From Streptomyces scopuliridis RB72 (GTDB lineage Bacteria; Actinomycetota; Actinomycetes; Streptomycetales; Streptomycetaceae), in assembly GCF_000718095.1 (NCBI RefSeq), contig NZ_JOEI01000014.1:62001-126000 (forward strand): a DNA stretch of 64,000 nt. The letters run 5' to 3'. Below, in pieces: positions 1 to 64,000 of the stretch; position 1 is the stretch's first letter; every line of letters starts with the position of its first letter. The translations under genes were made by a program, and so were the position numbers. The notes under the pieces are model-generated. The model searched no databases. It was not told the DNA's origin and saw nothing but the letters and a program-made list of their open reading frames with translations.

Positions 1-2
1 TG

Positions 3-317
3 CTGGTGATGATCCGCAACGCGTACGGCGCGCTCACGGTGATCGTCACCGGGGCGGCCTTCCTGCTCATCTCCTGGCTGACCGGTCCGGACGTCCAGTC
101 GGCGTTCGCGTACACAGCCGTCTGGTTCCTGCTCCTCGGGGGCGTACGGCCCGCCTTCGAGCTCCAGTCGAAGCGCCGGTACGGCGGCGCCGGGGACTCC
201 GACGCGGACCAGCTGGGCCGGCTGACGCACGCGCCGCCCGCGATGTGGCTGTTCCTCTTCCACGCCGTCTCGCTCTCCTCCCTGGTCGGCGGCGGACGCT
301 GGCTGTTGGGCCTCTGA
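3..317 (+). CDS. C-terminal part of a membrane protein, M50 peptidase-like (partial)
   Basis: The frame is open from the left edge, so this is the 3' end of a longer gene. The visible ~104 residues contain two or three hydrophobic segments (around TVIVTGAAFLLISW, AYTAVWFLLLGGV and MWLFLFHAVSLSSL) and end in GGRWLLGL. In Streptomyces the gene upstream of aroA often encodes an M50-like integral membrane protein with this kind of C-terminus. The catalytic HExxH part would lie outside the window, so the peptidase label is an inference from position and hydrophobic pattern. It is sure only that this is a real coding tail: the codon pattern is strong and the stop is followed by 114 bp of more AT-rich DNA before aroA. 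Confidence 0.6.
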   Translation: MVMIRNAYGALTVIVTGAAFLLISWLTGPDVQSAFAYTAVWFLLLGGVRPAFELQSKRRYGGAGDSDADQLGRLTHAPPAMWLFLFHAVSLSSLVGGGRWLLGL

Positions 318-418
318 CACCGACAATTCGGCCGCTCATCCTCCAGCCCTCTTATCACCCTCTGATTACGCCCTGGTTTCTCCGTATTTGATCAGGATCG
401 AGGTCCCTCAAGAACCAC

Positions 419-424
419 TAAAGT
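419..424 (+). promoter_or_regulatory. -10-like hexamer for leaderless aroA
   Basis: TAAAGT ends seven bases before the ATG at 432. No Shine-Dalgarno sequence precedes that ATG, so transcription may begin at or next to the start codon. I see no convincing -35 at normal spacing. The region 320-420 is noticeably AT-richer than the flanking genes, as expected of a promoter. Confidence 0.35.
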
Positions 425-431
425 GTTGGCC

Positions 432-1796
432 ATGACCGAAAGCTCCGTGCAGCCCGCCCTCTGGCCCGCCCCCTACGCAAACGGGGCCGTCGAAGCGACG
501 GTCACCGTGCCCGGATCGAAATCGGTCACCAACCGTGGTCTGGTCCTCGCCGCGCTGGCCGCCGAGCCCGGCTGGCTGCGCCGCCCGCTGCGCTCCCGCG
601 ACACCCTCCTGATGGCCGACGCGCTGCGGGCCATGGGCGTCGGCATCGAGGAGACCGTCTCGTCGTCCAGCTCCGCCGCCGCTGCCGTGCCGGGCCCGAG
701 CGGCGAGGCGTGGCGGGTGATCCCCTCGGGGCTGCACGGACCCGCCACCGTCGATGTCGGCAACGCCGGCACGGTCATGCGCTTCCTGCCGCCCGTCGCG
801 ACGCTCGCCGACGGCGCGGTCCGCTTCGACGGCGACCCCCGTTCCTATCAGCGTCCGCTGCACAGCGTCATCAACGCCCTGCGCGCGCTGGGCGCCCGAA
901 TCGACGACGACGGACGCGGCTCACTCCCGCTGACCGTGCACGGCGGCGGCGCCCTGGAGGGCGGCGCGGTGGAGATCGACGCCTCCGCGTCCTCCCAGTT
1001 CGTCTCGGCCCTGCTGCTCTCCGGAGCACGCTTCAACCAGGGAGTGGAGGTACGGCACGTGGGCGCCGTACTGCCCTCACTGCCGCACATCAGGATGACG
1101 GTCGACATGCTGCGCGGGGTCGGCGCCCAGGTCGACGAGCCCGAGACCGGTGGCGAGCCGAATGTCTGGCGGGTCTCGGCGGGCGCGCTGCTCGGCCGCG
1201 ATCTGACCGTGGAGCCCGATCTCTCCAACGCCCAGCCGTTCCTGGCCGCCGCGCTGGTCACGGGCGGCCGGGTCACCGTCCCCGACTGGCCCGAGCGAAC
1301 CACTCAGCCGGGTGACGCGCTGCGCGAGATCTTCACCGGGATGGGCGGTTCCTGCGAGTTCGCCGAGACCGCCGAGGGCACCAGCCTGACCTTCACGGGC
1401 ACCGGCCGGATCCATGGGGTCGATCTCGATCTGAGCGAGGTCGGGGAGCTGACCCCCGGCATCGCGGCCGTCGCCGCGCTCGCCGACTCGCCCTCCACCC
1501 TGCGGGGCGTGGCCCATCTGCGGCTCCACGAGACGGACCGGCTGGCCGCGCTCACCAAGGAGATCAACGAGCTGGGCGGCGATGTCACCGAGACCGCGGA
1601 CGGGCTGCACATCCGCCCGCGCCCGCTGCACGGCGGCGTGTTCCACACGTACGACGACCACCGCATGGCCACGGCGGGTTCGATCATCGGCCTCGCCGTC
1701 GCCGGCGTGGAGATCGAGAACGTCGGGACGACCGCCAAGACACTGCCGGACTTCCCGCGGATGTGGACGGACATGCTCGCGGGAGCGGGAGCCTGA
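432..1796 (+). CDS. aroA: 3-phosphoshikimate 1-carboxyvinyltransferase (EPSP synthase)
   Basis: Transfers the enolpyruvyl group of PEP to shikimate-3-phosphate, the sixth step of the cytoplasmic shikimate pathway. The 454-residue protein has the family landmarks: [10 protein letters not shown] near residue 30 (substrate-binding Lys and Ser), GNAGTVMRF near 110 (phosphate/PEP loop), the central LSNAQPFL segment, and YDDHRMA near 410. Length is normal for AroA. An in-frame GTG lies at 423, but the ATG at 432 gives the usual N-terminus (MTESS...ALWPAP). The stop is four bases before the rsgA start, so the two genes are probably co-transcribed. Confidence 0.97.
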
Positions 1797-1800
1797 CGCG

Positions 1801-2811
1801 ATGCGCCGCTACGGCAAGAACCCCGACGAGGACGACATCCGCCAGCGTCCCAACCCCAAGGGCAACCGGCCGCGTACGAATATCCGGCCCAAGCACGAGG
1901 ACGCGTCGGAGGGCATGGTCCTGACCGTCGACCGGGGCCGGCTGACCTGTCTCGTCGAGGACCGTGTCGTCCTGGCGATGAAGGCGCGCGAACTGGGCCG
2001 CAAGGCCGCCGTGGTGGGTGACCAGGTCTTCCTGGTGGGCGATCTGTCGGGCAAGAAGGACACGCTGGCGCGCATCGTACGGATCGAGAAGCGCCGCTCG
2101 GTGCTGCGGCGTACGGCGGACGACGACGATCCGTACGAGCGCGTGGTCGTCGCCAACGCCGACCAGCTGGCCGTGGTCACCGCCCTCGCCGACCCGGAGC
2201 CGCGCCCCCGGCTGATCGACCGCTGTCTGGTCGCGGCGTACGACGGAGGGCTCGAACCGCTGCTCGTGCTGACGAAGTCCGATCTGGCTTCACCGGACGA
2301 ACTCCTGGAGACCTACCGGGCGCTGGGCATCCGCTATGTCGTCACACGCCGCGACGAACTGGCGAGCGGCTACGCGGCGGACCTCGTACGCGAATATCTC
2401 GACGGCCGGGTCACCGCCTTCGTGGGCCACTCGGGCGTCGGCAAGACGACGCTGGTCAACGCGCTGGTCCCGGACGACCGTCACCGGATCACCGGAGACG
2501 TCAACGCGGTCACCGGACGCGGCCGGCACACCACCACCTCGGCGCTGGCGCTGCCGCTGGCGAAGGCGGACGGCTGGGTGATCGACACCCCCGGTATCCG
2601 GTCCTTCGGACTCCACCATGTCGATCCGTCCCGGGTCATCCTCGCCTTCCCCGATCTGGTGCCGGGTACGGAGGGCTGCCCGCGCGCCTGCAGCCACGAC
2701 GAACCGGACTGCGCGCTGGACGCGTGGGTGGCCGAGGGCCACGCCGATCCGGCCCGGCTCTACTCGCTGCGTCGTCTTCTCGCCACGCGGGAGCGGCGCG
2801 AAGGTGACTGA
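1801..2811 (+). CDS. rsgA: Ribosome small subunit-dependent GTPase A
   Basis: Circularly permuted GTPase that works late in 30S subunit maturation. In the 336-residue protein the G motifs appear in the permuted order: TKSD (G4) near residue 160, GHSGVGKTT (G1, P-loop) near 213, and DTPG (G3) near 262. An OB-fold-like N-terminal part precedes them. A C-terminal zinc-binding cluster follows (CPRACSHDEPDC, near 290-301). The first ~35 residues are basic and Pro/Asn-rich, typical of the actinobacterial branch. It starts four bases after the aroA stop, the same neighbour pair seen in other Streptomyces. Confidence 0.95.
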   Translation: MRRYGKNPDEDDIRQRPNPKGNRPRTNIRPKHEDASEGMVLTVDRGRLTCLVEDRVVLAMKARELGRKAAVVGDQVFLVGDLSGKKDTLARIVRIEKRRSVLRRTADDDDPYERVVVANADQLAVVTALADPEPRPRLIDRCLVAAYDGGLEPLLVLTKSDLASPDELLETYRALGIRYVVTRRDELASGYAADLVREYLDGRVTAFVGHSGVGKTTLVNALVPDDRHRITGDVNAVTGRGRHTTTSALALPLAKADGWVIDTPGIRSFGLHHVDPSRVILAFPDLVPGTEGCPRACSHDEPDCALDAWVAEGHADPARLYSLRRLLATRERREGD

Positions 2812-2910
2812 CTCGTACACGTTTGCCGCCCACCCCCGCCGGTAAGGGGCATAATCACACCGGACACCGGACGGTACCAAGCAGTCACTGACGCGGGGAG
2901 GCCTTACACA

Positions 2911-3234
2911 ATGGCGTGGCTGCTGGTTGTGGTCGCCGGGATTCTGGAGACCGGCTTTGCCGTCTGCCTGAAGCTCTCCCACGGATTCACCAGGCTCTGG
3001 CCGACGATCGCGTTCGCGGCCTTCGCCCTCGGCAGCTTCGGTCTGCTGACGCTCTCGCTGAAGAAGCTCGACGTGGGTCCCGCGTACGCGGTGTGGACGG
3101 GCATCGGCGCGGCGGGCACCGCGATCTACGGAATGGTCTTCCTCGGCGATGTGGTGTCCGTACTGAAGCTTGTCTCGATCTCACTGGTGGTCACCGGGGT
3201 CATCGGGCTCCAGCTCTCGGGCTCGGCGCACTGA
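2911..3234 (+). CDS. SMR-family exporter, Gdx/SugE type
   Basis: Small multidrug resistance transporter of 107 residues with four transmembrane helices. Features of the Gdx/SugE (guanidinium exporter) branch are visible: the membrane-embedded acidic residue in GILETGFAVCLK (Glu13), HGFTRL after helix 1, and VGPAYAVWTGIGAAGT in helix 3. Such proteins function as dual-topology antiparallel dimers. The branch label is from these motifs, not from a tree; a broader quaternary ammonium exporter is the alternative. Start is supported by GGGGAGG about 10 bases upstream. Its last 35 bp overlap the end of the TetR gene on the other strand, making that regulator a candidate partner. Confidence 0.88.
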   Translation: MAWLLVVVAGILETGFAVCLKLSHGFTRLWPTIAFAAFALGSFGLLTLSLKKLDVGPAYAVWTGIGAAGTAIYGMVFLGDVVSVLKLVSISLVVTGVIGLQLSGSAH

Positions 3235-3991
3235 GCGGAGCGCGCAGGGGTGCGCGGAGCGGTGCGGTGACGGCCGTACGGACCAGTGGTCCTACGGACT
3301 CGGCGCCGGGCGCGATGAGATGGGCGAGCGCGAGCCGGACGGCCAGCTCACAGCGGTAGAGCAACTCGTCGCGGTCGTGGTCGCGTTGGCCGTGATCGCG
3401 CCGACCGGGATCACGCGGGCTGCGATCGCCTTGGCTGTGATCGCGGCGTGGACCTGGATCGCGTGGACCGGCACCGCGTGGACCGGCACCGCGTGGACCG
3501 GGATCGCGTGGGCCGGGATCGCGTGAGTCCTGGCGCAGCGCCGCCGCCGATCTGTCCCGTACCAGCGCCACCAGATCCGCGGTCCCCGGCGGCCCGGCGT
3601 CCGCGCGGCGCTGCGCCGGGACGGCGGACGTGGCGGTGGCCGCCCGCGCGGGCGGCGGCGCCGGGAGCCACTCCCCCCAGCAGCCGGTGAGCAGCGCGCG
3701 CAGCAGCGGTCTGGCCCGTGCCTCGCCGACGGTCCACTCGGCGACGGCCACCAGCCGGTCCGCGGCGTCGGCGCGCTCGCCCAACAGCCGCTCCACACCG
3801 TGAAGATAGCGATCGGCCTCACGCCGCATCAGCGCGCGGGCGAGACCGTCCTTGCTGCCGAACTCGTTGTAGAGGGTCTGCCGGGAGACCCCGGCGCCCG
3901 ATGCCACATCGACCATTCTGATCGCGGACCAGGGCAGGTCGGCGAGCGCCGCGAGAGCGGATCTGAGCAGGGCTTCACGCGCTGTAGGCAT
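3200..3991 (-). CDS. TetR-family regulator with repeat-rich insertion
   Basis: N-terminal helix-turn-helix of the TetR family: [24 protein letters not shown] around residues 28-50. The ligand-binding half is interrupted by a low-complexity segment of about 50 residues ([15 protein letters not shown]..., around residues 155-205). That segment is encoded partly by five in-frame 15-bp tandem repeats at 3448-3522. At 263 residues the protein is longer than the usual 190-220, and the insertion explains the excess. The gene overlaps the SMR exporter gene by 35 bp in convergent orientation and is divergent to hisN. It probably controls the exporter or itself; the target is unknown. Confidence 0.85.
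3448..3522. repeat. Five 15-bp tandem repeats inside the TetR gene
   Basis: Units are variants of GTGGACCGGCACCGC (3448-3462, 3463-3477, 3478-3492, 3493-3507, 3508-3522). Units two and three are identical. Because 15 is divisible by three the reading frame is kept, giving repeated five-residue blocks rich in Pro, Gly, Arg and Asp. Confidence 0.95.
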
Positions 3992-4123
3992 CGTCGCCTC
4001 CGGGGCCGTGCGGCTCTGTGCACAGAGTTGACGGGCTGTCGCTCACTGTCAAGGTCCCGCGGCGCCTTCTCGCCGACCGGACCCCGTGGCCGGGCATCGC
4101 GCACGATGGATACTGTGACGACC

Positions 4124-4924
4124 ATGCCCGACTACCACGATGATCTGCGCCTCGCCCATGTCCTCGCGGACGCCGCCGACGCCGCGACGATGGACCGGTT
4201 CAAGGCCCTGGACCTCAAGGTCGAGACCAAACCGGACATGACTCCGGTGAGCGAGGCCGACAAGGCGGCCGAGGAGCTGATCCGTGGCAATCTCCAGCGG
4301 GCGAGGCCGCGTGACGCGATCCTGGGCGAGGAGTACGGCATCGAGGGCACGGGCCCGCGCCGCTGGGTCATCGACCCCATCGACGGCACCAAGAACTATG
4401 TCCGCGGGGTGCCCGTCTGGGCCACGCTGATCTCCCTGATGGTGGCCGCCGAGGGCGGTTACGAACCGGTCGTCGGCGTGGTGTCCGCGCCCGCGCTGGG
4501 CCGGCGCTGGTGGGCGGCGAAGGGCGGCGGCGCGTACACGGGCCGGAGCCTCTCCTCCGCGACGCGACTGCGGGTCTCGGACGTCTCCCGCGTCCAGGAC
4601 GCGTCGTTCGCGTACTCCTCACTGACCGGCTGGGAGGAACAGGGCCGGCTGGACGGCTTCCTGGACCTGACCCGGGCATGCTGGCGCACTCGCGGCTATG
4701 GCGACTTCTGGCCGTACATGATGGTCGCCGAGGGCTCGGTCGACATCTGCGCGGAGCCCGAGCTGTCCCTCTGGGACATGGCGGCGACGGCGATCGTCGT
4801 CCAGGAGGCGGGCGGCAGCTTCACCGGCCTCGACGGCCGCCCGGGGCCCCACAGCGGCAACGCGGCGGCATCGAACGGAATCCTCCACGAAGAGCTCCTC
4901 GGCTACCTCAACCAGCGCTATTGA
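4124..4924 (+). CDS. hisN: Histidinol-phosphatase, inositol monophosphatase fold
   Basis: Mg-dependent phosphatase of the IMPase superfamily, 266 residues. Metal-binding motifs are intact: GEEYG near residue 70, [13 protein letters not shown] near 86-98, and SLWDMAA near 213-219. The NYVRGVP segment after the DGT motif is that of actinobacterial HisN, which removes phosphate from L-histidinol phosphate. General inositol phosphatase activity cannot be ruled out from sequence. Start chosen at ATG 4124 (MPDYHDDL); a GTG at 4112 and an ATG at 4106 are in frame. It is divergent from the TetR gene with 132 bp between them. Confidence 0.9.
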
Positions 4925-5100
4925 TTTTTCCGCGCGCCCCGGCGTCCGCGTCGGGCGCCCCCTTGTTCACTCCGCGCAACAGTGTCACTCTAAGAGTTCC
5001 CCCACTTGTGAACTTGTGAATCGTTTCTCCAGGGTCTTCCCGATCCGCTCGGTCCCCAAGGGACCCCGGAAACCGGTTCACCGAGGAGGTGACTCCATCC

Positions 5101-5505
5101 ATGCTCGTCCGTGACGCCATGAGTTCGGTGGTCCTGACCATCGGCCCCACGCATACGCTCCGCCAGGCGGCCCGGCTGATGTCGGCGCGCCGCGTCGGCG
5201 CCGCCGTCGTCCTCGATCCCGACCACTGCGGGATCGGAATCCTCACCGAGCGCGACATCCTCAACTCGCTCGGTGCCGGCGAGAGCCCCGATTCCGAGAC
5301 CGCCGGCACCCACACCACGACGTCCGTCGTCTTCGCCTCGCCCGCCTGGACGCTGGAGGAAGCCGCGGCGGCCATGTCCAGCGGCGGGTTCCGCCATCTG
5401 ATCGTGCTCGACGCGCACGAACCGGTCGGCGTCGTGTCCGTACGCGACATCATCCGCTGCTGGGCCCCGGCCCGGCGGGAGGCGGCGGTACTGGCCGGGG
5501 CCTAG
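5101..5505 (+). CDS. CBS-domain pair protein
   Basis: A 134-residue protein made almost entirely of two CBS motifs (residues ~1-60 and ~72-125), each ending in the typical x-R-D-I (LTERDIL, VSVRDII). Such stand-alone Bateman modules bind adenine nucleotides and act as sensors or regulatory partners; no partner is evident nearby. The start at ATG 5101 is fixed by a nearly perfect Shine-Dalgarno (GGAGGTGA) eight bases upstream; a GTG inside that sequence also opens the frame but is not credible. The upstream spacer (4925-5100) contains an 8-bp direct repeat CTTGTGAA just after 5000 and no other gene. Confidence 0.88.
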   Translation: MLVRDAMSSVVLTIGPTHTLRQAARLMSARRVGAAVVLDPDHCGIGILTERDILNSLGAGESPDSETAGTHTTTSVVFASPAWTLEEAAAAMSSGGFRHLIVLDAHEPVGVVSVRDIIRCWAPARREAAVLAGA

Positions 5506-5534
5506 GGCCGGACAGGCCCCGGGCCCCGGGACGG

Positions 5535-5572
5535 CGTCAGGGGCCGGATCCCGAAGGACCCGGCCCCTGACG
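5535..5572. terminator. Bidirectional terminator between CBS gene and catalase
   Basis: Perfect 13-bp arms (5535-5547 and 5560-5572) built on CGTCAGGGGCCGG, with a 12-base loop. It lies between two convergent genes and could serve both. There is no clear U-tract, as is common in Streptomyces. Confidence 0.75.
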
Positions 5573-5590
5573 TCTCGGCGCGAGAGGCTG

Positions 5591-7060
5591 TCAGCCGCGA
5601 AGGGCCTGGACCGCGGCCTCCAGCCGCTTGCCGAAGTCACCGTCCGCCTGACGGAAGTTGTTCACCGCGCGCTCGGCGATGTCGTCGCGCGAGACCTTGG
5701 AGATGAACCCGGCGAGGTTGTCGATCAGCCGGCCCTTCTCGTCCTCGGACATCAGCCGGTACAGATTGCCCGCCTGCACGAAGTCGTTGTCCTCGGCGTG
5801 GCTCGGGGCCTCGTGGTTGCCGGTGCCGCCGGTGACCGGGACGGACTGCCACAGCGGCTTGTCCGTCTGGAACGGGCCGCCGAAGCTGTTCGGCTCGTAG
5901 TTCTTGGCGCCCTTGTGACGGCCGTCGTACAGGAAGCCGTCCCGGCTGTTCGTCCGCGCCTCGGTGGCGTGCGGACGGTTCACCGGCAGATGGTCGGCGT
6001 TGATGCCGACGCGGTAGCGGTGGGCGTCGCCGTACGCGAACAGACGGCCCTGGAGCATCTTGTCCGGGGAGGGACCGATGCCCGGCACGAAGTGGGCCGG
6101 CGAGAAGATGGACTGCTCGACCTCCGCGAAGATGTTCTCCGGGTTGCGGTTGAGCTCCAGCTTGCCGATCTCGATCGCCGGGTAGTCCTCGTGCGGCCAG
6201 ACCTTGGTCAGGTCGAACGGGTTGAAGCGGTACGCGGCCGCCTCGGCCGCCGGCATCACCTGGATCTGCACCGTCCAGGACGGGAAGTCACCGCGCTCGA
6301 TGGCCTCGCGCAGATCGCGCTGGTGGCTGTCCGGGTCCTGGCCCGCCAGCACCGCGGCCTCGTCCGAGGTGAGGTTCTTGATGCCCTGGTCGGTCTTGAA
6401 GTGGTACTTGACCCAGAAGACCTCGCCGGCCTCGTTGTTCCACTGGTACGTGTGCGAGCCGTACCCGTTCATGTGACGGAGCGTGGCCGGGATACCGCGG
6501 TCACCGAACAGCCAGGTCACCTGGTGGGTGGACTCCGGCGACAGACCCCAGAAGTCCCAGACGTTGTCCGCCTCCTGCGAGCCGGTGTACGGGTCGCGCT
6601 TCTGGGTGTGGATGAAGTCGGGGAACTTGATGGCGTCCTTGATGAAGAACACCGGGGTGTTGTTGCCGACGAGGTCGTAATTGCCCTCTTCGGTATAGAA
6701 CTTGAGCGCGAAGCCGCGCGGGTCGCGCACCGCGTCCGCCGAGCCCAGGTTGCCCGCGACGGTGGAGAAGCGCAGGAACGTCTCCGTCTGCTTGCCGACC
6801 TCGGAGAGGAACTTCGCCCGCGTCCACTGCGAGACGTCGCGGGTCAGCGTGAACGTGCCGTACGCGCCGGCGCCGCGCGCGTGCACGATGCGCTCCGGGA
6901 TGCGCTCACGGTTGAAGTGCGCGAGCTTCTCCAGCAGTGCCTGGTCCTGGACCAGAACGGGACCACCGACGCCCGCGGTCTCGCTGTTCTGGTTGTCGGC
7001 GACCGGAGCCCCGGCCTCCGTGGTGAGCGGTCCCTGCGTCACGTGCGCCTCCTGCGTCAT
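5591..7060 (-). CDS. katA: Monofunctional haem catalase
   Basis: Converts hydrogen peroxide to water and oxygen in the cytoplasm. The 489-residue protein is a small-subunit catalase. The active-site His is in [10 protein letters not shown] (near residue 60), the distal Asn in [10 protein letters not shown] (near 130), and the proximal haem-ligand Tyr in [12 protein letters not shown] (near 340). NADPH-binding-type residues follow. It is divergent to a Fur-family gene with 126 bp between, the arrangement typical of a catalase controlled by a peroxide-sensing Fur/PerR-like repressor. Start ATG at 7060 gives [12 protein letters not shown]. Confidence 0.97.
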
Positions 7061-7109
7061 TACTGCTCGGTGCTGTCCCTTGGCGGGTGCCGATTCCGAT
7101 CCTACGATG

Positions 7110-7142
7110 GACTTTGTCTAAGTCAAGCAGCCATCCAAAGTC
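7110..7142. promoter_or_regulatory. Operator-like dyads in the catalase/Fur intergenic region
   Basis: Two nested symmetries are visible. GACTT-N5-AAGTC lies at 7110-7124, and GACTTTG (7110-7116) is matched by CAAAGTC (7136-7142). They lie 50-80 bp upstream of the katA start and 45-75 bp upstream of the regulator start, where one operator could act on both. The AT-rich core is unusual for this genome. Binding by the neighbouring Fur-family protein is inferred. Confidence 0.55.
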
Positions 7143-7152
7143 ACACACATTC

Positions 7153-7166
7153 GGGACCTGGGTCCC
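7153..7166. promoter_or_regulatory. Palindrome GGGACC-TG-GGTCCC before the Fur gene
   Basis: Perfect 6-bp arms with a 2-bp spacer, located just upstream of the -10-like hexamer of the Fur-family gene. It may be a second regulatory site, but six-base arms of GC-rich sequence are not rare. Confidence 0.3.
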
Positions 7167-7174
7167 CTCACTGT

Positions 7175-7180
7175 TAGGCT
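7175..7180 (+). promoter_or_regulatory. -10-like TAGGCT of the Fur-family gene (leaderless)
   Basis: TAGGCT is followed by six bases and then the ATG at 7187. No ribosome-binding site is present, so the mRNA is predicted to start at or near the start codon. Confidence 0.4.
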
Positions 7181-7186
7181 GGTTCC

Positions 7187-7603
7187 ATGAGTGACCTGTT
7201 GGAACGACTTCGCGAACGCGGCTGGCGCATGACGGCGCAGCGGCGTGTTGTGGCCGAGGTCCTCGACGGGGAGCATGTGCATCTGACCGCCGACGAGGTG
7301 CACGCACGCGCCGTCGCCAGGCTTCCTGAGATCTCCCGGGCCACCGTCTACAACACCTTGGGTGAGATGGTGACGCTCGGTGAAGTGATCGAGGTGTCCA
7401 CAGACCGCCGGGCCAAGCGGTACGACCCGAACGCGCACCGGCCGCACCACCACCTGGTCTGTGCGCAGTGCGGTGCCATACGCGATGTCCATCCGTCGGG
7501 CGATCCGCTGGCCGATCTGCCGGACGGGGAGCGCTTCGGGTTCACGATCTCGGGTGTCGAGGTGACGTACCGGGGAACCTGCCCGAACTGCGCGTCCGCG
7601 TAA
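7187..7603 (+). CDS. Fur/PerR-family repressor (CatR-like)
   Basis: A 138-residue metalloregulator. The winged helix carries RMTAQRRVV and SRATVYNTLGEM (recognition helix near residue 50). The metal site includes HRPHHHLVCAQCG (residues ~84-96), and a second CxxC (CPNC) near the C-terminus completes a structural zinc site. Its position divergent to a catalase gene suggests a peroxide-sensing repressor of that catalase, comparable to CatR/FurA in actinomycetes. Iron, zinc or nickel sensing cannot be excluded by sequence alone. Confidence 0.9.
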   Translation: MSDLLERLRERGWRMTAQRRVVAEVLDGEHVHLTADEVHARAVARLPEISRATVYNTLGEMVTLGEVIEVSTDRRAKRYDPNAHRPHHHLVCAQCGAIRDVHPSGDPLADLPDGERFGFTISGVEVTYRGTCPNCASA

Positions 7604-7626
7604 CCGCCTGACGCATTACCTCTTCA

Positions 7627-7665
7627 CGAAGGGCCCCGGCGGCTGACCGCTGCCGGGGCCCTTCG
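7627..7665 (+). terminator. Terminator of the Fur-family gene
   Basis: Perfect 14-bp arms CGAAGGGCCCCGGC (7627-7640) and its complement (7652-7665), 11-base loop, 23 bp after the stop codon. Confidence 0.8.
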
Positions 7666-7685
7666 TCGTAGTCGTGACGCACACG

Positions 7686-7723
7686 CCGGAGGCCCGGACC
7701 TCTTTCGAGATCCGGGCCTCCGG
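7686..7723 (-). terminator. Terminator of the first initiator tRNA gene
   Basis: Perfect 13-bp arms (7686-7698 and 7711-7723, CCGGAGGCCCGGA) just 3' of the tRNA on the minus strand. Confidence 0.7.
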
Positions 7724-7729
7724 TTTCAG

Positions 7730-7803
7730 TAGCGGGGACAGGATTTGAACCTGCGACCTCTGGGTTATGAGCCCAGCGAGCTACCGAGCTGCTCCACCCC
7801 GCG
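7730..7803 (-). tRNA. tRNA-fMet (CAT), initiator
   Basis: The reverse complement folds as a complete 74-base cloverleaf without encoded CCA. The anticodon stem carries three G:C pairs next to the loop (GGG before CTCATAA, then CCC), and position 1 is an unpaired C against U72. Both are marks of an initiator tRNA. The anticodon is CAU. It is identical over its whole length to the copy at 10009-10082. Confidence 0.97.
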
Positions 7804-7869
7804 TCGATGAACGCAACATTACGTCACACCACCGACCAGAGCAAATCCCTTTCCGCGCGCCCCGCGTAC

Positions 7870-9798
7870 TCACGCGGTGAGCTCTTGATGGAGCGCCTCG
7901 CGCAGCCGGGCCGCGCGCTCCGCGACCTCGGCGGGGCCCAGCTCGACGGCGCGCGCGCACCACCGCTGTCCCTCGGTCAGCTCGCCCCGGCGCGCGGCGA
8001 GCAGCGCCAGGCGCAGCGCGGCCCGGCCGTGCCCGGCCTGCGCGGCCCTGGTCCACCACAGCGCGGCCTCCCGCTCGCCGCCCTCTCGGGCGAGCAGCAG
8101 CCCGAGGTTGAAGGCGCCGTTGCGGCTGCCCGCCTCCGCCGCCTCCCGGTACCAGCGCGCCGCGTCGGCGATATCACCGCGCCCGGCGGCGAGCATGCCG
8201 ACCCGTACCTGGGCGCGCCGGTGCCCCTGCTCGGCGGCGCGCTCGTACCACTGCTCGCACTCGGTCTTCACGCCGTGCGGCTCGCCGAGCGCGGGCGGTC
8301 CCGGCGGTGGCCGGCGCGAGTCGAGGACCGTGGCCAGCCGGAAGGCCGCCTCGGCGCTGCCACCGCCGGCGGCGCAGCGCAGATGGCGCTCGGCCGACCG
8401 CTCGTCGCCGTCCCTGAGGCAGGCGATACCGACCTGGAGGGCCGCTTCCGTATGGCCGGCCGCCGCCGCGCGCTCGTACCAGCGCAGGGCCGTACCGTCG
8501 TCGTCGCGTCCCGCGTAGAGGATGCCGAGGTTGAACGCGGCGTCCACGCTGCCCGCCTCGGCGGCCTTGGAGAACCAGGGCTCGGCGCCGGTCGGGTCGT
8601 CGGCCTGGAGCAGCAGGACGGCGAGGGCGTTGGCGGCCTCGCGGTGGCCCGCGTAGGCGGCCCGGCGGTACCACTGCTCGGCCTGGACGGTACGGTCCTG
8701 GGCGGCGCAGAGCAGCCCCAGGTTGTACGCCCCGTTGACATCGCCAGCGTCCATGGCCGCGCGGTACCAGCGCTCGGCGGTCTGCTGCTCGCCGCGCGCG
8801 GCGTGCAGCGCGCCGAGGGCGTTGGCCGCGTTCCCGTCGCCCTCCTGCGCGGCGCGCAGCCACCAGACGGCGGCGCTCTCCTCGTCGCCGGCGTCGCGCA
8901 GCAGGAAGCCGAGGGCGCAGGCGGCCCGCGCCTCGCCGTCCTTGGCGGAGGTCAGATACCAGCGTCCCGCCTCCTTGAGCTCACCCCGCTTCTCCAGGAT
9001 CGCGCCCAGGTACAGCGCGGCCCGGCGGTGGCCGCGGGCGGCGGCCTGCCGGTACCACTGCGCGGCCTCGCTGATCAGCGACGGCCCGCCGGGGGCTCCC
9101 TCTCCGGTGTCCTCGCGCGGGCCCGCGTCGGCGCCCGGGCGACGGCGGCCGCCCGAGGTCGGGGGGCCCGTACCACTGCGGTAGACCGCGTCGGCGCCCG
9201 GATGCGCCGTCTCGCGCGCCCGTACCTCCAGGGCGCGGGCGAGCCGGTACGCCGCCTCGCGGTGCCCCTGCTCGGCGGCGGCGCGCAGCCAGCGCTCGGC
9301 CCCGACGTCGCTGCGGTGCTCCAGCAGATCGGCGAGGGCGTACGCGCCCAGCGCATGGCCCTGCTCGGCGGACTGGCGCAGCCAGTACTCGGCGGCGGGC
9401 TCGTCGCCCAGCTCGCGGTAGTGCCGCCCCAGCGCATGGGCCGCGGCGGCGGATCCGGCGACGGCGGCGACCCGCCACCAGCCGGCCGCCTCGTCGACAT
9501 AGCCGCGCTGGTGGAGCAGGACGCCCAGATTGTTGGCGGCGGCGCGTTCGCCCGCGGCGGTCGCGGCACGCAGATAGGGCTCGGCGGCGTCGAGATCGCC
9601 GCGGCGCAGCAGCATGGCGCCGAGGACGCTCATCGACGCGGTGTCGCCCGCGTCGGCGGCGCGCCGGTGGCGCTCCTCGGTCTCGGCGTCGGCAGCGCTC
9701 TCGGCGGATCCCGCCGCGCCGCTCTCGGCCCGGACGCCATCCTCTACGTGTCGCTGCACATACCGCCCTGTCTCCAACAGAGTTGTCCTATCCCCCAT
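7870..9798 (-). CDS. Sel1-like repeat (tetratricopeptide-type) protein
   Basis: About 642 residues formed almost wholly of Sel1-like repeats of ~36 residues (AAERWYRAAMDAGDVNGAYNLG-type units), roughly a dozen and a half in number. One is interrupted around residues 205-240 by a Gly/Pro/Arg-rich linker. Such solenoids are protein-interaction scaffolds; no catalytic domain, signal peptide or membrane segment is visible, so it is probably cytoplasmic. The partner is unknown. Start ATG 9798 (MGDRTTLLETGRYVQR) is preferred; ATG 9807 and GTG 9825 are in frame. The gene sits between two identical tRNA-fMet genes on the same strand. The 210 bp upstream to the next tRNA contain no further gene. Confidence 0.85.
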   Translation of the reverse strand: MGDRTTLLETGRYVQRHVEDGVRAESGAAGSAESAADAETEERHRRAADAGDTASMSVLGAMLLRRGDLDAAEPYLRAATAAGERAAANNLGVLLHQRGYVDEAAGWWRVAAVAGSAAAAHALGRHYRELGDEPAAEYWLRQSAEQGHALGAYALADLLEHRSDVGAERWLRAAAEQGHREAAYRLARALEVRARETAHPGADAVYRSGTGPPTSGGRRRPGADAGPREDTGEGAPGGPSLISEAAQWYRQAAARGHRRAALYLGAILEKRGELKEAGRWYLTSAKDGEARAACALGFLLRDAGDEESAAVWWLRAAQEGDGNAANALGALHAARGEQQTAERWYRAAMDAGDVNGAYNLGLLCAAQDRTVQAEQWYRRAAYAGHREAANALAVLLLQADDPTGAEPWFSKAAEAGSVDAAFNLGILYAGRDDDGTALRWYERAAAAGHTEAALQVGIACLRDGDERSAERHLRCAAGGGSAEAAFRLATVLDSRRPPPGPPALGEPHGVKTECEQWYERAAEQGHRRAQVRVGMLAAGRGDIADAARWYREAAEAGSRNGAFNLGLLLAREGGEREAALWWTRAAQAGHGRAALRLALLAARRGELTEGQRWCARAVELGPAEVAERAARLREALHQELTA

Positions 9799-9964
9799 AT
9801 TTTCCATCGTCGCACCACTGACCACTCGCGTACAGCCGGTATACCGCGACCGGTGGTCACTTCAGCGTTTTGTCGACATGCCCACAGAGAGACAAGTCAA
9901 ACACGCCGACGGTCAACTCACGGGACCTGAGACACAGTTGGCACTCGTGGCGCGGCGCGCATGG

Positions 9965-10000
9965 CGAGGGCCCGGATCCTTGTAAGGATCCGGGCCCTCG
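9965..10000 (-). terminator. Terminator of the second initiator tRNA gene
   Basis: Near-continuous palindrome with 17-bp perfect arms (9965-9981 and 9984-10000) directly 3' of the tRNA on the minus strand, separating it from the Sel1 gene downstream. Confidence 0.75.
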
Positions 10001-10008
10001 ACTTCGCG

Positions 10009-10082
10009 TAGCGGGGACAGGATTTGAACCTGCGACCTCTGGGTTATGAGCCCAGCGAGCTACCGAGCTGCTCCACCCCGCG
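10009..10082 (-). tRNA. tRNA-fMet (CAT), initiator, second copy
   Basis: Base-for-base identical to the tRNA at 7730-7803, with the same initiator hallmarks. Only about 25 bp separate it from the stop of the large membrane protein gene upstream on the same strand, so it could be transcribed by read-through as well as from its own promoter. Confidence 0.97.
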
Positions 10083-10124
10083 TCGTTGTGTTGCAACCGT
10101 ACCACGGGGTGGAGTGCTGCCTGC

Positions 10125-13055
10125 TCAGCCGCTGTTGTTACCGCCGTTCCCGCCGTCGCCGCTGTCCCCGCCGTTCCCGCTGGCAGAGCCGGATCCGGTG
10201 TCCGCGTCGGCGGCCCGCTGGAGCGCGTCCTGGAGCTCCTTCTGAGCCTTGCCGTACGCCGTCCAGTCCTGCTTCTTCAGCGCCGCCTCACCGTCCTCGT
10301 ACGCCTTCTGGGCGTCCGCGATGGCCTGTTGCAGCGCCTTGTCACCGGTGGCCGGCGGCTTGGTGGTCTCGCCCGGTGGCGGCGGGGTCGTGGGCGTCGG
10401 CGAACTCTCCGCCCCGAACACCGCGTTGAGCGCCTCGGGGAGGCTGTCCTTGAAGACGGGCTTGCCGCCGTAGGAAACCGCCACCTTCTTCAGCAGCGGA
10501 TAGTTCGCGCTGCCACCGCGCGCGTACACCGGCTCGATGTACAGGAAGCCTCCGTTGAGCGGCACCGTCAGGAGGTTGCCGTACTCGATGTCCGAGTCGG
10601 TTCCTCTCAGGTTCCTGACGAACTCGGCGACTTCGGGCACACCGTTCAGCTCGCTCTGCACCTGTTGCGGGCCCTGCACGGTGGACGTCACTCTCAGGAC
10701 TCTGATCTTGCCGAAGTCCGAACTGGTCGCATCGGCGTCCACCGCCATGAACGCGCCCAGGTTGGGGCGCCCGTTGGGCGTGAAGGTGGTGGTCAGCGAG
10801 AACTTCTGCTCGTTCTGGCCGGGCATCTTCAGGCTCAGGTAGTACGGCGGGACGGAGTTGCTGTCCTTGTTGGTCGGATCGTCCGGCACCTGCCACGCGT
10901 CACTGCCGCTGTAGAACTGCGCGGGGTCCGTGACGTGGTAGCGGGTGAGCAGCTCGCGCTGCACCTTGAACATGTCCTGCGGGTAGCGCAGATGGGACAG
11001 CAGGTCGGGCTTGATCTCGGACTTCGGCTGAACCGTGCCCGGGAAGGCCTTCATCCAGGTCTTGAGCACCGGGTCCTTGGTGTCCCACTCGTACAGCTTG
11101 ACCGTGCCGTCGTACGCGTCGACGGTGGCCTTCACCGAGTTCCGGATGTAGTTGACCTGGTTCTGCTGCGCGACGACCGCGCGCTGGCTGTCGGTCAGCG
11201 AGTCGGCCGTGGTGTCGCCGAGCGTCGTACGGGACGCGTACGGATAGCCGTTCGTCGTGGTGTACGCGTCGACGATCCACTGGATACGGCCGCCGACCAC
11301 GGCGGGATAGGCGTCGCCGTCGATCGTCAGCCAGGGCGCGACGGCCTCGACGCGCTCCTTGGGCGTGCGGTTGTAGAGAATCCGCGAGCCGTCGCCGATG
11401 GCGCCGGAGTAGAGCATCTGGGGCTCGCTGAAGGCCACGGCGTACGCCGCGCGGTTCAGCGGGTTGGAGAGATCGACTCCGCTCTTGCCCTTGTAGCTCG
11501 TCGTCCGCTCGCCGTTCTTCTCGTAGTCCAGCTCCTTCTGGGGCCCGCCCACGATCGAGTACTGCTCGGTCTTCTCGCCGTAGTAGACGCGCTGCTCGTA
11601 CGTGGGGAGCTGGCCGGACGTCGGCAGGCCGGACTCGGTGAAGTCCGGGGCGCCGATGGTGCCGTCGTTCTCGTCCGTCACCGTGTTCGTGCCCTTGGAC
11701 GCGATCAGACCGTACCCATGGGTGTACGTGAAGTGGTCGTTGATCCAGTTGCGCTTGGGGATACCGGTGATGTTCAGCTCGCGCAGACCGACGACCGTGT
11801 CCTGCGGCTTTCCGTCGGGGCCGGTGTACCGGTCGACGTCCAGCGTGGCGGGGAACTGGTAGTACTTACGCTCCTGCTGGAGCTGCTGGAACGCGGGCGA
11901 GACCACATTGGGGTCGACCAGCCGGTAACTCGCGGCGGTGTCGGCCGCCTTGCGCTGCTCGGCCTTCTTGTCCGGGTCGCCCTTGCCGCCGTAGTCCTGC
12001 ACATCGGCGCTGTCGATGCCGTACGCCTTGCGCGTGGCGTCGATGTTCTTCTTGATGTACGGCGATTCCTTGGCCTGCTCGTTCGGCTGGACCTGGAACT
12101 TCTGCACGATGGCCGGGTACAGGCCGCCGATGAGGATCGCCGACAGCACCATCAGACCGAAGCCGATCACCGGCAGCTGCCACGTACGGCGCCAGAGCGT
12201 CGCGAAGAACAGCAGGGCGCAGATGACGGCGATGCAGAAGAGGATCGTCTTCGCCGGAAGATAGGCGTTGGCGTCGACGAACCGCAGGCCCGTCCAGTTG
12301 CCCGCCGCCTTGAAGTCGCTGGACTTCACGGCCAGCCCGTACCGGTCGAGCCAGTACGCCACGGCCTTCAGCGAGACGAAGACACCGAGCAGCACCGACA
12401 GATGGCCGGTGGCCGCGGCGGTGGCCCGCGCGCCGGGGCTGGTGATCCGCAGCCCGCCGTACAGGTAGTGGGTCAGTGCGGCGGCGATCAGCGACAGCAC
12501 GGTCGCCGCGAAGCCGAAGGCCAGCATGAAGCGGTACCAGGGAAGATCGAACGCGTAGAACGACACGTCCATCTTGAACTGGGGGTCCTTCTGGCCGAAG
12601 GCCACCCCGTTCACCCACATCAGCCACGTACGCCACTGTCCCGCGGCGGAGGCCCCGGAGATCAGCCCGACCAGCGCGGTGATCGCCAGGAGCACCCACT
12701 TCTTGTACGGGGCGATCCCCATCCGGTACCGGTCGAGGTTCTGCTGCTCCATCGACATCGCGCTGAGCGGCGGCCGAAGCCGGTGCGCCAGCCAGATGTT
12801 GAGGCCGACGGCGCCGGCCATCAGCAGCCCGAAGACCGCGAACAGACCGATCTTGGTCCAGAGCGTGGTGGTGAACACCGAGGAGTACTTCACCGAGCGG
12901 TACCAGAGCCAGTCGGTCCAGAACCCCGCGAACATGACGAAGAGCATGGCCAGCACGGCCAGCACGCCCAAGGTCATGAGCAGGGTCCGGACCCGCCGAG
13001 AGGGCCGGCCCACTCTCATCCGTGGCCCGGCTGGGCCTCCGCCGCGGTCCGGCAT
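10125..13055 (-). CDS. UPF0182 family large membrane protein
   Basis: A 976-residue protein with about seven transmembrane helices in the first ~330 residues (including [17 protein letters not shown] and [19 protein letters not shown]). A large hydrophilic, presumably extracellular domain follows. It ends in a Pro/Thr stretch, a short coiled-coil-like segment (~residues 900-950) and a Gly/Asn/Ser-rich tail. The sequence [14 protein letters not shown] and similar blocks are typical of the UPF0182 family, which is conserved in actinobacteria and has no settled function. Start ATG 13055 ([21 protein letters not shown]) places the basic N-terminus before helix 1; an in-frame start further upstream is less likely. 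Confidence 0.9.
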
Positions 13056-13205
13056 CTGGAAAGCCAACGTGCGCACCTCTAAGTTCGCGGTCGTGTGATT
13101 CAGCGTGTGAAAAGCGGGCCCCGCGATCGTAGAGCCCACTCATGCAACTTACTGAGGCTTTACCTAGTTCCCGTACCCGGGTCCGAAGGAGGCAGGATAT
13201 TGACC

Positions 13206-13763
13206 ATGTCCAACGTCTCTCCCTCAGGCACACCCATGGCCGCGAGCCCGCTGACCCGCGCGGTGCTCGAAATCGACGAGTACGCGTCGGGGCTCGGCTG
13301 GGACCAGCCGGCCAGGCTCTTCGCGCTCGTCGACACCGCGCGGCTGCGCACCGACGAGCCGGAGCTCGCGGCCCAGCTGGGTCTCGACGACGCCGGGTCC
13401 GTCGCGCCCCTCACCCCTATCGAGCAGGACGAGATCCCGTCCGGCACCCCGCTGGACGAGTTCCTCGCCACCATCGCGTGGCCCGGGGCGGTGGCGGGCT
13501 GCGCGATGACGGTCGAGCGGCTGATGCTGCCGCCGTCCGCGGAGGCGTCCGTACCGGAAGGTCTCGACGAGGCCGGGCTCGCCTCCTGGGTCTCCGCCCA
13601 CCCGGAGCGTCAGGAGGTACGGATGACCGTGGCCGTGCTGCGTGACGGCGCCCGGGAGTCCGCGCTGCGGCTGCGCGAGAAGGACTCTCCCAGCGAGGTC
13701 CTCACCGGCTCGGGGCTGGTCCCGGGGCTGGCCGAGGCGCTCTCCGCCACGTTCGAGTCGTAG
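13206..13763 (+). CDS. PPA1309 family protein
   Basis: A 185-residue soluble protein conserved in actinobacteria, function unknown. Recognised from LTRAVLEIDEYASGLGWDQPARLFALVDT at the N-terminus, the DEIPSGTPLDEFLATIAWP segment (~residue 75-95), and the C-terminal LTGSGLVPGLAEAL. Mostly acidic. The start ATG 13206 is supported by AAGGAGG about 14 bases upstream; the TTG at 13200 is closer to that site and could be used. It is divergent from the UPF0182 gene with ~150 bp between them. Confidence 0.85.
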   Translation: MSNVSPSGTPMAASPLTRAVLEIDEYASGLGWDQPARLFALVDTARLRTDEPELAAQLGLDDAGSVAPLTPIEQDEIPSGTPLDEFLATIAWPGAVAGCAMTVERLMLPPSAEASVPEGLDEAGLASWVSAHPERQEVRMTVAVLRDGARESALRLREKDSPSEVLTGSGLVPGLAEALSATFES

Positions 13764-13765
13764 CC

Positions 13766-13781
13766 GGCCCCTTTTCGGGCC
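13766..13781. terminator. Short hairpin between convergent genes
   Basis: GGCCC-CTTTTC-GGGCC, with 5-bp arms, directly after the PPA1309 stop and before the PDZ-protease gene end. It is weak but is the only hairpin in the 40-bp gap. Confidence 0.35.
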
Positions 13782-13803
13782 CTCCTCCCCGGGACGCGGC
13801 CGG

Positions 13804-14892
13804 TCAGCTCGCCGAACAGCTCGGCAGGCCGGCCGTGTCCCCGGCGCGGATCTTGTCCAGGGACTTCGTGGCGTCCGCGATGGTCTTCACCCTGACCAGC
13901 GTGAGGCCCTTGGGGATGTCGGAGACCGCCGCCGCGCAGTTCTGGTCCGGCGTGAGGAAGTACTCGGCGCCCGCGGCGCGCGCGCCGACGAGCTTCATCT
14001 CGATACCGCCGATCGGGCCGACGGTGCCCTTGTCGTCGATCGTGCCCGTACCGGCGACGAACTTGCCGCCCGTCAGAGAGCCGGGGGTGAGTTTGTCGAC
14101 GAGGCCGAGGGAGAACATCAGCCCGGCGCTCGGGCCGCCCACGTCGGCCAGCTTGATGTCCATCGTGAACGGGAACGTGTGGTCCGTGCCGGCCTGGATG
14201 CCCACGATCGCCCGGTCGCCGTCGGGGGACTTCGCCGTGGTGACCGTCACCTTCTCGCTCGCCTCCGGCTCCTTGCCCGCCTTCTCCGCCGCCTTCGCCT
14301 CGTCGGCGGGGACGATGGTGAAGGAGACGTCCTCGCCGGGCTGGTGCTTGGTGACGAGCTTCGCGACGTCCTGCGGCTCCTTGACCGCCGTACCGTCCAC
14401 GGCCTTGATCACATCGCCGGCGTGCAGCGTGCCCTCGGAGGGGCTGTCCTTGATCACAGAGGAGACGATGATCCGCGACGACACCGGGATGTTCAGCTGC
14501 CGCAGGGCCGCGACCTTGGCGCTCTCCTGGGACTGGCTGAACTCTTCGGCGTTCTCCTGCGTGGACTGCTCTTCCGTCTTGCCGTCCGGATACAGGGTGT
14601 CGTGCGGCACCACCACGTTGTCGTGGGCCAGCCAGCCGTAGACCGCTTCGACGATGTTCATGTTGTAATCCGCGCCGGTGACCCTGACCGTCGTCATATT
14701 GAGATGACCCGAGGTCGGGTAAGTCTTGCGGCCGGAGATCTGGAGTACGGGCTCACCGCCCGCGTCACCGAGTGTGTTCACCGTCGGCCCGGGGCTCATC
14801 TCCGAATACGGCACTTTGATCAGCACGCCTGCGCAGAGCAGCGCGATGAGGACGAGGGTGGAGGCGAGCATCGTCGCGGTGCGGCGTGGCAT
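13804..14892 (-). CDS. Membrane-anchored PDZ and Lon-type serine protease (YlbL-like)
   Basis: A 362-residue protein with one N-terminal membrane anchor (TMLASTLVLIALLCAGVLI, residues ~7-25). A PDZ domain follows (~residues 130-215, including SPSEGTLHAGDVIKAVDG), then a Lon-protease-like catalytic domain. The catalytic Ser is in GGPSAGLMFSLGL (near residue 255) and the Lys in IEMKLVGARAAG (near 302), the Ser-Lys dyad of the Lon fold. The active part faces outside. The family is conserved in Gram-positive bacteria; actinomycete substrates are not established. Two small genes lie upstream on the same strand. Confidence 0.92.
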   Translation of the reverse strand: MPRRTATMLASTLVLIALLCAGVLIKVPYSEMSPGPTVNTLGDAGGEPVLQISGRKTYPTSGHLNMTTVRVTGADYNMNIVEAVYGWLAHDNVVVPHDTLYPDGKTEEQSTQENAEEFSQSQESAKVAALRQLNIPVSSRIIVSSVIKDSPSEGTLHAGDVIKAVDGTAVKEPQDVAKLVTKHQPGEDVSFTIVPADEAKAAEKAGKEPEASEKVTVTTAKSPDGDRAIVGIQAGTDHTFPFTMDIKLADVGGPSAGLMFSLGLVDKLTPGSLTGGKFVAGTGTIDDKGTVGPIGGIEMKLVGARAAGAEYFLTPDQNCAAAVSDIPKGLTLVRVKTIADATKSLDKIRAGDTAGLPSCSAS

Positions 14893-14997
14893 GGAACGAC
14901 AGTACGGGAAGGGTCTGTCAGTGCACCCCTGGGGCCGGTCCGTACGAGGCCGTGGGCGGCGGGGCCGCGCAGCGACGGCGTACGGACCGCGACGACG

Positions 14998-15183
14998 TCA
15001 GACAGCGTCGGACCCGGCGGCTGCCGTGTCCGAGGGCGCCTTCTCCATCGCGTCACGGAACCGGGCGTAGCCGTTGAGCTCGGCTATGTCCCCGATCGTG
15101 CGGTCCCTGGAGACCCAGCTTCCCCATATACCCGCGCCTATCGCGGCGAAGAGCGGAATCAAGAGCCAGGCAAGTGCGGCCAT
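14998..15183 (-). CDS. Small single-span membrane protein
   Basis: A 61-residue protein with one N-terminal transmembrane segment (ALAWLLIPLFAAIGAGIWGSW) followed by a short charged cytoplasmic or extracytoplasmic tail (SRDRTIGDIAELNGYARFRDAME). It has codon bias like its neighbours, and similar small proteins occur at this place in other Streptomyces. Function unknown. It starts ATG 15183, with about 105 bp to the protease gene downstream. Confidence 0.7.
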   Translation of the reverse strand: MAALAWLLIPLFAAIGAGIWGSWVSRDRTIGDIAELNGYARFRDAMEKAPSDTAAAGSDAV

Positions 15184-15350
15184 TTCGATCTCCCGACCTC
15201 AAGTGAGCGTCTGTGACTGACCGATCAGCAGATAACCATCTGCTGAAAACAACGCTGCTGGCCGGGGTGCGGTTACGCAAATCGGGCCGTAGGGGTACTG
15301 ACCGGGTTTCAGACGAGGCGAGTCGAGCGAAGCGCGCGTGCGGACATGCT

Positions 15351-15809
15351 TCAGACGCCGACCCACTCCTCCGTGCCGTCCGAGAATTTCTGGTGCTTCC
15401 AGATCGGGACCTCGTGTTTGAGGTCGTCGATCAGCTTCCGGCAGGCCTCGAACGCCTCCCCTCGATGGGGGCAGGAGACCGCCACGACGACCGCCAGATC
15501 TCCGACCGCCAGATCACCCACACGGTGGACAGCGGCCAGCGCGCGCACGGGATAGTCGGCGACGACCTTCTCCGCGACGCGCCGCAGCTCGGCCTCGGCC
15601 GTGGGATGGCTGGAGTAGCCGAGGGTGTCGACGTCGGCGCCGCCGTCGTGGTTGCGCACCGTGCCGACGAAGAGCGCCGTGCCGCCGGCCGCGTCGTCGC
15701 CGACCGCGCGGAAGACCTCGTCGACGGTCAGCGGGGTGTCGCGTATCGCCAGCAGCCGGATCGGGTCCTGCGCCGCCTGCTCACCGGGGTGGGAATGCGT
15801 GCTCGCCAT
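15351..15809 (-). CDS. moaE: Molybdopterin synthase catalytic subunit
   Basis: Large subunit of molybdopterin synthase, which inserts sulfur from the MoaD thiocarboxylate into precursor Z during molybdenum cofactor synthesis. The 152-residue protein has the family pattern: FVGTVRNHDGG near residue 48, HRVGDLAVGDLAVVVAVSCPHR near 93-115, and the catalytic Lys in VPIWKHQ near 137. No MoaD gene is adjacent. MoeZ, which could supply the sulfur, is encoded at 47.9 kb. The region 15184-15350 upstream of the small membrane gene contains nothing else evident. Confidence 0.93.
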   Translation of the reverse strand: MASTHSHPGEQAAQDPIRLLAIRDTPLTVDEVFRAVGDDAAGGTALFVGTVRNHDGGADVDTLGYSSHPTAEAELRRVAEKVVADYPVRALAAVHRVGDLAVGDLAVVVAVSCPHRGEAFEACRKLIDDLKHEVPIWKHQKFSDGTEEWVGV

Positions 15810-15905
15810 GAACCCATCGTGCCGTACGGCACTGACATCGCGGAACAGCGCTTTCGCCCGGCCCGGGGTGTACCGCTCCGGAGGGTCCTGCGGCCCTGGA
15901 CCGCG

Positions 15906-15977
15906 TTCCTGGAGCCCGCGCCTTTCCTGGAGCCCGCGCCTCTCCTAGAGCCCGCGCCTTTCCTAGAGCCTGCGCCG
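15906..15977. repeat. Four 18-bp tandem repeats at the 3' end of the epimerase gene
   Basis: Units TTCCTGGAGCCCGCGCCT at 15906-15923 and 15924-15941, then diverged copies at 15942-15959 and 15960-15977. The last unit contains the stop codon of the epimerase-like gene (CTA on the plus strand), so the array consists of extra copies of the gene's own terminal codons plus stop. Confidence 0.9.
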
Positions 15978-17075
15978 CGCCTTGCGGGCCCGTCGTACCA
16001 GCGCGGCCGTACCGAGCAGCGCCACCGTCGCGCCCGCCGCGCCCGCCGCGGTGGCGTCCTTGCGGCCGAGCCGGCGGCCGGCGACCGTGTGGCGGCCCTC
16101 CACCTCCTCCAGGAGCGCGGCGAGGACCTCTTCGTTGGTCCAGCGTGGCCGCCATCCCGCGTCGTGCAGCCTGCTGACGCTGACCACCCAGGGATGCATG
16201 GTGTAGGCGAGGTCGCCGGCGGGCGAGGGGGTGAGGCCGATCCTGTGCAGCCGGGCCGCGGCCCCCAGGGCGACCGCCGACGGCAGTTCCATCCGGCGGA
16301 TGCCGCTCAGCTCCTCGACCTCCTCCTGCTCCAGCCAGCCGTCACAGCCGACCGCGAACTCACCGTCGGCCTTCTCCAGCGCGGCGTACTCCAGCGCGCT
16401 GACCAGGTCGTCGACATGGCAGAACTGCCAGGTGGGGCGGGATCCCGCGACGACGAGCAGCCGCGGCGACTCGAAGTAGCGGGTGAGGGCCGTGTCCGTG
16501 CCGCCGACCAGGACGGCGGGGCGTACGACCGTGACATTGAGGCCGGGGTGCGCGCGGGGCGCGCGGCGGCCGAGGCGCTCGATCTCCAGCAGATCGCCGA
16601 CGCCGGTCGCCTCGGCGGTCGCGCGCAGCTCCGCGTCCTCGGAGAGCGGGATGTCGTTGTCGGGCAGCGCGCCGTAGACCATGGCCGAGGTGCAGAGCAC
16701 GACCCGGTGCACCCCCGCGGCGGCGGCGGCCGTGAGCACGGTCTGCGTACCGCGCACGTTGTACGCCGTACGCGCGGTCGCGTCGGTCTCCAGGTCGAGT
16801 TCGAGCGCGAGATGTACCACGACATCCGCCCCGCGCAACTTCTCCGCGATGGCCGGGTCGCGGACGTCGAGGACGTGCCACTGCGCCTCGGAGACCTCGC
16901 CCCTGCGCTCGTCGATGGCGATGACCTGCTTGATCTCCTCGGACGCGGCCAGGCGGCGGGTGAGCAGGTCACCCACCCCGGAGGCGGCGCCGGTGACCGC
17001 GACGACGGGGCCGCGGGACGGGGGCGTGGTTGAGCGGTTTCGCGCTGCGCGAACCTGCGGATCTGGGGAACTCAC
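15963..17075 (-). CDS. NAD-dependent epimerase/dehydratase-like protein
   Basis: Extended short-chain dehydrogenase fold of 370 residues. The Rossmann motif is VAVTGAASGVGDLL near residue 28, followed by VVVHLALELDLE. The active-site region CTSAMVYGALPDN has Tyr but the usual YxxxK Lys is not at the normal spacing, so catalysis may differ from classical sugar epimerases. The C-terminus carries a hydrophobic stretch and a basic tail (AALVRRARKARRRL) suggesting membrane association. Start is GTG 17075 (VSSPDPQVRAARNR); the very long frame upstream is not coding. It is divergent to the zincin gene. Confidence 0.8.
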   Translation of the reverse strand: MSSPDPQVRAARNRSTTPPSRGPVVAVTGAASGVGDLLTRRLAASEEIKQVIAIDERRGEVSEAQWHVLDVRDPAIAEKLRGADVVVHLALELDLETDATARTAYNVRGTQTVLTAAAAAGVHRVVLCTSAMVYGALPDNDIPLSEDAELRATAEATGVGDLLEIERLGRRAPRAHPGLNVTVVRPAVLVGGTDTALTRYFESPRLLVVAGSRPTWQFCHVDDLVSALEYAALEKADGEFAVGCDGWLEQEEVEELSGIRRMELPSAVALGAAARLHRIGLTPSPAGDLAYTMHPWVVSVSRLHDAGWRPRWTNEEVLAALLEEVEGRHTVAGRRLGRKDATAAGAAGATVALLGTAALVRRARKARRRL

Positions 17076-17384
17076 CGGGCGTCTCCAGCGGTTGTCTTCA
17101 ATACGTACGTGAATGACGCGTACGTACCAGGTGATGTCCATCCTGCCGCAGGCCATGGTCCAGCGGAGCACCGAGCCCGGAAGCCGCCCGGGTGTCGAAA
17201 TGGTATGCGGCCGTCGGAGGCGGGAGACACAGCAGGTCGGAGGCAGGGTCCCGGGCAGTACGGCGGGGCGCGGCCCGCGGCCCGCGAAGCCACCCTGACC
17301 CGCCCGGTGCCGCTTAGGCTGGGTGGTGTAGTCGGGCAGCCGCCGCCGGCAGCAAGCCGGCGGCCCTACGAGCCGAGGAACCCC

Positions 17385-18806
17385 GTGAGTGACACCCCAT
17401 TCGGATTCGGCCTTCCGCCGGAGGAGCCGGAGGACGGCGACGGCAAGAAGAAGGACCCCGCCGGAGGTGGTCAGGGTGCCGGTGGCGGTCCCGTGAACCC
17501 CTTCGCGGGGTTCGGGCTGCCGGGCGGCGCGGGCGGTGCGGACAATCCGTTCGCCGCGATGTTCGGCTCGCTCAACCCCAACGACCTGGGCGCGGCCTTC
17601 CAGCAGCTCGGCCAGATGCTGAGCTATGAGGGCGGTCCCGTGAACTGGGACATGGCCAAGCAGATCGCCCGCCAGACGGTCGCCCAGGGCACACCCGACG
17701 GCACGAAGGACGCGAGCGTCGGGCCCTCCGAGCGCGCCGCGGTCGAGGAGGCCGTACGGCTCGCCGACATCTGGCTGGACGGCGTGACGTCCCTGCCCTC
17801 CGGGGCCAGTACGGCGGTGGCGTGGAGCCGCGCCGAGTGGGTCGAGGCGACGCTGCCCGCATGGCAGCAGCTTGTCGATCCGGTGGCGGAGCGGGTCGGT
17901 ACGGCCATGGGCGAGGTGCTGCCCGAGGAGATGCAGTCCGTGGCCGGTCCGCTGATCGGCATGATGCGCTCCATGGGCGGCGCCATGTTCGGCCAGCAGA
18001 TCGGACAGGCCGTGGGCGTGCTGGCGGGCGAGGTGGTCGGTTCGACCGACATCGGGCTCCCGCTCGGCCCGGCGAACAGGGCCGCGCTGCTCCCGCTGAA
18101 CATCGAGGCGTTCAGCAAGGACCTCGGAGTGCCCAAGGACGAGATCCGGCTGTATCTGGCGCTGCGCGAGGCCGCCCATCAGCGGCTCTTCGCCCATGTG
18201 CCCTGGCTGCGGTCGCATATGTTCGGCGCCGTCGAGGGCTATGCCCGGGGCATCAAGGTGGACACGACCAAGCTGGAGGACGTGGTCGGCCAGTTCGACC
18301 CGACGCATCCCGAGGAGCTTCAGGAAGCGCTCCAGCAGGGCATGTTCCAGCCCGAGGACACGCCCGAGCAGAAGGCCGCGCTGGCCCGCCTGGAGACGGC
18401 GCTCGCGCTGGTCGAGGGCTGGGTGGACGCGGTGGTGCACGAGGCCGCGAAGTCCCGGCTCACGGGCGCCGACGCCCTGCGCGAGACGCTGCGCAGGCGG
18501 CGCGCCTCCGGTGGTCCGGCGGAGCAGACCTTCGCCACCCTCATCGGTCTCCAGCTGCGCCCGCGCCGGCTGCGGGACGCCTCCCGGCTGTGGGCCTCGC
18601 TCACGGACGCGCGCGGCGTCGACGGCCGCGACCGGCTGTGGGAGCACCCGGACATGCTGCCGACGGCCTCCGACCTGGACGACCCGGACGGCTTCGTCCA
18701 CCACGAGCAGCTGGACTTCTCCGAGCTGGACAAGATGCTCGGCGAGGCGGCGGACGGCAAGCCGAACCTCCGTAAGGACGACGACAAGGGCGAGAGCGAC
18801 AAGTGA
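17385..18806 (+). CDS. Zincin-like metallopeptidase family protein (DUF2342)
   Basis: A 473-residue protein of the actinobacterial zinc-dependent metalloprotease family (zincin_2). The N-terminus is Gly/Pro-rich (PFGFGLPPEEPEDGD, then several GGAGG runs) and is followed by NPFAAMFGSLNPNDLGAAFQ. The putative metal-binding helix is ALREAAHQRLFAHVPW near residue 265, and a second conserved helix is WVDAVVHEAA near 348. The canonical HExxH is not strictly kept, so peptidase activity is unproven. Start GTG 17385 has GAGGAA six bases upstream. The last four bases overlap the Nudix gene (GTGA), indicating translational coupling. Confidence 0.82.
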   Translation: MSDTPFGFGLPPEEPEDGDGKKKDPAGGGQGAGGGPVNPFAGFGLPGGAGGADNPFAAMFGSLNPNDLGAAFQQLGQMLSYEGGPVNWDMAKQIARQTVAQGTPDGTKDASVGPSERAAVEEAVRLADIWLDGVTSLPSGASTAVAWSRAEWVEATLPAWQQLVDPVAERVGTAMGEVLPEEMQSVAGPLIGMMRSMGGAMFGQQIGQAVGVLAGEVVGSTDIGLPLGPANRAALLPLNIEAFSKDLGVPKDEIRLYLALREAAHQRLFAHVPWLRSHMFGAVEGYARGIKVDTTKLEDVVGQFDPTHPEELQEALQQGMFQPEDTPEQKAALARLETALALVEGWVDAVVHEAAKSRLTGADALRETLRRRRASGGPAEQTFATLIGLQLRPRRLRDASRLWASLTDARGVDGRDRLWEHPDMLPTASDLDDPDGFVHHEQLDFSELDKMLGEAADGKPNLRKDDDKGESDK

Positions 18807-19330
18807 GCCTGCACGACGACGCGGTCCTCGTACTGAAGAGCTACGAGGACCAGCAGGAGCTGCGCGGGCTCTATCTGGACCACCTTGCCGCTCATCCCGA
18901 CGCGATGTGGAAGTCCTGCGGGGCCGGGCATCTGACGGCCAGCGCGCTGGTGATCGATCCGGAGCGCGGCCGGGTCCTGCTGACCCTGCACAAGAAGCTC
19001 GGCATGTGGCTCCAGATGGGCGGCCACTGCGAGCCCGGTGACACCTCGCTGGAGCGGGCAGCGCTGCGGGAGGCCACGGAGGAGTCCGGGATCGAGGGGC
19101 TGACGCTGCTGGCGGGCGGTCCCGTACAGCTGGACCGGCACGCGATCCCGGCACCGTGCCACTGGCATCTCGATGTCCAGTACGCGGCGCTGGCGCCGTC
19201 CGGGGCGGTCGAGGCGATCAGCGAGGAGTCACTGGATCTGCGCTGGTTCTCCTACGACGAGGCCGCGGAGGTGGGCGACGGCTCGGTCGTACGGCTGGTG
19301 GAGCGCAGCCGCGCGGCTCTGCGCGGCTGA
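18803..19330 (+). CDS. Nudix hydrolase
   Basis: A 175-residue protein with an intact Nudix box: GGHCEPGDTSLERAALREATEESGI in two blocks around residues 75-99 (GX5EX7REXXEEXG). The catalytic Glu residues are all present. It hydrolyses a nucleoside diphosphate linked to some group X; the substrate cannot be told. It begins with GTG overlapping the upstream zincin stop by 4 bp, so the two are made together. Confidence 0.9.
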   Translation: MSLHDDAVLVLKSYEDQQELRGLYLDHLAAHPDAMWKSCGAGHLTASALVIDPERGRVLLTLHKKLGMWLQMGGHCEPGDTSLERAALREATEESGIEGLTLLAGGPVQLDRHAIPAPCHWHLDVQYAALAPSGAVEAISEESLDLRWFSYDEAAEVGDGSVVRLVERSRAALRG

Positions 19331-19344
19331 GCACGACGGCTGAG

Positions 19345-19373
19345 AAGGGGCGGCCCATGAAGGCCGCCCCCTT
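19345..19373. terminator. Hairpin between convergent Nudix and AIM24 genes
   Basis: AAGGGGCGGCC (19345-19355) pairs with GGCCGCCCCCTT (19362-19373) with a single bulged base and a short loop. Confidence 0.6.
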
Positions 19374-19404
19374 CCGCCGGTCCGGAGTCACCCGCGTCAA
19401 CGGG

Positions 19405-20163
19405 TCAACGGCTCCAGACGTTGTTCTGGTTCTGGCCGTGGGCGCCCTGCTGGCCGATCCCGTACTGAGCCCCGAGGCCCTGCCCGATCACCGTGTGCTG
19501 CGGCGGCATGACCTCGCTGGGCTGGACCAGCGCGTAGCCCTGGCCGAGGAAGCTCAGCTCCCAGCCCTCGCCGGTGTTGCCGCGCCGCCGCATCACCCCC
19601 GAGGAGTGCGTCTGCGCCTGCATCTGCACCCGCAGGCCGGAGGACCACGCGACGACCGCGTCGGCGTCGGCGTTGACGTACTTCTCCGGCGTGACCCGCA
19701 TCATCAGCGGTTGGCCCGAGGTCATCAGCGCGACCTTGCCCCGGCCGGAGATGTTCAGCTGGTACTTGCCCGAGCCGGAGATCCCGTACTGGCTGTCCAC
19801 CGCGATGACTTCGGTGTGCAGCGTGGAGTCGAGCGCCAGCACATAGGCGCTGTCCACCGTCATCCCCTCTTGGTCGACGTCCACCACATGGATGTACTGG
19901 GCGAGATTGGCCAGATAGACCGTGCCCTGCCCGGAGCAGCGCATCAGCTCCAGCCCCTCACCGGTGCGGGCGCGGGACTGGCGCTGGCTCTGCGACTGGT
20001 ACTCCCCGTCGAAGTCGATCAGTCCCTGGTAGGCGACCATCGCGCCCTTGCGGGCGAGGACATCGTCCTGGCCGGTGAGCGCGACCCGCAGCAGTTGCGG
20101 GTTCTGTACCGCGTAGCGGTCCTGGGACTGCTGCTCGGTGTAGGCGAAAAGCGGACTCTGCAT
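19405..20163 (-). CDS. AIM24 family protein (third of three)
   Basis: A 252-residue AIM24-like beta-rich protein: LTGQDDVLARKGAMVAYQG near residue 30-48, GEGLELMRCSGQGTVYLA near 70-87, and GKGKYQLNISGRGKVAL-type blocks later. The C-terminus is Gln/Gly-rich. AIM24 domains form trimeric tryptophan-RNA-binding-attenuator-like beta folds; their bacterial role is unsettled. Start ATG 20163, 16 bp after the preceding AIM24 gene, in one operon with it and the TerD fusion. Confidence 0.85.
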   Translation of the reverse strand: MQSPLFAYTEQQSQDRYAVQNPQLLRVALTGQDDVLARKGAMVAYQGLIDFDGEYQSQSQRQSRARTGEGLELMRCSGQGTVYLANLAQYIHVVDVDQEGMTVDSAYVLALDSTLHTEVIAVDSQYGISGSGKYQLNISGRGKVALMTSGQPLMMRVTPEKYVNADADAVVAWSSGLRVQMQAQTHSSGVMRRRGNTGEGWELSFLGQGYALVQPSEVMPPQHTVIGQGLGAQYGIGQQGAHGQNQNNVWSR

Positions 20164-20179
20164 GGTGTGTTCTCCCCCC

Positions 20180-20860
20180 TCAGCCCTGGACCCGGAGGCG
20201 GTCGGTGCTGTCCTCGCTGGGCTGTACGACCACGATTCCCGAGCCGGAGAAGGCCATCTGGTAGGCCTCCCCGCTGCCGCGCCCGATCAGCGCGGACGCC
20301 TTGAAGCTGCGCTTGCCCTTCACCTTCAGGGCCGGCGACCAGGCGACGAGGGCGTCCGGGTCCACATAGGTCTCGTCCTCGCCCCGGCCGCAGTCGACGA
20401 CGATCGGGGTGCCGCGCGAGGTCAGGGCGACCCAGCCGGTCCCGGAGATCTGTACGTTCCACAACCCCTGGCCGGCGAACTTGGCCAGCCCCTTCACGCG
20501 CTCGACGCCCCACTGGAGGTGCGCGTCGAAGGCGAGCAGGTTGGTGCCGTTGACCGAGAGCGCGTCGTTGTTGAGGTTGATGACGACGACATCCGCGCCG
20601 TAGTCGGCGAGATAGAGCAGACCGTCGCCCGCGCACTTCATCAGGGGCGTGCCCTCGCCGGTCACCCACTGGGAGGCGATCTGGCGGATGGCGGGCGGGT
20701 TGGGCTCGTACTGGATGAAGCCCTCGTAGGCGACCATCGAGCCGGTGCGTGCGAAGAGGTCCTGGCCCGAGGCCATCGCGACCTTGAGCATCGCGCGGCC
20801 GTGGTTCTCCATCCGGGCCGCGGCGGGGGTGGGGGCGTAGCCCGCGAGCTGCTGGTTCAT
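20180..20860 (-). CDS. AIM24 family protein (second of three)
   Basis: A 226-residue protein with the same fold signature: ARTGSMVAYEGFIQYEP (~residue 36-52), GEGTPLMKCAGDGLLYLADYG (~67-87 in two parts), LWNVQISGTGWVAL, and a C-terminal GSGIVVVQPSE. It starts 13 bp after the stop of the TerD-AIM24 gene. Three related but clearly diverged AIM24 modules next to each other suggest a hetero-oligomer or an old duplication. Confidence 0.85.
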   Translation of the reverse strand: MNQQLAGYAPTPAAARMENHGRAMLKVAMASGQDLFARTGSMVAYEGFIQYEPNPPAIRQIASQWVTGEGTPLMKCAGDGLLYLADYGADVVVINLNNDALSVNGTNLLAFDAHLQWGVERVKGLAKFAGQGLWNVQISGTGWVALTSRGTPIVVDCGRGEDETYVDPDALVAWSPALKVKGKRSFKASALIGRGSGEAYQMAFSGSGIVVVQPSEDSTDRLRVQG

Positions 20861-20873
20861 TGTCCGGGCTCCC

Positions 20874-22463
20874 TCAGACCTCGTACGGCTGGACGACGAT
20901 GAAGTTGCCGGGGGCTCCCCGGAACTGGAGGTTCACGGTCTCCCCGCTGTGGCCGGGGTACGCGTTGCGGCGCAGCCTGACCTGGCTGGAGATGATCACC
21001 TGGGACGCGGCCGACCAGGCGACGACGGCATTGCAGTCGGCGAAGGTCGTGGGCGTGACGGGCAGGACGACCGGGGTGCCATGGGTCTTCACGACCACGG
21101 TGCCCGTGCCCTGGAACAGCATGGTGAACAGCGCGCCACCGGGGATCCCGTGGCCCTCGATACGGCGCACCTCGTACTGGAGGCTCTCGTCGAAGGCGAG
21201 CACGTTCTCGGCGGAGACACAGATGCCGTCGCCCTGGAGCTCGACGGGGTGCAGATGCGCGCCCTCTTCGGCGAGGAAGACCTGCCCCTTGCCGGTGCAG
21301 CGCATCAGCTGCATCTCCTGGCCGGTGGCGTTGCCGACGATACGGCCGGCGAAACCGGCGCCCTTGTAGCCGAAGTCGACCTTGCCCTGGTACATCACCA
21401 TGCTGCCCTGGCGGGCGAGGACCGGACTGCCGCCCTCGCCGAGGTCGACGCGCATCAGCTGGCCGTTCTGCGGGGTCCAGCGCTGGCCCGTGGGCAGTTC
21501 CTTGTACGGCTGAAGGGCCGCCTGGAGACCGGCGCCACCGGGCGGCACGCCCTGCGGGACACCTTGAGGGACGCCCTGGGGCGGACCCGGCGGCTGCTGA
21601 CCGTACGGCGCCGGGGCGGGCTGCCCGTACGGCGCCGGGGCCGGCTGTCCGAACGGCGCGGCGGCGGGCCGGCCGTAGGGGGCGGGGGCAGGCTGTCCGA
21701 ACGGGGCGGGCGCGGGCGCCGGCGGAGGGACCGTGCCGCCCGGCGGGGGCATCGGCGCCACGATGGTCGGCGCCGTATGCACGGGCTGCGGCGCCGGGGC
21801 GGGCACCGGAGCGGGGGGTCCGGCCGGACCCCCGAAGGAGGGAGGCGGGGTGCTCTGCGCGGGCGGGGCGAAAGCTGGTGGGGCGAAGGCGGGCGGCGCG
21901 CCACCGGCCACCGGCTCCGGCGCGGCCGGCTCCTCCTCGGCGACCTCACCGCCGAAGTTCCTCAGCAGCGCGTCGAGACCGCCGTCGAAGCCCTGGCCGA
22001 CGGCGGCGAACCGCCAGACGTCCTTGAGATAGAAGTCACCGAGCATCACGGCACGCTCGGTGGTGAACTCCGAGCCAGTGAAGGCGTATCGGACGACTTC
22101 CTCGCCACCCGCGACGATACGGATGTATCCGGGGCCGACCTGGGACATCTGTCCGGCGCCGTCAAGGGTGGCGGTGAACGAGAGCCTGTGGATATTCGCC
22201 GGAATACGGTCCAGGGTGACCCGGAACGACTCGGTGTCGCCGGCCTGCGCGCCCAGCAACTGAAGGGATTCTTCCGGGGACTTCGGCTGATTGAAAAAGA
22301 TGAAGTAACGGTCGTCAGAAAGCTGCTCGTTGGCGTCGAGGCCGAAACAGCTGATGTCGAAGCTCAGCCCGGGGCCGGTGATCTGCACACCTACGTACAG
22401 ATCCGTCCCCGCGGTGAGATCACTGATCTTGGCCTTGTGGCCGCGCTGGAATTCCCTGGCCAT
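20874..22463 (-). CDS. TerD domain fused to AIM24 domain
   Basis: A 529-residue two-domain protein. Residues ~1-185 are a TerD domain: LYVGVQITGPGLSFDISCFGLDANEQLSDDR, split here into blocks, with the acidic calcium-binding type positions, and TTERAVMLGDFYLKD. A linker of ~140 residues follows that is extremely Pro/Ala/Gly-rich with PAPYGQPAPAPYGQ repeats. The AIM24 domain (~335-529) includes LARQGSMVMYQGKVDFGYKG and VEGHGIPGG-like glycine blocks. TerD proteins belong to tellurite and stress-associated chemical-response systems. Start ATG 22463 (MAREFQRGHKAKISDL) is the standard TerD N-terminus. It heads an operon with two more AIM24 genes. Confidence 0.9.
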   Translation of the reverse strand: MAREFQRGHKAKISDLTAGTDLYVGVQITGPGLSFDISCFGLDANEQLSDDRYFIFFNQPKSPEESLQLLGAQAGDTESFRVTLDRIPANIHRLSFTATLDGAGQMSQVGPGYIRIVAGGEEVVRYAFTGSEFTTERAVMLGDFYLKDVWRFAAVGQGFDGGLDALLRNFGGEVAEEEPAAPEPVAGGAPPAFAPPAFAPPAQSTPPPSFGGPAGPPAPVPAPAPQPVHTAPTIVAPMPPPGGTVPPPAPAPAPFGQPAPAPYGRPAAAPFGQPAPAPYGQPAPAPYGQQPPGPPQGVPQGVPQGVPPGGAGLQAALQPYKELPTGQRWTPQNGQLMRVDLGEGGSPVLARQGSMVMYQGKVDFGYKGAGFAGRIVGNATGQEMQLMRCTGKGQVFLAEEGAHLHPVELQGDGICVSAENVLAFDESLQYEVRRIEGHGIPGGALFTMLFQGTGTVVVKTHGTPVVLPVTPTTFADCNAVVAWSAASQVIISSQVRLRRNAYPGHSGETVNLQFRGAPGNFIVVQPYEV

Positions 22464-22597
22464 GCGTAACGACCGTCCCCCATCCGGAAGGTGATTGCGT
22501 CGCGTCAGGCTAACGGCTGAGGCTGACAATCAGCCAAGTCGGTACACACTCGGGACAGGATCGCCGAAGGGGAGAGAAGTCTCGACGCCGGCGGCCG

Positions 22598-23152
22598 TCA
22601 TTCGCCGCGTGCGACCGGCAGATACGGCAACCGCGCGGCCGCGACCACGCCTTCGAGATAGCCGCGGGCCCGCTCGGTGCGGGGATAGGCCTCCAGCAGA
22701 CGCCAGAAACGCGGGCCGTGTCCCGGCACGAGCAGATGGGCCAACTCGTGGACGAGTACGTAGTCGACGACGTACTCCGGCATGCCCTGCAGCCGGTGCG
22801 ACAGCCGGATGCTGCCCTCGGCGGGGGTGCAGGAGCCCCAGCGGGTGTTCTGGTTGGTGACCCATCTGACCGACGCGGGCCGGGCCCTGCCGCCGAAGTA
22901 CTGGTCCGACAGCCGCTCGGCCCGCTCCGTCAGCTCGCTGTCGCCGAGGACGCGCTTGCTCTCCTGCGCGGCGAGTTTGTCGAGCATCACCGTCACCCAG
23001 CGCCGCTCCTCCGCCTCCGACATCCGGGCGGGGATGAGCACGATGGTCCGGTCGCCCTCACGGTAGGCCGAGACCGTTCTGCTGCGGCGGGTGCTCCTGC
23101 GGACCTCGACAGCGCTGGTCCCCGCGAGGCGAGGGGAAGGATCGGCGGACAC
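22598..23152 (-). CDS. YgjP-like metallopeptidase (DUF45)
   Basis: A 184-residue protein with the zinc peptidase motif HELAHLLVPGHGPRFW (residues ~138-153, HExxH plus downstream His) and the upstream WGSCTPAEGSIRLSHRL block (~103-120) that marks the YgjP/DUF45 family. Cytoplasmic, with no signal peptide. Substrate unknown. GTG start at 23152. It is divergent from the E1-like gene across a 261-bp spacer containing direct repeats. Confidence 0.88.
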   Translation of the reverse strand: MSADPSPRLAGTSAVEVRRSTRRSRTVSAYREGDRTIVLIPARMSEAEERRWVTVMLDKLAAQESKRVLGDSELTERAERLSDQYFGGRARPASVRWVTNQNTRWGSCTPAEGSIRLSHRLQGMPEYVVDYVLVHELAHLLVPGHGPRFWRLLEAYPRTERARGYLEGVVAAARLPYLPVARGE

Positions 23153-23256
23153 GCCACGACGTTACCCGCTGGGTGTGGAGGAAGTCCCGCCTCCGCGAGG
23201 GTTCTCCCTTGATCCACTTCCTGTGCTGCGGGATTTGAACGACTAATGCCGGCAGC

Positions 23257-23265
23257 TGTGGATAA
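23257..23265. other. Isolated DnaA-box-like nonamer
   Basis: TGTGGATAA, the complement of the classic TTATCCACA. It is a single copy between two divergent genes and is not part of a cluster, so it is no evidence for an origin. Confidence 0.25.
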
Positions 23266-23325
23266 CTTTCCGCACCGCCGACCGGCGTCTTGCATTCTGA
23301 GAACACGAATCCGGGGGCCCGGAAC

Positions 23326-23367
23326 ATTCCGGAGTGATCGTTCCGGGGTGATCGTTCCGGGGTGATC
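23326..23367. repeat. Three 14-bp direct repeats upstream of the E1-like gene
   Basis: ATTCCGGAGTGATC (23326-23339) followed by two identical copies of GTTCCGGGGTGATC (23340-23353, 23354-23367). They end 46 bp before the ATG of the E1-like gene. Tandem spacing of 14 bp is not a multiple of the helix turn, but the array may still be a regulator target. Confidence 0.85.
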
Positions 23368-23413
23368 GCAGAGCACGAGAGAAGACCGAGAGCAGACAAA
23401 CGGGGAGGCCGAT

Positions 23414-24562
23414 ATGCATCCGACGGTGAAGCCCGCGCTGCGCCGAGCGTGGCGGGAGCGGCAGACCGTGCAGTTCGGGATCACGCCCGCGCACGCGGTG
23501 CTGGTGGGTCCGGTCGATACGGCCACGGGCAGCTTCATGGAGCTGCTGGACGGGACGCGCGGGCTGCCGCTGCTGCGGGAGGAGGCCCGCTCGATGGGGC
23601 TGCCGGACGGCCTGGCCGACTCGCTGGTGAAGCGGCTGACCAGGGCGGGGCTGATCGACGATCAGGACGCGGGCGGCGGCGCGGCCGACGCGCTGCGCAA
23701 GCGGAGGGCAGTGCTCGACCGGTTGCGGCCCGATCTCGCGTCGCTCTCCGTCGTCCATCCGGAGCCGGGGGCGGGGGCGCGCCGGCTGGCGGCGCGGCGC
23801 AGGATGCGGGTCCAGATCCGGGGCGCAGGACGGGTGGGGGCGGCCGTCGCGGCGGTGCTCTCGGCCTCCGGGGTCGGGCGGGTCGATGTGCTGGACAGCG
23901 GGTGCGCCCAGGTGTGGGATGTGTCACCCGGCGGCCTGCCCCCGCGGTCCGTGGGTGAGCGCCGGGACACCGCGGCCCGGCAGTTGGTACGGAAGTCCGC
24001 GCCCGGACGCGCGCCGCGGGCGGCGGAGTTCGCGGAGTCGGCCGGCGAGGGCGAGCCGGGTCTCTCGCTGGTGATCGTCGCTCCGCGGGACGGACTCGCG
24101 GCCTACGCCCCCGATCCGGCGCCGGCCGAGCCCTGGATCTCCACCGGAACTCCCCATCTCTATACGGGAGTGATCGAGGCCACGGGTGTGGTCGGACCGC
24201 TGGTGCTGCCGGGCGGCACGGCCTGCGCGGGCTGTATCGCCGGGGAGCGCGCGGACCGCGATCCGGGGTGGCCGAGGATGCTGGCGCAGTGGCGCTCGGG
24301 TCGCGGCGCCGGCGCGGTACCGGCCTGTGATCTGGGGCTGGCCACGGCGGTGGCGGGACTGGCGGCGGCCCATGCCCTGTCGTTCCTGGACGGGGAGCTC
24401 CCGGCCAGTACGGGTGCGCGGTGGGAGGCATCACTGCCGCTGCTCGACTGGCGGTCGGAGCGGCTCGCACCGCATCCGGAATGCCCCTGTGGGGCGGCGG
24501 GCCAAAGAGAGGGGGAGCGCATGGCCGCGGCGGGGGCGTCGCACGACACAATGGCGGGGTAA
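23414..24562 (+). CDS. ThiF/E1-like protein with RRE-like N-terminus
   Basis: A 382-residue protein. Residues ~1-85 (VKPALRRAWRERQTVQFG... FMELLDGTRG... LVKRLTRAGLIDD) look like the winged-helix leader-recognition domain seen in E1-like RiPP proteins. Next comes a Rossmann segment RVQIRGAGRVGAAVAAVLSA (~residue 127) with a GxGxxG loop. Two Cys pairs, CAGC near residue 275 and CPCG near 362, could bind zinc. The Asp/Arg/Gln residues that bind ATP in MoeB-type enzymes are not evident, so it may bind rather than adenylate its partner. No RiPP precursor or cyclodehydratase gene is adjacent. SD-poor ATG at 23414; the repeats above lie just upstream. Confidence 0.75.
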   Translation: MHPTVKPALRRAWRERQTVQFGITPAHAVLVGPVDTATGSFMELLDGTRGLPLLREEARSMGLPDGLADSLVKRLTRAGLIDDQDAGGGAADALRKRRAVLDRLRPDLASLSVVHPEPGAGARRLAARRRMRVQIRGAGRVGAAVAAVLSASGVGRVDVLDSGCAQVWDVSPGGLPPRSVGERRDTAARQLVRKSAPGRAPRAAEFAESAGEGEPGLSLVIVAPRDGLAAYAPDPAPAEPWISTGTPHLYTGVIEATGVVGPLVLPGGTACAGCIAGERADRDPGWPRMLAQWRSGRGAGAVPACDLGLATAVAGLAAAHALSFLDGELPASTGARWEASLPLLDWRSERLAPHPECPCGAAGQREGERMAAAGASHDTMAG

Positions 24563-24604
24563 TCGCCGTACGCGGCATGGCTGTCTGGGATTAGGAGGGG
24601 CTCA

Positions 24605-26026
24605 ATGTCTGATCTTCCCCGGAAGGCGGTCACCCGTACCGCGAAGCTGGCCACGCTGCCGCTGGGCTTCGCAGGCCGGGCCACATGGGGGCTCGGCAAG
24701 CGGATCGGCGGGAAGCCCGCGGAGATCGTCGCGCGGGAGTTGCAACAGCGCACGGCCGACCAGCTCTTCAAGGTGCTCGGGGAGCTGAAGGGCGGAGCGA
24801 TGAAGTTCGGGCAGGCGCTGTCCGTCTTCGAGTCCGCGCTGCCGGAGGAGATCGCGGGGCCCTACCGGGCGGCGCTCACCAAGCTCCAGGAAGCGGCGCC
24901 GCCCATGCCGACCCGTACGGTGCACGCGGTGCTGGCGGAGCGGCTCGGCGAGGAATGGCGGGAGCTGTTCCTGGAGTTCGAGGACAAGCCGTCGGCCGCC
25001 GCGTCGATCGGCCAGGTGCACCGGGCGGTGTGGCACGACGGACGCGAGGTCGCGGTCAAGGTGCAGTATCCGGGGGCGGGCGAGGCACTACTGTCGGATC
25101 TGACCCAATTGAGCCGGTTTGCCCGGCTGCTGGGGCCGCTCATTCCGGGGTTGGACATCAAGCCGCTGATCAACGAGTTGCGCGACCGGGTGTCCGAGGA
25201 ACTGGACTACGCCCTGGAGGCCGAGGCGCAGCGGGAGCACGCGGCGGAGTTCGCGGACGATCCGGATGTGGTGGTGCCCGATGTGGTGCACCAGGGCGAT
25301 CAGGTGCTGGTCACGGAGTGGATCGACGGGACACCGCTGGCGGAGGTGATCTCCGACGGCACGCCCGAGGAGCGCGACCGGGCGGGGCAGTTGCTGGCGC
25401 GGTTCCTCTTCTCGGGCCCGGCGCGTACGGGCCTGCTGCACGCGGATCCGCATCCCGGGAACTTCCGGCTGCTGCCCGCCGCGGACGCCGAAGAGGACGG
25501 CTCGTCCGGTGAACTGCGGCTCGGAGTCCTGGACTTCGGCACGGTGGACCGGCTGCCCGGCGGGCTGCCCGACACGATCGGTGAGGCGCTGTGGATGGCG
25601 CTGGAGGGCGACGCCCAGGCGGTGTACGGCCTGCTGCGGGACGAGGGGTTCGTCAAGGAGTCCATCGATCTCGACCCGGACGCGGTGCTTGAGTATCTGC
25701 TGCCGATCATCGAGCCCGCGGTGGTGGAGGAGTTCGCCTTCACCCGAAGCTGGATGCGCGCGCAGGCAGCGCGGATCGCCGACCCGCGGTCTCCCGCCAA
25801 CCAGTTGGGCAAGCAGCTGAATCTGCCCCCGTCGTATCTGCTGATCCACCGGGTGACGCTGAGCACCATCGGAGTGCTCTGTCAGCTGAGCGCGACGGTA
25901 CGGCTCCGGGACGAGCTGGAGGCATGGCTGCCCGGGTTCCTGCCGGAGCCGGGCGACGAGGAAGAGATCCTGTCACCACCGGTCGGAGTCGAGTCTGCCC
26001 TCGATGGCTCTGATGTGGGCGCGTGA
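24605..26026 (+). CDS. ABC1/UbiB-family atypical kinase
   Basis: A 473-residue protein with the UbiB/ADCK fold. The N-terminal KxGQ-type motif is AMKFGQALS (near residue 65), the Ala-rich loop is AASIGQVHRA (near 137), VAVKVQYPG carries the ATP-binding Lys (near 151), HADPHPGNF is the catalytic loop (near 280), and LGVLDFGTVDRL is the metal-binding DFG (near 310). No transmembrane helix is seen, unlike proteobacterial UbiB. Members support isoprenoid-quinone synthesis or lipid homeostasis; the actinomycete role is not fixed. Start ATG 24605 has AGGAGGGG eight bases upstream. It lies 42 bp after the E1-like gene in the same direction. Confidence 0.9.
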   Translation: MSDLPRKAVTRTAKLATLPLGFAGRATWGLGKRIGGKPAEIVARELQQRTADQLFKVLGELKGGAMKFGQALSVFESALPEEIAGPYRAALTKLQEAAPPMPTRTVHAVLAERLGEEWRELFLEFEDKPSAAASIGQVHRAVWHDGREVAVKVQYPGAGEALLSDLTQLSRFARLLGPLIPGLDIKPLINELRDRVSEELDYALEAEAQREHAAEFADDPDVVVPDVVHQGDQVLVTEWIDGTPLAEVISDGTPEERDRAGQLLARFLFSGPARTGLLHADPHPGNFRLLPAADAEEDGSSGELRLGVLDFGTVDRLPGGLPDTIGEALWMALEGDAQAVYGLLRDEGFVKESIDLDPDAVLEYLLPIIEPAVVEEFAFTRSWMRAQAARIADPRSPANQLGKQLNLPPSYLLIHRVTLSTIGVLCQLSATVRLRDELEAWLPGFLPEPGDEEEILSPPVGVESALDGSDVGA

Positions 26027-26089
26027 GCACGGAGCGCCGGTAGCCTCACCTGGCTCCGGGTGGGAAGGACAACGGGAAAGACAACGCAC

Positions 26090-26123
26090 CGCGGGGGCCG
26101 GTCCGTCGGGACCGGTCCCCGCG
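26090..26123. terminator. Bidirectional terminator after the UbiB-like gene and the wblC operon
   Basis: 15-bp arms (26090-26104 and 26109-26123) with a single G-T position, 4-base loop, between convergent transcription units. Confidence 0.75.
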
Positions 26124-26157
26124 CAGTGACAGCGACTGGCGCTGGCTGAGGTGTCGA

Positions 26158-26481
26158 CTACTGCATGACGGCCATGGCGAGCGCGCGGCGGGCGCGCATC
26201 GATACGCGCTCGGCGCGGCGCTGCATCCGCCGAGCGGCGACCAGGCGCACGGCCCGGCGTTCCGCGTCGGCTTCCCGCATGCGCTCGTTCATATGCGCGC
26301 GTGCCAGGGCTTCTGGAATGAGTTGCATCTCGCGGGTCCTGTTCTGACGCGAGTCATTCGCGCCCATGGTGGTGACGACTGGGGTGGCGGAGCCGGACGG
26401 CTCGCTCGGGGAAGAGGTCATCGGAGCCTGCTTCTGGGGATCGTGCGTGAGGGGGCGGTCGATGGTTCCGGTGACGTTCAT
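26158..26481 (-). CDS. Small basic protein translationally coupled to wblC
   Basis: A 107-residue protein. The N-terminal half is polar and disordered-looking; the C-terminal ~55 residues are a strongly basic helix (NERMREADAERRAVRL, then RRMQRRAERVSMRARRAL). The ATG at 26481 overlaps the wblC stop as ATGA, so the two are one operon and probably coupled in translation. I do not recognise a named family. The Arg-rich helix would suit nucleic-acid or ribosome binding, but that is a guess. Internal ATGs (for example the Met before TSSPSEPSG) are alternatives. Confidence 0.7.
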   Translation of the reverse strand: MNVTGTIDRPLTHDPQKQAPMTSSPSEPSGSATPVVTTMGANDSRQNRTREMQLIPEALARAHMNERMREADAERRAVRLVAARRMQRRAERVSMRARRALAMAVMQ

Positions 26482-26846
26482 GCCGAGACCGGGTTCTTGC
26501 GCGGACGGCCACGGGGCCGCTTGCGGGCAACCACGACGCCCTGGACGAAGAGCTCCCCACCCCAGACACCCCACGGCTCGCGCCGCTCCTTGGCGCCGGC
26601 GAGGCAGGCCTCGATCAGCGGGCAGGTGCGGCAGAGCGCCTTGGCGTACTCGACATCGGCCGGGGACTCGGCGAAGAAGACCTCCGGGTCGTAGGCACGG
26701 CAGGGAACGGGTACGCCGAGGTTCTCGATGGCGTCGTCGAGCGCGGTCAGCGCGGTGAGCGGGGTCAAGGTGGAGTCCTCCGTGGAGCCGGGCGGGGTGA
26801 TCGATTCGGAAGGCGGTACGGACGGGGCGTGCGCTTCGAGTTGCAC
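26478..26846 (-). CDS. wblC: WhiB-family regulator of intrinsic antibiotic resistance (WhiB7 orthologue)
   Basis: A 122-residue iron-sulfur transcription factor. The four cluster-binding Cys are in VPVPCRAYD and ALCRTCPLIEAC (residues ~51-86). The beta-turn GVWGGE follows, and the C-terminus carries an AT-hook (KRPRGRPRKN), the combination that identifies WhiB7/WblC. In actinomycetes this protein binds the primary sigma factor and, through the AT-hook, AT-rich DNA just upstream of the -35. It switches on ribosome-protection, rRNA-methylation and efflux genes when translation is inhibited, and also its own gene. Start GTG 26846 has GAGGAA about 12 bases upstream. The unusual long leader is annotated separately. 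Confidence 0.95.
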   Translation of the reverse strand: MQLEAHAPSVPPSESITPPGSTEDSTLTPLTALTALDDAIENLGVPVPCRAYDPEVFFAESPADVEYAKALCRTCPLIEACLAGAKERREPWGVWGGELFVQGVVVARKRPRGRPRKNPVSA

Positions 26847-26960
26847 GGGGTGTCGTTCCTCGTCTGGTCGGTCCGGCCTGTTGGCCGGGTGTCGGCTGGT
26901 ACCGGGTGTTGCGTGTCCCGAGGCCCCTTCGCTCTGGCTGTCCCGTTCGGGACAAACAGA

Positions 26961-26995
26961 AGGGCCGCGGATCCCGGGTGGGGTTCCGCGGCCCT
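26961..26995 (-). terminator. Attenuator terminator in the wblC leader
   Basis: Perfect 11-bp arms, AGGGCCGCGGA (26961-26971) and its complement (26985-26995), with a 13-base loop. On the minus strand they are followed by the T-rich TCTGTTTGT. It stands between the upstream ORF stop (27019) and the wblC start (26846), so it would end transcription before wblC unless bypassed. A U-tract of this quality is rare elsewhere in the window. Confidence 0.8.
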
Positions 26996-27005
26996 GAAGG
27001 CGCCG

Positions 27006-27024
27006 GCCTGATGGTGGATCAGGC
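27006..27024 (-). promoter_or_regulatory. Hairpin over the stop codon of the wblC upstream ORF
   Basis: GCCTGAT (27006-27012) pairs with ATCAGGC (27018-27024) around a 5-base loop. The stop codon of the upstream ORF (27019-27021) is in one arm. A ribosome finishing the ORF would block it, which could couple translation to the terminator just downstream. Confidence 0.5.
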
Positions 27025-27363
27025 TGGATCACTCCAGGGTTCGAGCCCACGGAAGGCCCACATCGTGTGGTGCTGCATCTGCTTCGTTGCTTCGGCACCG
27101 GTCGCCGCAAAGGCATAGGCCTTGGCCTCTGCCGCTGCTACTCCTGCTTCCAGTGCCTTGGTCGGTCGCTCATTACGCTCCAGGACATTGACGGCGCGCT
27201 TCCGGACAGGAAGGGCCGACAGACCTGCGGGACGCACGGCGGAGGCGCCGGACAGACCACTGGCGATGAGTTCGGACCGGGAGAAGCCGAGCGGGCAGAC
27301 GGAGACGACCGAGGGATCGGTCATTTTGGCGGTGCTGATGAAGCTTGCGTTGATGCTGATCAC
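27019..27363 (-). CDS. 114-codon upstream ORF in the wblC leader
   Basis: Starts with GTG 27363, preceded by GAGAGGAGGC at ideal distance, one of the best ribosome-binding sites in the window. The product begins VISINASFISTAK and ends HHTMWAFRGLEPWSDPA. The sequence is of mixed composition with no known domain. Codon bias is weaker than in neighbouring genes near the 3' end. It ends 24 bases before the attenuator stem. Upstream ORFs are a feature of whiB7/wblC leaders; slow or stalled translation is thought to favour read-through into the regulator. Whether the peptide itself matters is unknown. Confidence 0.7.
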   Translation of the reverse strand: MISINASFISTAKMTDPSVVSVCPLGFSRSELIASGLSGASAVRPAGLSALPVRKRAVNVLERNERPTKALEAGVAAAEAKAYAFAATGAEATKQMQHHTMWAFRGLEPWSDPA

Positions 27364-27477
27364 TGGAATCGCCTCCTCTCGGCGTCTCAAGGACCGGCCC
27401 GAAGGCCCGTCACACGTATCTGGACAAGTAGAGCACGGTAACAGGGCTTCGGAGAAGCCGTTGTTTCCGTGGTTAAG

Positions 27478-27516
27478 AACCTATGGGGATTCCTGGGGCG
27501 GGCGCAAACTATTTTT
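27478..27516 (-). promoter_or_regulatory. WhiB7/WblC-type autoregulated promoter
   Basis: On the minus strand: AT-rich AAAAAT at 27516-27511, three bases, -35-like TTGCGC (27507-27502), 18-bp spacer, -10 TAGGTT (27483-27478). The A/T block directly upstream of a sigma-A-type -35 is the defining feature of WhiB7-dependent promoters, bound by the AT-hook. Transcription would begin near 27471, giving a leader of about 625 bases before wblC. Confidence 0.75.
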
Positions 27517-27530
27517 GGGTCGAGTTTGCC

Positions 27531-29738
27531 TCAGCTGTCCCGATCGGCTTCCGCGCGCTCTTCACCTGCGCAGATGGCCAGCACATCGGCTCCGAACCGG
27601 TCCAGCTTGCGGCTGCCGACACCGGCGATCCCGGCCAGCTCGCCCGCGCTCCCGGGCACGGCCTCGGCGATCGCCATCAGTGTCTTGTCGGTGAACACGC
27701 AATAGGCGGGCTGACTCAGCTGCTGTGCCTGGTCGGCACGCCAGTCGCGCAGCCGCTCGTAGAGCGCCTCGTCCATGTCCGAGGGACAGTCCTCGCAGCG
27801 CATCAGCTTCATCTCGCCGGCGTCCGTAAGCGTCTTGCCGCACACCCGGCACAGCACCGGACCGCGCCGCTTGCGCCGGACCGCGCCCGCGCGGTCCACG
27901 GAACCGCCCGCGCCCGGCGCCGCGCCCCGGGCGCCCGGGGCCACGGAGCCCGGTCGCAGCCCGTTGAGAAAGCGGGTGGCCCGCCGGGAGGCCCGGCCGC
28001 CGGGAGAGCGGGAGAGCGCCCAGGAGAGGGAGAGATGCAACCGCGCCCGGGTGACACCGACATAGAGCAGCCGGCGCTCCTCCTCGATCTGCTCGTCGGT
28101 CTTGGCGTAGGTGATCGGCATCATGCCCTCGGTGAGACCGACGAGGAACACCGCGTCCCACTCCAGGCCCTTCGCGGCGTGCAGCGAGGCGAGCGTGACG
28201 CCCTGCACGGTCGGCGCGTGCTGCGCGGCGGCGCGCTCGTCCAGCTCGGCCACCAGATCGGCGAGCGTCGCCGAGGGCTTGGCCCGTACGAAGTCCTCGG
28301 CGAGCCGGACGAGGGCGGCCAGCGACTCCCAGCGGTCACGGACCGCGCCCGAGCCCGCCGGAGGTTCGGTGGTCCAGCCCTTCGTGGAGAGCACCGCCCG
28401 GACCTGCGACGGCAGCTCGACCACATCGTCGAGCAGGGAGTCGTTGCCCCCGAAGCGGGCCGCGCCACGCAGCGCGGCGCCCGCTTCCCGTACCTCCTGG
28501 CGTTCGAAGAACCGCTCGGCGCCGCGCAGCTGGTAGGGCACGCCCGCGTCGGCGAGGGCCTGTTCGTAGACCTCCGACTGCGCGTTGATCCGGTACAGCA
28601 CCGCGATCTCGCCGGCCGGCACGCCCGCGGCGATCAGATCGCGGATCCGGCGGGCGGTGCCCTCGGCCTCGGCCGGCTCGTCCGCGTACTCCGCGCAGAC
28701 CGGCTCGGGGCCCGGCTCGCGCTGCGAGATCAGTTCGAGCCGGTGCTCGGCGGCCCGGCCGCGCGCCTGGTTGAGCAGGCCGTTGGCGAGATGGACCACC
28801 TGCGGGGTGGAGCGGTAGTCACGGACCAGCTTCACGACGGTGGCGCTCGGATGCCGGGTGCGGAAGTTCAGCAGATGGTCCGGGGTGGCGCCGGTGAAGG
28901 AGTAGATGGTCTGGCTGGCGTCACCGACCACACAGAGGCTCTCCCGGTCCCCCAGCCACAGGTCGAGCAGCCGCTGCTGGAGCGGGCTGACGTCCTGGTA
29001 CTCGTCCACCACGAAGTGCTGGTACTGACGGCGGATCTGGTCGGCGATGTCATGGCGGTCCTGGAGGATGCCGACCGTGAGCAGCAGGACATCCTCGAAG
29101 TCGATCACCGAGCGCTCGCGCTTCAGCTGCTCGTACATCCCGTAGATCTGGCCGATCTCGGCCGCGTCGCGCGGGGCTTCGCGGGAGGACTTGGCCACGG
29201 CGGCCGGATAGTCGGCCGGTACGGTCTGGGTGACCTTCGCCCACTCGATCTCGCCGGTGACATCGCGCAGTTCATTGCGGTCGAGCCGGATCCGGCAGCG
29301 GGCCGCGGACTCGGCGACCAGCTGCACCTTGCGGTCCAGCAGCCGGGGCAGCTCTCCGCCGACCGCCTTGGGCCAGAAGAACTGGAGCTGGCGCAGCGCC
29401 GCCGAGTGGAACGTACGCGCCTGCACACCGCCCGCGCCGAGCTGGCGCAGCCGCCCGCGCATCTCGCCCGCGGCGCGGTTGGTGAACGTGACGGCCAGCA
29501 CGCTGGCGGGCTGGAGGATCCCCGCGCGCACGCCGTACGCGATCCGGTGCGTGATCGCACGCGTCTTGCCCGTGCCGGCGCCCGCCAGCACGCACACCGG
29601 ACCGTGCAGGGCCGTCGCCACCTCGCGCTGCTCGGGGTCGAGCCCGTCGAGCACCGCGTCGGCGTCGCGCGGCGGGGTCACGATCTGGCCGCCGTCGGAT
29701 TCCCGCGGGAACAGTGAGGAGTGCGTTGCTGCTGTCAC
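27531..29738 (-). CDS. uvrD2: ATP-dependent DNA helicase UvrD2
   Basis: Superfamily 1A helicase of 735 residues. Walker A is VLAGAGTGKTRAITHRI near residue 50, motif II is VVDEYQDVSPLQQR near 240, and the motif IV-VI region holds VRDYRSTPQV, LHAAKGLEWDAVFLVG and LLYVGVTRARLHLSLSW. A short CxxC...CxxC zinc-like segment (CRVCGK...CEDC) precedes a C-terminal HRDC domain (~residues 660-735), the actinobacterial UvrD2 architecture. It unwinds 3'-tailed duplexes in repair and is essential in mycobacteria. Start GTG 29738 (VTAATHSSLFPRE) is taken; the frame runs further upstream without credible coding content. It is divergent to the mycoredoxin gene. Confidence 0.92.
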   Translation of the reverse strand: MTAATHSSLFPRESDGGQIVTPPRDADAVLDGLDPEQREVATALHGPVCVLAGAGTGKTRAITHRIAYGVRAGILQPASVLAVTFTNRAAGEMRGRLRQLGAGGVQARTFHSAALRQLQFFWPKAVGGELPRLLDRKVQLVAESAARCRIRLDRNELRDVTGEIEWAKVTQTVPADYPAAVAKSSREAPRDAAEIGQIYGMYEQLKRERSVIDFEDVLLLTVGILQDRHDIADQIRRQYQHFVVDEYQDVSPLQQRLLDLWLGDRESLCVVGDASQTIYSFTGATPDHLLNFRTRHPSATVVKLVRDYRSTPQVVHLANGLLNQARGRAAEHRLELISQREPGPEPVCAEYADEPAEAEGTARRIRDLIAAGVPAGEIAVLYRINAQSEVYEQALADAGVPYQLRGAERFFERQEVREAGAALRGAARFGGNDSLLDDVVELPSQVRAVLSTKGWTTEPPAGSGAVRDRWESLAALVRLAEDFVRAKPSATLADLVAELDERAAAQHAPTVQGVTLASLHAAKGLEWDAVFLVGLTEGMMPITYAKTDEQIEEERRLLYVGVTRARLHLSLSWALSRSPGGRASRRATRFLNGLRPGSVAPGARGAAPGAGGSVDRAGAVRRKRRGPVLCRVCGKTLTDAGEMKLMRCEDCPSDMDEALYERLRDWRADQAQQLSQPAYCVFTDKTLMAIAEAVPGSAGELAGIAGVGSRKLDRFGADVLAICAGEERAEADRDS

Positions 29739-29805
29739 CCCGCCATGCTGCCAGGTCTCCCGGGACAGGTGCGGCGGTTGTCCACAGGGGTGCCGCATCG
29801 GTCGT

Positions 29806-29833
29806 ACTGGTGCGTTCGTAAGACCGCACCAGT
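29806..29833. promoter_or_regulatory. Inverted repeat between uvrD2 and the mycoredoxin gene
   Basis: Perfect 9-bp arms ACTGGTGCG (29806-29814) and CGCACCAGT (29825-29833), 10-base spacer, in the 226-bp divergent spacer. A consensus-like DnaA nonamer (TTGTCCACA, 29778-29786) lies nearby. Likely an operator for a dimeric regulator; the protein is unknown. Confidence 0.4.
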
Positions 29834-29964
29834 GGATGGACGGCACCGGCCGGGGATGGCCGTACGGCATACGGGAATGGTGGCCGGGTCGCGCACGTTC
29901 GAGAGAATGCGGGCGACGCAATCAGCTGGATATCCGCGATATCGAGGCAGAGGAGCCGAGAGAC

Positions 29965-30207
29965 ATGCCGGGCACTGTGACGATGTACAGCACCACGTGG
30001 TGCGGATACTGCCGTCGGCTCAAGGGCCAGATGGACCGTGAGGGCATCACGTACACCGAGATCAACATCGAGCAGGACCCGGAGTCGGCCGCCTTCGTCG
30101 AGAAGGCGAACGGCGGGAACCAGACGGTGCCGACCGTGCTGTTCCCCGACGGCTCCACGCTGACGAACCCCTCGCTGGCCCAGGTCAAGCAGAAGGTCGG
30201 CGTCTGA
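29965..30207 (+). CDS. mrx1: Mycoredoxin (glutaredoxin-like, mycothiol-dependent)
   Basis: An 80-residue thioredoxin-fold protein with the active-site motif TWCGYCRRLK (CxxC near residues 13-16) and TVPTVLFPDG (cis-Pro near 52), close to Mrx1 of mycobacteria. It reduces protein-mycothiol mixed disulfides using mycothiol. Start ATG 29965 with GAGGAG-like bases upstream. A terminator follows. It lies between helicase and Nudix genes, the same context as in other actinobacteria. Confidence 0.9.
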   Translation: MPGTVTMYSTTWCGYCRRLKGQMDREGITYTEINIEQDPESAAFVEKANGGNQTVPTVLFPDGSTLTNPSLAQVKQKVGV

Positions 30208-30244
30208 GAACGCGGACACGCGCCCCAGGGGCCCACACGACGCG

Positions 30245-30275
30245 AGCCCCCGCTCGACTGCTGCCGGCGGGGGCT
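30245..30275. terminator. Terminator between mrx1 and nudC
   Basis: AGCCCCCGC (30245-30253) pairs perfectly with GCGGGGGCT (30267-30275), 13-base loop, between convergent genes. Confidence 0.75.
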
Positions 30276-30288
30276 CTGTCGTACAGAC

Positions 30289-30326
30289 CGGCGGATGCTC
30301 AGGACTCCGGCGGATGCTCAGGACTC
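30289..30326. repeat. Two 19-bp tandem repeats after the nudC stop
   Basis: CGGCGGATGCTCAGGACTC at 30289-30307 and 30308-30326, followed by a diverged third copy (CGGCGGTGCTCAGGG). Non-coding spacer. Confidence 0.85.
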
Positions 30327-30361
30327 CGGCGGTGCTCAGGGCTGAGGCGGGTGCCCGGTGC

Positions 30362-31312
30362 TCAGAGCTGGGGCAGCGGCTTCGGCAGGGGCTTGCCGTA
30401 CCAGAGCTCCACCAGCCGCGCGGCGATCGAGATGCCGACCGGGGGAAGGATCTCGCCCGTCTCGATGGCGGTCCGCAGATCCTCCCGGGAGAACCAGCGC
30501 GCCTCCTCGATCTCCTCGCCGTCCACCGTGACGTCGGAGGACGTGGCGCGCGCCATGAAGCCCAGCATCAGGCTCGACGGGAACGGCCACGGCTGGCTGG
30601 CGATGTACTCGACCTCGCCGACGGTGACGCCCGCCTCCTCGTAGACCTCACGGGCCACTGACGTCTCGATCGACTCGCCCGGCTCCACAAAGCCCGCCAG
30701 CGTGGAGAAACGGCCCTCGGGCCAGTGGACCTGGCGGCCCAGCAGCGCGCGGTCCTCCTCGTCGGTCACGAGCATGATCACCGCGGGGTCGGTACGCGGA
30801 TAGTGCTCGGCGCCGCAGGCCTGGCAGCGGCGGATATGGCCGGCCGCCGCGATCACGGTGCGCTCGCCGCAGCGGGAGCAGAAACGGTGCAGCCGCTGCC
30901 AGTTCTCCAGCGCCACCGCGTGCACCATCAGGCCCGCGTCGCGCGCGGAGAGCAGCATCCCGGCCTCGCGCAGCCCAGCGGGCCGCGCCGACTGGTCCAT
31001 CCGTCCCGGGAGCGAGTCCTTCTGGAGCGCGAAATAGCGGACGCCGTCCTCGTCCGTACCGAGGAAGTAGCGATGGGTCTCGGTGAGGGGCGCCTCGAAG
31101 GACGGGGTCATGACCAGTTCGGTACGCCCGTCAGGGGTGTCGTCGATCAGCACCTGGCCGCCCGACACCACGAAGACGCGGGTCGTCGGATGGCTCCAGG
31201 CAGCCGCCAGCCAGGCCTCGTCGAGACGGTGGTGCGCCGCGCGGTCGATACCGCTGGGGGCGGTGAGGCCAATGGGTCGGTGTGCGGTGGCGTCACTGCT
31301 GAGGGTGCTCAC
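30362..31312 (-). CDS. nudC: NAD(+) diphosphatase / RNA deNADding Nudix enzyme
   Basis: A 316-residue protein with NudC architecture. An N-terminal NUDIX-like domain is followed by a zinc ribbon (CSRCG...CQACG, ~residues 143-165) and a catalytic Nudix box (GFVEPGESIETSVAREVYEEAGV, ~207-229). The SQPWPFPSSLM motif (~239-249) that selects NADH-type substrates follows. It hydrolyses NAD(H) and can remove 5' NAD caps from RNA. GTG 31312 is taken as start (GGAAG nine bases upstream); a TTG at 31324 is in frame. Confidence 0.93.
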   Translation of the reverse strand: MSTLSSDATAHRPIGLTAPSGIDRAAHHRLDEAWLAAAWSHPTTRVFVVSGGQVLIDDTPDGRTELVMTPSFEAPLTETHRYFLGTDEDGVRYFALQKDSLPGRMDQSARPAGLREAGMLLSARDAGLMVHAVALENWQRLHRFCSRCGERTVIAAAGHIRRCQACGAEHYPRTDPAVIMLVTDEEDRALLGRQVHWPEGRFSTLAGFVEPGESIETSVAREVYEEAGVTVGEVEYIASQPWPFPSSLMLGFMARATSSDVTVDGEEIEEARWFSREDLRTAIETGEILPPVGISIAARLVELWYGKPLPKPLPQL

Positions 31313-31384
31313 AGGTACTTCCAACTCCCCCGGATGGATTGGGTTTCTGGTCAGCGGAGTGTGCGGCGGAGGCGAGCGGGGCGT

Positions 31385-32800
31385 TCAACGCGCGGGTCCT
31401 GTCCCGGGCCCGGGGGCAGCGCCCAGCTCGCTCCAGAGGTGGGCGGTGGTCTCCACGCCTTTGAGGAGCAAGTCGAGTTCGACCTTCTCGTTCGGCGCGT
31501 GCCAGCCGTCGGACGGTACGGAGATGCCCAGGAAGAGCACCGGGGCACCGAGCACGTCCTGGAGGTCGGCGGCCGGTCCCGAACCGCCCTCCCGGGTGAA
31601 GCGGATCTTCTGGCCGAAGGCGCGGCCCATGGCCCGTACAAGCGACTGGAGCGCGGGATGGTCCAGCGGGGTCAGACAGGGACGCGTGGCCGCGCCGAAG
31701 CTGATCTTGTGGCGGATGCCGGCCGGGATCCTGGCCTCGGCCCAGTCGCGTACGGACCGCTCGATACGGTCCGGGTCCTGGCCCGCGACCAGCCGGAACG
31801 AGAGCTTCAGCTGGGCGGAGGACGGAATGATCGTCTTGCCGCCGGGGCCCTGGTAGCCCCCGCCGATGCCGTTGACCTCGGCGGTCGGACGGGCCCAGAC
31901 CCGCTCCAGCGTGGAGAAGCCCGCCTCGCCGAGGGTGCCGTGCGATTTCGCCGTACGCAGCCACTCCTCCTCGTCGAAGGGCAGCTCCGCGATCAGGGCG
32001 CGCTCGGCCTCGGTGAGTTCGGCCACACCGTCGTAGAAGCCGGGGACCGTGACGCGCTCGTGCTCGTCGTGCAGGGCCGCGACGAGGCGGGCGGCGACGG
32101 TGGCCGGGTTCGGCACGGCTCCGCCGAAGGAGCCGGAGTGGATGTCCTGGTCGGGGCCGTACAGCTCGATCTCGCAGTCGGCGAGCCCGCGCATACCGGT
32201 GCAGACGGTCGGGGTGTCCGCCGACCACATGCCCGTGTCCGAGACGATCACGACATCGGCGGCGAGACGGCCTGCCCGCTCCTCGGCCAGCGCGCGGAAG
32301 TGCGGGGAGCCCGATTCCTCCTCGCCCTCGACGAGCAGCTTGAGGTGGACGGCGGGTGCGGTGCGGCCCGTGGCGGCGAGATGCGCCCGGACGCCGAGTG
32401 TGTGGAAGAACACCTGCCCCTTGTCGTCGGCGGCGCCGCGCGCGTACATACGGCCGTCCCGTACGACCGGCTCGAAGGGGTCCGTGTGCCAGCCGTCCTC
32501 GCGGGCGGCGGGCTGGACGTCGTGGTGGCCGTAGACGAGCACGGTCGGGGCTTCCGGGTCCTCGGAGGGCCACTCCGCGAAGACGGCGGGGGCGCCCGGG
32601 GTGTCCCAGATCTCGGTGACCGGGAACCCGGTCTCCTTGAGCTTCGCGGCAAGCCAGTCGGCACTGCGCCGCACGTCAGCGTCGTGGTCGGGGTGGGCGG
32701 ATACGGAGGGGATGCGCAGCCAGTCGGCGAGGTCGGCGAGGAAGGCGGCGCGGTGGGTCTGGATGTACGTACGGACGACGCTGTCCGGGGTGTCGCTCAT
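31385..32800 (-). CDS. M20 family dipeptidase
   Basis: A 471-residue zinc metallopeptidase of the CNDP/PepV-like M20 group. Metal ligands: the His and Asp of VYGHHDVQPA (near residue 90), GAADDKGQVFF (near 122), EGEEESGSPHF (Glu-Glu near 155) and SDTGMW (near 188). A dimerisation domain follows (~200-350). It cleaves dipeptides in the cytoplasm; the exact preference is open. The ATG at 32800 is preceded by TAGGCT plus seven bases and no ribosome-binding site, indicating a leaderless transcript that starts at the very end of adnB. Confidence 0.9.
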   Translation of the reverse strand: MSDTPDSVVRTYIQTHRAAFLADLADWLRIPSVSAHPDHDADVRRSADWLAAKLKETGFPVTEIWDTPGAPAVFAEWPSEDPEAPTVLVYGHHDVQPAAREDGWHTDPFEPVVRDGRMYARGAADDKGQVFFHTLGVRAHLAATGRTAPAVHLKLLVEGEEESGSPHFRALAEERAGRLAADVVIVSDTGMWSADTPTVCTGMRGLADCEIELYGPDQDIHSGSFGGAVPNPATVAARLVAALHDEHERVTVPGFYDGVAELTEAERALIAELPFDEEEWLRTAKSHGTLGEAGFSTLERVWARPTAEVNGIGGGYQGPGGKTIIPSSAQLKLSFRLVAGQDPDRIERSVRDWAEARIPAGIRHKISFGAATRPCLTPLDHPALQSLVRAMGRAFGQKIRFTREGGSGPAADLQDVLGAPVLFLGISVPSDGWHAPNEKVELDLLLKGVETTAHLWSELGAAPGPGTGPAR

Positions 32801-32807
32801 GACGTCG

Positions 32808-32813
32808 AGCCTA
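32808..32813 (-). promoter_or_regulatory. -10-like TAGGCT of the M20 dipeptidase gene (leaderless)
   Basis: TAGGCT on the minus strand, seven bases before the ATG at 32800. It lies in the 19-bp gap after the adnB stop. Confidence 0.4.
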
Positions 32814-32819
32814 ACGGGC

Positions 32820-35800
32820 TCAGAGGGCGGTCCCGTCTGCCGGTTGTGAGGATCGCTCTTCCGTGGGTGTGTCCCGGGTCTCGTGCGTACGTTCCGGGGC
32901 GGTCGCGTGCGGGACCTCCGGACCGGTCTCCTCCAGAGCTTCCGGGGCTTCCGGGGCTTCCGGGGCTTCGGTGAGGAGCCGCTCCAGCTCCGGGCGGCCG
33001 GGAAGGCGGTCGGGGCGGACGACCTCCCCCGTCCGTACATACAGGAACGTGGCCGTGACCGCGTCCGGCGGGAGGCCGTGCTGCTCGGCCCAGGCCAGCC
33101 GGTAGACGGCGAGCTGGAGGGGGTCCGCGGTCCCGGCGCGGCCGGTCTTCCAGTCGACGATCTCGTACGTGAAGGTCTCCGCGCCGGTCACGGGGTCGGT
33201 CCGGGCAGAGCGGTAGACGGCGTCGATACGCCCCCGGATCACCCGGCCCGCGAGGGTGAGCTGGAACGGTTCCTCCACGCGGTACGGCGTGCGCCGGGCG
33301 TACGGCGTGAGCTCGAACGCCTCCTTGAGCGCGGCCAGATCACGTTCGTCCGCGATCTCCGGCTCGTCCTCCTCGCCCCCGGGCAGCTCGTCGGGGCCGA
33401 GCATCGGGAGCGGCAGCTCCTCGAACCGCGACTCCACCCAGGCGTGGAACCGCGTGCCCCGGCGGGCGGCGGCGCGCGGCGGACGCGGCATGGGCCGGGC
33501 CAGCTCCTGGGCGAAGCCGTCGGGGTCGGCGGCGAGCCGCAGCAGCTGGGAGGCGGAGAGCGACGGCGGTACGGGGACCTCGCGGACGGTGGCGCGGGCG
33601 CGGCGCAGCTCACCGGCGAGGGCGTCGAGATCGCGGTCCCAGGAGGCGAGGGTGCGGCTCTCTTCGGGGGTGAGGCGGGGGCGGGCGGCCGGTGTCCCCT
33701 CAGGCTGCCGGGGGCCGGGGACGGCGGCCGGGACGGCGGGGGCGGCGGCCGGGGCGACGGGGGCGGGGCCTTCGGCGGCAGGGGTGGTCGTCCAGTCGTC
33801 CCAGTCGGACAGATCCGCGCCGGACAGGTCGGCGCCGGACAGGTCGGCGTCGAAGGGGTCCTCGTCCATCGACTCGATGTCGAACGGGTCGGCATCGAAG
33901 GGGTCGGCATCGGACGGCTCGGCAAGGTCCGGCCCGTACAGCTCCGGTCCGTACAGCTCCGGTTCGTCGGGCTCATCCAGGTCGGCCGGCTCATCCGGAC
34001 CGGTCGGCTCCGCCGACTCGGCCGATCCGCCTCCCTCGCTCCCCAGCTCCTCCAGATACGTCAGCACCGTGTCCGCCGCCGCGCGCCGACGGGTCAGGGA
34101 CGGCCCGTCCAACGGAAGCGGCCAGGCGTGGGAGACGCCCTCCGTCCGCAGGGCGGGGTTGTCCTCCGACTCCTCCGGTTCGTCCGCCCACGCCTCGATC
34201 TCACCGAAGCCGGCCGCGCAGTGGTCGTACAGCGCGTGCAGGAAATCGGACGGGCCCCTCGGGCGCTTCTGGGTGGGCCCCCACCAGTGGCCCGAACCGA
34301 GCAGCAGCGAGCGCGGGCGGGTGAACGTGACATAGCCGAGGCGCAGTTCCTCGGTGTGCTGGTGCCCCTTCATGGCCTCCTTGAAGGACTTGAGCCCCTT
34401 CGCGTCCCAGGACGTGATCTCCGGCAGTGTCGGCGCGTCACCGCGCAGCGCGTGCGGGAGGACCTTCGGCTGGGACGTCCATGCCTCGCGCGCCTTGCCG
34501 TTGGGGAACTGTCCCGCGACCAGCCCCGGCACGGCGACGACATCCCACTCCAGGCCCTTGGACTTGTGGGCGGTGAGGACCTTCACCGTGTTCTCGCCGC
34601 CGGGCAGCGCGTTGTCCAGGCCCTTCTCGTACTGCGCGGCCGTACGCAGGAACGCCAGGAAGGCCAGCAGCCCGGCCTCGCCGTCGAGCGCGGCGAACGA
34701 CGCGGCTACGTCGAGGAAGTTGCCCAGCGTCTCGCGGCGGCGGGCGGCCAGCGCGTGCGGCGACGCGGAGAGCTCGACCTCAAGGCCGGTCGTGGCCAGA
34801 ACGCGGTGCAGGACGTCCATCAGGGGATCCGCGAGCGAACGGCGCAGCTCGCGCAGTTCGGTGGCGAGCCGGGCGAACCGGACCCGGGCGGCGGCGGAGA
34901 AGGGCAGTCCGTCCTCCGGCGCGCCCGCCGACTCCAGGAAGGTGTCCAGGGCGTCGGCGAGCGAGATCACCTCGGCGGGGTCGGTGCCCTCGACCGCCGC
35001 GGCCAGCCGCGCGTCGGGATCGTCGTCCCCGTCGGCGCCCGTACCCCGGTGGACCAGCAGTCGCGCCCGGCGGCCGAGCAGCGCCAGATCGCGCGGGCCG
35101 ATGCGCCAGCGGGGTCCGGTGAGCAGCCGTACGAGGGAGGCGTTGGCGCCGGGGTCCTGGAGGACCTCGCACATCGCCACGAGGTCGGCCACCTCGGGGA
35201 GATGGAGCAGCCCGGACAGGCCGACGACCTCGACGGGCACGTCGCGGGCCACCAGGGCGCCCTGGATCTCCGGGAAGTCCCCGGCCGTACGGCACAGCAC
35301 GGCGATCTCGGCGGGCTCCTTGCCCGTGCGCACCAGATGGGCGATCGAGTCGGCGAGCCAGTCGATCTCCTCCGCGTGCGTAGGCAGCAGCGCGCAGCGC
35401 ACCCCGCCGTCGCGCTCGGCGCCGGGCGCCGGACGCAGGGCCTCCACGCCCTCGTGCATCGCGCGCAGCGGTTCCGCGAGGCCGTTGGCGAGGTCCAGGA
35501 GACGGCCGCCGCTGCGGCGGTTCTCACTGAGCGAGAAGCGGGCGGCCGGGCGGCCGTCGGCGTACGGGAAGTGGGCCGGGAAGTCGTCCAGGTTGGCGAC
35601 GGAGGCACCGCGCCAGCCGTAGATCGCCTGGCAGGGGTCGCCGACCGCGGTGACCGCGTGTCCCGTACCGCCGCCGAAGAGCCCGGAGAGCAGGAGCCGC
35701 TGCGCGACCGACGTGTCCTGGTACTCGTCGAGCAGGACGACCCGGAACTCGTCCCGGAGGAGGGCGCCGACCTCGGGTCTGGTGGTGGCGAGCTGGGCGG

Positions 35801-36539
35801 AGAGTGCGATCTGGTCGCCGAAGTCGAGGAGATCGCGGGAGCTCTTGGCGGCGCGGTAGCGCCCGACGAGTTCGAGCAGTTCACTGCGGGCGACGGCGGT
35901 CTCCGGGACCTTGCGCAGCTCGGCGTTGCTGAGCCTCGCGCCCTCCAGGGCGCGCAGCAGGTCGGTGTCGTACGCACTGAGCCGCGCGGGCCCGACAAGA
36001 TGCTCGGCCAGTTCGGCGTCGAGTGCGAGCAGATCGCTGACCAGCGCGGGGAGCGTCTTGGTCAGGGCGGGATACGGTCCCGGCGCGTCCCGCAGCACGC
36101 GCGCGGCGAGCTGGAAGCGGGTGGCGTCCGCGAGCAGCCGGGCGGTCGGCTCCAGACCGATCCGCAGACCGTGGTCGGTGAGCAGCCGGCCCGCGAAGGC
36201 GTGGTACGTGGAGATGCTGGGCTCGCCCGGCGAGTGCTCGGGGTCGATGGCGTCGGGGTCGGTGACTCCGGCCCGTACGAGCGCCTTGCGCACCCGCTCG
36301 GCCAGCTCGCCCGCGGCCTTGTTGGTGAACGTCAGCCCGAGGACCTGCTCGGGGGCGACCTGTCCGCTGCCCACCAGCCACACCACCCGGGCGGCCATCA
36401 CGGTCGTCTTCCCGGAACCGGCCCCGGCCACGATGACCTGCGGGGCGGGCGGCGCGGTGATGCAGGCCGTCTGCTCCGGGGTGAAGGGGATCCCGAGAAG
36501 CTCCTTGAGCTGCTCGGGATCGGTGAGATGTACGGACAC
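32820..36539 (-). CDS. adnB: Helicase-nuclease subunit AdnB-like (UvrD/RecB type)
   Basis: A 1239-residue protein with an SF1A helicase motor and a C-terminal RecB-type nuclease. Walker A is VAGAGSGKTTVMAARV near residue 32, motif II is LLDEYQDTSVAQR near 265, and TAHKSKGLEWDVVAVPG and LGYVTFTRPRSLLLG follow. Nuclease: GTRFHAWVE (His), then EIVDWKTGRAG (Asp-Lys) and LQLAVYRLAW. Between the motor and nuclease is an acidic low-complexity linker of about 100 residues with repeated ELYGP, DPFDA and ADLSG blocks. With the adnA-like gene it would form the actinobacterial end-resection enzyme. Start GTG 36539 (VSVHLTDPEQLKELLG) is favoured: TAGCCT lies seven bases upstream. GTG 36560 is the alternative. 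Confidence 0.88.
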   Translation of the reverse strand: MSVHLTDPEQLKELLGIPFTPEQTACITAPPAPQVIVAGAGSGKTTVMAARVVWLVGSGQVAPEQVLGLTFTNKAAGELAERVRKALVRAGVTDPDAIDPEHSPGEPSISTYHAFAGRLLTDHGLRIGLEPTARLLADATRFQLAARVLRDAPGPYPALTKTLPALVSDLLALDAELAEHLVGPARLSAYDTDLLRALEGARLSNAELRKVPETAVARSELLELVGRYRAAKSSRDLLDFGDQIALSAQLATTRPEVGALLRDEFRVVLLDEYQDTSVAQRLLLSGLFGGGTGHAVTAVGDPCQAIYGWRGASVANLDDFPAHFPYADGRPAARFSLSENRRSGGRLLDLANGLAEPLRAMHEGVEALRPAPGAERDGGVRCALLPTHAEEIDWLADSIAHLVRTGKEPAEIAVLCRTAGDFPEIQGALVARDVPVEVVGLSGLLHLPEVADLVAMCEVLQDPGANASLVRLLTGPRWRIGPRDLALLGRRARLLVHRGTGADGDDDPDARLAAAVEGTDPAEVISLADALDTFLESAGAPEDGLPFSAAARVRFARLATELRELRRSLADPLMDVLHRVLATTGLEVELSASPHALAARRRETLGNFLDVAASFAALDGEAGLLAFLAFLRTAAQYEKGLDNALPGGENTVKVLTAHKSKGLEWDVVAVPGLVAGQFPNGKAREAWTSQPKVLPHALRGDAPTLPEITSWDAKGLKSFKEAMKGHQHTEELRLGYVTFTRPRSLLLGSGHWWGPTQKRPRGPSDFLHALYDHCAAGFGEIEAWADEPEESEDNPALRTEGVSHAWPLPLDGPSLTRRRAAADTVLTYLEELGSEGGGSAESAEPTGPDEPADLDEPDEPELYGPELYGPDLAEPSDADPFDADPFDIESMDEDPFDADLSGADLSGADLSDWDDWTTTPAAEGPAPVAPAAAPAVPAAVPGPRQPEGTPAARPRLTPEESRTLASWDRDLDALAGELRRARATVREVPVPPSLSASQLLRLAADPDGFAQELARPMPRPPRAAARRGTRFHAWVESRFEELPLPMLGPDELPGGEEDEPEIADERDLAALKEAFELTPYARRTPYRVEEPFQLTLAGRVIRGRIDAVYRSARTDPVTGAETFTYEIVDWKTGRAGTADPLQLAVYRLAWAEQHGLPPDAVTATFLYVRTGEVVRPDRLPGRPELERLLTEAPEAPEAPEALEETGPEVPHATAPERTHETRDTPTEERSSQPADGTAL
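33800..33970. repeat. In-frame low-complexity repeats in the adnB linker
   Basis: Short direct repeats with a 15-bp period such as GACAGGTCGGCGCCG, TCGAACGGGTCGGCA-type and CCGTACAGCTCCGGT blocks. They encode acidic pentapeptide-like repeats between the helicase and nuclease domains. Boundaries are approximate. Confidence 0.75.
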
Positions 36540-36546
36540 CTCAGGG

Positions 36547-36552
36547 AGGCTA
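36547..36552 (-). promoter_or_regulatory. -10-like TAGCCT of adnB (leaderless)
   Basis: TAGCCT on the minus strand is followed by seven bases and the GTG at 36539. It would let adnB be transcribed apart from adnA and the toxin-antitoxin pair. Confidence 0.35.
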
Positions 36553-36598
36553 TCCGGCACTACTGACAGTGGGCTGGGGTGGCCTCGCGGGCGCGGCC

Positions 36599-36850
36599 TC
36601 AGGTGACGCGGCCGACCATTATGACGAGGACGCTGATGGTCTCGCCGTCCACCTCGTAGAGCACGCGCCAGTCACCGACCGGCAGCCGCCAGTAGCCTGA
36701 GGAGCCCATCTGCCGGGCAGCGTCAGGACACGGGTCGTCCGCCAGGGCACGTACCGCTACCACGCAGTTCTTCGCGCCAATGGGGTCGATCTGCTGTAAT
36801 CGGCGGTATTCAGTCGTGGCCTGGTGCTCCCACACCATGGTGTACGTCAT
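36599..36850 (-). CDS. RelE/ParE-family toxin
   Basis: An 83-residue protein with the RelE fold pattern: VWEHQATTEYRRL at the N-terminus, VRALADDPCPDAARQM, then WRLPVGDWRVLYEVDGETISVLVIMVGRV (~residues 54-82), the strand pair with the active-site Arg. RelE-type toxins cut mRNA on the ribosome; ParE-type ones act on gyrase. The sequence favours RelE. Its ATG overlaps the antitoxin stop by 4 bp (ATGA), the standard antitoxin-first arrangement. It is followed by adnB 59 bp further on. Confidence 0.9.
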   Translation of the reverse strand: MTYTMVWEHQATTEYRRLQQIDPIGAKNCVVAVRALADDPCPDAARQMGSSGYWRLPVGDWRVLYEVDGETISVLVIMVGRVT

Positions 36851-37122
36851 GACGCCACTGCCTGGGCGTCTTCTGCTTCCAGCTGGGCCATGAACTCGTC
36901 ATGCGTAATCCTTGGCCCGGTAGGCGCGGCCTTGCGCGCCTCGATTTCAGCGATATCGGCCTCGTCGCGGATGCGACGCAGCTCTTCCAGTTCCTCTATC
37001 GACACCAGGGCAGCCGCAGGCCGGCCGTATTCGCTGATCACGATCTCCGCGTGGCCGTACCGCACTCGGGCGACGAGTTGCCCGAGCTGATTGCGGGCTT
37101 CGACAAGGGGATATGTCTCCAT
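36847..37122 (-). CDS. Phd/YefM-family antitoxin
   Basis: A 91-residue antitoxin. The N-terminal DNA-binding part has the family pattern PLVEARNQLGQLVARVRYG and EIVISEYGRPAAALVS (residues ~5-41). The acidic C-terminal helix (RITHDEFMAQLEAEDAQ) wraps the toxin. Such antitoxins repress their own promoter, usually through a palindrome; I see no clear one in the 93-bp gap to adnA. ATG 37122. Codon use is less GC3-biased than in the flanking helicase genes, which fits later arrival. Confidence 0.88.
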   Translation of the reverse strand: METYPLVEARNQLGQLVARVRYGHAEIVISEYGRPAAALVSIEELEELRRIRDEADIAEIEARKAAPTGPRITHDEFMAQLEAEDAQAVAS

Positions 37123-37215
37123 GCGGAAACCGTACAGACCGGCAGGTGTGCCCGACCCCAGAACGGGCAGACCTCAGAGATATTCGCCCATACGAGTTAG
37201 TTTGCCACCTTATCC

Positions 37216-40200
37216 TCATTCCACGACTTGCTGCCCCTCCGGCTGCGCGCTGCACGACGCGCGGAACGCGCAGTGGCCGCAGTGCTGGCCGGTCGTGGGG
37301 GTGAAGCGTTCGTCGAGTACGCGGCCGGCCGCCGTCGTCAGGAGTTCACCGACCCACTCCCCCGCCAGCGGCTCCTGGGCCTGGATCTTGGGGAGTTCCT
37401 CGCCGCCCTCCTTCTTCGGCGCGGCCTGGCGCAGTTGTACGAGTTCCGCGCCGCCGGGCTCCGGGCGGCGGCCGTCGAAGATCTCGTCCAGCGCGCCTTC
37501 GCGTACCGCCAGCTGATAGACGGCGAGCTGGGGGTGGTGGGCGACCTCGTCCTTCGTCGGGGCCTGCTTCCCGGTCTTGAAGTCGACGACATAGGCGCGG
37601 CCTTCCGCGTCCTTCTCGACGCGGTCCATGGAGCCCCGGATGCGTACCTCGTACGCGCCCGCTTCGAGGGTGACGTCGAATCCGTGCTCCGTGGCGGCGG
37701 GCGTACGGCCGCGGTCCATGACATGCCAGCGCAGGAAGCGTTCGAGCGCGATCCTCGCCTGCGTCTTCTCCTGCTGGGACTTCCAGGGGGCGTCGAAGGC
37801 GAGCGCGTCCCATACGGAGTCCAGCCGCTCCATGAGGACGTCGAGATCGGCGGGGGTACGGCCGGAGGCCACCTCGTCGGCCAGCACATGGACGACGTTG
37901 CCGAACCCCTGGGCGGCGGTGGCGGGCGCGTCCGCCTTCACCTCGCGTCCCAGGAACCACTGGAGCGCGCAGGTGTTCGCCAGTTGGTCGAGGGCGCTTC
38001 CGGAGAGCGCGAGGGGCTGGTCCCGGTCGCGCAGCGGGACCGTGCTGTGGGTCGGCTCGTACAGGCCCCACCAGCGGTGCGGATGCGCGGCCGGGACGAG
38101 CGCCTGGCCGTCCTCGTCGCTGAGCGCCGCGAGCCGGGCGAGACGGCGGGCGGCGGCGTCACGGAGCGCCGGGGACGCCTCCGGGTCGACCGTGGTGGCG
38201 CGGAGTTCGGCGACGAGCGCGGCGACGGCGAGCGGGCGGCGGGGGCGGCCGGTGATGTCCCTGGGCTCCACGCCGAGTTCGGTGAGGAAGCGCGAGGGCT
38301 GGTCACCGTCGTCGGCCGGCGCCTTGACGGCGGTCACGACCAGCCGGTCGCGGGCGCGGGTCGCGGCCACGTAGAACAGCCTGCGCTCCTCCGTGAGCAG
38401 CGCGCCGGGGGAAAGGGGCTCGGCCAGTCCGTCGCGGCCGATCCTGTCCGCCTCCAGGAGGGAGCCGCGCCGCCGCAGGTCGGGCCAGAGCCCCTCCTGC
38501 ACGCCGGCGATGACGACGAGGCGCCATTCGAGCCCCTTCGAGCGGTGTGCCGTCATCAGCCGTACCGCGTCGGGGCGTACGGCCCTGCGGCTGAGCGTGT
38601 CGGCGGCGATGTCCTGGGCGTCGAGCTCCTCCAGGAAGTTCAGCGCGCCCCGGCCGCCGGTGCGCTCCTCCGCGCGCGCGGCGGCGTCGAAGAGGGCGCA
38701 CACGGCGTCGAGATCACGGTCGGCGTTACGGCCGCCCGCGCCGCCGCGCAGCGCGGAGCGTTCGAGCCGCCCCGGCCAGGGGGTGCCGTCCCACAGCTCC
38801 CAGAGCGCCTCCTCGGCGGTGCCGCCGCCTTCGAGCAGCTCTCGCGCCTTGCGCAGCAGCGCGCCGAGCCGCTGTGCGCCACGGGCGTACGCGGGGTCGT
38901 GCGCCACCATCCGCTCGGGCTCGGCGAGCGCCCGCGCGAGCAGCGCGTCCGACGCGGCGGGCACCCGGTTCCCGCCGGCGCGCTCCTCGTCGCGCAGCGC
39001 CCTCCCGAGCCGGCGCAGATCGGCGGCGTCCATCCCGCCGAGGGGCGAGGTGAGGAGAGTGAGAGCCGTCTCGACATCGAGCCAGGAGGTGACGGGGGCG
39101 GCGGGCTCGGCGGAGGCGGGCTCGGCGGAGGCGGGCTCGGCGGAGGCGGGCTCGGCCGGAGGCTGGTCGTCGTCAGGCGCGGCGCCCTCCCCTCGTACGT
39201 CCTCCCCTCGTACGCCCACCCCTCGTACGTCCTCGCCTCGTACGTCCTCCCCTCGTAGGTCCTCGCCCTCCGCGCCCCGCGACGGACGGCCTATCGCCGC
39301 CTCCGCCACCGCTCGCAGCGCCGTCAGCAGCGGCGCCACCGCCGGTTCATGGCGCAGGGGAAGATCGTCGCCGTCGATCTCCAGGGGCACGCCCGCCGAG
39401 GTCAGGGCGCGCCGGATCGACGGGATCGTACGGCCGCCCGCGCGCACCAGCACCGCCATGTCGCGCCACGGAACGCCGTCCTCCAGATGCGCGCGGCGCA
39501 GGATGTCCGCGATGTTGTCCAGTTCGGTCGACGGCGTCGGGAACGTGTACGTCTCGACCCTGCCGCCCGTGCGCACCGCCGCCGGCTCGCGGTGCGTCCG
39601 TACCTTCTCGGCGGGCAGCCGGGGAAGCGGCATACGGCGGGTCAGCAGCCGGGTCGCCGCCAGCAGTCGATCACCGGAGCGCCGGGAGGTGGTGAGGACC
39701 TCCACCGGTGCCGGGCGGCCGTCCGGGCGCGGGAAGGCGTACGGGAAGTCGAGGATGCCGTTCACATCGGCGCCCCGGAAGGCGTAGATCGACTGGTCCG
39801 GATCGCCGAAGGCGACCAGCGTGCGCCCCCGGCCCGCCAGCGCGCGCAACAGCCGGACCTGCGCCGGGTCGGTGTCCTGGTACTCGTCGACGAACACCGC
39901 GTCGTACCGCTCCATCAGCCGCGCCCCGACCTCCGGGCGGCCCGCGAGGAGCACCGCGCGGTGGACCAGCTCCGCGTAGTCGAGCACCCCCTGCATATCC
40001 AGGTTGTCCAGATATTCGGCGAGGAAGGCCGCGGCTGCCGACCAGTCGGGACGGCCCGTGCGCCGCGCGAACACGGCCAGCGCGTCGGGGCCGAGGCCCA
40101 GTTCCCGGCTGCGGGCGAGCACGGCCCGTACCTCGTCGGCGAAGCCGCGCGTGGTGAGACATGCCCGCAGTTCGTCCGGCCACCGGACGCGCCCGCGCCC

Positions 40201-40686
40201 CGCGCGCTCCAGATCGAGCTGGCCCGCGAGGAGATCGCGTACGGCGACGTCCTGTTCGGGGCCGGAGAGCAGCCGTAGAGGTTCGGTGAAGAGTTCGGCC
40301 TCCTGATGGGCGCGGATCAGGGCGTAGCAGAAGGAGTGGAACGTGGTCGCCTGCGGGGCGCGCCGGCCGCCGAGCCGGACCGCCATCCGGTCGCGCAGCT
40401 CCACGGCGGCCTTGCGGCTGAAGGTCAGCACCAGGATCCGTTCGGGGTCGGCGCCCCGGCCGACCCGCGCGGCGACCGACTCCACCAGCGTCGTGGTCTT
40501 GCCCGTACCGGGACCGGCGAGCACAAGCAACGGTCCGGTCTCATGGTCAACCACCCCGCGCTGCGCTGCGTCCAGCCAAGGAGGGTCCACCGGGACCGGC
40601 GGGGTACGCACCAGTCGGTACGCGCCCGGAGTCCGCTGCCGTACCCGACGGTGCGGGGTACGCCCGGTGGAAGAGGAGGAGCTCAC
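37216..40686 (-). CDS. adnA: Helicase-nuclease subunit AdnA-like (UvrD/RecB type)
   Basis: A 1156-residue protein. Walker A is LAGPGTGKTTTLVES near residue 58, motif II is FVDEYQDTDPAQVR near 265, and LMTAHRSKGLEWRLVVIAG and LFYVAATRARDRLVV follow. The C-terminal nuclease carries YVVDFKTGKQAP and PQLAVYQLAV. Four Cys frame that domain (NTCALQWF, then CGHCAFRASC at the end), the pattern of an iron-sulfur cluster as in AddB/AdnA-type nucleases. A linker near residues 475-530 holds repeats (RGEDV, AEPAS). Assigned AdnA because it is transcribed first and has the Fe-S Cys; the A/B naming is by analogy to mycobacteria. GTG start at 40686. Confidence 0.87.
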   Translation of the reverse strand: MSSSSSTGRTPHRRVRQRTPGAYRLVRTPPVPVDPPWLDAAQRGVVDHETGPLLVLAGPGTGKTTTLVESVAARVGRGADPERILVLTFSRKAAVELRDRMAVRLGGRRAPQATTFHSFCYALIRAHQEAELFTEPLRLLSGPEQDVAVRDLLAGQLDLERAGRGRVRWPDELRACLTTRGFADEVRAVLARSRELGLGPDALAVFARRTGRPDWSAAAAFLAEYLDNLDMQGVLDYAELVHRAVLLAGRPEVGARLMERYDAVFVDEYQDTDPAQVRLLRALAGRGRTLVAFGDPDQSIYAFRGADVNGILDFPYAFPRPDGRPAPVEVLTTSRRSGDRLLAATRLLTRRMPLPRLPAEKVRTHREPAAVRTGGRVETYTFPTPSTELDNIADILRRAHLEDGVPWRDMAVLVRAGGRTIPSIRRALTSAGVPLEIDGDDLPLRHEPAVAPLLTALRAVAEAAIGRPSRGAEGEDLRGEDVRGEDVRGVGVRGEDVRGEGAAPDDDQPPAEPASAEPASAEPASAEPAAPVTSWLDVETALTLLTSPLGGMDAADLRRLGRALRDEERAGGNRVPAASDALLARALAEPERMVAHDPAYARGAQRLGALLRKARELLEGGGTAEEALWELWDGTPWPGRLERSALRGGAGGRNADRDLDAVCALFDAAARAEERTGGRGALNFLEELDAQDIAADTLSRRAVRPDAVRLMTAHRSKGLEWRLVVIAGVQEGLWPDLRRRGSLLEADRIGRDGLAEPLSPGALLTEERRLFYVAATRARDRLVVTAVKAPADDGDQPSRFLTELGVEPRDITGRPRRPLAVAALVAELRATTVDPEASPALRDAAARRLARLAALSDEDGQALVPAAHPHRWWGLYEPTHSTVPLRDRDQPLALSGSALDQLANTCALQWFLGREVKADAPATAAQGFGNVVHVLADEVASGRTPADLDVLMERLDSVWDALAFDAPWKSQQEKTQARIALERFLRWHVMDRGRTPAATEHGFDVTLEAGAYEVRIRGSMDRVEKDAEGRAYVVDFKTGKQAPTKDEVAHHPQLAVYQLAVREGALDEIFDGRRPEPGGAELVQLRQAAPKKEGGEELPKIQAQEPLAGEWVGELLTTAAGRVLDERFTPTTGQHCGHCAFRASCSAQPEGQQVVE
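39103..39265. repeat. 15-bp in-frame repeats in the adnA linker
   Basis: Three exact copies of GGGCTCGGCGGAGGC (39103-39147) encode AEPAS blocks. Five variants of CCTCGTACGTCCTCC (39191-39265) encode RGEDV-type blocks. Both arrays keep the reading frame. Confidence 0.92.
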
Positions 40687-40730
40687 GTGGTTCGCCGGTC
40701 CTGGAGAAGGTGCTGGTGGTGACGGTGCCG

Positions 40731-40790
40731 GGGGCGCTGACGGTGGCCCGTGCCCCGGCCGGGGCGCTGACGGTGGCCCGTGCCCCGGCC
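40731..40790. repeat. Exact 30-bp tandem duplication upstream of adnA
   Basis: The sequence 40731-40760 (beginning GGGGCGCTGACGGTGGCCCG) is repeated without change at 40761-40790, and the first six bases recur again. It lies 45-105 bp upstream of the adnA GTG, in the 284-bp spacer between adnA and the alkyltransferase-like gene, which contains no other gene. Confidence 0.95.
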
Positions 40791-40970
40791 GGGGCGCGGG
40801 TGGCGCGTGCCGGTGACGCTACGCCGTCGGGCGACCGGGACGCATACGCTCCGCTCCGCCCGCGGCGACGGGCTCGGCGGCGGGCCCCGCGACGCGCTCC
40901 GCTCCGTCGTCCTTACGGGCAGCCGCGGGGGCGGCGCACCACCCGTCGCACGCCCGAATGGCGGAAGCTG

Positions 40971-41408
40971 TCATCTGTGAGCCACCTCGTCCTCGCCCGC
41001 GTCCGCGCCGTCCCATCGCGCCCGCTTCATGTCCAGGCGCGGCACATGCCCCTCCGCGCTCCGCGCCGCCTCGCGCAGGGGCGTGCCCTCCTCGCGGTAG
41101 TGGTCCAGCGCGCTCAGTTCGTGTCCCGGCAGCAGCACACCGTCGGACCTGACCACGCGCCACCACGGCACGGCGCCGCCGTAGAGCGCCATGGCCCGGC
41201 CGACCTGGCGCGGTCCGCCCTCGCCGAGCCACTCCGCGATATCGCCGTAGGTCATGACCCTGCCGGGCGGGATCAGCTCGGCCACGTCCAGCACGCGCTC
41301 CGCGTAATCGGGCAGCCGCGCCACCTCGTCGGCCGCGTCCGCCGCCTCATCGGCGGTCGTGTCGGCGGCCGCGTGGGCGGTCGGCTTCCGGGACTCCTCG
41401 CTCCTCAT
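40971..41408 (-). CDS. Alkyltransferase-like protein (ATL)
   Basis: MGMT-fold protein of ~145 residues with the DNA-binding part VMTYGDIAEWLGEGGPRQVGRAMALYGG. The active-site PCHR of MGMT is replaced by PWWR (GAVPWWRVVRSDG), so it cannot accept alkyl groups. ATL proteins bind O6-alkylguanine and channel it to nucleotide excision repair. The N-terminal ~35 residues are Ala/Asp-rich. Start ATG 41408 has AGGA eight bases upstream; ATG 41417 is an alternative. Adjacent to adnA, uvrD2 and related genes in a repair-rich block, although it has its own transcription unit. Confidence 0.9.
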   Translation of the reverse strand: MRSEESRKPTAHAAADTTADEAADAADEVARLPDYAERVLDVAELIPPGRVMTYGDIAEWLGEGGPRQVGRAMALYGGAVPWWRVVRSDGVLLPGHELSALDHYREEGTPLREAARSAEGHVPRLDMKRARWDGADAGEDEVAHR

Positions 41409-41656
41409 CCGGTCCATCCTGCCGCACCCCACCGACAGCCCCGCCCGTCCCGGCGGCCCGGCCACGACCGCGCATCGGAGCGTGTACGCGCGGTCACCGT
41501 ATGTACGTACGCACACAAAGGGACGTATCTCGCGCGCCCGAGGTCCCCGCAATGCACCCTGATGCCCCCGTCTGTCGGCTGCTCGTGCCACCATCATCCG
41601 GGCGGTGACTGGTGATACGAGATCAAGAAGAGACGGATTCGACGGAGGAGCGGGAC

Positions 41657-44359
41657 GTGCGGCCTGCGGCGGCGACGGCCACCTCTGGCGCTGAGTCGCG
41701 CCCGAAAGCGGACGGCACCAGCCCCGGAGAAGACCCCGGCCTCGACGGCGAGCACTGCGACACCGGCGCCACCCGCGCCGACCGCGTCTCCGGCGACGAG
41801 CCGCTGCTCTCGGCCCGCGTCCACCGCCCCTCCGATCTGCTGCGTCTGCTCATCGGCGTCCTGGCCATCGCCCTCGTCCTCGGGCTCTCCGCCTTCGCCC
41901 ACGGCACGACCTCCGGTCTCGAACAGGACATCAGCAAGGGCACGGGCCAGGCCCCCGACCTGATGGTCAAGGTGGCCGGCCTGGTGTCGAGCATCGCCGT
42001 GCTGCTCGTCCCGGTCGCCTTCGCGATCGAACGACTGATCAAACGCGACGGACTGCGGATCGCCGACGGGGTGCTCGCCGCCGTCCTGGCACACGGCGTC
42101 ACCCTCGCCATCGACCTCTGGGTCGCCAGAGCCGCCCCGGAGTCGATCCAGGACGCGCTGACCCGCCCCCAGGCGGGCGCCGGGCTCACCGATCCCGTCC
42201 ATGGCTATCTGGCGCCCGTCATCGCGTATATGACGGCCGTCGGGATGGCGCGCAGACCCCGCTGGCGGGTCGTGCTGTGGGTGGTGCTGCTGCTCGACGC
42301 CTTCGCGATGCTCGTCGCGGGCTACACCACACCGTTCTCGATCATCCTGACCGTACTGATCGGCTGGAGCGTCGCGTACGGCACGCTCTACGCGGTCGGC
42401 TCGCCCAACGTACGCCCCACCGGGCAGACCCTGATGGCGGGTCTGCGCCATGTCGGCTTCCGTCCGGTCAACGCGATGCGTGCCGAGGATGTCGCCGACT
42501 CCGCCGAGCAGGGCGACCGGGGCCGCCGCTATCTGGTCTCCCTGGAGGACGGCCCGCCGCTCGATGTCACCGTCGTCGACCGCGAACAGCAGGCCCAGGG
42601 CTTCTTCTACCGGGTCTGGCGACAGCTGACACTGCGCTCCATCACCACCCGCCGGTCCATCCCCTCCCTGCGCCAGGCGCTCGAACAGGAAGCACTGCTC
42701 GCGTACGCGGCCATCGCCGCCGGAGCCAACGCCCCCAAGCTGATCGCCACCTCGGAGCTGGGCCCCGACGCCGTCATGCTCGTGTACGAGCACCTGGGCG
42801 GCCGGTCCCTGGACTCGCTGCCGGACGAGGAGATCACCGACGAGCTGGTACGGGGCGCCTGGCGCCAGGTCAAGGCGCTCCAGTCGCGCCGGATCGCGCA
42901 CCGCAGGCTCACCGGCGACGCGCTGCTGGTGGACCGCTCCGGCAAGGTGATCCTCACCGAGCTGCGCGGCGGCGAGATCGCCGCGGGCGATCTGGTGCTG
43001 CGCATGGACACCGCCCAGCTGCTCACCACGATGGGACTGCGGGTGGGCGCGGAGCGCTCGGTGGCCGCGGCGGTCGAGGTGCTCGGCCCCGACGCCATCG
43101 CCGACTGTCTGCCGCTGCTCCAGCCGATCGCGCTCAGCCGCTCCACGCGCGCGACGCTGCGCCGGCTCGCCCGCGAGCGGTCACAGCGCGAGCGCGAGGC
43201 CGTGCTCCAGGCGTCCGAGGCGAACAAGCGCGCCAAGGTGGCGGAGGCCGCCGCCGTCGACGGTGACCGCAAGGCCGTACGGAGATCCCTGCGCGCCGAG
43301 AAGCAGGCGGAGAAGCGGGCCATAGACGAGGCTCTCGACGAGGCCCGCGAGGAGGATCTGCTCTCCCAGATGCGCAAGCAGGTGCTGCGGATCAGGCCGC
43401 AGGCGCCGGTCGAGCCGGTCCGGCTGGAGCGGATCAAGCCCCGTACGCTGCTCAGCTTCATCGCCGGGGCCGTCGCCGCGTACTTCCTGCTCACCACCAT
43501 CACGCAGGTGGACTTCGGCTCGGTCATCAGCCAGGCGCACTGGGGCTGGGTGGCCGCGGCCGTGGCGTTCTCGGCGCTCAGTTATGTCGCGGCGGCGATG
43601 AGCCTGCTGGGCTTCGTACCGGAACGGGTGCCCTTCCGGCGTACGGTCGTCGCACAGGTCGCCGGCTCCTTCGTCAAGATCGTCACGCCCGCGGCGGTCG
43701 GCGGTGTGGCGCTGAACACGCGCTTCCTCCAGCGCGCGGGGGTGCGCCCGGGGCTCGCCGTCGCCAGTGTCGGCGCGTCGCAGCTCTTCGGGCTCGGCGC
43801 GCACATCCTGCTGCTGCTGTCCTTCGGCTATCTCACCGGTACGGAGAAGTCGGCGTCGCTCACCCCGTCCAGGACGGTGATCGCGGGGCTGCTGACGGTC
43901 GCGGTGCTCGTGCTGGTCGTGACCGCGATCCCGTTCCTGCGGAAGTTCGTCGTGACACGGCTGCGCTCCCTGTTCGCCGGGGTGGTGCCCCGCATGCTCG
44001 ACGTACTCCAGCGGCCGATGAAGCTGCTCACCGGCATCGGCGGGATGCTGCTGCTGACGGGTGTGTTCGTGATGTGTCTGGACGCCTCGATCCGGGCGTT
44101 CGACAACGGCAACCAGCAGCTCAGCTACGCGAGCATCGCGGTCGTCTTTCTGGCGGGCAACGCGCTGGGCTCGGCCGCGCCGACGCCGGGCGGTGTGGGC
44201 GCGGTCGAGGGCGCGCTGACGCTGGGTCTGCTGGCGGTCGGACTGCCGAAGGAGGTCGCCGCGCCCGCCGTGCTGCTCTACCGGCTGCTGACGCTGTGGC
44301 TGCCCGTACTGCCCGGCTGGCTGAGCTTCAGTCACCTCACGCGTAAGGGAGCGCTGTAG
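41657..44359 (+). CDS. Membrane protein: TM bundle, degenerate kinase-like domain and LPG-synthase-type flippase
   Basis: A 900-residue three-part protein. After a disordered N-terminus (~55 residues) come about six transmembrane helices (to ~residue 260). A soluble part follows (~270-560) with kinase-like features (HVGFRPVNAMRAEDV, AYAAIAAGANAPKLI, IAHRRLTGDALLVDRSGKVILTE) in which the HxD and DFG motifs are not preserved. The C-terminus (~605-900) is an LPG-synthase TM domain (VGGVALNTRFLQRAGV, SAAPTPGGVGAVEGAL). That domain belongs to lipid flippase/MprF-like proteins. GTG 41657 has GGAGGAG seven bases upstream; GTG 41612 is the longer alternative. Confidence 0.82.
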   Translation: MRPAAATATSGAESRPKADGTSPGEDPGLDGEHCDTGATRADRVSGDEPLLSARVHRPSDLLRLLIGVLAIALVLGLSAFAHGTTSGLEQDISKGTGQAPDLMVKVAGLVSSIAVLLVPVAFAIERLIKRDGLRIADGVLAAVLAHGVTLAIDLWVARAAPESIQDALTRPQAGAGLTDPVHGYLAPVIAYMTAVGMARRPRWRVVLWVVLLLDAFAMLVAGYTTPFSIILTVLIGWSVAYGTLYAVGSPNVRPTGQTLMAGLRHVGFRPVNAMRAEDVADSAEQGDRGRRYLVSLEDGPPLDVTVVDREQQAQGFFYRVWRQLTLRSITTRRSIPSLRQALEQEALLAYAAIAAGANAPKLIATSELGPDAVMLVYEHLGGRSLDSLPDEEITDELVRGAWRQVKALQSRRIAHRRLTGDALLVDRSGKVILTELRGGEIAAGDLVLRMDTAQLLTTMGLRVGAERSVAAAVEVLGPDAIADCLPLLQPIALSRSTRATLRRLARERSQREREAVLQASEANKRAKVAEAAAVDGDRKAVRRSLRAEKQAEKRAIDEALDEAREEDLLSQMRKQVLRIRPQAPVEPVRLERIKPRTLLSFIAGAVAAYFLLTTITQVDFGSVISQAHWGWVAAAVAFSALSYVAAAMSLLGFVPERVPFRRTVVAQVAGSFVKIVTPAAVGGVALNTRFLQRAGVRPGLAVASVGASQLFGLGAHILLLLSFGYLTGTEKSASLTPSRTVIAGLLTVAVLVLVVTAIPFLRKFVVTRLRSLFAGVVPRMLDVLQRPMKLLTGIGGMLLLTGVFVMCLDASIRAFDNGNQQLSYASIAVVFLAGNALGSAAPTPGGVGAVEGALTLGLLAVGLPKEVAAPAVLLYRLLTLWLPVLPGWLSFSHLTRKGAL

Positions 44360-44450
44360 ACGAGCAGGCCCTCGGGCCCGGCCCTCCCGCCGCCACCCGC
44401 ATGGACCGCGGCCCCGAGCGGCCCATGCCGCCGGGGCGCACGATGGGTCC

Positions 44451-46070
44451 ATGTCACACTCCCCCTCCTCCGCCCTGTCCGCCCTCTCCGTGCGGCGCGC
44501 CCCGGCCCTGGCCGCTGTCACCGCCGTCGCCCTGCTGGCCGCCACGGGATGCTCCGGCGACAGCGGGGCCTCCTCGCCGGGCAGCTCCCACGGCGGGAAC
44601 ACCCGGAGTACGGACAGACCCAAGGACCTGGCGACCCAGCGGCTGCAGTGGAAGGCGTGCAAGGCCCCGTCGGTCGCGGAGGGCGGCGGTACGGCGCCCT
44701 CCCCGCTGCCCGGCGGCGCCCGGTGGGAGTGCTCCTTCATGAAGGCGCCGCTCGACTACGCCAAGCCGGACGGCGACACGATCGATCTGGCGCTGATCCG
44801 GGCCAAGGCCCGCGACACGAAGCAGCGCATCGGCTCGCTGATCTTCAACTTCGGCGGCCCCGGCGGCTCCGGCATCACCGGACTGCCGTCCTTCGCCCAG
44901 GACTACGAGAAGCTCCGCGCCCGCTACGACCTGGTCAGCTTCGACCCGCGCGGAGTGGGCGACAGCGACGGCGTGAAGTGCGAGAGCGACAGACAGCTCG
45001 ACGCGTACTTCGCCAAGGACTCCACCCCCGACACCCCCGCCGAGGTGCAGACCTTCACCAACGGGCTCGCCGGCTTCGCCGCCGCCTGCGAGAAGAACTC
45101 CGGCAGCTCGCTTCCGTATGTCGGTACGACCAACGCCGCCCGCGACATGGAGCTGATGCGCAAGGTCCTCGGCGACAGCAAGCTCTACTACTTCGGCATC
45201 TCGTACGGCACCGAACTGGGCGGCGTCTACGCCCATCTCTATCCGAAGTCCGTCGGCCGGGCGGTCTTCGACGCCGTCGTCGACCCGACCCAGAACTCCG
45301 AACAGGGCTCGCTCGGCCAGGCCAAGGGCTTCCAGCTCGCGCTGGACAACTTCGAGAAGGACTGCATCGCGCGCGGCGACGCCTGCGCGCTGCCCGGCAC
45401 CACCCCTAAGGAGATCGAGGGGTTCATCACCAAGCTGCTCGCCCGGCTCGACAAGCGGCCGATCGCGGGCATCGGCGACCGCAAGCTGACCGAGACCCAG
45501 GCCACCAACGGCATCGCCCAGGCGCTCTACTCGAAGGACTTCTGGCCGTATCTGGAACAGGGGCTCGACGAGGCCGACGGCGGCAACGGCGCGCTGCTGC
45601 TCGCGCTCTCCGACTCGATGAACGGCCGTGACCAGTACGGCAGATACAGCAATCTCCAGGCGGCCAACGTGGCCATCAACTGCGTCGACTCCAAGGAGCG
45701 CTACACCGTGGCGCAGACCGAGGCGAAGCTGCCGGAGTTCCGCAAGGCGTCGCCGGTCTTCGGGGAGTTCCTGGGCTGGGGGCTGATGAGCTGCACCAAG
45801 TGGCCGGTGCCGGGGAAGTGGTCCACCCCCGATGTCAGCGCGACGGGCTCGGCCCCGATCCTGATCGTCGGCAACACCGGTGACCCGGCGACCCCGTACG
45901 CGGGCGCCAGGGCGATGGCCAACGCGCTCGGCAAGGGTGTCGGCACGGAGATCACGTACCACGGGCAGGGACACGGCTCGTACGACAGCGGCAACCCCTG
46001 CGTCCAGGGGGCGGTGAACGGCTATCTGCTGAACGGAAAGGTGCCGCCCGCGGGTACGGTCTGCCGCTGA
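44451..46070 (+). CDS. Secreted alpha/beta-hydrolase lipoprotein, SlpD/E (tripeptidyl aminopeptidase) type
   Basis: A 539-residue protein with a lipoprotein signal peptide (basic start, hydrophobic core, LAATGC lipobox near residue 34). The alpha/beta-hydrolase fold shows NFGGPGGSG (oxyanion loop) near residue 140, SFDPRGVGDSD near 165, nucleophile Ser in YFGISYGTELGG near 250, Asp in VGNTGDPATPY near 480, and His in GQGHGSYDSGNPC near 507. Related Streptomyces enzymes (SlpD, SlpE, Tap) remove N-terminal tripeptides. It is anchored outside the membrane. A paralogue follows in tandem. ATG at 44451; no clear ribosome-binding site. Confidence 0.9.
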   Translation: MSHSPSSALSALSVRRAPALAAVTAVALLAATGCSGDSGASSPGSSHGGNTRSTDRPKDLATQRLQWKACKAPSVAEGGGTAPSPLPGGARWECSFMKAPLDYAKPDGDTIDLALIRAKARDTKQRIGSLIFNFGGPGGSGITGLPSFAQDYEKLRARYDLVSFDPRGVGDSDGVKCESDRQLDAYFAKDSTPDTPAEVQTFTNGLAGFAAACEKNSGSSLPYVGTTNAARDMELMRKVLGDSKLYYFGISYGTELGGVYAHLYPKSVGRAVFDAVVDPTQNSEQGSLGQAKGFQLALDNFEKDCIARGDACALPGTTPKEIEGFITKLLARLDKRPIAGIGDRKLTETQATNGIAQALYSKDFWPYLEQGLDEADGGNGALLLALSDSMNGRDQYGRYSNLQAANVAINCVDSKERYTVAQTEAKLPEFRKASPVFGEFLGWGLMSCTKWPVPGKWSTPDVSATGSAPILIVGNTGDPATPYAGARAMANALGKGVGTEITYHGQGHGSYDSGNPCVQGAVNGYLLNGKVPPAGTVCR

Positions 46071-46209
46071 CGCGCGGGACCGACGGCCATGCCCATGCCA
46101 CCCTTGGTCGCCGGTCGTCCCCGCCCGTCCCCGGTCGTCCCCCCGCGTCCCCGGCCGCCCTCGGTTGTCTTCGGTTGTCCTCGCCCGCCGGACCGGATTG
46201 AATTGCGCC

Positions 46210-47808
46210 ATGTCTCGCCGTACTCGGATATCCGCCCTGCTCACGGTGTCACTCCTGCTGACCGTCACCGGGTGCGGGAGCGGTACGGAGGACCCCCCGC
46301 CCGATGCCAAGGCGGCCGCTCCTTCATCGGCCACGGCTCCCTCCCCGGCCGCCGCCGGCGCCGCGCCGGACCCCGCCGACCTGCCCGGACTGCCCGCCTC
46401 GCTCACCGGACAGCGGCTCGACTGGAAGCGCTGCGAGGCGCCGCGGAAGGCGCGGGGCAGCGCGGCGAAGGCTCCCGGCTCCGGCTGGAAGTGCGCCACG
46501 ATGCGGGCGCCGCTCGACTACCGCGCACCGGCCGCCGAGACCATCGGCATCGCCCTGATCCGCTCCGAGGCCAAGGACCGGGCAGGCCGGATCGGCTCGC
46601 TCCTGTTCAACTTCGGCGGCCCCGGCGGCTCGGGCGTGGCCACGCTCCCCGCCGCCGCCGACTCGTTCGCCGCGCTCGGGACCCGGTACGACCTGGTCGG
46701 CTTCGACCCGCGCGGCGTCGCGGAGAGCGCCGGTGTGGCGTGCCGGAACGACCGGCAGACGGAGAAGTCCCTCCGTATCGACGCGACCCCCGACACCCCG
46801 GCCGAGGAGAAGACCTTCCTCAATGACTCCGCGGCCTTCGGCGCGGACTGCGCGCGCCGCTCAGGGCCACTGCTGCCCCATGTCGGCACGACCAACGCGG
46901 CCCGTGACATGGATCTGATGCGCCAGGTCCTCGGTGACGACACGCTCAACTATCTGGGCTTCTCGTACGGCACCGAACTGGGCGGTGTCTACGCCCACTT
47001 GTTCCCGGCGAAGGTCGGACGGTTCACCTTGGACGCGGTCGTCGATCCGACGGCCGACTACGTGGGGCACTCCCGCAACCAGGCGCTCGGTTTCCAGCGC
47101 GCCCTGGAGAACTACTACAAGAGCCGGGGCGTCAGCGCGCAGGCGGGCACCGCACGGGTGGTGCGGCTGCTCGACCGGCTCGACCGTGAGCCCCTGCCGA
47201 CCGGTACGGGGCGCAGGCTCACCGAGAGCCTCGCGCTCACCGGCATCATCACCCCGCTCTACAGCGAGGACAGCTGGCCGTATCTGACCGACGCGCTGGA
47301 CGCGGCCGAGAGCGGTGACGGCAGCGGGCTGCTCCGGCTGGCCGACTCGTACAACGACCGCGACGCACAGGGCCACTACGGCACGGCGCAGCACTCGCAG
47401 CGCGCCATCTCCTGCGCGGACACCAAGGGACGCGTCACCGCCGCGGAGGTCACGTCCCGGCTGCTGGCGGATTTCCGGAAGGTGTCACCGGTCTTCGGGC
47501 CGTTTCTGGCCTGGGATCTGGCCGGCTGGTGCGCCGGCTGGCCGGTGGCCGGCGAGCACGAGACACCGGAGGTGGCGGCGCCGGGCGCGGCGCCGGTCCT
47601 GGTGGTCGGCGGCAAGGGGGATCCGGCGACACCGTACGAGGGTGCGCAGCGGATGGTGGAGGAGCTGGGCGACGGGGTCGGGGTCCTGCTCACCTTCGAG
47701 GGCGAGGGCCATGGCGCGTACACCACCGGCAACCGCTGTATCACCGGCGCGGTGGACGACTACTTCCTGCACGGCACGGTCCCGGCGGCCGGGACGAGCT
47801 GCTCGTAG
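46210..47808 (+). CDS. Second secreted alpha/beta-hydrolase lipoprotein (paralogue)
   Basis: A 532-residue tandem paralogue of the preceding gene with the same layout: lipobox LTVTGC near residue 21, an Ala/Pro-rich linker, NFGGPGGSG, GFDPRGVAESAG, nucleophile in YLGFSYGTELGG, Asp in VGGKGDPATPY and His in GEGHGAYTTGNRC. The catalytic triad is complete. The two proteins are moderately similar, so the duplication is old. ATG 46210; the 138-bp spacer is a pyrimidine-rich low-complexity stretch with repeated GTCCCC blocks. A strong terminator follows. Confidence 0.9.
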   Translation: MSRRTRISALLTVSLLLTVTGCGSGTEDPPPDAKAAAPSSATAPSPAAAGAAPDPADLPGLPASLTGQRLDWKRCEAPRKARGSAAKAPGSGWKCATMRAPLDYRAPAAETIGIALIRSEAKDRAGRIGSLLFNFGGPGGSGVATLPAAADSFAALGTRYDLVGFDPRGVAESAGVACRNDRQTEKSLRIDATPDTPAEEKTFLNDSAAFGADCARRSGPLLPHVGTTNAARDMDLMRQVLGDDTLNYLGFSYGTELGGVYAHLFPAKVGRFTLDAVVDPTADYVGHSRNQALGFQRALENYYKSRGVSAQAGTARVVRLLDRLDREPLPTGTGRRLTESLALTGIITPLYSEDSWPYLTDALDAAESGDGSGLLRLADSYNDRDAQGHYGTAQHSQRAISCADTKGRVTAAEVTSRLLADFRKVSPVFGPFLAWDLAGWCAGWPVAGEHETPEVAAPGAAPVLVVGGKGDPATPYEGAQRMVEELGDGVGVLLTFEGEGHGAYTTGNRCITGAVDDYFLHGTVPAAGTSCS

Positions 47809-47840
47809 CGGTACGGCGCATGACATAGGGGCCACGCATG

Positions 47841-47876
47841 ACGAAGGGGCCGACGTACGCACGTCGGCCCCTTCGT
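47841..47876. terminator. Bidirectional terminator between hydrolase and moeZ
   Basis: Perfect 16-bp arms (47841-47856 and 47861-47876) around a 4-base loop ACGC, between convergent genes. Confidence 0.85.
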
Positions 47877-47896
47877 TCGTATCGATGCGCCGGGTC

Positions 47897-49075
47897 TCAG
47901 TAGACCGGCTTCTCCGGCTCGATCTGGTTGACCCAGCCGATGACTCCGCCGCCGACATGCACCGCGTCCGAGAAGCCCGCGGACTTCAGCACCGCGAGGA
48001 CTTCCGCACTGCGGACACCCGTCTTGCAGTGCAGGACGATCTTCTTGTCCTGCGGCAGGCTCTCCAGGGCGGTGCCCATCAGGAACTCGTTCTTCGGGAT
48101 CAGCTTGGCGCCGGGGATCGAGACGATCTCGTACTCGTTCGGCTCGCGCACATCGATGATCTCGATGTTCTCCTTCTCGTCGATCCACTCCTTGAGCTGC
48201 TTGGGAGTGATCGTCGAGCCGGCCGCCGCCTCCTGGGCCTCCTCGGACACGACGCCGCAGAATGCCTCGTAGTCGATGAGTTCGGTGACGGTGGGGTTCT
48301 CGCCGCAGACCGCGCAGTCGGGGTCCTTGCGGACCTTGACCTGGCGGTACTGCATCTCCAGGGCGTCGTAGATCATCAGCCGGCCGACCAGCGGCTCACC
48401 GACGCCCGCGAGGACCTTGATCGCCTCGGTGACCTGAATGGAACCGATGGACGCGCAGAGCACGCCAAGCACGCCGCCCTCGGCGCAGGAGGGAACCATG
48501 CCGGGGGGCGGCGGCTCCGGGTAGAGGCAGCGGTAGCAGGGGCCGTGCTCGGACCAGAACACGCTGGCCTGGCCGTCGAAGCGGTAGATCGAACCCCAGA
48601 CGTACGGCTTGTTCAGCAGCACACAGGCGTCATTGACCAGATAGCGGGTGGCGAAGTTGTCCGTGCCGTCCACGATCAGGTCGTACTGCGAGAAGATGTC
48701 CATCACGTTCTCGGCCTCAAGCCGCTCTTCGTGAAGGATCACGTTCACATACGGGTTGATCCCGAGGACGGAGTCACGCGCCGACGCGGCCTTGGACCGG
48801 CCGATGTCGGCCTGGCTGTGGATGATCTGGCGCTGCAGGTTCGACTCGTCGACCTCGTCGAACTCCACGATGCCGAGCGTGCCGACACCGGCCGCGGCCA
48901 GGTACATCAGAGCCGGGGAGCCGAGGCCACCGGCACCCACACACAGCACCTTCGCGTTCTTCAGCCGCTTCTGCCCGTCCATCCCGACGTCCGGAATGAT
49001 CAGGTGACGGGAGTACCTGCGGACCTCGTCGACGGTGAGCTCGGCAGCGGGCTCGACCAGTGGTGGCAGCGACAC
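47897..49075 (-). CDS. moeZ: Adenylyltransferase/sulfurtransferase MoeZ (ThiF plus rhodanese)
   Basis: A 392-residue protein with an E1-like adenylation domain (residues ~20-270: VLCVGAGGLGSPALMYLA, ESNLQRQIIH, DGTDNFATRYLVND, zinc pairs CYRC and CAVC). A C-terminal rhodanese domain (~295-392) has the active-site Cys loop LHCKTGVRS. It activates and thiocarboxylates small sulfur-carrier proteins for molybdopterin, thiamine and alternative cysteine synthesis. It could serve the MoaE encoded at 15.4 kb. Start GTG 49075 (VSLPPLVEPAAELT) with GAGGT eight bases upstream. Confidence 0.95.
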   Translation of the reverse strand: MSLPPLVEPAAELTVDEVRRYSRHLIIPDVGMDGQKRLKNAKVLCVGAGGLGSPALMYLAAAGVGTLGIVEFDEVDESNLQRQIIHSQADIGRSKAASARDSVLGINPYVNVILHEERLEAENVMDIFSQYDLIVDGTDNFATRYLVNDACVLLNKPYVWGSIYRFDGQASVFWSEHGPCYRCLYPEPPPPGMVPSCAEGGVLGVLCASIGSIQVTEAIKVLAGVGEPLVGRLMIYDALEMQYRQVKVRKDPDCAVCGENPTVTELIDYEAFCGVVSEEAQEAAAGSTITPKQLKEWIDEKENIEIIDVREPNEYEIVSIPGAKLIPKNEFLMGTALESLPQDKKIVLHCKTGVRSAEVLAVLKSAGFSDAVHVGGGVIGWVNQIEPEKPVY

Positions 49076-49147
49076 AGAGACCTCAACAAGGGGGTTGGTC
49101 GGTCAATCAGTACGGTTCTTCTGCCTGTAACACTGCCACGGCCCTTC

Positions 49148-49927
49148 TCATTCCGAGACACCCGGTCCGACTCGCGAGACGATTTCGTCCCAGAAGCCGG
49201 GCAGTGTCTCGAATGACCCGTTGCGCGCGCTCCGGCCGACACCATCAACCCGGTCTGTGCGGTCCGTGCGGTCCGTGAAGAAGATCGTGCCCGCGCCCTG
49301 CCAGCGCGCGATCCGCATCGCCTCCTCCAGATGACCGCGCGGCACCCCGTGGACGAGATGGGCGAAGCGCTCCGGCGGATGGTCCGCCGTCCACGCGGCC
49401 GCCTGCGACCAGCGGTACTCCGCCCACGGCCCGCGGAAGGTCACCAACTGGTCGGCGGCCTCCGCGTATCCGGGGTACGGATGGACCCCGTGGCCCAGGA
49501 CGAGGAACCCGCCGTCGAGCAGCGCGCCGAGGGCCGCCGTCGTCCGCCGTATCGCGGGCAGGTCGGCGCGGCCCGCCGGGCACCGGTCGAGAAAGAACCC
49601 GTCGACGCGGTACCAGTCGAAGAATCGCCGCGCGTCGGCGACCAGCTCCCCGGCGGGACGGGTGCCGTACGCCAGGTCGAGATGCCCGAGTACGCGGGAC
49701 CCCGCGTTGGTGAGCCGGCCCGCCGCCGCCAGACAGTGCGGGTCGGGGCGGTCGCCAGGGCCGTCCGCGACATTGAGGACGGCCCAGTGCAGCGGGGTTC
49801 CGGGGCGGGTCAGTTCGGCCCACTCGACCGGGGCGAGCAGCGGATGCGCGTAGCCGGGGACGCCGATGCCGAGCCGGCCCTCCTCGGTGGCGGAGAGCCG
49901 GCCGTCGGGTCTGGTCAGATACGGCAC
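49148..49927 (-). CDS. Spherulin-4 family protein (GH135-like TIM barrel)
   Basis: A 259-residue protein of the spherulation-specific family 4: GIGVPGYAHPLLAPVEW near residue 20, AVLNVADGPGDRPDP, LGHLDLAYGTRP near 80, YRVDGFFLDRCPA near 107, then LVTFRGPWAEY. The fungal relative Sph3 (GH135) degrades galactosaminogalactan. Where that enzyme has an Asp-Glu pair this protein reads Asp-Arg (FFLDR), so hydrolysis is uncertain. No signal peptide. The C-terminus has a short TDR repeat. The start (GTG 49927) overlaps the end of the epimerase gene by 13 bp, so it belongs to that operon. Confidence 0.82.
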   Translation of the reverse strand: MPYLTRPDGRLSATEEGRLGIGVPGYAHPLLAPVEWAELTRPGTPLHWAVLNVADGPGDRPDPHCLAAAGRLTNAGSRVLGHLDLAYGTRPAGELVADARRFFDWYRVDGFFLDRCPAGRADLPAIRRTTAALGALLDGGFLVLGHGVHPYPGYAEAADQLVTFRGPWAEYRWSQAAAWTADHPPERFAHLVHGVPRGHLEEAMRIARWQGAGTIFFTDRTDRTDRVDGVGRSARNGSFETLPGFWDEIVSRVGPGVSE

Positions 49928-50889
49928 GCCGCCTCCATCCAGATATCGGCGAGTGACTCCTCCAGATTGATCCGGGGCCGCCAGCCGAGCCGGTCACGGG
50001 CGGTCCGTACGTCGGCCTGCTGCCAGCTGCCGCAGCCGTCGGGGTACGGGAACGGACCCGCGCCCAGGTGTTCCGGCGGCGTTTCGCCCCGGGGGGCGCC
50101 GACGGTGGCGTGGCCGGCCCGCATCGGCCCGGGGGGCAGGTCCAGTTCGTGCAGGGCGCCCCCGAATCCCGCGACCCTCGCCAGTACGGCGGCGGCGTCG
50201 CGCAGTCTCACCGCGCGTCCGGTGCCGATGTTGACGACGCCCTGGGCGGCGGAGAGCGAGGCGGCGTGCACGGCGCGCGCCACGTCGCGTACGTCGACGA
50301 AGTCACGCTGCACGCCCAGGCCGCCGAGCTTCAGCTCACCGTCGCCGGACTGCATGGCGCGGCGCATCGCCTCGGCGAGCCGGCCGAGCGGGGAGCCCGC
50401 GGGGGTGCCGGGGCCCACGGGTGAGAACACCCGGAGCACGATCGCGTCGAGCCCGGACCCCAGCACCAGCTCGGACGCGGCGAGCTTGCTCACCCCGTAC
50501 GGGCCGCCGGGGCGCGGTACCGCGTCCTCGGCGGTCGACGAGCCGTGCTGGGACGGGCCGTACTCGGAGGCGCAGCCGAGCTGGACGAGCCGCGCGCCGC
50601 AGCGGCTGCGGCGCAGGGCCTCGCAGACCGTGGCGACGGCGACCGTGTTGTGCCGGGTCAGCTCGCGCGCGCCGCCGCGGGTGGCTCCGGCGCAGTTGAT
50701 GATGACCCCGGGGTGGACGGCGTCCAGGAAGCGGGTGAGCGCTCCCGGGCTGCCGCCCGCGAGATCGAACCGTACGTCGGCGTCGTCGCCCCGGCCGAGC
50801 GCGGTGAGGTGGACGGCGGGGTCGGCGAGCAGCCGGTCGGCCACGAAGCGGCCGAGGAAACCGTTGGCACCGAGCAGCAGGACCCTCAT
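49915..50889 (-). CDS. NAD-dependent sugar-nucleotide epimerase/dehydratase
   Basis: A 324-residue extended SDR enzyme. The N-terminal Rossmann motif is MRVLLLGANGFLGRFV, followed by INCAGATRGGA, CASEYGPSQHG with the active-site Ser/Thr region, the catalytic GGPYGVSKLAASE (YxxxK, near residues 140-150), QRDFVDVRDVARAV and VNIGTGRAVRLRD near 225. It most resembles UDP-glucose/UDP-GlcNAc 4-epimerase-like enzymes. ATG 50889 with AGAGGGG upstream; the long frame beyond it is not coding. It lies between the membrane protein and spherulin-4 genes of a probable polysaccharide operon. Confidence 0.87.
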   Translation of the reverse strand: MRVLLLGANGFLGRFVADRLLADPAVHLTALGRGDDADVRFDLAGGSPGALTRFLDAVHPGVIINCAGATRGGARELTRHNTVAVATVCEALRRSRCGARLVQLGCASEYGPSQHGSSTAEDAVPRPGGPYGVSKLAASELVLGSGLDAIVLRVFSPVGPGTPAGSPLGRLAEAMRRAMQSGDGELKLGGLGVQRDFVDVRDVARAVHAASLSAAQGVVNIGTGRAVRLRDAAAVLARVAGFGGALHELDLPPGPMRAGHATVGAPRGETPPEHLGAGPFPYPDGCGSWQQADVRTARDRLGWRPRINLEESLADIWMEAACRI

Positions 50890-50998
50890 CGCGCGGCCCC
50901 TCTGTGCCGACAGGCCGGTGCGGGGGCCGGTGCTACGGCCCGTGCTGCGGATTGCGGAGTCATCTCTGGCTTCTCCTTCACGAGGTGGTGCTGAGGGC

Positions 50999-52282
50999 TC
51001 AGGTGTGCGCCGACGCCCGCGAGAGGGCGACGGTGGCATGGGCGAGGAGTCCGAGCGCGGCGGCTCCGCAGGCGAGGGCGGGTACGGCTGCCGCGCCCCA
51101 CGTCTCGGCCACGGCGCGTACGGGGACGGCGAGGGCGTCACAGCCGGGCAGGCGGCCCGCCAGTACGGACGCGCAGGACAGGACCTCCAGGGCACAGGCG
51201 GCGGCGAGTCCGGTGGCGGCGGCTCCGGGGAAGCCGTGGACCGTGAGCAGCCGGCCGAGCAGGAGCAGCGTGCCGAGCGCGACGGTGGGCGCGAGTGCGC
51301 CGCCCGGGGTGGAGGGAAGTGCGCCGTGCGCGCCTCCGCTCTCCTCGCCGAAGACAGCGGCGGCGAGCAGGTACAGACAGGTCAGGGCGGCGGCGAACAG
51401 CCCTACGAGCGTGAGCAGCAGGGGGCGCGCGACGGCGGCGAAGTCGGCGAGCGCGCGGCTGCCCGCGAGTCCGCGCCGGGCCCCTGCGGAGAAGAGGTGG
51501 GCGCACCAGGCGGCGGGGAGGACGGCGAAGGACGGCGCGACGAGCAGCGCCGGGGACGCGGGCCACGGTCCGTCGGCGCCGCCGCTGACCAGCGCGGCCA
51601 GCAGCCCGTCACCACACAGCAGGTAGGCGAGCAGCCCGTACACCCAGACGGTCGTGGCGGGGTGGGTACGGCCTTCGGCGCGCAGCGGTCCCCGGCGCAG
51701 ACACGCGGAGAGCGCACCGGCGAGCGCGAGGGCCCCTGCCAGGCCTATCACGAGGCGCCGCGGCCCGCCGCTGTGGTCGAGCCCGAGCAGGGTGAGGGAG
51801 CAGACGACGCCGGGCAGCAGCGCGAGGGCCGTCCACCGGCCCCAGCCGGACGGGCCGGCCCATGGGGGGCGCGCGTCGGCGGGGCGCGCCCCCTTGGGGC
51901 GGGGCTCGGAGATCCCGTCGGGGGTGGTGCGCGGGGCGCGCGCGTACAACTGCTCGGCCAGCGAGAAGACATCTCGGTGGCGAAAGCGGGCGGCGGTCCG
52001 GTCGGTGATGCCGTGCGCCTCCAGACCGGCGGCGATCACCAGCGGGTCGACGGCCCGCGCGCACAGCTCACGGTGCCGGTGCAGGAGCGCCTTGACGGGA
52101 TCGGCGGGCCCCCGGCGGGCGGCGGGCCTCCCGGTGTGCGCGACGGGCGCGGCGGGGGCGGCTGGTGCAGGCGGCGCGGGGTCGCCCGGCAGGAGGGCCC
52201 GGGAGCGGGTGTCCCAGGGCCCCGGGCCGACGGGGGCCGGAGTGGCCGCGTTCGTCATGCGGGCGGCGCCTCGGTCAGACAT
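50999..52282 (-). CDS. Polytopic membrane protein of a probable polysaccharide operon
   Basis: A 427-residue protein. A soluble N-terminus of about 145 residues includes a Pro/Ala run and a conserved-looking block (LLHRHRELCARAVDPLVIAAGLEAHG in parts, then DRTAARFRHRDVFSLAEQLYAR). About 10-11 transmembrane helices follow to the end. No enzyme motif is visible. Position next to a PelF-like protein suggests a transporter or PelG-like role, but similarity to PelG cannot be judged by eye. ATG 52282 overlaps the stop of the upstream gene by 8 bp and has GGGGGAG upstream; ATG 52258 is the alternative. Confidence 0.75.
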   Translation of the reverse strand: MSDRGAARMTNAATPAPVGPGPWDTRSRALLPGDPAPPAPAAPAAPVAHTGRPAARRGPADPVKALLHRHRELCARAVDPLVIAAGLEAHGITDRTAARFRHRDVFSLAEQLYARAPRTTPDGISEPRPKGARPADARPPWAGPSGWGRWTALALLPGVVCSLTLLGLDHSGGPRRLVIGLAGALALAGALSACLRRGPLRAEGRTHPATTVWVYGLLAYLLCGDGLLAALVSGGADGPWPASPALLVAPSFAVLPAAWCAHLFSAGARRGLAGSRALADFAAVARPLLLTLVGLFAAALTCLYLLAAAVFGEESGGAHGALPSTPGGALAPTVALGTLLLLGRLLTVHGFPGAAATGLAAACALEVLSCASVLAGRLPGCDALAVPVRAVAETWGAAAVPALACGAAALGLLAHATVALSRASAHT

Positions 52283-53294
52283 CGCGCTCCCCCGCTCCGG
52301 CGTACGCCCCCACCGGCCCGGCGCACTCGACGCGCTCGGCCCGCTCGGCTCGCGCGGCCGGGCTCGCCCAGCTCGGCGTACGCCGTGGCAGCCCCGACAG
52401 CCCGCCGGTCCAGCCGTTTCCGGAGGTGATGACGCCCGCCTGCCGGTAGACCTCGGCGGCCGGCCGCCCCTGGAAGGCCGCAAACAGAGCGCGCACCGGC
52501 GCGTTGTTCACGCCCCCCGGCGCGTCCCCCGGCGCGTCCGCCCGCGGAGCGCCGCCGCCAGCGAGGTAGTGCGCGCGCAGCCGTACGCCGTACTCCGTGA
52601 CGAGCAGCGGTACCCCGAAGAAGCGTTTGGCCAACAGTCCGGGCAGCGCGGCCGGACCCCCGGACGCGGCGTGGCAGAGATCGGCCCCGGCGAGTCCGTC
52701 GTCGCCGTACCAGTCGAGCGAGAGGGGGCGCAGAGCGCGCTCCAGCTGATCGGCTAAGGCCAGGAGATCGGCCACGGACGCGGTGTGCACGCTCCGGCGC
52801 GCGCCGGGGGTACGGCAGGCGGCCTCCAGCAGCCGTACGGCGGCTTCCGAACGCAGGGCCGTCGGCAGCCCGCCGCGCTCCCTGGCGAGGTCGGCTAGGT
52901 CCTGTCCGGTCGATCGTCGCGGGCCCGCGAAGTTCCGCCGGACAGGGCCTAGCCCGTAGAGCCCCGCCCCGAACCTGTCGGAAGCGGTCGCGTCGTCGCC
53001 GCGCGCGGTGCGGACCGACGCGGTCAGCTCCGTGAAGTGCGCCGCGAACCGGCGCCGGTCGCGCCGTCCGTAACCACGGCCGTCCTCGGCCGGCCCCCAG
53101 AGCGGCGCGGTGCGCACCTGCCGTACCCGGGGCGGCAGTTCTATCCACCCCCGGCTCTCCTGGCCCGCGCTCCGGCTCAGCGCGTAGAGGTCGAACTCAT
53201 GCGGGGCGAGCCCGCGCACGAGCCGGTCGCACCAGAGCCTGGACTCACCCGTCGCATACGGATACCCACCGTCCGTAAGCAGTCCGATCCGCAC
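52275..53294 (-). CDS. DUF3492 (PelF N-terminal) protein lacking the glycosyltransferase C-terminus
   Basis: A 339-residue protein beginning RIGLLTDGGYPYATGESRLWCDRLVRGL (in parts), the hallmark of DUF3492, which normally forms the N-terminal half of PelF-type GT4 glycosyltransferases. The blocks FDLYALSRS, ADLCHAASGGPAALPGLLAKRFFGVPLLVTEYGVRLR are also typical. The sequence ends shortly after the DUF3492 part (VYRQAGVITSGNGWTGG, then an Ala/Glu/Arg tail). The second Rossmann half with the nucleotide-sugar site is absent. Start GTG 53294 with GGGGGT six bases upstream. Either a stand-alone module or a truncated gene. Confidence 0.8.
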   Translation of the reverse strand: MRIGLLTDGGYPYATGESRLWCDRLVRGLAPHEFDLYALSRSAGQESRGWIELPPRVRQVRTAPLWGPAEDGRGYGRRDRRRFAAHFTELTASVRTARGDDATASDRFGAGLYGLGPVRRNFAGPRRSTGQDLADLARERGGLPTALRSEAAVRLLEAACRTPGARRSVHTASVADLLALADQLERALRPLSLDWYGDDGLAGADLCHAASGGPAALPGLLAKRFFGVPLLVTEYGVRLRAHYLAGGGAPRADAPGDAPGGVNNAPVRALFAAFQGRPAAEVYRQAGVITSGNGWTGGLSGLPRRTPSWASPAARAERAERVECAGPVGAYAGAGERDV

Positions 53295-53372
53295 GAGCAC
53301 ACCCCCGATCTCCCTTGTGGGCGGCCGCCGTTGATCCGGCGACACGCAGCGGGACGACCGTAAGCGGATAAG

Positions 53373-53410
53373 CCGGTGGTGCGACGGACGGTTGTCCGTC
53401 GCACCACCGG
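53373..53410 (-). terminator. Terminator of the peptide transporter operon
   Basis: Perfect 17-bp arms (53373-53389 and 53394-53410, beginning CCGGTGGTGCG) with loop GGTT, 75 bp after the last gene of the ABC transporter. It separates that operon from the polysaccharide cluster. Confidence 0.85.
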
Positions 53411-53484
53411 AAGGGGTGAATGCACGTAACTTTCCCGTACCGGTAGCGTTCTGTCGCGCTACGGAACGGACCGGATACATGGAG

Positions 53485-55197
53485 TCAGGCCACGGCCATG
53501 CCCTCGGCAGACGCGGGAAGCGTCCTGCGGGCCGAGCGGCGGGCCTCGGCGAGCGCCGGATCGAGCGCGGGCACGGCGGCCAGCAGCTGTTTGGTGTACG
53601 CCTCCGAGGGCGTCCCGTACACCTCCTCGACCGTGCCCTGTTCCACGATCCTGCCGCCCCGCATGACGGCGACCCGGTCGCTCACCTGCCGTACGACCGC
53701 GAGGTCGTGGGCGATGAAGACCAGCGCCAGGCCCAGCTCGCGCTGGAGTTCCGCCAGCAACGCGGTGACCTGCGCCTGAGTGGTCACATCCAGCGCGGAG
53801 ACGGGCTCGTCGCAGACGATGAGCCGCGGCTCGGCGGCCAGCGCCCGCGCGATCCCGACCCTCTGGCGCTGCCCGCCGCTGAACTCGTGCGGATACCGGT
53901 CGTACCGGTCGGGATCGAGCCCGACCCGGTCGAGCAGCTCCCGTACGCGCGCGACGAGCCGGCGTTCGTCCAGCACCCCGGCGGCCCGCAGCGGATCGGC
54001 CACGGACTCGCCGACCGAACGGCGCGGATTGAGCGAGGCGACCGGGTCCTGGAAGACCATCTGCAACTCCCGCCGGTAGGGCCGCAGTTCCTTCTCGGAC
54101 GCCGTCGCGATCTCCGTACCCCGGTAGCGCAGCCCCCCGGCCGACGGGTCGAGGAGCCGTACCAGCATCCGCCCCAGGGTGGTCTTGCCGCTGCCGCTCT
54201 CCCCGACGATGCCGAGGGTCTCGCCGGGGTGGACGGTGAGCGAGACCCCGTCCACGGCGGTGACGGTCCGCCGCCCCCGCCGGAACTCCCGCCGCAGGCC
54301 GACGGCTTCGAGCAGCGCCTCGCCCGCGGGCCCGGGTGACGAAGCCGCCGCCCCCGTGCGCGGCGCGCCGAGCGGCGTGTCCACGCGCGGCACCGCCGCC
54401 AGCAGCGTGCGCGTATAGGTGTCCCGGGGCGCCCCCAGCACCTCGGCCACCGGCCCGCGCTCCACCTCCCTGCCGTGCCGCATCACCAGCACCTCGTCCA
54501 CGCTCTCCGCCGCGACCCCCACGTCATGGGTGACCAGCAGCAGCCCCATGCCCGTCTCGTGGCGCAGATCATGGAGGAGGTCGAGGATCTGTGCCTGGAC
54601 GGTGACGTCCAGGGCGGTGGTCGGCTCGTCCGCGATCAGCAGCCGCGGCTCGCAGGCCAGCGCCATCGCGATCAGCGCGCGCTGGCGCATGCCGCCGCTG
54701 AACTCGTGCGGCCTGGCCCCGGCGCGGCGCGCCGCGTCCGGGATGCCGACCCGGTCGAGGACCTCGACGGCCCGCGCGCGGGCGGCCCGCCGCGTGGCGT
54801 CCGTATGGACCCGGTAGACCTCGGCGATCTGGTCACCGACCGCGTAGTACGGGTCCAGGGACGACAGCGGATCCTGGAAGACCATCGCGGCCACCGCGCC
54901 GCGCAGCGCGCGCAGTTCACGCTCGGAGGCGGCTCCCACGTCCGTACCGCCGACCCGTACCGTCCCGCCGACGCGCGCGCCTGTCCCCCGGTGCAGCCCG
55001 AGCAGCGCGCTCGCGACGGTGCTCTTGCCGCTGCCCGACTCGCCGACCAGCCCGATCGCCCGGCCGGCGGTGAGCGTGAACGAGAGTCCGTCCACGGCCC
55101 GTACGGTCCCGGCCCCGCCCGGCTCCCCGGCGGGGAAGTCGACGGTGAGGTCCTCGACGTGGATCAGTCGCTCCGTCACATCCACCACACCCGTCAC
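53485..55197 (-). CDS. Fused peptide ABC transporter ATPases (DppD-DppF type)
   Basis: A 570-residue protein with two complete ABC domains. First: [12 protein letters not shown] (near residue 45), [15 protein letters not shown] signature and [11 protein letters not shown]. Second (~residues 285-560): [27 protein letters not shown] and [12 protein letters not shown]. The HDVG and HDLAV His switches are present. Each half has the oligopeptide-type C-terminal extension. In many systems these are separate genes. GTG 55197 overlaps the permease stop as GTGA; GTG 55179 is a shorter alternative. Energises import of di- or oligopeptides. Confidence 0.95.
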
Positions 55198-56183
55198 AGC
55201 AGAGCCACCCTTCGGTCGGCCGCGGCGTAGAGCAGATCGGCCACGACATTCGCCAGGACGACGGCCGTGCCGGTCACCAGCACCACCCCCACCACCACCG
55301 GCACATCGACCACCCGTACCGCGTCGACCAGCGTCTTGCCGATGCCGGGGATGCCGAAGAGGGTTTCGGTGAGCACCGCGCCGCCCACGACCGTGCCGAG
55401 GTCGTTCGCGTTGAGCGCGATGACGGGCGGTACGGCGCCGCGCAGCGCGTGCCGCCCGACCACCGCCCTTTCTCCGACGCCATACGCGCGAAACGTGCGG
55501 ATATGGTCCTCGGCCAGCGTCTCCAGCGTCGAACTGCGCGTCAGCCGCGCGTATTTGGCACTTTCGAAGAAGCCGAGGGTGAGCCAGGGCAGCAGCAGGT
55601 TCCACGCCCACTGCTCGGGGTCCTGGGAGAGCGGTACGTACGACGGGAACGGCAGCCAGCGCAGATACGCGCAGACCGCCATCAGGAGCAGCAGCCCCAG
55701 GATGAAGACGGGCATGCCGGTCCCGGCGAGGGTGAGCACGGTCAGCGCGCGCTCGGTGATCCCGCCGCGCCGCAGCGCGGAGAGCAGTCCGGTGCCCACC
55801 CCGATGACCAGCCAGATCACCATCGCGCCGAGCGCGAGGGAGAGCGTCGCGGGCACCCGCTCCAGGATCAGCCGGGTGACCTGCTGGTCGGTCTTGTACG
55901 AGAAGCCGAGGCAGGGCGCGTCGCAGTGCAGGACAGCCGTGCCGGTCGAGTAGTCCCGCCCGGCGACGATGCCCTGGAGGAAGTGCCCGTACTGCGTGAA
56001 CACCGAGGCGTCCAGGCCGAGCCGCTCCCGTACCTGCGTGACCTGCTGGGTGGAGCAGCGCTCGCCGCAGGCGAGCCGGGCCGGGTCGCCCGGTACGAGA
56101 TAGAAGAGCGCGTAGACGGCGACGGAGAGCGCGAGCAGGACGAGCAGCGCGCCTCCGAGCCGTTTGAGCAGATAGCGCGTCAT
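55194..56183 (-). CDS. Peptide ABC transporter permease (DppB type)
   Basis: A 329-residue protein with six transmembrane helices. The DppB-type N-terminus is MTRYLLKRLGGALLVLLALS, then FYLVPGDPARLACG. The EAA-loop ATPase contact is ARLTRSSTLETLAEDHIRTFRAYG (around residue 215). An extracytoplasmic loop contains paired Cys (CGERCS; HCDAPC). The ATG overlaps the stop of the upstream permease (ATGA), and its stop overlaps the ATPase start (GTGA). Confidence 0.94.
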   Translation of the reverse strand: MTRYLLKRLGGALLVLLALSVAVYALFYLVPGDPARLACGERCSTQQVTQVRERLGLDASVFTQYGHFLQGIVAGRDYSTGTAVLHCDAPCLGFSYKTDQQVTRLILERVPATLSLALGAMVIWLVIGVGTGLLSALRRGGITERALTVLTLAGTGMPVFILGLLLLMAVCAYLRWLPFPSYVPLSQDPEQWAWNLLLPWLTLGFFESAKYARLTRSSTLETLAEDHIRTFRAYGVGERAVVGRHALRGAVPPVIALNANDLGTVVGGAVLTETLFGIPGIGKTLVDAVRVVDVPVVVGVVLVTGTAVVLANVVADLLYAAADRRVALL

Positions 56184-57178
56184 GAGGCCGTTTCCTTGAG
56201 CGAGGTGGCGGCGTCGCCGCCCGTGCGGGCGCGGCGCCCCGCGCGTGTCCCGACCCGCAGCCGGCTTGCCTCGCGCGGATCGAGCGCGGTGCGCACCGCG
56301 TCGCCCAGCACGGTGAAGGCGAGCACCGTCACGAACAGCAGTCCGGCGGGGAGCAGTACGTATGTCGGGTCCGCGCGGAACCAGGTCTGCGCGGTCGACA
56401 GCATCTGTCCCCAGGACGGCGTCGGCGGTGTGACCCCGACCCCGAGGAAGGACAGCGACGCCTCGATCACGATGTTCGAGGGCAGCAGGATCGCCCCGTA
56501 GGTGATGACGGGCGCGGCGAGCGAGGGCAGCAGCTCGCGCCGCGCCACCCGCACCCGCCCGGAGCCGCCGAGCCGGGCGGCGGCCACGAAGTCGAGCTGC
56601 TTCAGGGTCAGCGTCTGCGCCCGTACGATCCGGGCCGTACCGCCCCAGTTGAGCAGCCCGATGACCAGGATCAGCAGCAGGGGGCGCGGGAAGTCCGCCG
56701 GTACGACGGCCGTCAGGGCGATGGCGAGCACCAGCATCGGCAGCGCGACCATGACGTCCGTGACCCGGCTCAGGAACGTGTCGAGCAGCCGGTTGCCGAG
56801 CCCGGCGGCGAGGCCGATCACGACCCCGATCAGCACCTGGACAGCCGTGGCGCCGACCGCGACCAGCAGCGAGACCTGGGCGCCGTACAGCAGCCGTACG
56901 AACAGATCCCGCCCGGTGCCGGGTTCGACCCCGAGCCAGTGGTCCCCGCTCACCCCGCCGAAGGAGCCGATCGGCACACCGCCGCGCGCCGAGTCCACCA
57001 GCGCGTCGTGGTACGAGTTGGCGTCCTGGCCCTCGATCGCGGCGAGCAGGGGCGCGGCGAGCGCCAGCACCACGAGCAGGACGAGGACGCCCCCGGCCAC
57101 CATGGCCGAGGGGCGTCCACGCAGCCGCCGCCACACCTGCCGGGCGCCCGAGGCGCCCGCGGTAACGGCGGTGCTCAC
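56180..57178 (-). CDS. Peptide ABC transporter permease (DppC type)
   Basis: A 332-residue permease with an N-terminal helix before the large periplasmic-type loop (GGVLVLLVVLALAAPLLAA), as in DppC. HWLGVEPGTGRDLFVRLLYGAQVSL is the family motif, and the EAA loop is around LDFVAAARLGGSGRVRVARRELLPS. It starts GTG 57178 overlapping the binding-protein stop by 4 bp. Order binding protein - DppC - DppB - fused ATPase differs from the usual B-before-C. Confidence 0.94.
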   Translation of the reverse strand: MSTAVTAGASGARQVWRRLRGRPSAMVAGGVLVLLVVLALAAPLLAAIEGQDANSYHDALVDSARGGVPIGSFGGVSGDHWLGVEPGTGRDLFVRLLYGAQVSLLVAVGATAVQVLIGVVIGLAAGLGNRLLDTFLSRVTDVMVALPMLVLAIALTAVVPADFPRPLLLILVIGLLNWGGTARIVRAQTLTLKQLDFVAAARLGGSGRVRVARRELLPSLAAPVITYGAILLPSNIVIEASLSFLGVGVTPPTPSWGQMLSTAQTWFRADPTYVLLPAGLLFVTVLAFTVLGDAVRTALDPREASRLRVGTRAGRRARTGGDAATSLKETAS

Positions 57179-58899
57179 TTGACCGCGACCTGCGAGATGT
57201 CGAGAACGCCGGTCCAGTCGCTGATCACGATGTTCTTGACGTCCTTGCCGTACAGCCGCTTGTAAACCGGGTGGAAGAGCGGTACGTCGAGGGCCTGCTC
57301 ACCGATCTTCTTGTCGAGGGCGCCCCAGCGCTTGGCCGCCGCGCTCAGATCGGTCAGCTTGTTGATCTCGTCGATCTCCTTGTTGACCGACGGGTCGTCG
57401 AGCTGCGCGTGGTTGAAGTTGGAGCCGTCCTTGACGATCTGGCGGCCGTCGAAGATCGGCGCCAGGAACGGTCCGCCGGAGGGCCAGTCCGCGCCCCAGC
57501 GGGAGAGGAAGAAGCCGGGCGAGTCCTTGACGCTCCAGCGCGCCTCGTTGAACGCGTTGGGTTCGAGGCCCTGGAGCTTGACGGTGATCCCGGCCTGCTT
57601 CAGGGCTTCCTGGACAGCGGTGGCGACCTCGGGGCTGGTCTCCCGGTTCTGCGCGGTGGAGTGGGTGAGCGAGATCGTCAGACCGTTGGCGTACCCGGCC
57701 TCCTTCAGCAGCGCCTTCGCCTTGGCCGGGTCGCCGGTCTTCCCCGCCGGGAAGTGGTCGTACGGCGTGTAGCCGAAGGCCGGCTGGTCGGGGAGGAAGG
57801 TGGTCGCGGGCTCGGCGAGCGCGGAGCCGCCGGCCGCGTTGATCACGCTGGTGCGGTTGATGGCGTACGAGATCGCCTGGCGCACCTTGGGGTTGTCGAA
57901 CGGCTTCACCTTCGGGTTGAAGGCGAGGTAGTTGGTGTAGCCGAAGTGTCCGGTGCCCACACGCGCGGCGAGCGCCTTGTCGCTGCCGACCTGGGCCAGC
58001 TCGGCGGGCCCGAGGTTGGTATCGGTGGTGACGGCGGCGGCGTCGGCGCCGGAGCTGGTGGAGAGGCGCTGATTGATGACGGCGGCGTCGAGCCCGGCCT
58101 TCACATCGATGGTGTCGGGGTAGGCGTGCCGCTCCTCGTCGGTCTTCTCCGACCAGTGCGGGTTGCGCTCCAGGACCAGATGCCGGCCGTCGCCCTCGTT
58201 CTTGACGACCTTGTACGGGCCCGAGGAGACGGGGTGTTCCTCGTACCGGGCACCGGTGTCCTTCGCCTTCGGCACGGGCGCGAACTGCGTCTGGGTGGCG
58301 ACGAACGGGAAGTCGCCCTCGGGCTTGTTGAGCTTGAAGACGATGGTCCTGGCGTCGGGCGTCTCGATCGAGGCGAGGCCCTTCTTGTCCTTGTACGGGC
58401 CCTCGTAGTCGGCGCCGCCGATCAGCCAGTCGCGCAGATAGGGGGCGCCGCCGGAGAGCTCGGCGGCGAAGGAGCGCTCGATGCCGTACTTGATGTCGGC
58501 GGTGGTGATGGGCGTGCCGTCCTCGAACTTCAGCCCCTCCTTGAGGGTGTACGTCCACTCGGTGGCGTCCGCGTTCGGACGCCCGGTGTCGGTGGCGAGG
58601 TCGGGGACGACCTTGGTGCCGGCCGCGCCGTTCTCGCGGTCGCGGGTGGTGAGCGTACGGAAGACCAGCGAGGGGACGTTGCCGCCGCCGGAGGTGTAGA
58701 GCCGCGCCGGGTCGAAGTCGCTCTGGGCCTCGGTGTTGAGCACCGAGAGCGTGCCGCCCTTCTGGGGCTTGCCCGTGCCTGTGCCGTCGGCCTTGGCATC
58801 GTTGTCCTGAGGACCCGCGCAGGCGGCGGCGCCCGCTGCCACGACCAGGCTGACGGCTGCCGCGGCCACGCGGCGGGATATGACGGACGGTTGACGCAT
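57175..58899 (-). CDS. Peptide ABC transporter substrate-binding lipoprotein (family 5)
   Basis: A 574-residue extracellular solute-binding protein. The signal peptide ends in a lipobox (VAAGAAACAGP, Cys near residue 27). SBP_bac_5 blocks: GGTLSVLNTEAQSDFDPA, EWTYTLKEGLKFEDGTPITTADIKYGIER (in parts), PHWSEKTDEERHAYPDTID, and KVRQAISYAINR near residue 345. It binds di/oligopeptides or similar and is the first gene of the operon. ATG 58899 with GAGAGG ten bases upstream. The 203 bp between the leader peptide stop and this start hold no other gene and no obvious terminator with a U-tract. Confidence 0.94.
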   Translation of the reverse strand: MRQPSVISRRVAAAAVSLVVAAGAAACAGPQDNDAKADGTGTGKPQKGGTLSVLNTEAQSDFDPARLYTSGGGNVPSLVFRTLTTRDRENGAAGTKVVPDLATDTGRPNADATEWTYTLKEGLKFEDGTPITTADIKYGIERSFAAELSGGAPYLRDWLIGGADYEGPYKDKKGLASIETPDARTIVFKLNKPEGDFPFVATQTQFAPVPKAKDTGARYEEHPVSSGPYKVVKNEGDGRHLVLERNPHWSEKTDEERHAYPDTIDVKAGLDAAVINQRLSTSSGADAAAVTTDTNLGPAELAQVGSDKALAARVGTGHFGYTNYLAFNPKVKPFDNPKVRQAISYAINRTSVINAAGGSALAEPATTFLPDQPAFGYTPYDHFPAGKTGDPAKAKALLKEAGYANGLTISLTHSTAQNRETSPEVATAVQEALKQAGITVKLQGLEPNAFNEARWSVKDSPGFFLSRWGADWPSGGPFLAPIFDGRQIVKDGSNFNHAQLDDPSVNKEIDEINKLTDLSAAAKRWGALDKKIGEQALDVPLFHPVYKRLYGKDVKNIVISDWTGVLDISQVAVK

Positions 58900-59102
58900 C
58901 GGAAGGGGCCTCTCGGTGAGCTGCGCGGGCAGGGCGCAGACAGAACAGGACAAAGGGCACTGAACGCCCTGGAGTCCGCGCAGGCGAGAGCGGCGGAGAG
59001 GAGAACGGGAGACCGGCACGGCACGCCTGCGTACGGAACACATACGCCCGGACGCGGGGATGCTCGGCGGAAGAAGAGGGCCGACGCGCGCTCGGGCAGG
59101 CG

Positions 59103-59201
59103 TCAGCGACAGTGAATGTCGGCCACGCACAGCGCGGTCACACCGATGAGCGTCAGCTCAATGGCGGTGTGGCCGGAGGCGGCGGCGTGGCGGGGCGACA
59201 T
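59103..59201 (-). CDS. Leaderless 32-codon peptide ending in Cys-Arg, upstream of the transporter operon
   Basis: Short ORF reading MSPRHAAASGHTAIELTL then IGVTALCVADIHCR. It starts exactly where transcription from the promoter at 59209-59237 should begin, so it would be read from a leaderless mRNA. The two Cys near the end (one penultimate) resemble Cys-rich leader peptides that sense cysteine supply in actinobacteria; I cannot name the family with certainty. In the same frame an ATG at 59267 would give 54 residues, but it lies upstream of the promoter. Confidence 0.65.
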   Translation of the reverse strand: MSPRHAAASGHTAIELTLIGVTALCVADIHCR

Positions 59202-59208
59202 GCCGAGA

Positions 59209-59237
59209 AATATGAACGACCCCGGGGGCGATGTCAA
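59209..59237 (-). promoter_or_regulatory. Sigma-A-type promoter for the leader peptide and transporter operon
   Basis: -35 TTGACA (59237-59232), 17-bp spacer, -10 CATATT (59214-59209) on the minus strand. A perfect consensus -35 is unusual in this window. Transcription is predicted near 59202, next to the ATG at 59201. Confidence 0.7.
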
Positions 59238-59268
59238 CGCGGTGTGGGGCAGTCGTGAGACGGTCATC

Positions 59269-60636
59269 TCAACTGTCGGGAAAGACCCAGGGATTCGGCT
59301 TGCACTTGATCCCCTCGATGTCCAGCGACTTGGTCTGCTGCTGCATCACCGGAGCGAGCGCCCCGGGCGTGCGGCAACTCACATGGTTGTGTCCGAGCCG
59401 GTGTCCGACCTCGTGGTTGATCAGCATCTGCCGGTAGCTGAGCATCGCCTTGTCGCCGAAGGTCTCCGCGCCCCGCGCCCAGCGGAAGGCGTTGATCATG
59501 ACGCGGTCGGTCGAGGCCGAGTCGCAGGACACGTTGTCGATGGTCGTGTCGAGGCCGGACTTGGCGCACCAGACGCCGGTGGTCCCCGGGCTCGCCAGCG
59601 TGATCACGAATTCGGCCTCGCCGCTGGAGATCCGTTCGAAGGTCATGGCGCCGTTGTGGGCCCAGCTCCGGTCGTCGTTCAGGGTCTTCTGAACCGCTTC
59701 GGCGAAGAGCCCGCCGTCCAGCCCGAGCCCCTTCTCGATGTCCACGCGGTAGCGGAACTTCTGCCCCTTGCCGGGCGCCTTGGCGAGACCGGGTACGGCG
59801 GTGAAGTCGCCCGAGGCCGTCAGCTCCGGATCGAGCGGGAACTGCCGTGTCATCAGCTGCGCGTAGGTGGGGGGCGGGGCCGCCGCCGCGGACCGCGACG
59901 GGGTGGGGCGGCCATCGGAGCGCGAGGTGTCATCGCTCCCGCTGGCGCGGTCGGTGCCGTCGGCGGCCCGCGCGCCGGATGGTTTCGTACCGCCGTCGGT
60001 GACCTGCCCGGCCACGACGACCGCGAGGACCGTGGTCACCGCCGCGGCGGCGATCCCGGTGAGCGCGCGTCCCTTGCCGCCTCTGGCGGGCTCCGCCGGG
60101 ACCGGCTCGGTGTCGCCGTCGCCGGGGCCGTCGGCGCCGCCGTCCCGGTCACCGGTGGGATGCGGGCCGGGCGCGCCCTCCTCCGTGACGGCGGTACGGG
60201 AGGCCGGGGCGCCGAAGGCGTCGAACGCGTCGTCGTCGAACGCCTCGATGAACTCGCGTCGCGGTCCCGGGATCCGCGGAGCGGCGGGCGCCGGAGCCGT
60301 GGGCGCCGAAGTCCCGGGCGTACGCGGCTGCTTGGGCGGGGCCGCAGTGTGCGGAGCGGAGTCGCCCGGGGCGCCGCGGCGCTGCTCACCACCCCAGCCG
60401 CCACCGGCCTCACGCTGCTCGGGGTGACCGCCGCGCACCTGCGGCACGCCGTGCGCGGGGGTGGCGTGCGCCGGGCCGCCGTGCTGCTGCTCCGGGTCCG
60501 CGTCCTGGCCGTCCGCGGCGCGCCTGCGCCGTCCCTTGCCGGATCCGGCCCGCTCCGGGTCGGGTTCGCCCGCCGCGACCGCGGCCGTGGACCGCGCGCC
60601 CTGAGGTACGGGGCCCTTGCGGCTGTGTCGTCCCAC
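59269..60636 (-). CDS. Membrane-anchored DUF3152 zinc metalloprotease-like protein
   Basis: A 455-residue protein. A long charged and Pro-rich cytoplasmic N-terminus (~190 residues) precedes one transmembrane helix (ALTGIAAAAVTTVLAVVVAG) and an extracellular Ser/Thr-rich linker. The C-terminal DUF3152 domain has the zinc motif INHEVGHRLGHNH (HExxHxxxxxH, near residue 412) and the preceding WCAKSGLDTTIDNVSC. Four Cys could form disulfides. It is a predicted extracellular peptidase of unknown substrate. GTG 60636 has AGGAG about 14 bases upstream; the preceding hydrolase stop is only 8 bp away, so they form an operon. Confidence 0.88.
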   Translation of the reverse strand: MGRHSRKGPVPQGARSTAAVAAGEPDPERAGSGKGRRRRAADGQDADPEQQHGGPAHATPAHGVPQVRGGHPEQREAGGGWGGEQRRGAPGDSAPHTAAPPKQPRTPGTSAPTAPAPAAPRIPGPRREFIEAFDDDAFDAFGAPASRTAVTEEGAPGPHPTGDRDGGADGPGDGDTEPVPAEPARGGKGRALTGIAAAAVTTVLAVVVAGQVTDGGTKPSGARAADGTDRASGSDDTSRSDGRPTPSRSAAAAPPPTYAQLMTRQFPLDPELTASGDFTAVPGLAKAPGKGQKFRYRVDIEKGLGLDGGLFAEAVQKTLNDDRSWAHNGAMTFERISSGEAEFVITLASPGTTGVWCAKSGLDTTIDNVSCDSASTDRVMINAFRWARGAETFGDKAMLSYRQMLINHEVGHRLGHNHVSCRTPGALAPVMQQQTKSLDIEGIKCKPNPWVFPDS

Positions 60637-60644
60637 GGCCCGGA

Positions 60645-61604
60645 TCAGCTCCTGTCGTAGTCATCGATGAGTTCCCGGCACGCCTGCGCGACCTGCCTCG
60701 GGTACTCCATCATGGCAACATGTCCGGCGTCGGGGAGGGTCAGCAGCCGGGAACCGCGGAAAGCGGCCGACGCCCTGCGGGCCATACGATATGAAACAAG
60801 CAGATCCCGCCCACCGTAGACGAGCAACGTCGGCGCCAGCACCCGCTCGGCCTGCCGCCACAGCCCGTGTTGACCGCCCAGGGTGTACGCGTTGACGATA
60901 CCGCGCGCCGAGTTGGTCATCGCGTCCCAGAAATAGGGCAGTTGGAGCCGTCGCTCCATCTCCCGCACGGCGTGGCCCAGATCCTCCTCGGTGACCGACG
61001 AGGGGTTGCCGTAGGTGAGTTCCATCGCGCCGCGGGTGCGCTGCTCCGCCGTCCAGTCCCTGGTCAGCCGGCCGAACAGCGAGGCGACACCGGGCACCGC
61101 GAGCAGCGCGGTCGGCAGCGCGGTGCGCTGCACCCGGAGCTCCGGCAGCGCGGGCGAGATCAGCGTCAGGGTCCGCACCAGATCGGGCCGGGCCGCCGCG
61201 ACGCGCGTGACGACGGCGCCCCCGAGGGAGTTGCCGAAAAGATGTACGGGACCGCGCTCCTCCGCGTCCAACAGCCGGATCACCGCGCGGGCATGACCGG
61301 TGATGGAGTAATTGCCGTCGTCCGGCGGCGGCGAGTCCCCGAAGCCGGGCAGATCGACCGCCTCGCCGTCGACGATGTCCGCCAGGAGCGGCATCATCGC
61401 CGACCAGTTCTGCGAGGAGCCCCCGAGCCCGTGCACATACAGCGCGGGCGGCGCGCCGGTACGGGACGCGGGCCGCGACCGTACGGTCAGCGTCAGCCCG
61501 GGCAGCGTGACGGAACGGAGCCGTTCCCCGTCCGCGACCCGTACGGGACTCACCTTCGGCGCCACGGCGGCGGCAATGGTTTCCGGCAGCTCGGTCGACG
61601 ACAT
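60645..61604 (-). CDS. Alpha/beta-fold hydrolase
   Basis: A 319-residue cytoplasmic hydrolase: LYVHGLGGSSQNW (oxyanion region, near residue 55), DLPGFGDSPPPDDG near 88, nucleophile Ser in LFGNSLGGAVV near 125, Asp in VYGGRDLLVS near 268, His in LPDAGHVAMMEYP near 297. It belongs to the large epoxide-hydrolase/esterase-like group; the substrate is unknown. ATG 61604 is preceded by TAACAT plus six bases (61611-61616) and no ribosome-binding site, so it is probably leaderless. Confidence 0.9.
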   Translation of the reverse strand: MSSTELPETIAAAVAPKVSPVRVADGERLRSVTLPGLTLTVRSRPASRTGAPPALYVHGLGGSSQNWSAMMPLLADIVDGEAVDLPGFGDSPPPDDGNYSITGHARAVIRLLDAEERGPVHLFGNSLGGAVVTRVAAARPDLVRTLTLISPALPELRVQRTALPTALLAVPGVASLFGRLTRDWTAEQRTRGAMELTYGNPSSVTEEDLGHAVREMERRLQLPYFWDAMTNSARGIVNAYTLGGQHGLWRQAERVLAPTLLVYGGRDLLVSYRMARRASAAFRGSRLLTLPDAGHVAMMEYPRQVAQACRELIDDYDRS

Positions 61605-61610
61605 GCCGCA

Positions 61611-61616
61611 ATGTTA
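61611..61616 (-). promoter_or_regulatory. -10-like TAACAT of the alpha/beta hydrolase gene (leaderless)
   Basis: TAACAT on the minus strand, six bases before the ATG at 61604. Confidence 0.4.
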
Positions 61617-61727
61617 CGAGACGATCACGCCCCGGTCCGTGTGTTCGCCGTCACAGGCCGCATGGCGCCGTACATCCCGTGCTTCTAGGCTCTTAAGGAG
61701 AGCTCCAGGGGAGAGAGAGGGCACGCC

Positions 61728-61958
61728 ATGGCGGTTGACCCCACGGATCCCGAAACCTTCGAGACGAACGGCGAGCAAGAGGCGGCCGAGCTGGACGAGG
61801 AGGTCCCCGAGGCCGACGCCGCGGAACAGCACACGGACGTACGGCCCAAGGGCGACGAACCCCTGACGCGCATCGACCGGGACGGAGCCGACGAGGCGGA
61901 CGCGGCCGATCAGGCACGGGCGGTCGGGACCGACGAGGACGACGACTACCGTCCGTGA
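61728..61958 (+). CDS. Small highly acidic protein
   Basis: A 76-residue protein, very rich in Glu and Asp (for example EQEAAELDEEVPEADAAEQ, ending GTDEDDDYRP), with no hydrophobic segment. Likely intrinsically disordered and cytoplasmic. A good ribosome-binding site (GGGAGAGAGAGG) precedes the ATG, and the codon pattern is that of a real gene. No named function. Confidence 0.7.
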   Translation: MAVDPTDPETFETNGEQEAAELDEEVPEADAAEQHTDVRPKGDEPLTRIDRDGADEADAADQARAVGTDEDDDYRP

Positions 61959-62113
61959 CCGGGCGGGAAGGGTCGCGCGACAAAGGGCCGGGTACGCCCG
62001 CCGGAGGCGACCGGACCCAAAAAAACAGGTCCTCACCACGCACAGCCGGGTTACCCAAAAGTACGATGGCCAGGCGGCGCACAGCGCGCACGGAACGAAT
62101 TTTGGGAGGCGGC

Positions 62114-62755
62114 GTGACAGCCATAGAGCAGACAGAGGCGGCGCGCCCGCGAGGCACGCGCCTGCCGCGTCGCGCCCGACGCAATCAGCTGCTGGGCGCG
62201 GCTCAGGAAGTGTTCGTCGCACAGGGCTATCACGCGGCCGCGATGGACGACATCGCCGAGCGGGCCGGCGTCAGCAAGCCCGTCCTCTATCAGCACTTCC
62301 CCGGAAAGCTGGAGCTGTATCTCGCCCTGCTCGACCAGCACTGCGAGAGCCTGCTCCAGGCGGTCCGTACGGCGCTCGCGTCCACGACGGACAACAAGCT
62401 GCGCGTCGAGGCCACGATGGACGCGTACTTCGCCTATGTCGAGGACGAGGGCGGTGCGTTCCGCCTGGTCTTCGAGTCGGATCTGACGAACGAGCCCGCG
62501 GTGCGCGAGCGCGTCGACCGGGTCGCGCTCCAGTGCGCGGAGGCCATCTCCGACGTGATCGCCGAGGACACCGGGCTCTCCAAGGAGGAGTCCATGCTGC
62601 TGGCCGTGGGGCTCGGCGGCGTCTCCCAGGTGGTGGCACGCTACTGGCTCTCCAGCGAGTCCGCGATCCCCCGCGATCAGGCGGTCCGGCTCCTCACCTC
62701 GCTGGCCTGGCGCGGGATCGCCGGCTTCCCGCTGCACGGCAGTGAGCAGCACTGA
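62114..62755 (+). CDS. TetR-family regulator
   Basis: A 213-residue regulator with HTH MDDIAERAGVSKPVLYQHFPGKLELYLALL (near residues 45-75 in parts) and a TetR-type C-terminal domain (FAYVEDEGGAFRLVFESD, MLLAVGLGGVSQVVARYWL). Such proteins with the same flank (DUF3107 downstream) are conserved in Streptomyces; the ligand is unknown. GTG 62114 has GGGAGG five bases upstream; an in-frame ATG at 62066 is the alternative. Confidence 0.88.
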   Translation: MTAIEQTEAARPRGTRLPRRARRNQLLGAAQEVFVAQGYHAAAMDDIAERAGVSKPVLYQHFPGKLELYLALLDQHCESLLQAVRTALASTTDNKLRVEATMDAYFAYVEDEGGAFRLVFESDLTNEPAVRERVDRVALQCAEAISDVIAEDTGLSKEESMLLAVGLGGVSQVVARYWLSSESAIPRDQAVRLLTSLAWRGIAGFPLHGSEQH

Positions 62756-62875
62756 ACGGCGCGTGTTCGCTGCGGGCGTTCCCCGCGGCGTCTTCCGGAT
62801 GGTCACTCCGGGCTAATGTGTGCTGCGTACCGCGCGGCTGGCCGCGCAACGCAGACCGTTCGGAGGGACATAGCC

Positions 62876-63103
62876 GTGGAGGTCAAGATCGGCGTGCAGC
62901 ACACGCCCCGCGAGATCGTTCTGGAGAGCGGGCAGACCGCCCAGGAGGTCGAGCGCGCCGTCGCCGACGCGCTGGCCGGTAAGGCGCAGCTGCTCAGTCT
63001 CACGGACGACAAGGGGCGCAAGGTGCTCGTACCGGCCGAGCGGATCGCGTACGTGGAGATCGGTGAGCCGGCCACACGACGCGTCGGATTCGGCGCTCTG
63101 TAG
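62876..63103 (+). CDS. DUF3107 family protein
   Basis: A 75-residue actinobacterial protein: VEVKIGVQHTPREIVLESGQ, then VERAVADALAG and AYVEIGEPATRRVGFGAL. Predicted ATP-binding-like small protein by family annotation, but the function is unproven. GTG 62876 has GGAGGGA about nine bases upstream. Confidence 0.88.
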   Translation: MEVKIGVQHTPREIVLESGQTAQEVERAVADALAGKAQLLSLTDDKGRKVLVPAERIAYVEIGEPATRRVGFGAL

Positions 63104-63132
63104 TCACTCGTCACTGTCGTCACTGACATCCG

Positions 63133-63169
63133 GGAATGGCCCGGCGGGACACCCCCGCCGGGCCATTCC
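63133..63169 (+). terminator. Terminator after the DUF3107 gene
   Basis: Perfect 16-bp arms (63133-63148 and 63154-63169), 5-base loop, followed by T-rich TCTGTCCGTTCC. The rest of 63104-63331 holds no gene that I can support. Confidence 0.85.
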
Positions 63170-63331
63170 TCTGTCCGTTCCCCGGCCCGTTACCGACGAG
63201 TTCCGCTATGCGCGTAGCCGCCCTCTCCCGGGGGTCTGTTGAGGGTTGCGTTCCGTGCACTGCGGGTAGTGACGTGCTGGGCCCGAAAGCCCTGAACGCA
63301 TGTCACTCCCGGCGTCGTGAGGTGATCAGCA

Positions 63332-63607
63332 GTGATCTGGGAAGTTCTCGGATCGGTCCTGCTCGGACTCGGTCTTTCGTGGGCGGCCGCCAGCCGGCTG
63401 TCCCACCGGCTCCCGGCTCACCGGACGGTGTTCACGGCCGGCCCGGTCGGCGCGCTCGTCGGCGCCTATGTGACACATATGGCGCTCGGCGCCGGCCATG
63501 TTCCCGCGACGCTCGTCGGTGCCCTGCTGGTGGGAGCGGTGCTGCTGTCGCTGCTGCTCCGCCCCACACGCCGCGGGCTGCGCACGCCCCAGACCTCCAC
63601 GTCCTGA
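63332..63607 (+). CDS. Small two- or three-span membrane protein
   Basis: A 91-residue protein with hydrophobic segments at ~residues 5-20 (VLGSVLLGLGLSWAA), 36-50 and 58-75 (ATLVGALLVGAVLLSLLL) and a short basic tail. GTG 63332 has GAGGTGATC nearby. Unknown function. Confidence 0.7.
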   Translation: MIWEVLGSVLLGLGLSWAAASRLSHRLPAHRTVFTAGPVGALVGAYVTHMALGAGHVPATLVGALLVGAVLLSLLLRPTRRGLRTPQTSTS

Positions 63608-63619
63608 GCCGTTCCGTCC

Positions 63620-63637
63620 GACCGGCGCGCGCCGGTC
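63620..63637. terminator. Palindrome between convergent genes
   Basis: GACCGGCGC-GCGCCGGTC, a perfect 18-bp palindrome touching the stop codon of the ferritin-like gene. Confidence 0.5.
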
Positions 63638-64000
63638 AGGCGGCCAGCCCGAGAGCTGCCATCCGCTTGGTGTGCGCCTCGGTGATCCGGGAGAACATCC
63701 GGCCGACCTCCGCGAGATCGAAGCCGTCCGCCACCCCGCCCACGAGCATCGTGGAGAGCGCGTCGCGCTCGGCCACCACCCGCTGCGCCTGCGAGAGCGC
63801 CTCGCCCATCAGCCGGCGCGCCCAGAGCGCCAGGCGCCCGCCGACGCGCGGCTCCGCCTCGATCGCGGCGCGGACCTTCTCGACGGCGAAGTTGCCGTGT
63901 CCCGTGTCGTCCAGTACGGCGAGCACCAGCGCGCGAGTGTCGGTGTCCAGCCGCGCGGCCACCTCGCGGTAGAAGTCGCTGGCGATCGAGTCGCCCACGT
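63636..64000 (-). CDS. Ferritin-like fold protein (partial, 5' end outside window)
   Basis: The visible ~121 residues are mostly helical: SDFYREVAARLDTDTRALVLAVLDDTGHGNFAVEKVRAA, then RRLMGEALSQAQRVVAERDAL and FSRITEAHTKRMAALGLAA at the C-terminus. This matches the C-terminal part of ferritin-like (MiaE/hydroxylase-like) proteins annotated in Streptomyces. The frame is open to the right edge; the metal-ligand Glu/His residues expected in the N-terminal half are not seen. Confidence 0.7.
   Translation of the reverse strand, partial: VGDSIASDFYREVAARLDTDTRALVLAVLDDTGHGNFAVEKVRAAIEAEPRVGGRLALWARRLMGEALSQAQRVVAERDALSTMLVGGVADGFDLAEVGRMFSRITEAHTKRMAALGLAA

Follow-up and report, generated by a model that had tools for sequence, protein, structure and literature searches.

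How can a single upstream open reading frame (uORF) respond both to unrelated drugs that target the ribosome and to a shortage of amino acids? This question is raised by the leader of wblC (whiB7) in a 64,000-nucleotide stretch of Streptomyces scopuliridis RB72, the whole of which we call the window. uORF-dependent attenuation of whiB7/wblC is attributed to Lee, Lee & Roe 2022 in the available passages of PMC11550727, PMC9618640, PMC10727445, PMC12121999, PMC13236596 and PMC13393426, some of which add Burian & Thompson 2018; a passage of PMC12421871 makes the same statement with a reference number that is apparently off by one. Amino-acid shortage also induces the gene, according to passages of PMC11550727, PMC12421871, PMC13393426 and PMC12121999. 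As a 2025 eLife paper puts it in its available text, antibiotic-induced stalling inside the whiB7 uORF had not been tested (PMC12121999). The module in the window is an ortholog of this published attenuator, whose mechanism is already known. We put at roughly 90% the probability that the locus as a whole is best explained as a whiB7/wblC ribosome-mediated transcription attenuator with a position-insensitive uORF sensor. The geometry of the switch and the amino-acid repertoire of the uORF offer a simple answer to the question, testable with reporters one codon at a time.

On the minus strand, the order of the elements is promoter, ribosome-binding site, uORF, hairpin, terminator and wblC (Table 1). 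A first-pass annotation of this DNA had located the promoter, the 114-codon uORF, the stop-codon hairpin and the terminator, and our reading of the minus strand places them identically. It had also set wblC just 3' of the terminator, which holds, with a start at 26847, which is one base off: the GTG codon occupies 26846-26844. Reading from 26847 is out of frame, and reading from 26846 yields 122 amino acids with an AT hook.

A UvrD-type helicase neighbourhood is one of the marks of a WhiB7/WblC leader. The helicase adjoining wblC carries UvrD, UvrD_C and HRDC domains (Pfam), and the wblC product combines a WhiB domain with the RGRPRK AT hook; NCBIfam returned no family for WblC at E 0.01. The putative promoter has an AT-rich box 3 bp upstream of the -35 element, as autoregulated promoters of such leaders do. 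In the available text of PMC7157823, the S. coelicolor WblC motif is GAAAWY 3 bp upstream of TKGMNN, followed by a 16-19 bp spacer and TANNNT; as a sequence match only, the box in the window agrees at 5 of 6 positions and is off at its first letter. The promoter is well conserved among the aligned leaders listed in a 51-leader alignment.

Several other features were recorded around the locus. The leader RNA is predicted to begin with a conserved hairpin (27471-27434, minus) directly at its 5' end. The 4-fold synonymous identity of wblC (26846-26478) was 0.773, well above the 0.544 of the neighbouring helicase in the same loci. A 107-codon ORF (26481-26158, minus) has an ATG overlapping the wblC stop (ATGA), which suggests a translationally coupled small gene 3' of wblC. 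Convergent with wblC is an ABC1/UbiB-type kinase gene (24605-26026, plus), whose product scores 451 bits against NCBIfam MABP-1 (macrolide-binding ATPase), under the cut-off of 800. Two tRNA-Met (CAT) genes (7729-7803 and 10008-10082, minus) have equal Rfam scores and lie about 2.3 kb apart. ARAGORN called a tRNA-Thr inside the helicase ORF (27840-27934, minus) that is absent from the Rfam matches and is probably false.

Table 1. Elements of the wblC leader and their positions in the window
Feature	Positions	Strand	Detail
WblC/WhiB7-type promoter (predicted)	27478..27516	minus	AT-rich box AAAAAT 27516-27511, 3 nt, -35 TTGCGC 27507-27502, 18-bp spacer, -10 TAGGTT 27483-27478
Possible pairing of the uORF ribosome-binding region with codons ~19-26	27286..27383	minus	Ribosome-binding side 27383-27378 and 27376-27369
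Shine-Dalgarno AGGAGG of the uORF	27372..27377	minus	GGAGG invariant in alignment A3 (61 sequences)
uORF	27019..27363	minus	114 codons, GTG start 27363, TGA stop 27021-27019, all 20 amino acids
9-mer GAGCGACCG	27163..27171	minus	Glu-Arg-Pro with the rare CGA codon; uORF codons 65-67, in frame
Hairpin inside the uORF	27094..27157	minus	GGCACTGG 27157-27150 with CCGGTGCC 27101-27094
Predicted antiterminator, 5' strands	27032..27054	minus	TTCCGTGG 27054-27047 and CCCTGGAG 27039-27032, uORF codons 104-111
Stop-codon hairpin, apical part of the predicted antiterminator	27006..27024	minus	GCCTGAT/ATCAGGC, paired in 98.7% of cells
Predicted antiterminator, 3' strand	26984..26999	minus	CTTCAGGGCCGCGGAA, overlaps the ascending arm of the terminator
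Intrinsic terminator	26952..26995	minus	11-bp GC-rich stem, U-rich tail TCTGTTTGT
wblC (whiB7)	26478..26846	minus	122 aa, WhiB domain, RGRPRK AT hook; Pfam Whib 54.8 bits

The first-pass annotation had proposed aligning the ORF across Streptomyces. After identical leaders among 162 loci were collapsed, 129 distinct ones remained, including one of a sister genus (L094), and the uORF is kept in all 129 with its frame, start, ribosome-binding site and stop, by a finder that itself required GGAGG, ATG or GTG, and 70-170 codons; its translation is predicted from this pattern. The start codon is GTG in 113 and ATG in 16, and the stop is always TGA. Lengths run from 88 to 129 codons with a median of 108, and long uORFs occur in other Actinomycetes families too. 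The length of the ORF, formerly called unusual, is thus the rule. Where the first loci were fetched, wblC lay downstream of the uORF in 76/76.

A protein search with the uORF gave a match in 288/295 Streptomyces genomes. The query missed eight Streptomyces genomes (seven and one more), six of which have wblC, in each case preceded by a uORF that has diverged and spans 104-126 codons. The remaining two (G116 and G135) had no match to WblC either at E 1e-25 and were left out. The same query found no match in 16 genomes of other genera. When the finder was anchored on the terminator, 82 of 91 loci from other genera and families had an ORF of 30 codons or more that follows a Shine-Dalgarno sequence and stops just upstream of it; in the other nine no uORF was identified, and the 82 may include wrong choices (e.g. 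L237, 202 codons). This finder replaced, before completeness was scored, an earlier class-wide one that overlooked most leaders because it required a TGA stop and a Pro close to the C-terminus. In L095-L097 a TGA seemed to interrupt wblC, but the likely start is downstream of it and the case is trivial.

Pairing in the leader was scored on hand-picked sets of diverse leaders, 65 for alignment A1 (which leaves out L095-L098), 59 for A2 and 61 for A3. A Rho-independent terminator stands between the uORF and the gene, as in other WhiB7/WblC leaders. Its stem, AGGGCCGCGGA/TCCGCGGCCCT (26995-26961), has its first base 24 nt past the stop codon and is paired in 99.0% of cells (65 sequences). Upstream of it is the 7-bp hairpin that includes the uORF stop codon, with compensatory changes at 4/7 pairs (65 sequences). 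A stem of at least 5 bp enclosing the whole stop codon was found in 127/129 uORFs, compared with 4/129 wblC stops and 154/1290 random TGAs. The hairpin was already recognised in the first-pass annotation, where it was taken for a separate device; in our folds it is instead the tip of a predicted antiterminator that had been missed.

In the minimum free energy fold of 27075..26976 (-46.6 kcal/mol), where the terminator 3' arm is absent, the stop-codon hairpin is enclosed by pairing of TTCCGTGG and CCCTGGAG with CTTCAGGGCCGCGGAA. Once the 3' arm is present, the predicted fold goes to the terminator. Alternative folds, a search for which had been suggested earlier, are therefore predicted, with the antiterminator before the 3' arm is made and the terminator after it. 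RNAalifold predicted the same antiterminator from 51 leaders over 27075..26980. The structure was paired in 96.2% of cells compared with 27-46% for slid versions (65 sequences), and showed 22 compensatory cells against 2.7 in shuffled alignments, every one of them in the stop hairpin. The two long helices were paired in 94.8% and 95.4% of cells; because they never change on both sides, their support is conservation and not covariation. The predicted antiterminator combines uORF and terminator sequence, as is characteristic of WhiB7/WblC leaders. Further downstream, GAAGGGGCC (26930-26922, minus) is well conserved among the aligned leaders and is complementary to the terminator 3' arm GGCCCTTC save for one bulge; alifold pairs the two in the read-through RNA.

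We then modelled a ribosome on the uORF by masking all sequence up to 15 nt past the first P-site base. For the P-site codons tested between 60 and 99, pairing of the terminator ascending arm with the uORF was predicted at 0.89-1.00. The predicted antiterminator pairing fell from 0.62 to 0.26 at codons 100-104 and was at most 0.16 from codon 105, and it was 0.89 without a ribosome. Because the modelled switch flips only at codons 99-105, ribosomes halted at nearly any earlier codon would count, and the uORF would be a position-insensitive sensor; a stall almost anywhere in the first ~98 codons should allow wblC read-through. For the finished RNA at equilibrium, the terminator was favoured in every state modelled (0.86-0.99), and the switch would therefore have to be kinetic.

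These results suggest how the attenuator may work. RNA polymerase would start at the WblC-activated promoter and transcribe the 114-codon uORF. A ribosome in the last ~ten codons would cover the 5' strands of the antiterminator (codons 104-111) and the stop-codon hairpin, and with these strands covered the 11-bp terminator would form and wblC would not be transcribed. If the ribosome is stalled, lagging or never loaded, TTCCGTGG and CCCTGGAG would pair with CTTCAGGGCCGCGGAA, and the stop-codon hairpin would cap the structure. This antiterminator would form before the terminator 3' arm exists and would prevent termination, and after read-through WblC would activate its own promoter. Since it has codons for nearly all amino acids, the uORF may then signal a lack of most charged tRNAs in addition to the presence of antibiotics. 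We infer that the attenuator operates in this way in RB72, including the kinetic order of folding. The general scheme of the first-pass annotation, in which uORF translation leads to the terminator and stalled or slow ribosomes lead to read-through, agrees with the sequence, the folding and the published mechanism; the role of the hairpin and the view of the ORF length are the two parts that changed.

The nucleotide sequence of the uORF is unevenly constrained. Among 78 loci, the 4-fold synonymous identity was 0.957 in codons 1-26, 0.934 in codons 62-75 and 0.955 in codons 98-114, compared with 0.717 and 0.760 between these blocks; wblC had 0.773 and the C-terminus of the helicase 0.544. The amino-acid identities of the three blocks were lower (0.73, 0.80 and 0.90), and codons 27-61 were poorly conserved at this level (0.60). 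Because 4-fold identity in the blocks exceeds that of the intervening stretches, wblC and the helicase, and amino-acid identity is lower, the pattern indicates that what is conserved in the three blocks is the RNA, or the choice of particular codons. The middle block includes GAGCGACCG, found in 120/129 distinct leaders and always in frame 0; its CGA codon is rare, accounting for 23/1218 Arg codons in wblC. A pairing partner with covariation was sought for GAGCGACCG and none was found.

The uORF also contains a hairpin of its own. It was paired in 92.0% of cells, compared with 18-47% for slid versions (59 sequences), and its covariation score was 0.220 against 0.139 when shuffled and at most 0.094 when slid. 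It had 23 compensatory cells compared with 7.9 in shuffled alignments, and the version slid by -3 reaches 20. In the alignment used (A2), L154 and L167 were anchored at the wrong place, L156 is without the 3' arm, and L077 and L085 had no anchor. The anatomy of the leader is conserved, and both the stop hairpin and the mid-uORF hairpin covary; the latter may have a pausing or insulating role.

Other structures were less clear. The pairing of the ribosome-binding region with codons 19-26 is suggestive only: it was present in 89.0% of cells, with 6 compensatory cells against 1.5 in shuffled alignments and 4 to 9 in slid versions. When the uORFs of 16 leaders were each folded against 120 synonymous variants, no extra stability emerged overall, and windows starting at codons 46-70 were less structured than their synonymous controls in several leaders. 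A local hairpin GACCGA/TCGGTC at codons 14-19 was rejected, with covariation no better than that of shuffles. TCGGTCGT (codons 18-20) could pair with the region of GAGCGACCG in ~90% of cells, but this was set aside because a single compensatory cell, at a single pair, was all that it showed. Also set aside was an interaction between the 3' arm of the mid-uORF hairpin and the pre-terminator spacer (94.5%), which had no compensatory change and by eye is lost in L087-type leaders.

We next consider which amino acids the uORF encodes. All 20 were present in 124/129 uORFs of the Streptomyces set, and the other five lacked Cys only; random 108-residue windows of 228 Streptomyces proteins were complete in 12.8%. 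The database relatives examined were complete in 172/172 (the best 120 of 769, plus 34, 8 and 10), and the pooled distinct uORF proteins in 286/291. The completeness within Streptomyces is not independent evidence, because a uORF similarity search brought in most of the loci, and the completeness rule was not chosen blind, as an earlier listing had already shown some completeness. If the columns of the 291 proteins were independent, which ignores descent, 22.9 proteins without Tyr and 14.1 without Asn would be expected, and 0 and 0 were observed; on the same basis, Cys-less uORFs numbered 5 against 8.5 expected. Exactly one Tyr was found in 274/291. Where the usual Tyr was lost (none within four residues), a Tyr stood elsewhere in 20/20, compared with an extra Tyr in 16/271 that kept it. 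By parsimony on a FastTree tree this relocation amounts to 6 changes, with at least 13 of the 20 in one clade.

The comparison was also made with one uORF from each of 32 families. On average these lacked 1.73 residues when protein windows lacked 2.88 (sd 0.30); set against random draws from the pooled uORF composition, the figures were 1.74 and 2.58 (sd 0.25). Each null got down to the observed value in 0/1000 draws. With the last 15 codons removed (27 families; 70/82 uORFs, those keeping at least 45 residues), 2.02 residues were missing, compared with 3.25 for protein windows and 3.03 for uORF composition (0/1000 each). The protein null was drawn from Streptomyces only. Cys and Trp are partial exceptions to the rule. 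At least one residue was absent from 50/82 of the class-wide uORFs, with Cys and Trp missing most often in the sensor part, and 5/10 uORFs that lost the main Cys have none at all. Trp is confined to the last 15 codons in 120/129 Streptomyces-set uORFs. In that part of the uORF the model predicts a partial response, with an antiterminator pairing of 0.42 when codon 101 is in the P site.

Whether selection keeps this repertoire is a close call, with odds we put at about even. The fuller proposal, that the uORF is a general translation meter, a position-insensitive switch of ~100 codons in which selection maintains nearly every amino acid and residues move without being lost, falls slightly short of even odds. 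Completeness could instead be a by-product of an unfolded leader peptide with even composition, repeated through common descent. This is a serious possibility, somewhat doubtful on present evidence: Streptomyces uORFs are related and the pooled uORF composition differs from that of proteins, but sampling one uORF per family still left fewer missing residues than draws from that composition, also without the last 15 codons, and Tyr was relocated rather than lost in the 20/20 cases, through 6 changes on the tree.

Other readings deny the attenuator itself or change what it senses. The uORF might encode a functional small protein acting in trans, with wblC merely the next gene; it is long and conserved, relatives are mostly deposited as 'hypothetical protein' (where named, almost always so among the best 120 of 769), and trans-acting leader peptides exist, such as peTrpL of Sinorhizobium (PMC7298713). 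Against this, the uORF had no Pfam or NCBIfam domain, its three blocks are more constrained at 4-fold sites (0.93-0.96) than in amino acids (0.73-0.90), with only 0.60 in codons 27-61, and wblC followed in every locus first fetched, so that we regard a trans-acting protein as improbable. Much the same standing, if not slightly less, belongs to an arrest peptide, in which the specific nascent chain WAFRG[LP]EPWSDPA together with certain drugs, and not any stall, would halt the ribosome. Within the main group of Streptomyces this motif hardly varies, but it is also held at the nucleotide level (4-fold 0.955) and coincides with the antiterminator strands; in other families the uORF ends in WSPPV or otherwise, and by the modelled geometry a stall there would favour termination. 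A metabolite riboswitch or a Rho-dependent leader with an incidental uORF is very improbable: we found no point in its support, no Rfam family matched the leader at gathering score, and a strong intrinsic terminator is present. The sole Rfam match up to E=1, scr5239, lies on the other strand (E=0.63, below the gathering score) and was taken as chance. Ribosome-mediated attenuation with a position-insensitive sensor remains our preferred reading. If it is true, together with the repertoire, any ribosome-slowing drug or shortage of almost any charged tRNA would raise one master regulator.

As far as we searched, the covarying hairpin in the uORF, the three RNA-constrained blocks and the complete repertoire are new. 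The stop hairpin as antiterminator tip, the mid-uORF hairpin and the repertoire were not found in the openly available literature that was searched; the primary papers may contain them.

The trp attenuator is an amino-acid biosynthetic attenuator with a short leader peptide. A sensor that covers nearly every residue would offer a reason for a leader ORF far longer than such classical leader peptides. In gene, promoter type, uORF and Rho-independent terminator, the module resembles the whiB7/wblC attenuators of Streptomyces coelicolor and mycobacteria, and no difference in principle from the published system was shown; its antiterminator, too, is built from overlapping uORF and terminator sequences, as a passage of PMC10727445 describes. 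Like other uORFs that sense ribosome-targeting antibiotics, it can be compared with the ARE-ABCF attenuators (are5sc, tiaA) and with E. coli toiL (available text of PMC12421871 and PMC12121999). The are5sc and tiaA uORFs, only 3 and 9 codons long, hold the ribosome at their start codon (PMC12421871, same passages), unlike the wblC uORF, and in toiL the stall sites differ by drug (PMC12121999, in part). The ilvB1 attenuator of M. tuberculosis is similar in that the position of the ribosome decides between antiterminator and terminator; its leader is a ~120-nt transcript with four regulatory codons (both from passages of PMC13236596), whereas the wblC uORF has ~110 codons and all 20 residues.
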